Source: Chrysochromulina tobinii (lineage: Eukaryota > Haptophyta > Prymnesiales > Chrysochromulinaceae). From it: DNA of 25,367 bases. Under the pieces are notes generated by a model. That model made no database searches. It had not been told where the DNA came from and worked only from the letters and a program-made list of their open reading frames with translations. The stretch is taken from NCBI GenBank assembly GCA_001275005.1, contig JWZX01002758.1, positions 1 through 25,367 of the forward strand, read 5' to 3'. How positions within the stretch are numbered: position 1 is the first letter of the stretch; each line of letters opens with the position of its first letter. This document shows positions 1 through 25,367 of this stretch, in pieces. The position numbers and the translations under genes are program-made.

Positions 1-1306
1 TCGACTTGACCGCCGGAGGATCCCCGATCTGTACGCTCGGGGGATCGCGGTAGGTAGTCGCGGGCGCGATGTTCATCGCCGCCACCGGTCGTGCTCGCAG
101 CTCGTCTATGGACGCCGCTGTATGCCCCTGTAACGAGAACGTGGGCGCCCGCCTTGAGCGCGCCACCTTATCGTCGTCCAGGTTGAGGACGTGCGGGTCA
201 CCGGAGCCGATGTGGAGCTCACGCGCTTCGAGCGGTTCGCGGAGGACCGCTACCGTCTCAGGGAACACCACCGCGCTCACGAGCACCCTCGCTAGCGCCG
301 TGTTGAGCGCCGGCGGGTACGCCGCCGAGGGGGCGGAGAGCGACGCGCCGAACTCGTCGCGGCCTACTGCTAGCTTGGCGTGCGAGGCGCATCCACACCG
401 AGCGCCGCCAAGCGCCCGGTGGAGAGCCGCCCCTGCCGATGCCGACGCCATCACGCTCGTGTACTTCTGGTACTCTGCGCCAAACTGGCACTGAGCGAAG
501 GTCACGCGCGTTGCCGTCGTCCGGTTGCGAAGCGCCACAAACTGAGGGAGATCCCAGATCGTGGGCGCGTCTGCGAAAGTCGGCCACCAAGCCCACCCGC
601 CTCGGCGTGAAGCGGGATTCTCGATGAGCCAGACGATGCCCGCCTTATCCGCTGCGTCTGCCACGTCTGCAGCGAATCGGGCGAGGCGGTTATGCTTCTC
701 GAGGTACGCGGCCCAGCGGGCAGGGACCGGCGAGATGCCTTCGACCTCTGCGAGCGAGCGCAACCGAGGCTCGAGAGCGGGGGAGAATGAGGCGCACGGA
801 GGCGCCACGTACACCCCTGCCCAGATGCCCTTGGCGATGCCCTCGAGGACTATGGACTGCACCGACGGCTTCGAGATATCTTGACCCTCGGCGTCGTCCG
901 TCACCTCGTACGAGTCAACCCGTGCACCTAAGCGGCGCAGGGCGTCTCGAAGGTCGTGAGGCCGCTCCCTGCCGGCAAAGAGGATGAGGAACCTCTTGCC
1001 CTTCGGGCGCGCCTCTGGACCCGCTCCATTGAGCTCTCGATCTGCTCGCTGCGGCGCCCCGACATCTGCCGAGGCGTCGCACGCTGTGCACTTGTCGAGG
1101 TCGCCGGAGCGTCCTGTCACTGTCTCGTCTCGCAGCTCGGGTCGCACCAGTTCCGACCGCTGCTCGACGTTCCCCGCAAGCGCGGGATCGCTTAGACTTC
1201 CTGCCGCTTCCGCCGCTCGAGTGGGCTCAACACCCCCCGAGTCAGCCTCAGCTTCCGGTTGCCCGTGCGCCTCGGCACTCGCATCCGCGCCGTTCGACGT
1301 GCCCAT
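1..1306 (-). CDS. Cytosine-C5-methyltransferase-like domain ORF, 3' end outside window
   Basis: The frame is open from a TGA near 1430 to the window edge, and the first ATG is at 1306, giving at least 435 residues. After an acidic, low-complexity N-terminus (about residues 1-100), a hydrophobic strand leads into FAG (110-112), resembling motif I of C5 methyltransferases. APPCASFS (168-175) follows, like the motif IV Pro-Cys with Cys171 as nucleophile, then IENP (228-231), like motif VI, and a later CQFG segment (273-276). A C-x-C-x2-H cluster lies near residue 305. Algal retroelement polyproteins often carry such a block. The frame is +1 relative to the ORF ending at 1383 and overlaps it by about 45 nt, so it may be made by frameshifting or from its own ATG. 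The activity is untested; the domain is diverged and could be inactive. Confidence 0.5.
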   Translation of the reverse strand, partial: MGTSNGADASAEAHGQPEAEADSGGVEPTRAAEAAGSLSDPALAGNVEQRSELVRPELRDETVTGRSGDLDKCTACDASADVGAPQRADRELNGAGPEARPKGKRFLILFAGRERPHDLRDALRRLGARVDSYEVTDDAEGQDISKPSVQSIVLEGIAKGIWAGVYVAPPCASFSPALEPRLRSLAEVEGISPVPARWAAYLEKHNRLARFAADVADAADKAGIVWLIENPASRRGGWAWWPTFADAPTIWDLPQFVALRNRTTATRVTFAQCQFGAEYQKYTSVMASASAGAALHRALGGARCGCASHAKLAVGRDEFGASLSAPSAAYPPALNTALARVLVSAVVFPETVAVLREPLEARELHIGSGDPHVLNLDDDKVARSRRAPTFSLQGHTAASIDELRARPVAAMNIAPATTYRDPPSVQIGDPPAVKS

Positions 1307-1382
1307 CTCGTCGATTCCCCCGCCTAGCGCTGCGCCTCTCGTCGGAGAGCACAGCACGTCCACGGGCTGGGCCGCGCGCGAC

Positions 1383-2393
1383 TCAAAGCTGCGTCGCCAG
1401 GTCGCCGTCCTGGGCGCCCTTGGCGTGCTTCAGCTTCTTGGGTTGGGCGGGCTGGGCGTCCGCCTCGGCTGCCTGCTTGGCAAGGATCTCGCGGCCGAGG
1501 CGAAGTGCCTCCTTCTTGGCGGCGCCCTTCGTCGCCTCGGCGTCGTCCGGCTTAGACGGCGTCTTGGGCGGTCCGCCCGGCTTCGCCTCGAGCTTCTTCA
1601 TGCGCTGCTGCAGCTCCTTGAGCTCCTTCGACTGCGCGTCGTTCTGAGCTTTGAGCGCCTGCGCGTCCGGGGCGATGTCGAGGTTCGCCATCTGCTTCCG
1701 CGCCTCGGTGATGAAGGTGGCGGTGATCGCGAGGGTCTTGGTGTGGGCCCAGCAGCTCGCCAGGTCCGGGATTTCCGCGCTCGGCGAGCGCTGGAACGAG
1801 TCGACGCGCTCCTCGTACTCGCGCATGAGCGGCATGAGCACGTTGAGCACCGTAGTCGATGCGCCGTGCTTGGCGAGGCCGTGCGCCATGACCGTGTGGA
1901 CGGTCGCGAGCGTCTGCACCGCGGTCGAATCCCAAGGCGCCGCCATGCCGAAGATGGTTTGGAGGAGCGGGATCGCCGCGAAGAGGTTGCGCGTGACCGC
2001 GAGCTCCGCTGCTGCCGCTGAGGGCTTGGGCGAGATCGCCGGCTGGGCGAGGTACTCGAGCTCCTTCTCCGTACCGGCGAGCGGCTTGAGGGAGAGGGCG
2101 TTGCTGCCCTTGTCGTACAGTCGCCCCGCTTGGACGGCCTTGACGAGCGCCTCCGGTTCGGCGTACGGCCGCACGTGCTCCTGCGCGCGCAGCTCTTCCT
2201 TGACGGCCCGAACTACGGCGGCGCGCACTTGCCCCGCTACCGCCGCTACCTCCGCTAACCCGGGTGTGAGGGCGAGCGCACCTGTGATGCGCTTGATGTG
2301 CGACGATGCCAGGAGCGCGGCCACCTTGGCGTCCGTCTCGCATACCTGCGCGTGCGCCTTGATCTTGTCCGCGACTCCGCGTTCGATATCCCC
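1383..2393 (-). CDS. Gag-like ORF, 3' part in the shifted frame
   Basis: This frame continues the upstream 2255-3988 ORF after a one-base shift at a run of four C (2390-2393 on the plus strand). There is no ATG at its head: the first internal start-like codon, at 2324, is GTG. It therefore reads as a continuation and not as a separate gene. The product is mostly alpha-helical and Ala/Leu rich. A heptad-like, charged stretch (about nt 1560-1660) rich in Gln, Lys and Glu is probably coiled coil, and the tail is Lys/Ala/Pro rich and ends at TGA 1383. No enzymatic motif is visible. A structural, gag-like role is inferred only from position ahead of the methyltransferase-like ORF. Confidence 0.45.
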   Translation of the reverse strand, partial: GDIERGVADKIKAHAQVCETDAKVAALLASSHIKRITGALALTPGLAEVAAVAGQVRAAVVRAVKEELRAQEHVRPYAEPEALVKAVQAGRLYDKGSNALSLKPLAGTEKELEYLAQPAISPKPSAAAAELAVTRNLFAAIPLLQTIFGMAAPWDSTAVQTLATVHTVMAHGLAKHGASTTVLNVLMPLMREYEERVDSFQRSPSAEIPDLASCWAHTKTLAITATFITEARKQMANLDIAPDAQALKAQNDAQSKELKELQQRMKKLEAKPGGPPKTPSKPDDAEATKGAAKKEALRLGREILAKQAAEADAQPAQPKKLKHAKGAQDGDLATQL

Positions 2394-3988
2394 GAGGACA
2401 TCTTCATGCCGAGATCGAGCAGTCGGTGCTTCGAATGGGCGTTGCCGTGAACGGCGACCGCCCGTGCCTCGGCGGCTCCGTGCTCCTCGACGTGCTTAAG
2501 GTTGTCGCCCGCGAAGCTCTGCGTCGACGCGGCGAGCATGGCTAGGCCTGACTGCATGGTCATCGCGCCCGCGTCGATCTCGGAGGGGAGATCAGCCTTG
2601 GGCACTACGACGCGAGAGCGGGCTGCCATCTCGGCGACTTTCTTGCGAACCTCGCGCATGCTGGCGCAGGGCGTCGAGCGCGACCCGACTATCTCGTCGA
2701 ACGACAGCGTGCCCGCCGCGCAGAGAGCGGCGATGCCTGCGTCGATGGCGTCAACCGCCGAGTCCTCGGACTTGTCCATGTTCTCGAAGGAGCACGCCGT
2801 CTCGTCGTCGATCGCGTGGGCGATCGTCCACAGCTGGGTGAGCACTAGCTCCGACTTGGGCACGCCCTGGAGGAGTGCGAGTGCGCGCGGGCACGTCTGA
2901 AGGGCCTCGGTGATGGCGAGTGCCGACGGCGAGATGAGCGTCGTCGCGGGCGCCGGCATCGCCGACGGGATCGGCGGACGCGGGACGGCTGGCACCGGGA
3001 TGGGGGTCGGGGCGCTTGACATGGCCACCTTCCGAGCCGGCGCGGCCGCGGCCAGCGGCGCGGGCTTGGCCACGAGCGAGAACAGCGGCGGCACGGACGC
3101 GGCCGCTCCGAGCGTGCTCGCGGCCAACGAGAACACGTCTTCGTCTCCGCTCGCGACGCCGCCGGCGGTGCCGGCTTCGGCGGCCGACGGCATGACGCCG
3201 AGCTCGAGGAAGCTCTTCTCGTCTACGCGCGAGAGCGTGTACGTCGAGCCGAGCTTGACGTGCGGGCGGCGCAGCGACGCCGTCAGGTCCGCGATGTCGT
3301 GCTTCTTGAGCGAGATGAGCGACGTGATGCCTGCGCGCAGCAGTGCCTCGAGGAGGCCGGCGAGCCCGGCGTCCGAGATGGCGTCCGCGAAGGGGCCATG
3401 CGCCTTGGGCGTCGTCATCGTCCGGCCAGTGAAGGGGGAGGAGCGCCGCAGCCCAGGGGTCGCCGAGCCCGTGCTTGACGCGAGGGCTGTCGCCGCGATG
3501 GCCTCGTAGACTGACTTCTTGGGGGGAACGGTAGCGATAGCTCCTGCTCCGGTGCTTTCGGGCGGCTCGGTTGCTGCCTCGTCGTCCGACTCCGGTGCCA
3601 CTGCCTCCGCAGCGGGAGGGAAGGTGGGAACCTCGTCGGCCTCGTGGGCGGCGGCCGCGGCAGCATCGAGCGCGTCGGCTTTTGCTTTCTGGAACGCCAG
3701 GGTAGCGTTGACATCGATTCCCGAGCGTGTCTCGTTGTTGTTGAGATCGGGGACGTGCTCGAGGAGGTACAGCCCCGCGTTGACGGCGATCTCCGTCATG
3801 TCGGGCTCATCGCCGAAGAGCGCGTGCACCGACTCGATGATCTTCTTGCGGCCGATGGTGGTAAATATCAGGGTGACTTCTTTATCGACTGGGGGAGAGA
3901 GACCGACTGCGGCGAACGCCTCCGCGTTTGGCCCGTCGGGATCCACCGTCATCGACTGAATGGTTACTCGTGCTGTCAAGCGCGCCAT
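2255..3988 (-). CDS. Gag-like ORF, 5' part, unknown family
   Basis: The first ATG is at 3988; the frame is open slightly further upstream, but only to a TTG. The first 95 residues look folded (short strands and helices, few low-complexity runs). They are followed by an Ala/Pro/Glu-rich linker, a second helical block around nt 3200-3400 and a Pro/Ala-rich linker around nt 2950-3080. From about 2390 to the stop at 2255 the composition switches to Arg/Ser-rich, typical of reading in the wrong frame, while the other frame stays protein-like. The last 45 residues are therefore probably not native. I do not recognise the family. A capsid-like role is suggested only by its place as the first product of the element. 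Confidence 0.5.
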   Translation of the reverse strand: MARLTARVTIQSMTVDPDGPNAEAFAAVGLSPPVDKEVTLIFTTIGRKKIIESVHALFGDEPDMTEIAVNAGLYLLEHVPDLNNNETRSGIDVNATLAFQKAKADALDAAAAAAHEADEVPTFPPAAEAVAPESDDEAATEPPESTGAGAIATVPPKKSVYEAIAATALASSTGSATPGLRRSSPFTGRTMTTPKAHGPFADAISDAGLAGLLEALLRAGITSLISLKKHDIADLTASLRRPHVKLGSTYTLSRVDEKSFLELGVMPSAAEAGTAGGVASGDEDVFSLAASTLGAAASVPPLFSLVAKPAPLAAAAPARKVAMSSAPTPIPVPAVPRPPIPSAMPAPATTLISPSALAITEALQTCPRALALLQGVPKSELVLTQLWTIAHAIDDETACSFENMDKSEDSAVDAIDAGIAALCAAGTLSFDEIVGSRSTPCASMREVRKKVAEMAARSRVVVPKADLPSEIDAGAMTMQSGLAMLAASTQSFAGDNLKHVEEHGAAEARAVAVHGNAHSKHRLLDLGMKMSSGISNAESRTRSRRTRRYARRTPRWPRSWHRRTSSASQVRSPSHPG

Positions 3989-4021
3989 CGCAACCAATGG
4001 GCGGCGGCAGAGCTCCCGCCT

Positions 4022-4056
4022 TCGGACCAGACGCGCGGCACCCGCGACTGGTCCGA
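4022..4056. repeat. Stem-loop in the leader of the minus-strand element
   Basis: The arms CGGACCAG (4023-4030) and CTGGTCCG (4048-4055) are perfectly complementary, with one further T-A pair outside. An inner CGCG/CGCG pair after an A-A mismatch could extend the stem. It lies about 35 nt upstream of the gag-like ATG on the minus strand, where a retroelement leader structure would be expected. No function is known. Confidence 0.5.
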
Positions 4057-4117
4057 CCCGGATCGACCGGTGGAGCTAGCGCCGCCGCGGCGATTCCACA
4101 CCGAACTATGCATGCAT

Positions 4118-4137
4118 GCGCGAGACCCGTCTCGCGC
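4118..4137. repeat. Perfect 9-bp inverted repeat
   Basis: The arms GCGCGAGAC (4118-4126) and GTCTCGCGC (4129-4137) are separated by only CC, directly after an ATGCATGCATG run. The near-zero spacing favours a protein-binding palindrome or cruciform over a terminator hairpin. Confidence 0.5.
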
Positions 4138-4355
4138 CCGCCCCCCCCCGGGGAGACTCACGCCCCCCTACCAGGGCCCCCCGCATCCGCGCTGAGACGA
4201 GCGCGACCTCCGCCGAGCGACGGCGGACGCGCCCCTTCCTCTACCCGCAGTCTTCGACTTCATGAGGGATGTAATTCACTCAACACGTAAACGGCACCAC
4301 CGTGAAAAGCTATTCACATTGTTCATTTTCGGTGTGATCAAGCTTAGCGAGAGCG

Positions 4356-7300
4356 ATGGGAGCAAACAAAAGCCGCTGCTACTGCGCCATTGCCGACGAC
4401 GTGCACGACCCCACGTCCTCTTCGATGTCCTCGTCGAAAGCGGCTGCCAATACCAAAACCTCTATGCAGCCAGTCAGAGTGTGCGCTTTCTGCCGTACGC
4501 CCTTGTTGTGGGACAGCAGCAGGGCCAAAGATGACGACGAACTGGACGTGCTAATTGCGTGCAGTAAAAGTTGCGAGGCACAGCTGATCAACCTCGTAGT
4601 TCCACGGGCCCGCTTCGCATATCAATTGAAGACGATCTTGCGCGACGCTGCGAGCCTCGAGGCGCTCCCAGAGACGTCCTCGTCGCAAGACTCGCAAAAC
4701 TGGACAACCACAGCGATGCTAAACACCCAGCGCGACGTGAATGTTAAGGGAACTTTTGTGACGCACTCGCTGTGGTTGAACACGACGTTACGCTACATCG
4801 GCGTCCCGTCCACTGAGGAACTGCGCGTGTCGGTGCCGCGGCTGCTCCAGAAGCGGCTTCCGAAGTTTGAATGGCTCGACAATCTTTGTGAGAGGCTCGA
4901 GGGGTGCCTGCCCAAGCCGCGCAATAGCTCCTACGACGTCACCGAGCTCCCGATTCGCGGGAGCCCGGAGTCGGGTGAGGGCCTCACCGCCAGACTGCAA
5001 AGACACCAACGCCGGCAGAGCTCCCCGAACCTGCTGGTACCGTCTCTAGCCCAGTGGGACGGTGTGCCAGCAGGATTGCCAGCAGGACGAGCTCTGCCAG
5101 CAGGACGAGCTCTGCAGCGCTCCTCGAGCTGCAGCAATCTGCCAGCAGGACGAGCTCTGCAGCGCTCCTCGAGCTGCAGCGACCTCTCGCCGCGCTTCGT
5201 GCTCGATGGAACGGGAGCGCTGGGCGTCTCGCCGGCCGTACCTCGCCCGCCATTTCTGCACACCCCGACCGAGACGCATGTTCATGCCGGGCTGAGCAGT
5301 CCCAGCGCCGCGCCTTTCGGTTGGTTTTCTCTCTCCGCCGACATGCTGCTCAGGACTCCCACGCCTCACGATGCCAGGACGCCGGACACGGGTCTCTTTC
5401 GCTCACCTTCCTCCTTCTTCTCCCCATTCTCGCCATTCTCGCCATTCAACCCTAAGAATGCGCAACGCGTGCGGGATTGTCGGAATGCGACTGTCGTCAT
5501 CGTTAGCGTGCTGCTCGGGGTCACGGTCTTGTACTTCTTCGTGCGGGTGATCTTCCTCGCACACCTCATCTACACCGCCAAAGAGTCAGACAAGGTGTGT
5601 GGTCCGCTCACGAACCGCTTTCGAACTAACGGCTGCACGCGGGTTTCTTTTCGTGGCCGTGCCTTATCTGGCCACGCCTTATCTGGCCTTCCTTGTACTG
5701 ATCCATCGATCCGGGAGACATTCGCGTCTTCGCAGCTCCTCTTTTACGACTTGCCGATGTGCAGCCGCTCCGCCGCCGCAGAATCCCCGGGCTTCGCCGT
5801 GCGCCTGGTCGATACGGCCGGCGCATGCGGCGAAGCCGAGCTGTATAACAATAGCTCGGCGGGCGCCTTGCAGCAGCTCGGGGAGATGCGCGAACTTGGG
5901 TTGATGCTCCGGCTGGATGACGGCTTCGAACTGGGCAAGGCGTACCTGCCGGTGTTCGTTCTCGGGCCTGCGCAGTACGCGCTGCTCACAGTATCGTTGC
6001 TCGACTCGAAGGGGAGATCGCTGTTCGAGGTGCCGGAGCTCACCGTGCAGCTTGGACCAGACGAGCGCTTCCCGTGGATCCAGGGCGAAGAGGCGTTCGA
6101 AGAGGAGAATGATGCGTACGAGAGCGTCTTGGAGGACATTATCGATGACTTGGGTGAGGACCTAATCGAGCATTTGACGAACCAGGTGAGCGATCTCATC
6201 GAGAGCGTCTCTGAAGATGCCCTTGATGAGATTGTGGACTTTGTGGACACAATCGACGCATATCTGTACAACGACACAGTCGACGCCAACGAGACTGCGG
6301 CGGCGCGCCTGGAGGAGCTCACCGAGAAGGCTGAGGAGGAGGCAGAGGAGCAGGCTGAGGAGCAGGCTGAGGAGGAGGAGGATGAAAGGGAGGCCGCGTT
6401 CGACGCGGGCCTCCTGAGCGACCTGGGTGTGCGCAAGACTTTCTTCTTGCTGGCCACTGCCTTCAACACATTCTTCAACATGGACATCTTCTACTTCCGG
6501 CCGAGTCGGATGGCTGCGGAACCGGTGGTGCCTGGAGCGTACACCGAAGCCGGCATCGAGAAGGAATACTCGCAGGTGCCGTACTACTACGGCGCACGCG
6601 CTGTCAAGAGTGGCCGACCCATCCTCGTCGCCACGTCTGAGCACTACGTTGCGCGAAAGGGTCCGCAGATGGTCGACTCTTGCACGATCCGTAATGGGCG
6701 ACGCGTGCTTCCCTGGGAATATGGGCCCAAGGCACTGAAGGCGGGGTGCAACAACGTGTACTCGCGCGTGCTGCCCGTCGACGGCGACCGGTACGAGTTG
6801 GTGCCGGCGCTCGCGCTCAAGACGCCCATCGACACGTGGCGCTGGCCACTGCAGCTGCGCATCCTCACGGGGCGAGTGTACACGAACCTCTCGCTGGTGC
6901 GCGATGTCTTGGGCGCGAACGGTACGACCGAAGGTGCGAACGCGACTGTACGAGGCGGCGAGCAAGTGCCCTTTTTGGTGCACTTTGACCCAGCAGGGTT
7001 CAAGCCGCAGCTGGCGTACTCGGACGACGGGGTGGCGCGTCAAAAAGACAAGGTGCCGAGGCTCTGGGTGGCTCTCGTGATTTTCGTCTTCCTCGTCATG
7101 GTGACGGTCATCTTCTGCGGCGAGTTCCATAACCTCCCCAGTGCGGCCGTGAGCGTGCTGCACAGGACCGTCATGGGGCTCGTCCGCGACGGCACCGGCA
7201 GGTGGCCGAGAGCTGCAGCCGCTGCTCTCGCGCTCTCGAAGCGCAAAGCCGGTGGGGGTTCGAGCCGTGACGAGACGCGGGATCCTGACTCCAACGACGT

Positions 7301-7538
7301 ATCGGAGAACGTATCGGAGAACTCCTTCTCCCACGAGCCGACCGACGAGGTGCCTTCTCGTGAACCCACCCCGGTGAGGAAGAGGGAGCCGCGACGGCCC
7401 TCCTTGGTCTCTGCTCTCGGCCGATTCCAAGCAATCCAAATCGCACGGGGCGGTGAAGCGGGCTCGAGCGACTCGCACTCGAGGCAGTACTCGCGCGAGA
7501 AGAACGCCAAGTCGCCGTTTGAGCCGGTGTTGGTGTGA
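4356..7538 (+). CDS. Large two-TM membrane protein with glycosylated ectodomain, unknown family
   Basis: An intronless 1060-residue frame. The N-terminal ~375 residues are Ser/Pro/Arg rich, with Cys pairs at 43/46 and 69/73 that could bind zinc, and two short in-frame duplications (near residues 243-278 and SPF repeats near 355-364). TM1 spans about 379-405 and TM2 about 902-922. The ~500 residues between them carry several N-x-S/T sites, scattered Cys and a very acidic Glu/Ala-rich helix (about 575-680), then a hydrophobic but probably not spanning segment (693-714). The C-terminal ~135 residues are Ser/Arg/Glu rich. This topology puts both tails in the cytosol and a large loop outside or in the lumen, as in CDC50, P2X or ENaC-type proteins, but I see no signature of any of these families. 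It is probably lineage-specific. Confidence 0.8.
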   Translation: MGANKSRCYCAIADDVHDPTSSSMSSSKAAANTKTSMQPVRVCAFCRTPLLWDSSRAKDDDELDVLIACSKSCEAQLINLVVPRARFAYQLKTILRDAASLEALPETSSSQDSQNWTTTAMLNTQRDVNVKGTFVTHSLWLNTTLRYIGVPSTEELRVSVPRLLQKRLPKFEWLDNLCERLEGCLPKPRNSSYDVTELPIRGSPESGEGLTARLQRHQRRQSSPNLLVPSLAQWDGVPAGLPAGRALPAGRALQRSSSCSNLPAGRALQRSSSCSDLSPRFVLDGTGALGVSPAVPRPPFLHTPTETHVHAGLSSPSAAPFGWFSLSADMLLRTPTPHDARTPDTGLFRSPSSFFSPFSPFSPFNPKNAQRVRDCRNATVVIVSVLLGVTVLYFFVRVIFLAHLIYTAKESDKVCGPLTNRFRTNGCTRVSFRGRALSGHALSGLPCTDPSIRETFASSQLLFYDLPMCSRSAAAESPGFAVRLVDTAGACGEAELYNNSSAGALQQLGEMRELGLMLRLDDGFELGKAYLPVFVLGPAQYALLTVSLLDSKGRSLFEVPELTVQLGPDERFPWIQGEEAFEEENDAYESVLEDIIDDLGEDLIEHLTNQVSDLIESVSEDALDEIVDFVDTIDAYLYNDTVDANETAAARLEELTEKAEEEAEEQAEEQAEEEEDEREAAFDAGLLSDLGVRKTFFLLATAFNTFFNMDIFYFRPSRMAAEPVVPGAYTEAGIEKEYSQVPYYYGARAVKSGRPILVATSEHYVARKGPQMVDSCTIRNGRRVLPWEYGPKALKAGCNNVYSRVLPVDGDRYELVPALALKTPIDTWRWPLQLRILTGRVYTNLSLVRDVLGANGTTEGANATVRGGEQVPFLVHFDPAGFKPQLAYSDDGVARQKDKVPRLWVALVIFVFLVMVTVIFCGEFHNLPSAAVSVLHRTVMGLVRDGTGRWPRAAAAALALSKRKAGGGSSRDETRDPDSNDVSENVSENSFSHEPTDEVPSREPTPVRKREPRRPSLVSALGRFQAIQIARGGEAGSSDSHSRQYSREKNAKSPFEPVLV
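5065..5181 (+). repeat. In-frame tandem duplication inside the membrane-protein gene
   Basis: GCCAGCAGGACGAGCTCT recurs. The longest unit is about 45 bp, in two adjacent copies (about 5096-5140 and 5141-5181), preceded by shorter partial copies. The unit length is a multiple of three, so the repeat adds Leu-Pro-Ala-Gly-Arg and Gln-Arg-Ser-Ser-Ser-Cys-Ser blocks without breaking the frame. Confidence 0.8.
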
Positions 7539-7721
7539 AACGTTGGGCTAAACACCATCTTCGGGACCATGGCCACGCCCTGGGGCAGGCCGCAGGCGTG
7601 AAGTAAGTGGATGTCGTGCGAATGTGTAGCGTTCGCTGGTCCCCGGTGTTCTTGGGTGCGTCACACAGACACACATTCACATTCACACAATTTTTGTTTT
7701 AATTGTCTGTGAATTTTCTCG

Positions 7722-8408
7722 ATGGCGAGGCCCTTCGTACATGTAACATTCGCGGGTGTGCCACGAGCGACGTTCAGGCTGAGCATGAGCAACTACTCTG
7801 CCGTGCAGCGGCTCAGGCTCACTCCACCGCGCTCGATAAGCACGCTAGCTCGTCAATTCACCAGTGGCGGCAGCAGCAGCACTTGTTCCGTGAGCTTTGG
7901 CCGAAGGTTCTGCTCGTCGTCAGCACAGGGTGGTGCCGACCTCTACGCTCTCCTAGGCGTGAGCCGATCCGCGACCGCGCAGGAGATCAAGAGGGCATAC
8001 TTTACGGCCGCCAAACGCACACATCCGGATGTTGACTCATCTCCGGGCGCCGCGAACCGCTTTCGCGCGCTCTCGTCGGCGTACGAGGTGCTGCGCGACC
8101 CGGAGCGCCGACGCGAGTACGACGCAAGTCAGTCATCCCACGCAGCCGGCAGCGGCGGTAGCAGCTCCTCGGCCGGAGGCCAACGCTGGCAGCAGAGCCA
8201 ACAGTGGCAGCGACGACAGCAGCAGCAACCGCAGCAGGACCCGCACATGAGCGATGCGCGACGAATCTTCATGCAGGTTTGGAGCGAATATGGGATGGAC
8301 GATGTCGATGACTACATCGCGATGGTGAACGCCGAGTTCTCTACAGCTGTGAGCGCGGCCTTCAGCGGCCGCACGGCGCCACTGCGCGCGTTCGTCTCGG
8401 TTGTATAG
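7722..8408 (+). CDS. Mitochondrial J-domain (DnaJ/Hsp40) protein
   Basis: Co-chaperone that stimulates Hsp70 ATPase. The first ~70 of 228 residues are rich in Arg, Ser and Thr with no Asp or Glu, a classic mitochondrial presequence. The J domain spans about 72-136 with the invariant HPD at 101-103 and a normal helix IV (RRREYD). A Gln/Ser/Gly-rich linker (135-180) and a short helical C-terminus follow; there is no zinc-finger or C-terminal substrate domain, so this is a type III J-protein. The ATG at 7722 lies 183 bp after the stop of the preceding gene. The stop at 8406 follows an abrupt end, and a hydrophobic frame at about 8802-9108 could be a further exon encoding a membrane tail. The family call is secure; the 3' structure is not. 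Confidence 0.85.
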   Translation: MARPFVHVTFAGVPRATFRLSMSNYSAVQRLRLTPPRSISTLARQFTSGGSSSTCSVSFGRRFCSSSAQGGADLYALLGVSRSATAQEIKRAYFTAAKRTHPDVDSSPGAANRFRALSSAYEVLRDPERRREYDASQSSHAAGSGGSSSSAGGQRWQQSQQWQRRQQQQPQQDPHMSDARRIFMQVWSEYGMDDVDDYIAMVNAEFSTAVSAAFSGRTAPLRAFVSVV

Positions 8409-8579
8409 TCGCTCACGTCAGGGGCTAGCCCAGGCCGCCGGGGGCGAAGATCTCGTAGAGCCTCTCGAGCAGTGGCCCGAGCGCGTCCGCGGCCGCTGCC
8501 GCACCTGCACCGAGCGCGTCCGTGCCCGCGCCGAGCGTGTCCGCGATCGCGTTCGCGCCCGCGTCGGCGGCGTCGCTCG

Positions 8580-8728
8580 CTGTAATCAATCTCCTCGTAT
8601 CTGTGGGGTGAGCGCGCTGTGGTGAGCACGTGCATGCAAGGCAGGTCATCAGGTGCCTCCTTCGTGTAATCAATCTCCACGTACAGGATCTTGGCGTTCG
8701 ACTCAAAGATCTCGCGCCAATCTCGGAG
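8580..8728 (-). pseudogene. ABC1-kinase-like exon fragment interrupted by an introner-like intron
   Basis: On the minus strand, after a possible acceptor TAG (8731-8729), the exon 8685-8728 reads Leu-Arg-Asp-Trp-Arg-Glu-Ile-Phe... and resembles the segment before the EIDYTKEA motif of plant and algal ABC1/ADCK (UbiB-type) atypical kinases. The motif itself occurs twice: as VEIDYTKEA inside the intron 5' end and as EEIDYSE in the next exon. No other ABC1K exon is visible upstream, and downstream the frame degenerates into Arg-rich or Ala/Gly-rich sequence antisense to the J-protein gene. It is therefore best read as a displaced, non-functional fragment. The ABC1K match is from memory of the motif and needs a search. 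Confidence 0.45.
8601..8684 (-). other. Introner-like intron in ABC1K-like fragment (84 nt)
   Basis: The donor GTACGT is at 8684 and the acceptor CCCCACAG ends at 8601. The 3' half shares GCATGCACGTGCTCACCAC with the three introns in the FkbH-like gene. The first ~23 nt of the intron match the first ~23 nt of the next exon (8600 downwards) with few mismatches, so the splice sites sit in a direct repeat. Confidence 0.65.
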
Positions 8729-8801
8729 CTACTTTGTCTTTGATTCACAGTCCGGTCCTTTGGCGTGGGTATAATCACAAATCATTATCACGTACACGCA
8801 G

Positions 8802-9108
8802 CCCCTACCCCGCTACGTGCCGTCCCCAACTCGTCCTCGGCGTGGCCGTGCCCATCGCCCTGCTCGTGCGCTCGCCCGCGGCAGTCAGCCTGGCTCTCCG
8901 CGCGTTCACACTGCCGCTGCTCGTCGCGCGCTTCCTGCCCAACAGCTCGTCCTTCTTCGGCTACATTCTGCCCATCTACCGCGTGCAGTGGATGCTCGTC
9001 TCGAGGCTGTGGGTGCGAGCGATCCGCGGTCTCGAGCGAGGGGCGATCGCCGCACAGCTGATCCAGCGGCCCAGGCATCAAAAGCCAGGCGACGGCAGCT
9101 CGAGGTGA
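8802..9108 (+). CDS. Possible membrane-anchored 3' exon, perhaps of the J-protein gene
   Basis: The frame ending at TGA 9106-9108 is strongly hydrophobic over about nt 8840-9010 (two potential helices rich in Leu, Ala, Val and Phe). It then turns basic and helical (Trp-Val-Arg-Ala-Ile-Arg). This is unlike the Arg/Pro/Ser-rich nonsense frames around it. A candidate acceptor CGCAG ends at 8801. The upstream J-protein stops abruptly at 8408 after ...LRAFVSVV, and a donor near 8388-8399 would join the two. The exact junction and phase are not resolved, and the roughly 400-nt intron would contain the antisense ABC1K-like fragment. It could instead be a remnant of another gene. Confidence 0.3.
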
Positions 9109-9129
9109 GCGATGGTCGCCGTCGAGGAC

Positions 9130-9405
9130 GTGCTCGCGGCTTGAGGGAGATGGCTGACTGCCGAACTTGGGAACGAGGAGGCTTGAGGGAGAAGGCTGAC
9201 TGAAGTATCGGGGAGATTTTCTTTCTGGAAAAAGACGCGGTATGGGGAGATTTTCTTCGCTTTCTGGATTCACACACCGTATCTCCACCACCTGATTTTG
9301 AAGTAGTCATCGATTGACCTAAAGGGGTAGGGGGAGGTATTCTTTCTTGATTCACAGTGACTATCCCCACAAACCGATTTTGAACTCAGTGTATGCTGCC
9401 AATTT
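9130..9405 (+). repeat. Diverged short direct repeats
   Basis: GCTTGAGGGAGA followed by GGCTGACTG occurs twice (about 9141 and 9181), and GGGGAGATTTTCTT twice (about 9210 and 9243). A longer block starting GATTCACA and ending near GATTTTGAA is repeated about 85 bp later (around 9267-9305 and 9350-9385). The pattern suggests decayed local duplications. Confidence 0.5.
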
Positions 9406-10449
9406 TTTTGCTGCGGTTTGGTGACTAGAGGGGGAGGCGGTTGGCTCACATGACACATGTTGGCTCAGGGGGCAGAGGATCATCCGCTACCCCTTCCTAC
9501 CTACCCGAATGGATCCCCTCTTTTTTCTAAAAGATGGGGATCACGAGACCAGAGACTCTCGTCCAAGAGGCCCTCGCGCCCGAAAAAATGGCCGAAGCTC
9601 AGCACACCGCGATGGGCACCCGCACACGATCCCCATGCCCTGCCCTCGCCCTCCAAAACGCGCCTCAAACAGACGCTATCCATGAGGATCGCGCGCGCGC
9701 TTTCCAAAAAGAGAAAACATCATGCCAGGGCAAACCGATGAAGGCTCACGCACTCCCATGCCTGAAGCCTCTCATAATCTGCACCCTGCCGCGCAGCCCT
9801 TACGCACGACAACATGACGCGATGCGCTGCTGCTGCCACGCTCATGGACCACACTACTGCTTGCCGCTGCTGCCACACCACTGCTGCCACTCTGCCTCTA
9901 CCGCACTACCTTGCAAAACCACTGCGTGCTGCGTGTACGCTGATGACGCCACACTGCTGCTGCCTCGCTGCTGCTACCTTGCTATCCTCGCCTCCAACAC
10001 TCCAATCCACAGAGACTCGCCTAGAGTATAATCAGGCTCGCAACCTTCAACTTTCTGTCACCGCCACCACCGCACCTGTCGCCTCCATCACCACCCCTGT
10101 CGACCTCGCCGCAAACGCAATTGCCTCCACCGCTTTCACCTCGCCAACCAGCATACCTCCTACCCGACCTCATGCCATATCTTATATACTTATATACGCC
10201 ACCACCTTGTTAATCCCGCATGTATTCCCCGTATCTCGACTGTATCTCGGCGAATATCTCGCATAAATCTCGCATGATTAACTAATATCGCGCCCGACAT
10301 TCCTACCAAAAAAGTTTACAAGGCTGTATACCACAATAACGTCATTAAAACTCCAAGTAAAACAAAACCCTCCTGTCCATACCCACCACCCACACACAAG
10401 ACCCTCCCACGACTACGTCACCACCCTCCCCCACAGGGAGAGAGTGGGA

Positions 10450-10471
10450 CCACCCCCCTATAAAGGGGTGG
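10450..10471. repeat. Hairpin with TATAAA in its loop
   Basis: The arms CCACCCC (10450-10456) and GGGGTGG (10465-10471) are perfectly complementary and flank CCTATAAA. The TATA-like hexamer would point along the plus strand, yet no plus-strand gene begins nearby. It may be chance, a core promoter for an unseen non-coding RNA, or a processing hairpin. Confidence 0.35.
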
Positions 10472-10791
10472 CCACGACGTCCAACCCCCCCACACAGCAA
10501 AAAAAACGAAACCTCCCAACCCACCCCCCGTCGGGAAAGCGGGGTTCGAGGTGTGGGTTCTCTCTAAGGGGGGTCTAGTTAGTGTACACCACCGCAGACC
10601 GTACTGTACCGTAGTACATGCCCATCACGTTCGGGGATGTACGTCAGACCCTAGGGTGCGTGCGTGTATAGGTATGGTCCGGTCACCAAAAGCAAAACTT
10701 TCCTACCCGATAGACGTCTACCCCGTTTCAAAGGTTTAGACGATGAGTCCCCGTGCTGCGCTACTCGCTCCGCTCTCCGGCGGCCGCGGGC

Positions 10792-13700
10792 TCAAACATT
10801 GTCTGGGTGAACGACATTTTTCGCGTAGTACGAGTCCGGGTTGGCCTGCTGCATCATTACGTGCATTGAGTGGCGCATGCGCCGTCGCAGGCGCGCCTGG
10901 AGCGTCTCGACGTCGAGCAGGTCCACGTCATCAGCCTGAGCGCCACCTCCATCTGGCCCGCCAGCCGCCTCCACGTCATCGGCCTGAGCGCCACCTCCAT
11001 CTGGCCCGCCAGCCGCCTCTGCACTCTTCTCACCACCACCAGCGACACCTCCTCCTGTGCCTCCTTCACGGCCATCTGCTCCTCCACCAGCTCCCGAACC
11101 AGACCCCGCGCCAACGCCATTAGTGATCGCCTCCCTAATTGCCTCCCTAATTGTCAGTGATGAAGAACCAGACCCCGCGCCAACGCCCACCCCGCCCGAG
11201 GTGAGCGCCGAGGTGAGCGCCTGCTCCTTGCGCTCATACTGGCGCCATACCTCAACGAAAGCCTCCGGCAGCGTCTGCTCGCGCTCCGCCTGTGCCGCCA
11301 CCCATGCATGCAACTGCTCGGGCGCCGTCGCGAGCGCGAGCGCGAGCGCGTGGTACGTGTCAGGGTGGAGCGCCACCCCTTCTGACGAAACGAAGCCGAA
11401 ACGCCGGGGGGGTGCTCGGTACGGCGCCTCGTGCGCTCGGTACGGCGCCTCGTGCGCAGCCGCCGCGCCGCTGGAGGCGGCGAGTGGGGTGGGGGAGGGG
11501 GGCTCCGTAGACGTCGAGCCGGCCGAAAGCTGCAGCGGCTGCACCGCTGCCGGGAGGGGGGCTGCTCGTGCCAGTGGCGGCGGAGACGATGCCGCTCAGG
11601 CTGACCTGCGCCACGGCGGCTGCGGCCACGGGTACAAGGATGAGTCCTGCCTCGGGCCGAACGGCCGCGCGCTTGTACTGAGAGATCTGACCGAAGGTGA
11701 GATCGCGCTGCTTCGCTGGCGGCGGAGGCGGCGGAGGCGGCGGAGGAGGTGGAGGCGGCGGAGGCGGCGGAGGAGGCGGTGGTGAGGCCATGGACAGCGG
11801 GGGCGTCGAAGGCTTTGCTACCGGCTGCACCGCATCAGTGAGGGGCTCGGCGTCAGAAAGCTCTGGGCAAGCCGATGCCGCGGCTACCACCGCTCCCGCG
11901 CGGCTGGTGTCGTGTCCGAATGGGCATTCGAGTTTGGGGCAGTGCATGCCTGCCATCGTGTACCGGCAGAGCTCGCCACCGATGCGCCCACGCACCAGGA
12001 GTAACGTCTCGGAGCGCGCGGCGGCGGAAGCGAGCGCGCCGGCGCGGCTTCGGCCCACGTGCAATCCAAGACGACGGGCAAGGAGCGTACGCGTCGTCCC
12101 GGGCACCTGTGGGGAGATGGCGTCGTGGTGAGCACTTGCATGCTGAGGGGCGGAGCGTGCGCGTCGTCACGGGCACCTGTGCCATCGCCTCGGCCGTTGG
12201 CAGGTCGGAGAGTCGAAGTTGACGACCAGCGGCGATGGCGTTGGTGACGGCATGCTCTGCCGCCGCTGCGGCCGCAGTGGCTGCCGATCCAGCATCGAGG
12301 TCCTCAACTTCTCCATCACCTGCAGCGCCACCAGCAGCGCCAGCACCACCGCCAGCACCATCACCGCCAGCACCGCCGCCACCATCACCGCCAGCACGAC
12401 CACCACCATCACCGTCCGTCACGAGGTGGCCGTCCGCCGTCCCCGATCGGGATGCATCATCCGCCCCCGGTGCACGCGCCACGTCGCTCACTGCCGACCC
12501 GCCCGCCACGGCGCCCATGGGCTTCGCGAGCGCCGTCTCGAGCGCCACCTGCCTATTTTGGAGCGCCGTCTCGAGCGCCGCCATCCCCAGCTGCTCGGGA
12601 TCCGCCGCGCTGACGAAGCCCACCCCAGGCAAGGAGAAGAGGAAGGCGGCCGCTGGCTCGTTCCGCTCGGAGCGTCGCCAGTGGAAGGCGAGGGTGCGCG
12701 CACCTGTGGGGAGACGGCGCCGTGGTGAGCGCTTTCATGCTGAGGGGTGGAGCGTCGCCAGTGGAAGGCGAGGGAGCGCGCGCGAGATGACGAATCATCA
12801 GATCGCACCTCGGGCGGCCGCCACGCGCGCGAGATGACGGATCATCAGATGCTCGATGCCCAGATGGAGCGAGCGGCACGAGAGCATCCAGCAGCGTACC
12901 TGTGGGGAGATGGCGCCGTGGTGAGCACTTGCATGCTGAGGGTCGGAGCCTCCAGCAGCGCACGTGGAGCACTGTCGCCGCATCGAGCAGTGGCGCCGAC
13001 GAGGACAAGGACGCGCACGAGGCGGCGGCCGGCGGCGGCGGCGGTGCACAGCCCCCACAGCCACAGCCCCCATTGCCCCCACAGCCCCTACCGCCACCAG
13101 CGCTCTCGACAGCGCTCTCGCCAGCCCCCGCAGCTTTGTCACTGCTTCCCACAGCCCCCGCAGCTTTGTCACTGCTTCCCACAGCCCCCGCAGCTTTGTC
13201 ACTGCTTCCCACAGCCCCCGCAGCTTTGTCACTGCTTCCTTTCTCACTCTCCTCCTCGTCGTCCGCCGCGGACTCGCCCTGCGTCGACTGCCTGATGAGG
13301 CCAGCACGCTCTGCCTCTTGGGGCGCGAGGAGCGTCACCGGCGGAGACGTCGACTCCGCCATCACGGCCTCGTCCAGCACGATCAGCCCGACCAGCCCGT
13401 GGTGGCCGAAGCGGTCGGACGCCTCCACCGTGAGGCACGTGCTGCCAGCGGTGCATGCGAGCAGCCGCGGTGCACTCAGCGCCCATTTGCAGGTATTGTG
13501 TTGGTTGGTGCGCTCGCTCAGCTGTGCCGCGCGCAGCGCGCCCGAGCTCTCCGCACGACGATCGAGCGGACGAACGTCGACGCGGAGATTGAGCGACGCT
13601 GTGAACGCATCGAGCGAGGCGCTCGCGGAGGCGCCCGTCGCGGCGCTCGAGACGGCGCTCTGGCCGCGCACAAACTGTTTGCGCTCGTCGAGCTGACGAT

Positions 13701-14895
13701 AGAGTGCGGTGCGCTCCGCGTCCTCCGCTGTCAGCACGGCGGGCTCTGGTCCGAAGCGCGCGCGCTCTTCATCCAGCGCCCAACACGATTCGAGGAAGGG
13801 CTCAGCCATCTTTGGGTCGCGGGGCAGGAGGACGACCGAGACGCCGTGGAGCGCGCAGTGCGCGGCCACGTCCGCGCATTCGCTCGGCGAGTCGTCCACG
13901 AAGACAAAGGAGGCCAAGCCCAGGCACAGAGCCGACGCGAGCTCGAGCACGTGGCGCGACTTTGGCGCCCAATCGGCGCGGATCGCCACCAAATGCTCTT
14001 CGCGCAACGCCATCTCGTCACGCCGCTCGCGCAGCACGGCGCGCACGTCCGCCTCGTGATTGCGGCTGATGAGGCATAGGAGCGCCCCACGCTGCTGGAG
14101 CGCGACGAAGTGGCGCTGCACGCGCAGCCACTCGTCGCCCATCGACACGCCCGCCGCACCCAACTCCCCCACCGCACCTCCCCACAGCGTGTTGTCGCAG
14201 TCGAGGCAGTACACCTTCTTCCGAGGCGCGAGCGCGCGCGCAAGCTCGCGCACGATGACGCCCGCGAAGGCGCTGCACGCGGCGGGCGAGTACGGCGCGT
14301 GCGCCACGCGGTCGAGGAATGGCGAATGGTAGCGCACCGAGCCGAGGCTGCCGCGAAGGTTGGCCTCGTCGTACACGGTCACGCCGCGGATCGTCCAAAG
14401 CAGCGCGGCAAGGCTTCGCTGCGCCGCGCACGACGAGGCGTCGGCGTCCGAGGTTGGCGGTAGGAGCACGACCGTTGGGCCGCGCCGGCGCGAGCACGAG
14501 TCGCGCAGCGCATCGAGCAGCGCCGCGATAGCCGCCTCGGTGGTCGAGGCCTCGCCGCCATCGCCCGCACCGTCGCCTGCATCCAGCTGCGACCGGCTGA
14601 GCTGGAGCGCGCGCGCAAAGTCCTGTGCACGCAGCAGCAGCACGTTGACGCCCGAGCCATTGGCGTTCCATGCGCTCTGCTCGTCACGGATGCTCTCGAC
14701 AACCATGCCATACCCAACCCACTGCGGCGTGCAGAATTCGAGCCCGACGAGCGCACGCAGCCAGATGGAGAGCGGCCCCTGCAGTCCGAGCGAGTCAAAT
14801 GTGGCAGCGATGACCAGGGCAGCGCGCTTCGCGACGGCGGCGGGCGGCGGCACGGCGAAGCTCGTGGGCGCTGTCTCGACGTTGCCGTCGCCCAT
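10792..14895 (-). CDS. FkbH-like HAD (subfamily IIIC) protein fused to a CCCH-finger tail; four exons
   Basis: Exons: 12964-14895, 12809-12899, 12177-12703 and 10792-12106. Exon 1 (644 codons) holds an FkbH-type N-domain, then the HAD catalytic core: D232-x-D234-x-T236 followed by LWGG, Lys312, and DDSPSE at 334-339. A TNQHN segment near 460 is typical of FkbH C-terminal parts. Exons 2-3 restore the GNAT-like end (MLSCRSL..GIEHLM, then SERNEPAAAFL), which confirms the splicing. FkbH proteins make glyceryl-ACP from 1,3-bisphosphoglycerate in bacterial polyketide routes; the algal substrate is unknown. A Gly/Ala linker, a C-x8-C-x4-C-x3-H finger, a polyproline run and a helical C-terminus follow. 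Exon 4 changes frame near a G6 run (11556-11561); removing one base would give 1287 residues. Whether the two halves are truly one protein is unproven. Confidence 0.7.
10923..11018 (+). repeat. 48-bp tandem duplication in the FkbH-like gene
   Basis: Two adjacent 48-bp units, nearly identical, encode a 16-residue Gly/Ala/Asp-rich block twice on the minus strand. The length keeps the frame. Confidence 0.85.
11717..11785 (+). repeat. GGC/GGA triplet repeat encoding polyproline
   Basis: GGCGGAGGC-type trinucleotide units read on the minus strand as roughly 22 consecutive Pro codons in exon 4. Polyproline runs commonly bind SH3, WW or profilin-type domains. This stretch is also prone to length change. 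Confidence 0.85.
12107..12176 (-). other. Introner-like intron 3 of the FkbH-like gene (70 nt)
   Basis: The donor follows ...GCACAG at 12176 and the acceptor CCCCACAG ends at 12107. The first 25 nt of the intron repeat the first 25 nt of exon 4 with two mismatches. The remaining 45 nt are the shared core with CAGCATGCAAGTGCTCACC, in which CTCAC is a plausible branch point. Phase 0. Splicing joins two protein-like frames. Confidence 0.75.
12321..12413 (+). repeat. CACCGCCAG-type repeat encoding a Gly/Ala/Asp linker
   Basis: Imperfect 9-12 bp units of CACC, GCCAG and ATCACC encode a Gly-rich flexible linker of exon 3 between the FkbH-like part and the CCCH-finger part. Confidence 0.7.
12704..12808 (-). 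other. Introner-like intron 2 of the FkbH-like gene (105 nt)
   Basis: The donor GTGCG at 12808 follows CGAG, and the acceptor CCCCACAG ends at 12704. Within it lies a copy of upstream exon sequence (ATGATTCGTCATCTCGCGCG, against ATGATCCGTCATCTCGCGCG in exon 2). Next comes a ~26-nt copy of the start of exon 3 (CCTCGCCTTCCACTGGCGAC), and then the shared core. Removal, in phase 1, gives ...ARGARTLAFHW..., matching the expected FkbH-like C-terminus. Confidence 0.8.
12900..12963 (-). other. Introner-like intron 1 of the FkbH-like gene (64 nt)
   Basis: The donor GTGCGC is at 12963 and the acceptor CCCCACAG ends at 12900. The first 18 nt of the intron repeat the first 18 nt of exon 2 with two mismatches, and the rest is the shared core. 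Reading through gives an Arg/Pro-rich nonsense tail, whereas splicing (phase 0) gives the SCRSL...GIEHLM segment expected in FkbH-like proteins. Confidence 0.82.
13122..13240 (+). repeat. 30-bp tandem repeat, four copies
   Basis: Four adjacent, nearly identical 30-bp units encode the decapeptide GSSDKAAGAV four times on the minus strand in exon 1 of the FkbH-like gene. The frame is kept. The near identity points to recent expansion. Confidence 0.9.
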
Positions 14896-15019
14896 TGAGC
14901 TCGTGTGTGAACAGTGTGAAGAGTGCCTGTTTCGGGCACCCTAAAGAGGCACTATCTTTTCATATGCACTCGTTCTAGACAGAACTCCTTCTCTGACTGA
15001 ATGCGATCACGGGACCATT

Positions 15020-15551
15020 TTACTTCTTCGCCTTCAGTGCGTTGGAATCCTTGATTCGCTTCCTATTCCACTGCCTAATCATGCGTTTCTTGTCCTCTTC
15101 GCTCATGGTCTCCGGGTTAGCCTGGTACATCACTTGCAGTTGGTCGAGCGTCGGCAGCGGCTTGTGCCTGCGATCGGCGCGGGAGGAGCGCACGTGGTGA
15201 GAGAGCCGGGTCGAGCGGCGGCAGCATATGCACGGCAAGGTTCGTGCGCATTGAAGCGCTGCATCGCGCGCGGTGCGTGGCATCTTGGAGCAGCGCTCAC
15301 AGTGTCCAGACCCACTCGGGGTACTCGCTGTCTGGTCCCACGACTATCTCGGGCCCAGCCTTGAGGATGTTGAGCCCGTTGATGGTGCCAACAGGCAGAG
15401 GGCCCGTCGCGGAGGGCCCGGCCGACGCCCCCTTGGCCGCACCCTTGGCCTCCGCCTTCTTGGCGAGCGAGCGCAGCGGCTGTGGCGCCGCCGTGGGCCG
15501 CCGGGCCGCTGCAAGCAGCGGCGCCGCGACGCGACGTGACAACGCGAGCAT
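15020..15551 (-). CDS. MRPL54: Mitochondrial ribosomal protein mL54, two exons
   Basis: Large-subunit mitoribosome protein. Exon 1 (15301-15551) starts at ATG 15551 with an Arg/Ala-rich mitochondrial presequence, then a Lys/Ala linker and the mL54 hallmark GPDSEYPEWVWTL. Exon 2 (15020-15167) supplies the usual ending: KPLPTLDQL, then a basic helix with NRKRIKDSNALKAKK. The intron has donor CT|GTGAGC and acceptor GATCGCAG|GCAC, and joins in phase 2 to read ...WTLHKPLPTL. The spliced protein is 132 residues, normal for the family. The gene starts 98 bp from the divergent dymeclin gene and ends 124 bp before the FkbH-like ATG. The longer upstream open frame (to 15797) overlaps dymeclin coding sequence and is not used. 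Confidence 0.85.
15168..15300 (-). other. Ordinary intron of the mL54 gene (133 nt)
   Basis: The donor GTGAGC is at 15300 and the acceptor CGCAG ends at 15168. Unlike the introner-like introns in the window, its 5' end does not copy the following exon and it lacks the shared 3' core, so it serves as an internal comparison. Confidence 0.82.
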
Positions 15552-15649
15552 CGACCTTGAAAAGTTAGATGATGAGATTGGCAATCGAGCCCCTGCCGCC
15601 GCCGCCGCTCGCGCTCTCTGCGCTGCCTGAGGCGGAGCGCGCCTGAGCC
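15552..15649. promoter_or_regulatory. 98-bp bidirectional promoter between mL54 and dymeclin
   Basis: The two ATGs face away from each other across 98 bp, so both 5' UTRs and both core promoters must share this space. GATTGGCAATC (15576-15586) is an 11-bp near-palindrome (5-bp arms around one G) containing an inverted CCAAT box. CCAAT boxes are common in bidirectional promoters. No TATA box is seen. Confidence 0.55.
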
Positions 15650-17851
15650 ATGGGCAACAGCAGCTCGCTCGAGCAGCTCGATCCGCTCCACCGCATCGCC
15701 AGCTCCACGCCGATCTCGCAAACCGACGCTGAGCTCTGGCAGCAGCTCTTCTCGCTGCAGCTGCCGTCCTCGTCAGCAGAGGAGCTCGCGGCTGCATCCT
15801 ACTCCTTCTGCGCTGAGATGGTGCGCAACAATCCGTCGAGCGGCAACTTCCAGTCGCTCATCCGGCGGGCCATTGACCTGCTGCACCTCGCCTCCAAGCC
15901 CAAGGCCACCGGGGATCCCGTGCGGCAAGCGTGCGACTGCATCTTCTTCGTCCGGCTCTTCCTGAAGCACATGATCGAGACGCTGCCGTCGAGCGAGCTC
16001 GTTGGCCACCTGACCGTACCGGACGGCGCGGCCGGCTCTGGCCCTTCGGCGCTCTGCGAGCCGCTCGTCGAGGCGCTGCTCGCGTTGCTCGTGCAGTGCG
16101 AGCTGAACGCGGAGACGTATTGGCTGCATATGGAGTGCACTGCGGCGCTACTCGTGGGCATGAGCACGCAGCTGTACGCCGACCTGACCGTGCCCACGGC
16201 GCAGCCGTTCCTCCTTGCCGTGCTCAGCTCGGGTGGCACGAACGCTGAGCTGCTCGTACAGCGTCTGCTCACCCACGTCATCGAGCGCCCGGCGGCGCCC
16301 ACCCCGCCCCGCGGCATCCTGCGCGCGATCGGCGGCGCGATCGGGACGGTGCTGCTGCTCCCGTACTACACGGTGCGCTCCGTCGCGCGCAACGTCTACT
16401 ACATCTTCGCGTCCGCCGACGCCGACGCGGGCGCAGGTCCGCTCTCGCTCGCCGACCGCTCGCTTCACGTGCTGTTGCTCCTCACTCAGCACCTTCCGCC
16501 CGCTCTCTTCGTCGAGGGGGCGCTGCCGAGCAACGCGTTCCTCGACGCGCTGCGCGCGCTCGGCGATGAGCAGCCCTTTGACAAGGGCACCGACGACCAC
16601 GACGACCCCGACGACCCCGAAGGGGGCAAGCTGCGCGCGCGCCGCGTACCGTTCAAGGAGCTGCACGACGCGCTCGCGACGGCGCTGCCCGAGCCGGGCG
16701 CCGCGCTGCTGCTGTACCTGCTGCTGCATGGCAACACGGACTTTCTCGAGTACGCACTCTCGCGCACCGACCCCGAGGCGCTCCTCACGCCGCTGCTCCG
16801 CCTCCTGCACGAGAGCCGGTCGCTACCGCCCAACCAGCTGTACATGGTGCTCATCATCCTATTGCTCCTCTCACAAGACGCGGGCCTGATGGCGGCGACG
16901 CAGACGACGATGGTGTCGTCGGTGCCGTGGTACACGGAGCGCGTGCTCGGGCCGATCTCGGTCGGCTCGCTCCTCGTGCTCCTCCTAGTGCGTACCGTCC
17001 AGAGCAACCTCGCCAAGGGAGAGACCCACGACGCGTACGTGAATACCAACTGCCTTGCCGCACTCGCCAACGTGGCGCCCACGCTCCGCAAGATGCATCC
17101 GGCGGCGGCGCGGGGGATGCTCGCGCTCGTCGACGTCTTCATCCGTAAGTACAGCCGGCATGCGCGCCGTGCCGGGCGCTCCGACGCGGCCGTCGCCGCC
17201 GACAGCGCCGAGTTGAGCGCGACTCCGGGCGGCGCGAGCGCGGACAGCGACGCGGAGGGCCTCCAGCTGGCCGCAGATTGCCTACGGATCGCCCTCGAGG
17301 TGATCAACCTGACGCTCTCCGCGGGGCCCGCGCTCAACGAGCACCTCGTCTACGCACTCCTCGAGCGCCCCGGCCTCGTCGAACCACTGCGTGGGCACGA
17401 GCAGTTCAGCGACCTGCTCGAGAACCTCGACCTGGTGCTCGACTTCTTCGGCGCCACGCTCAACGGCCCGGCGCCCGGCGCGGAGGGAGGCGACCCGACC
17501 GCCGCCCCGTCGACGCACACGGTCGCCACGGTACTCGGCCACATCCGCGACGTGGGGCGTGAGTGGCGCGGAGAACGCATGCGCGCCTTCCCCGACCTCA
17601 AGTTCACGTACGAGCAAGAGGCGCACCCGGAGGAATTCTTCACACCATATCTGTGGAATGTCGTGTACGACGCCTCCGGCATCGGCTGGAGCTCTGAGCG
17701 ACTCGTCCTCTTCCCCACAGCCGGCGACTACGGCGGCGCGTCGGGCGGCTCGCAGGTGACGCTGCCGCCACTCACTGAGGTAGACGTCGTCGATGAGGGC
17801 GCGTGCGGACCGGTAGGGCACGGACTGGGTACGAGCGGTGCGAGCCGCTGA
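15650..17851 (+). CDS. DYM: Dymeclin
   Basis: Dymeclin is a Golgi-associated peripheral membrane protein needed for Golgi organisation and trafficking. The single-exon frame encodes 733 residues, slightly longer than the human protein (669). It starts MGNSSS, an N-myristoylation signal that the family uses for membrane binding. The early EELAAAS..FC..MVRNNP...NFQSLI block aligns with the family, as do WYTERVLGPISVGSLLVLL (about 425), NTNCLAALANV (about 464), a VYALLERPGL segment and the C-terminal EEFFTPYLWNVVYDASG (about 660). The body is a run of amphipathic and hydrophobic helices. An Asp/Pro-rich insertion (about 320) and a Ser/Ala/Asp-rich insertion (about 510-540) account for the extra length. 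The tail after about 690 is Gly/Ser rich and not conserved. The gene is divergent from mL54. Confidence 0.93.
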   Translation: MGNSSSLEQLDPLHRIASSTPISQTDAELWQQLFSLQLPSSSAEELAAASYSFCAEMVRNNPSSGNFQSLIRRAIDLLHLASKPKATGDPVRQACDCIFFVRLFLKHMIETLPSSELVGHLTVPDGAAGSGPSALCEPLVEALLALLVQCELNAETYWLHMECTAALLVGMSTQLYADLTVPTAQPFLLAVLSSGGTNAELLVQRLLTHVIERPAAPTPPRGILRAIGGAIGTVLLLPYYTVRSVARNVYYIFASADADAGAGPLSLADRSLHVLLLLTQHLPPALFVEGALPSNAFLDALRALGDEQPFDKGTDDHDDPDDPEGGKLRARRVPFKELHDALATALPEPGAALLLYLLLHGNTDFLEYALSRTDPEALLTPLLRLLHESRSLPPNQLYMVLIILLLLSQDAGLMAATQTTMVSSVPWYTERVLGPISVGSLLVLLLVRTVQSNLAKGETHDAYVNTNCLAALANVAPTLRKMHPAAARGMLALVDVFIRKYSRHARRAGRSDAAVAADSAELSATPGGASADSDAEGLQLAADCLRIALEVINLTLSAGPALNEHLVYALLERPGLVEPLRGHEQFSDLLENLDLVLDFFGATLNGPAPGAEGGDPTAAPSTHTVATVLGHIRDVGREWRGERMRAFPDLKFTYEQEAHPEEFFTPYLWNVVYDASGIGWSSERLVLFPTAGDYGGASGGSQVTLPPLTEVDVVDEGACGPVGHGLGTSGASR

Positions 17852-18899
17852 GTGCCGCCGGTCAAGTCTCCGACGCTCCTCCGCGGCGCGCCTTTTTGAG
17901 AGAGAGAGATGGCGAGAGAGAGATGGCGTGGTCTCGATCACGCGGCTCTAGGGGTACCCACTCACTCACCCTTGGGCCTCCTCAGTCCACTGTCTTGAAG
18001 CTGCAACTCGAAGCCCCCTGGCAATAGGCGGATAGGCGCCATACCGGCACTGGGGGGCATGTTACGGTCTCTCGTTCTGACTTAATGAAGCGCGTCGATG
18101 TAATCTATCGCATACATGTACTTAGCACAACTGCCCATTCCGTGCCCTTTTCGTATAGCCGGTTACACGCTAGCCCGGCCCGTACCCCGTAGCGCGCCCG
18201 GCCGCATCATAACCGATAACGCGCGTGCCGAAATGGGCCTTATAACGCCATGTCCCATGATTTATACGCGCAGTTTGCGTTTGGCTTTAGGTTACTTTAG
18301 CCTTACGTTACATTGCTTTTCCGCGCCTGCCGTCGGCCGGCGGAGCGCGCCCCTGAGGGCGCCGCTCCCGCGGTAACCGCGCGCTGCCGTCGGTCTACAG
18401 ACTACACAGCAGACAGCACCGACAGTCACAGACCGACTCGACTCGACTGGGTGTCGTCCGCACACCGCACGGTCGAGTCCGGTGACCCGACCGACGTGTG
18501 ATTCGAGCCAGGATTCGAGCATCCCCACCCCGCCCGGCAGTGTGACACTCACACTGACAATAGTTTGTGTGCAGTCTCGCATCCGGACTGCGACTCCCGG
18601 CGCGCGGCGTGGGCGAGACCCGAGACCGACCGACAAATCGCCTCGACAAATCGCCTGACTCGTGAGCGACGTGTGGACCGGTGGACGTCCCAGCCGCCTG
18701 CGCGCGCACACCCCCTTGCGCCCTCGACCTGCGCCCCGGCGTCTCTGCTCTCTCGTCTATCTCTCGTCCGCGTGTTGCCACGATACACGCTCTCACTCCC
18801 TCCGCTCACTCGTCTCAGCAAAAACCAGCATCACACCAGCACGCCGGTAAGACTCCATTAGCGTCATGTTTGGCCGATGCCCATGGCTCAATCAACGCC
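17852..18899. other. Convergent intergenic region, no gene seen
   Basis: This lies between the 3' ends of dymeclin (+) and the AP2 gene (-). A GAGAGAGAGATGGC-type tandem duplication sits at about 17896-17926. 18060-18310 is less GC-rich and structured-looking, but matches no RNA family that I recognise. A short CGACAAATCGCCT duplication is at about 18631-18657. The open frames here are Arg/Ser/Pro-rich and look non-coding. Confidence 0.5.
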
Positions 18900-21596
18900 T
18901 CAACCCTGAGAAGGCGCTGTGAGTCGCCGTCGCTTTGGGATGCTGCTGCATGTGGGCCGCTCCTCCTCCGCCACTTCCTCCTCGTCGTCCCCCTCACTGC
19001 TGTCGCTCTCGCCTTGATCCCCCTCCGCGTCGCTCTGCTCGACGTCTTGAACTTGATCATCGAGCTCTCTTTCGAGTGAACGGGCGCCCAGACGACGCTC
19101 AATACGACGCTCAATGCGACGCTCGATTGCCTGCAGCTGGCCTTTAAATCTCGACTCCACCTTTCGAACTTGCTTTCGAAGCTCGGCCTTGAACTTGTGC
19201 TCGAGCTGGTCCATCTCTGCCTTGTGATGCGCCATGCTCACGAAGTTCTCATCGTGTGCATCTCCATCCTCCTCGCCCGCCTCTGCCGCCAGCGGCTGCG
19301 GCACAGCGACCCTCGCCTCCGCCGCCGCTGCCGCCGCTCGCTCAGCCCCGATGCACCTCGCATAGCACAAGGCCGCCTCTTCCGGCGTCGCGAAGGTGCC
19401 GAGGTAGCGATTCTTGCCATTCTCCCACACCTCCACCCTGTACTTGCCATGATCCTTGCGCACGCCCTTGAAGCCCGTGCTACTGAGCGACGACAGCACA
19501 AGCTCGAGCCCCTCGGCCACCGCGGCCGCCTTTGCCTCGTCTGCCGTGAGCGGTTGCGGCCCTGCGGCCATCTCCTCCTCCACTGCCTCCTGCTCCTGCG
19601 CCTCCTCCACCACCTCCTCCTGCGCATCGTCTCTCACTGCGACCCTTGCCTTCGCCGCCTCTGCCGCCGCTCGATCCGCCCCGATATGCCTGGCGTAGCA
19701 CAAGGCCGCCTCCTCCGGCGTCGCGAAGGTGCCAAGGTGGTGCTTCTTGCCATTCTCTTTGTGCTTCGCCTGGTACTTGGCTTTATTCTTGGTCACGCCT
19801 TTGAAGCTCGTCTCATTGGTCGACGACGGCACGAGCTCGAGCCCCTCAGCCGCCGCGGCCGCCCTGGCCTCGTCCGCCGTGAGCGGCTGTGGCCCTTCGT
19901 CCCTCGCCTCCGCCACCTCTGCCGCCGCTCGCTCCGCCCCGATGTGCCTCGCGTAGCACAAGGCCGCCTCCTCCGGGGTCGCAAAGGTGCCGAGGCGGCG
20001 AGACTTGCCATCCTCCCACACCTCCACCTTGTACTTGTCATGACTCTTGGTCACGCATTTGAAGCCCGTGCTATTGAGCGACGACAGCACAAGCTCAAGC
20101 CCCTCGGCCGCCGTGGCTGCCCTGGCCTCGTCCGCCGTGAGCGGCTGCGGTCCTTCGCCTCTCGCCTCCGCGGTAGGTAACACTCGGCGCGTTACGTGTA
20201 CTACGTCCATCCCGTCGGGATTGCCGCGGCCGCTACCTCCTTGCCCGCTGCCTCCGCGCCAGCGCACAGAGGAGTCGTCCGCGCGCCCTACGGCCCGCCC
20301 TGCACGGCCCGCTCGCCCCCCGCCCATGGCTGTGCCTCTGGCCGCCGCGAGAGCAAGGATGTTGGCCGCCGCGGCCGCTGCAGCCGACATGGGGCCCTTG
20401 GCGGCGCAGGCGGCGGCGGCAGTGGAGGCGGCGGCGGCAGGGGAGGCGGCGCCGCCGCCGCTGCCCGTGGCGCCGCCGCCTCTCGTGGCGCCCAAGGGTC
20501 TCACCATGGCTGCCGGTGAGGGCTCTTCCGTCGCCTCCGCCCCCGCTCGCTCCGCCCCAACATGCCTCGCGTAGCACAAGGCCGCCTCCTCCGGCGTCGC
20601 GAAGGTGCCGAGGTAGCGCGTCCTGCCATTCTTCTTGGTCTCCGTCGTGTACCTTGATCCAGACCTTTTGCTGCGCACGCCCTTGAAGCCCGACTCATTG
20701 CTCGACGACGGCACAAGCTCGAGCCCCTCGGCCGCCGCGGCCGCCCTGGCCTCGTCCGCCGTGAGCGGCGGCTGCCCTGCGGCTGCCCGCGACTCCAAAT
20801 CGGCTGCATTGTCTTCGTCGGAAGCCGCCTGGCTAGGGGCCTCCACCTCACGCCGCGCCTCCTCCTCGCGATGCGCTCGGGGGTTGCTGCTACCGGCTGA
20901 CCCGCCGACAGCGTGGGCGCCGGTGCGCCGCGACGAGTTCCGATCAAAGTAAACCTCGTCCTGGTACCTCTTCTTGGGCTGCCTCACACGGACTGAGGCG
21001 TAGGCCTCCGCTTCAGCAGCGTCCTTCTCTGGCGGCGCGCCATCAGCCACCGCCGGGAGCGACCTTGTCTCCCCAACCTCGCCCAGCACTTCGAAGCGCT
21101 CGGATGAAAAGTCGATCCAAAGGACGTCGCCGTCGTTGAAACGCACCCGGTGTGATGTTCCATCGATCAGCTTCCACACCTCGACCACCCGGCCCGCAAA
21201 CCAGCCCTTGTGCTTGCGCAGGTAGACATTTACAAGCGTGTCCACAGCGAGGGCAGAGGAGCCGGAGGCAGCGAGGTGTGGGGAGGGGACAGGGCCTGCC
21301 ACGCTCGAGGCGGCGATCTGCGCAGGCGGCGAGAAGCTCGTACGTTGTCGCGAGCGGCTGCCCTCGGGGGGTAACTCCTGGTCCTCATCGCTGTCTGACC
21401 CCGCTACGACCAAGTGCTCGTCACCTGAAATTGGCCTGAGAGCAGTGGCATCCATCTGGAGTGCTGGCGGAAGTGCCGCCACTGGCGCTGGCGCTGGCGC
21501 TGGTGCTTTTGCAGTGCTCTTGCGTACAAACCCCGGTGGGACAGCCGGGATCATCAAGCTTTGCCAACCATGCTCCATTCCTACACTCCCTTCCAT
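18900..21596 (-). CDS. Nuclear protein with Tudor-like domain and four AP2 domains
   Basis: A single-exon frame of 898 residues from ATG 21596; the frame is open upstream only to a GTG at 21626. A Tudor-like fold (about 117-172: VNVYLRKHKGWFAGRVVEVW, then VRFNDGDVLWIDF) suggests methylated-histone or chromatin binding. Four AP2 DNA-binding domains follow at about 301-351, 508-556, 596-643 and 706-753. Each has a GFKGV start and an LGTFATPEEAALCYARHIG end, and each is preceded by a repeated QPLTADEARAAAAAEGLEL block. The middle linker is Ala/Gly rich. The C-terminus has a basic coiled coil (about 786-850), an acidic tract (851-880) and a nuclear signal PKRRRL. The AP2s lack the plant ERF context and look like tandem copies of one module. 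It is probably a sequence-specific regulator; its targets are unknown. Confidence 0.85.
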   Translation of the reverse strand: MEGSVGMEHGWQSLMIPAVPPGFVRKSTAKAPAPAPAPVAALPPALQMDATALRPISGDEHLVVAGSDSDEDQELPPEGSRSRQRTSFSPPAQIAASSVAGPVPSPHLAASGSSALAVDTLVNVYLRKHKGWFAGRVVEVWKLIDGTSHRVRFNDGDVLWIDFSSERFEVLGEVGETRSLPAVADGAPPEKDAAEAEAYASVRVRQPKKRYQDEVYFDRNSSRRTGAHAVGGSAGSSNPRAHREEEARREVEAPSQAASDEDNAADLESRAAAGQPPLTADEARAAAAAEGLELVPSSSNESGFKGVRSKRSGSRYTTETKKNGRTRYLGTFATPEEAALCYARHVGAERAGAEATEEPSPAAMVRPLGATRGGGATGSGGGAASPAAAASTAAAACAAKGPMSAAAAAAANILALAAARGTAMGGGRAGRAGRAVGRADDSSVRWRGGSGQGGSGRGNPDGMDVVHVTRRVLPTAEARGEGPQPLTADEARAATAAEGLELVLSSLNSTGFKCVTKSHDKYKVEVWEDGKSRRLGTFATPEEAALCYARHIGAERAAAEVAEARDEGPQPLTADEARAAAAAEGLELVPSSTNETSFKGVTKNKAKYQAKHKENGKKHHLGTFATPEEAALCYARHIGADRAAAEAAKARVAVRDDAQEEVVEEAQEQEAVEEEMAAGPQPLTADEAKAAAVAEGLELVLSSLSSTGFKGVRKDHGKYRVEVWENGKNRYLGTFATPEEAALCYARCIGAERAAAAAAEARVAVPQPLAAEAGEEDGDAHDENFVSMAHHKAEMDQLEHKFKAELRKQVRKVESRFKGQLQAIERRIERRIERRLGARSLERELDDQVQDVEQSDAEGDQGESDSSEGDDEEEVAEEERPTCSSIPKRRRLTAPSQG

Positions 21597-22084
21597 AAAA
21601 GGACAGAGGGGAGGAAAAAATTTCACACCACTCGAAAATAGAAACAGCCAAACTAAGAGAGTGCGGCGAGACCCATGTATGAACTCGGGAGGGAGGGCGC
21701 CCGCCGAAAAGGGCGGTGAACCCCCAGATGGGCGTCCGAGCCAATTTTTTCACTTATCTCTTCAAATAAAGCTTCAATTCCAAGAAAGGAAGAACATTTC
21801 GTCAGCTGAACAAATCGTCAACGGAAGACGGGCTCTTGTGTGCACTGCGTGCAGAACCGCGCGCACGTTCGCGCATCATTGATCAGACGGGATATGCTTC
21901 GGCTCTTCATGCACACCTACATGCGAAAACCAAGGTGCGTACACACGGCCAGTATTGGCCACCGAATACCGCAGTACCCATGTGCTTGCCCCGGCCCTGC
22001 CACACGTGAGGCTCCTATGTTTGTCGACGGCGCTACGGTCGTGGCGACGCCTCCCACGGCATGTGAGCTCATGTGCATGCATGG
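21597..22084. promoter_or_regulatory. Intergenic region upstream of the AP2 gene
   Basis: Holds the T-rich leader of the minus-strand AP2 gene just above 21596 and the 3' end of the TLC gene. No TATA box, RNA gene or coding frame is recognised. Confidence 0.4.
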
Positions 22085-22891
22085 TCAGTCATGCTTGTCG
22101 GCGGCGGTGCCCGAGCCGCTGAGCACCTGCGTCGCGCCGTGAAGGATCTTCCATCCCCACATCAGGTTGAGGGTCGTGCCCACGCCCACGAACCCAACTA
22201 GGAGCGCGAGACGCCACACGGGCAGCACCCCCACGTAGCTATGCCACTGGGCGATGAGCAGCCACGAGGCGGCTGGCAGCGCGAAGGCGATGCGCACGAG
22301 CAGCCACGAGAAGCAGAAGAGCAGGCCGTTGACGAAGTACAGGCGCGAATTCTTCAGGCCGAGCTTCGAGAGCATCCAACGAAAGTTCATGAACGGGTTG
22401 GTCGCCTCGCAGAATACGCCAACGAGACTGAGCTGATGGGCGTAGCCGCCCTCGAGGTAGAGGGCCCACGCGACGATGGCGCTGACGTGGTGCACGATAA
22501 TCTCCACCTTGCCCGTCTTCCAGGCTTCCAGGTTCCAGTGTAGCAGCTGCAGCATGAGCTCGAAGGAGCACCACGATAGGAAGAGAACGGAGACTCGGCA
22601 CGTCTCGGGCGTCTTGAAGAAGCCATCGGTGCTCGTGAGGAGCGCGGGCTCGTGCACGACGGCCACCACGCAGAGCGCAACGTTGACGAAACCATTCAGG
22701 GCGCTCACGAAAGAGCTGTCCCAGTAGCCGAGCTGGCCGGGCGTACGAGCGAGCGACGCCGCCGTGGCCGGGAAAAGCCAGCGCGTGAGAGGCCGCGAGA
22801 GCAGAAAGAGGGCCAGGTAGGAGCACATCGCAATGGCGCTTGTGGCGGCCGCTTCGTGCAGCGAGCACTGCGCACACGACAGTGTGTCCAT
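22085..22891 (-). CDS. TLC-domain membrane protein (TLCD4/TMEM56-like)
   Basis: The TLC (TRAM-LAG1-CLN8) family comprises multi-pass ER or plasma-membrane proteins linked to ceramide synthesis and lipid sensing. This 268-residue frame from ATG 22891 has about six or seven hydrophobic segments (for example 20-37, 62-80, 100-117, 132-147, 185-206 and 228-247). The family His pair VHHVSAI is at 133-139, and an E-x2-NPFMNFRW motif spans 162-172. The C-terminus is short and polar (TAADKHD). The closest pattern is the TLCD4/TMEM56 subgroup and not the ceramide synthases, which carry a longer Lag1 motif. It lies between the PPR and AP2 genes, all on the minus strand, with about 300 bp to the PPR gene upstream. 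Confidence 0.85.
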   Translation of the reverse strand: MDTLSCAQCSLHEAAATSAIAMCSYLALFLLSRPLTRWLFPATAASLARTPGQLGYWDSSFVSALNGFVNVALCVVAVVHEPALLTSTDGFFKTPETCRVSVLFLSWCSFELMLQLLHWNLEAWKTGKVEIIVHHVSAIVAWALYLEGGYAHQLSLVGVFCEATNPFMNFRWMLSKLGLKNSRLYFVNGLLFCFSWLLVRIAFALPAASWLLIAQWHSYVGVLPVWRLALLVGFVGVGTTLNLMWGWKILHGATQVLSGSGTAADKHD

Positions 22892-23189
22892 CGTCCGGCC
22901 CGTCGGTGGGGAGGCGACACTCCTTGCCTAGTGGCTGCTTTGCAGCCACCCGGCCCGGGTCGGGTCGTCGGTCGAGGGAGCCGATCTCAATGTTGTATGT
23001 TCGGAACCCACGACAACGCAATTCCGTGGTCATCTTTTAGGCCCAGCCCTACACCTGTTTGGGAATTGAATGATAAGTGCGACTTACTCTCTGCAGATTC
23101 TGCACCAATATTCAGTTATTCACACCTCCTGGTTCCTGGCTCATGGAAGTAGCCCCGAGTACAATCAAGTATTATCCGGATACAGGGCG
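22892..23189. other. Short intergenic region between PPR and TLC genes
   Basis: About 300 bp containing the 3' end of the PPR transcript and the promoter of the TLC gene on the minus strand. It is AT-richer around 23030-23130. No coding frame or RNA gene is recognised. Confidence 0.4.
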
Positions 23190-25152
23190 TCATCGGCCGT
23201 CTGTGTCGTAATCTGCGCCGCCTCCCTTATTTGCCGAGGGATCGTCGGCCGCCACCGCGTCCCTCATCGCCCACCTGCGGGGGTTGAGGCTCACGGCCAT
23301 CGGTGCGCGCAGCGCCTCGAGCTGGCGCGCCTCGTCCTCCGCCATCCTGTCGAGCAAGAGCAGCAGCTTGCCGCCAAGGCCCCAGCGCTCACACACGCCG
23401 AGCGCTGCCTCGAACGAGGGCGGCTCGTCAGACTTGAGCGTCCCGTGCCGTCGCAGCGCATCGAGCTGCATGCACACGCGGTTGAGCTGATCGTTGAGCT
23501 GGCGCGCTGTAAGGGTCGCCGGCTTCGGCGCCGCGCGAGCTCGCGTCGTCGTCGCCGCCGCCGCCTCCGCCGCCTCTGCCAAGACCGCCAAGGGCGTCGT
23601 CCCGGGCGTCGTCCCATCGGACGCGATCTCGGATGCGATCTCGGACGCGATAGCAGCGGGAGCCATGGCAGCCATGGCAGCCGTCGCAGCCGTCGCAGGC
23701 GCCGTCGCGGGCGCACCCAGCTCCTCATGCAATTGCCCCACGATCCTGAGACCCACTCTCCATTCCTCCGACTCGAGGCATGCGTCGAGCACCGTGGCCG
23801 CACATAGACCGTCGATTTGAGATCGCATCTCGGGATCGTCGAGCAGCCCCTGCCAGATCGCAATCACCTGATGGCAATCAGTGGCAATCAGTGGCAATCA
23901 GTGGCAATCAGTGGCAATCAGTGGCAATCAGATGGCAATCAGATGGCAATCAGATGGCAATCAGTGGCAGCCCCTGCCAGATCGCAATCACCTCGCGCAT
24001 CTCGCGCGCCGCGCCGCACGCCGCCAACGCCGCCGTGTGACACTCGAGCGACGGCGCCAGGCCGACGGATCGCATGCGCGTGAGCAGGCTGAGAGCCTCC
24101 TCCCACCGCGGAGGCACGCAGCTCGCGAGCGCGGCGAGCGCGGTGCCGTACGAGCGCACGTTCGCGCGCTTCCCCAGCCCGTCGAGCAGCTCGAGCGCCG
24201 CCGCGGGCTCCTGCGCGCGGGCGCATGCCTTGATGGCGGCGTTGACACACGCGACGTCGGGCGTGACGCCATACCGACTACTCATGCCATGGGTGAGGGC
24301 GAGGGCGGGCTTCCACGCAGCCGCCTCGGCGCACGCATTGACGATGTTCGAGAGCACCACGATGTTGGGCGCGACGCCCTCCGCCTCCATATCCGCCAAA
24401 AGCCGCAGGGCCGCTTCCCAATGGCCGAGGGTCGCGTACGCTTGCGCCGTGGCGCCAAAGGTGACCGCATTCGGTCGTAGGCCGTCGCGGCGCATCTGCG
24501 CGAGGAGCGCGGGCGAGCGATCGGCATACGAGGGCCGGCGCGCACACGCCGAGATCGCGCTCGTGTACGAGATCGTCGTCGGCCGGATCCGCTCGTCCTC
24601 TCCCGTACGCATCTTCTCAAAGAGCCGGAGGGCTACCTCGGGCTGGTCGGCGCGGTCGCACGCGGAGAGCGCGCCGTTGTAGCAGCGCGCATTGCTCGGG
24701 ATGCCACGCGCCTCCATGTCGTCCAGCAGCGCGATCGCCTCCGCCCAGCGGCCCGCCGCCGCGCACGCGCCGATCGCCGCGCCGAACACGAACTCATTCG
24801 GCTCCTTGATCGTGCGCAGCAGCGCGAGCGCCTTGGCCCACTGCCGGCACTTGCCGTGGGCGGTGATCGCAGTGGTGTATGAAAACGAATCCCAAGCACC
24901 GCGCTCGCTCAGCTCCTTGAGCAGCGAGAATGTCCGGTCGTACTGGCCCGCACGTGCGCATGCTGCAGCTACGCTATTAACTGCCTTCGCACTCGGCGGT
25001 CCGATCGCCCGGAGCTGGTCGAGCAGGAAGAGCGCGTCACGAATGTTGTTCATCTGCCCGCATCGGACGATCTGCCGCTCGAGCGCCGCCGGCGAAGGGC
25101 CAGGCTGCACGAGGGACAATGCAGCCCAGAAAACAATGGGCAGCCCAGACAT
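23190..25152 (-). CDS. Pentatricopeptide-repeat (PPR) protein, probably plastid-targeted; two exons
   Basis: PPR proteins bind organelle RNA one base per 35-residue repeat. Exon 1 (23992-25152) and exon 2 (23190-23867) join in phase 0 to give 612 residues. About nine PPR units fill most of exon 1 (for example SYTTAITAHGKCRQWAKALA and VTFGATAQAYATLGHWEAAL). Exon 2 continues the last unit (VIAIWQGLLDDPEM), then has an Ala/Thr-rich low-complexity stretch and a helical C-terminus without an SMR or DYW domain. I chose ATG 25152 because MSGLPIVFWAALSLVQPG looks like a signal peptide, as expected for a complex plastid. ATG 25323 is in frame and would add 57 polar residues. The intron body is a minisatellite; unspliced, the protein ends shortly after exon 1. 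Confidence 0.85.
23868..23991 (-). other. Minisatellite-bodied intron of the PPR gene (124 nt)
   Basis: The donor GTGATT follows GCGAG at 23991, and the acceptor CATCAG ends at 23868. The first 24 nt of the intron are identical to the first 24 nt of exon 2. The rest is almost entirely the 10/11-bp repeat. Splicing restores one continuous PPR-like frame with no change in phase. Confidence 0.75.
23869..23970 (+). repeat. 10/11-bp minisatellite (GTGGCAATCA / GATGGCAATCA)
   Basis: One ATGGCAATCA, five GTGGCAATCA and three GATGGCAATCA units in a row, ending in GTGGCAG. The unit resembles the adjacent exon sequence GATCGCAATCA, so it could have grown from the exon copy. Confidence 0.92.
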
Positions 25153-25367
25153 GTTTCCGCCACAATTGCGCACAGGCCGGCGAGCTCGACCCGCTCGACG
25201 TCCAAGACGATCACCGTCGTGCACTTTAGGCGGTGAAGTGGCGGTGTGAACTGGCGGTGAATTCTCGGGCTCAAAGGTGTTAGTAAACCTGGTCGCGCGT
25301 TGAAACGTTGAATTGCGGTTCATCAAAGCTACACAAACGCAGCCTGGTGAGCGCGACAACCCGGTCC

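Follow-up and report, generated by a model that had tools for sequence, protein, structure and literature searches.

The window analysed here is a 25,367-nucleotide stretch of DNA from Chrysochromulina tobinii, a member of a haptophyte genus. Its minus strand carries an FkbH-like gene with three predicted introns, a fourth predicted intron, and a PPR gene with an intron of a different class (Table 1). The preliminary description had proposed that introns 1–4 share a core, and we found this core in all four. It reads GCATGCAAGTGCTCACCACGGCG – the 23-mer used as the reference for mismatch counts in the window – and includes CTCAC, a plausible branch point. Three of the four copies have CTCCCCACAG at their 3′ end; the copy at 8601 ends in CACCCCACAG, with CTTGCATGCACG standing ahead of GTGCTCACC.

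Each of the four introns also contains a near-copy of downstream exon sequence (18, 33, 25 and ~26 nt in introns 1 to 4, respectively). This near-copy lies at the very start of introns 1, 3 and 4 and further inside intron 2, where each of three alternative 5′ splice sites (12783–12785) runs into a stop. From this comparison, the core appears to be only the movable half of each intron – the other half being duplicated exon.

Table 1. Introns, cores and duplicated segments in the window.
Feature	Positions	Strand	Remarks
FkbH-like gene with introns 1–3	11360–14895	-	Single 1,098-codon frame when spliced; frame and homology
Intron 1, 64 nt	12900–12963	-	First duplication copy plus element; predicted intron of FkbH-like gene
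Intron 1 core	12914–12936	-	0 mismatches to 23-mer
Intron 1 duplication, copy 1, 18 nt	12946–12963	-	Supplies GT 5′ splice site; sequence comparison
Intron 1 duplication, copy 2 (exon)	12882–12899	-	16/18 positions equal
Intron 2, 105 nt	12704–12808	-	5′ splice site at 12808 leaves frame open
Intron 2 core	12718–12740	-	2 mismatches
Intron 2 duplication, copy 1, 33 nt	12749–12781	-	32/33 equal
Intron 2 duplication, copy 2 (exon)	12669–12701	-	Sequence comparison
Intron 3, 70 nt	12107–12176	-	Open frame once removed
Intron 3 core	12121–12143	-	1 mismatch
Intron 3 duplication, copy 1, 25 nt	12152–12176	-	23/25 equal
Intron 3 duplication, copy 2 (exon)	12082–12106	-	Sequence comparison
Intron 4, 84 nt	8601–8684	-	Predicted; diverged copy, part of longer form (CTGATGACCTGCCTT) precedes core
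Intron 4 core	8615–8637	-	2 mismatches
Intron 4 duplication, copy 1, ~26 nt	8659–8684	-	20/26 equal
Intron 4 duplication, copy 2 (exon)	8575–8600	-	Sequence comparison
PPR gene intron, ten-letter repeats CTGATTGCCA	23868–23991	-	Second class, long-duplication anatomy; predicted splicing joins ..REMREV^IAIWQGLL..
PPR intron duplication, copy 1, 25 nt shown	23967–23991	-	First 24 found exactly in copy 2
PPR intron duplication, copy 2 (exon)	23844–23867	-	Sequence comparison

Reading frames and protein homology at the introns

The elements had also been described as removed by splicing. Reading frame and homology bear this out for the three copies at 12.1–13.0 kb, while intron 4 has weaker gene support, with an in-frame stop ~16 codons upstream. 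The unspliced FkbH-like frame stops at codon 780; removing introns 1–3 opens the full frame and regains the FkbH domain's second half (189.1 versus 158.7 bits). We aligned the spliced protein with 13 of the 120 matches listed and found it gapless at introns 1 and 2 against 10 of these relatives. The same 10 of 13 lack intron 1, as protein records that are possibly spliced models; the other three keep it unspliced in their reading frames. Removal of intron 1 joins the conserved FkbH residues ..VLH^VRCWMLSCRSLHLGIE...

Removing the first repeat together with the element likewise regained the conserved proteins VPS4 and WDR83. The WDR83 insert is missing from 9 of the 10 relatives aligned (of 120 matches listed), again protein records that may be spliced models. 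One of the relatives without the insert, P0122, is 96–97% identical and seems to begin before the likely start, as would be expected of a frame left unspliced. Among 47 introns informative for reading frame, the spliced phase was better in 34 and the retained phase in 13; some of the contrary cases may reflect the small codon model, which was built on only seven window genes. Reading frame and protein homology thus suggest that the first duplication copy and the element together behave as an intron. The best organism-named matches of WDR83 and the FkbH-like protein are from Prymnesium, and those of a dymeclin are from green plants such as Closterium (34–41% identity).

An element family across the genome

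Introners are a leading explanation for mass intron gain. The proposal that copies of one element recur throughout this genome proved correct: the 23-mer core has 2,333 genomic places at ≤3 mismatches, with introns in unrelated genes, and its reversed control has none. A 19-mer taken from the preliminary description has 99 exact matches genome-wide (reversed pattern, 0), a 31-mer across the core and 3′ tail has 130 at ≤3 mismatches (control, 0), and a longer form, GTACGTTGATTGCCACTGATGACCTGCCTT followed by the core, has 175 (control, 0). The core spans ~24 nt and, in introns, usually precedes a pyrimidine tail that ends in CCCCACAG. Related sequence thus occupies many introns at non-homologous positions, as it does in the introners of Micromonas, Aureococcus, Symbiodinium and TARA algae covered in excerpts of PMC9860276. 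The existence of the element family is near certain, and its copies, of which the majority apparently serve as introns, mark it as an apparently large introner family that has been active recently.

An assembly artefact or plain minisatellite could account for tandem runs, which hold 81 of the 211 copies first collected and 113 of the 315 copies in all. Against this scarcely credible account, the WDR83 insert is also present in a separate record (P0121, JGI), window intron 1 recurs in P0241 and P0242, and the insertion sites are unrelated genes.

Some core copies sit in exons, apparently unspliced, mostly in frame and in either orientation. Those without an intron-like tail have a length divisible by three in 14 of 17 cases, and at six loci (L060, L062, L071, L120, L124 and L087) such copies stop exactly at CGGCG. 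At L039 the copy is antisense to the best coding frame. Because splicing brings no advantage in exons, these copies suggest that the core is to some degree mobile in itself.

Host duplications and routes of spread

The long duplication around the element is the real surprise beyond the shared core. Of 202 non-tandem copies, 161 are flanked by a host repeat, compared with 1 of 150 mismatched control pairs. At loci fetched by the core or 19-mer alone (L079–L138), 39 of 50 non-tandem copies have one. An excerpted study (PMC11782384) reports that each of the 213 introns it examined has direct repeats of ≥70% similarity close to its borders, which makes weak repeats beside introns poor evidence; the mismatched-pair control, above which the repeats here clearly stand, addresses this point. 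Duplication length varies from 12 to 50 nt (median 24 nt among the 106 repeats with ≥95% identity). The repeats are fully identical in 62 of the 161 copies, and 39 of these are at least 20 nt long, which argues that the insertions are recent.

The 161 copies comprise 101 of type B, which stop right at the 3′ splice site; 13 of type A, in which the 5′ end is fixed, the 3′ end varies and the duplications called span 12–24 nt; 9 interior copies; and 38 without a called splice pair. Types A and B together (114 of 161) have one splice site at the element's end, and the duplication can apparently supply either splice site. In type B, repeat length falls as element length rises (r = -0.45). Tandem genomic duplication in which AGGT provides both splice sites does not describe these copies, although the 9 interior cases would fit it. 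Three of 46 eligible copies are, under strict scoring, daughters that carry a piece of the parental duplication (reversed control, 0); six further rows, which proved to be the longer form's own head, were left out. Read by eye, a type A copy in the pair L146 to L139 also appears to carry part of its parent's second duplication.

These duplications bear on two routes proposed for other introners. Excerpts of PMC9860276 attribute most introner families outside ascomycete fungi to DNA transposons, with target duplications, inverted repeats or both, and give duplications of 3–9 bp for some families. A MITE-type transposon, bounded by terminal inverted repeats and moved by a transposase, would suit exonic copies in both orientations, but the duplications here are 12–50 nt and variable rather than a constant 3–9 bp, and element ends vary among copies; we consider it very unlikely, and duplication length and ends led us to reject an inverted-repeat transposon. 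Direct reading of the ends of the core and of the longer form found no inverted repeats between them. The RNA route suggested for introner-like elements in fungi, by which excised introns are reverse-spliced, would explain why type B copies finish exactly at the 3′ splice site. It should leave no target duplication, however, and was rejected on the duplications found in the 161 copies; antisense copies such as that at L039 also speak against it, and we regard this route as more improbable still than a transposon.

We searched 299 kb (the loci and the window) for repeats with filler between them, after removing 290 low-complexity repeats. The 280 repeats found hold the core (125), another filler of ≥12 nt (108), a ten-mer repeat (23) or a short filler (24), a mix biased by the choice of most loci for holding the core; a Markov control gave none. 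A further 68 adjacent duplications have no filler. The best reading is that the introns spread as patches captured in the repair of staggered breaks and were then filtered by splicing, a proposal that we find evenly poised. Paired offset nicks would leave long 3′ overhangs whose filling-in would duplicate 10–50 bp, and between the duplicated copies would be joined a short patch, with the DNA or RNA of an existing intron as its template. Natural selection would retain such an event only where the insert either stays in frame or is spliced out cleanly. The core and tail would bring a branch point and 3′ splice site within ~40 nt and, with 20–35 nt of duplicated exon, make an intron of workable size (median 77 nt); this packing would explain why the core is over-represented. 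The break-repair step itself is inferred from the duplications and fillers. Vaughn and Bennetzen reportedly described patch-mediated repair in rice in 2014.

In mouse and human cells, small tandem duplications arise from filled-in 3′ overhangs (excerpts of PMC8355091). These CST-Pol alpha duplications are small, at paired nicks and with overhangs of tens of bp, as proposed here; the excerpted passages draw no link to introns. As here, direct repeats flank the new intron in staggered-break intron gain as excerpted in PMC3443670, where the repeats are short; the repeats in C. tobinii are long and surround one recurrent insert. A purely random patch would yield the same core in thousands of copies only under very strong selection. 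Nearby DNA templates would predict local copying, which reading by eye had hinted at, as had same-locus pairs sharing upstream sequence at L007, L013, L020, L040, L042, L046 and L054. A permutation test on the core and tail did not support local copying (0.465 on the same contig versus 0.473 on other contigs, with 1,293 of 2,000 permutations equalling or exceeding the observed value).

The main rival to captured patches is target-primed reverse transcription, in which a LINE-like enzyme would use a nick to copy in a tiny RNA (SINE-like or an excised intron), yielding variable duplications and 5′-truncated copies. Duplication length is indeed variable, the core resembles the 3′ half of the longer form, several tail-less copies stop exactly at CGGCG, type B copies end at the 3′ splice site like an excised intron, and the genome has 26 reverse-transcriptase domain matches. 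Several exonic and type B copies agree with a fixed 3′ end and 5′ truncation, whereas type A is the opposite; neither poly(A) nor a constant tail was seen on the copies, and other fillers show similar duplications. We judge this rival rather unlikely overall, and type A and antisense exonic copies weaken excised-intron RNA as the sole template. Selection might also act without any mobility, in a runaway by which frequent short duplications gain random fillers and only splice-cassette fillers survive. The 68 filler-free and 108 other-filler repeats at the same loci, and the trade-off between repeat and element lengths, suit such a runaway, but in-frame exonic copies keep the core where splicing is not needed – in a search that used the core and left other exonic fillers uncounted – and we think it improbable.

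In excerpts of PMC9860276, the introners of Micromonas and the other algae likewise carry one splice site and take the other from the duplication; C. tobinii differs in its long variable duplications, both directions within one family, absence of inverted repeats and in-frame exonic copies. Family 5 of a Chrysochromulina sp. in the same excerpts (TARA_PON_109_MAG_00232; Fig. 2C) has no inverted repeats, as here, and, like the longer form, brings a 5′ splice site and borrows the 3′ one. Its reported duplication is 4 bp, versus 12–24 nt across our 13 called type A copies; family 5 could be the same kind of element measured differently. Amoebophrya introners (excerpts of PMC7789003) also have direct repeats at intron borders, and their spread is strain-specific; unlike here, the repeats are 3–5 nt, with inverted repeats of 8–20 nt and non-canonical splice sites.

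In C. tobinii, long and often identical duplications mark each event, can reveal what was copied and reveal both splice directions, and the exonic copies are built-in controls. This legible footprint and these controls make the break-repair model directly testable in one organism.

Ten-letter-repeat introns

Introns built of ten-letter repeats form a larger class, with 11,805 motif matches, and long duplications occur there too. A duplication was found in 57 of 85 such introns, against a control of 18% that is inflated because ten-letter repeats align with themselves; the case for this class thus rests on individual perfect cases and the 23 ten-mer repeats counted above. We tentatively propose, with somewhat less confidence than for captured patches in the core family, that one process serves both classes. 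Repair of offset nicks would duplicate 10–50 bp and capture either intron scrap or an iterated ten-letter branch-point motif, and the spliceosome would silence the scar, so that introns would spread without a transposase or dedicated reverse transcriptase. If this is true, most recent introns of the genome are repair scars. Among the open-licence literature matches listed, judged by title and start of abstract, we recognised no account of long variable-duplication introners or of haptophyte ten-letter-repeat introns. The window itself holds one intron of this class, that of the PPR gene, which is the fifth intron there with a long duplication.

Genome-wide copies of the core

The preliminary description held that four minus-strand introns of the window share a common core, and re-reading of the sequence bears this out. 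In the genome assembly (53.15 Mb in 2,253 contigs), we found 99 exact copies of the 19-mer proposed there and none of the reversed pattern. Allowing up to three mismatches, a 31-mer over the core and tail matches 130 places genome-wide and the 23-nt core matches 2,333 (1,126 forward, 1,207 reverse), with no match to either reversed control. A longer form, consisting of TTGATTGCCACTGATGACCTGCCTT followed by the core, is present at 175 places across the genome (control, 0).

Exon duplication and predicted splicing of core-bearing introns

We compared anatomy in growing sets of fetched loci (38, then 78, and finally all 158 plus the window). Presence of the core or longer form was the criterion for every locus; for L009–L038 the intron tail was required too. 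Throughout, the core is a mere part of each intron, and the typical intron opens with a copy of the exon found directly 3′ of it. Among 315 distinct core copies in the 158 loci and window, 202 lie outside tandem runs. In 161 of the 202, the sequences upstream and downstream of the element, that is, the inserted core-bearing part, share a direct repeat (score ≥12). Matching the upstream flank of one copy to the downstream flank of another gave a repeat in 1 of 150 cases. At L079–L138, fetched via the core or 19-mer alone, 39 of 50 non-tandem copies carry the repeat, and another 34 copies are in tandem runs. Repeats of at least 95% identity measure 12–50 nt (median 24, n = 106), and 62 of the 161 are identical. 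Entire introns, duplication plus element, stand head to tail at L010, L023, L037, L061, L117 and L132, in exact or near-exact copies.

The 161 copies differ in the source of their splice sites. In type B (101 copies, over-represented because L009–L038 were chosen for the intron tail too), the first duplicated copy provides the 5′ dinucleotide (GT, in rare cases GC), whereas the branch region and 3′ AG come from the element; GTGCG is the commonest 5′ site (24), followed by GTACG (20), and the median intron length is 77 nt. In type A (13 copies), the AG lies at the end of the second duplicated copy. The element is the longer form in 9 of the 13, and in these nine it begins with the 5′ site itself, which reads GTACG or nearly so. 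A splice site falls inside the duplication in nine copies, and 38 have no called splice pair – some of these resemble introns with a decayed duplication. Seventeen of the 38 were classed as lacking an intron-like tail, three of which (L039-3077, L138 and L064-2472) are intron-like on inspection. Lengths are divisible by three in 14 of the 17. At several tail-less copies the coding sequence runs on through the insert; the L039 gene has such copies in both orientations.

PMC9860276 describes introners, including splice-site co-option from target duplications, and a Chrysochromulina introner family. Within the part of the open-licence literature surveyed, we found no description of an introner with 12–50-nt duplications or of one family operating in both directions.

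Codon phase and protein alignments provide strong indirect evidence for splicing, which we predict for the core-bearing introns. Lengths of 77 intron-like copies, modulo three, are 0, 1 and 2 in 30, 22 and 25 cases, and the element is sense relative to the coding strand in 63. Forty-seven of these introns are informative about codon phase, which is better after removal in 34 and better if retained in 13. In the window's FkbH-like gene, which ends at 11360, removing introns 1–3 takes the frame from a stop at codon 780 to 1,098 codons. The match to FkbH then gains a second stretch and scores 189.1 bits, compared with 158.7 before removal. The spliced protein is gap-free at introns 1 and 2 against 10 of 13 aligned relatives, including Prymnesium parvum; the other three protein records, P0241 (98% identical), P0242 (93%) and P0243 (84%), contain intron 1 unspliced. 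Its presence in P0243, where the first copy appears by eye to be longer, means that intron 1 would predate that split. The P0243 reading frame holds the core near the same site in a different frame (..CMQVLTTAPF..), so the family seems to be present in a second species. A ~14-residue tandem duplication adjoins that core.

VPS4 minus its insert aligns unbroken to VPS4B (PDB 2zam) across the junction. When the spliced reading of WDR83 is aligned to 10 relatives, 9 show no gap where the insert was removed, though some relatives may be spliced gene models, so these alignments show clean excision and not absence from the relatives' DNA. The tenth, P0121 (a JGI entry for an almost identical protein), has the insert as 23 in-frame residues; record P0122, 96–97% identical, is without it.

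Origin of copies and candidate mechanisms

Of 46 eligible copies, the longer form excluded, 3 qualify under strict criteria as daughters that carry part of a parent's duplication (reversed control, 0): L025 has 17 nt from the L015 duplication, L059 has 14 nt from the L050 duplication, and within L020 the copy at 2717 has 9 nt from the duplication around the copy at 1494. Looser cases also exist, and on the opposite side L139 seems by eye to include a portion of L146's second duplicated copy. The moving unit thus looks like an intron piece with at least one ragged end rather than one sharply bounded on both sides. Copies on one contig are no more alike over core and tail than copies on different contigs, and we therefore do not claim local copying.

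We favor a mechanism in which fill-in repair of a staggered break would duplicate the host stretch, a patch would be captured during that repair, and new inserts would be filtered by splicing or reading frame. PMC8355091 documents such duplications from 3′ overhangs in mammalian cells. The main rival, target-primed reverse transcription, accounts for the variable duplications and for several exonic copies that stop exactly at CGGCG. Reverse-transcriptase domains occur at 26 places in the genome, within long open reading frames of at most 3,358 codons.

Duplications around other fillers

A scan of 299 kb (fetched loci plus window), excluding 290 low-complexity repeats, identified 280 long direct repeats with filler and 68 adjacent duplications without filler; a Markov control yielded no such repeats. 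The fillers comprise 125 core, 23 ten-mer, 24 short and 108 other sequences, the last class being mixed: on inspection, several of its members turn out to be core or ten-mer sequence that has diverged. Long repeats around such varied fillers suggest that the long-duplication process is general in this genome, and that the core is one of its passengers. A further class of introns, present in the window and genome-wide, is built of ten-letter tandem units, CTGATTGCCA, CTGATGACCT and kin, with a branch-point-like box in each; triples of the motif number 11,805 genome-wide versus 1 in the control, overlapping matches within one array being counted separately.

Introns and duplications in the window
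Feature	Position	Strand	Detail
Intron 1, FkbH-like gene	12900-12963	-	
Intron 2, FkbH-like gene	12704-12808	-	5′ splice site used adjoins the older duplication
Older duplication	12777-12803, 12824-12850		27 nt, 20-nt filler; nested at intron 2 5′ end
Intron 3, FkbH-like gene	12107-12176	-	
Intron 4	8601-8684	-	
PPR-gene intron	23868-23991	-	ten-letter repeats between two identical 24-nt exon copies
Filler-free tandem duplication	5093-5182		unit 45 nt
Filler-free tandem duplication	10922-11017		unit 48 nt
Filler-free tandem duplication	11414-11457		unit 21 nt
Filler-free tandem duplication	13092-13269		unit 30 nt
AP2-like protein	18900-21626	-	

The units of the four filler-free window duplications are all multiples of three. 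The protein encoded at 18900-21626 shows several AP2-like repeats by eye, with one AP2 domain above the Pfam cut-off, and its DNA contains 3–4 copies of 112–300-nt units.
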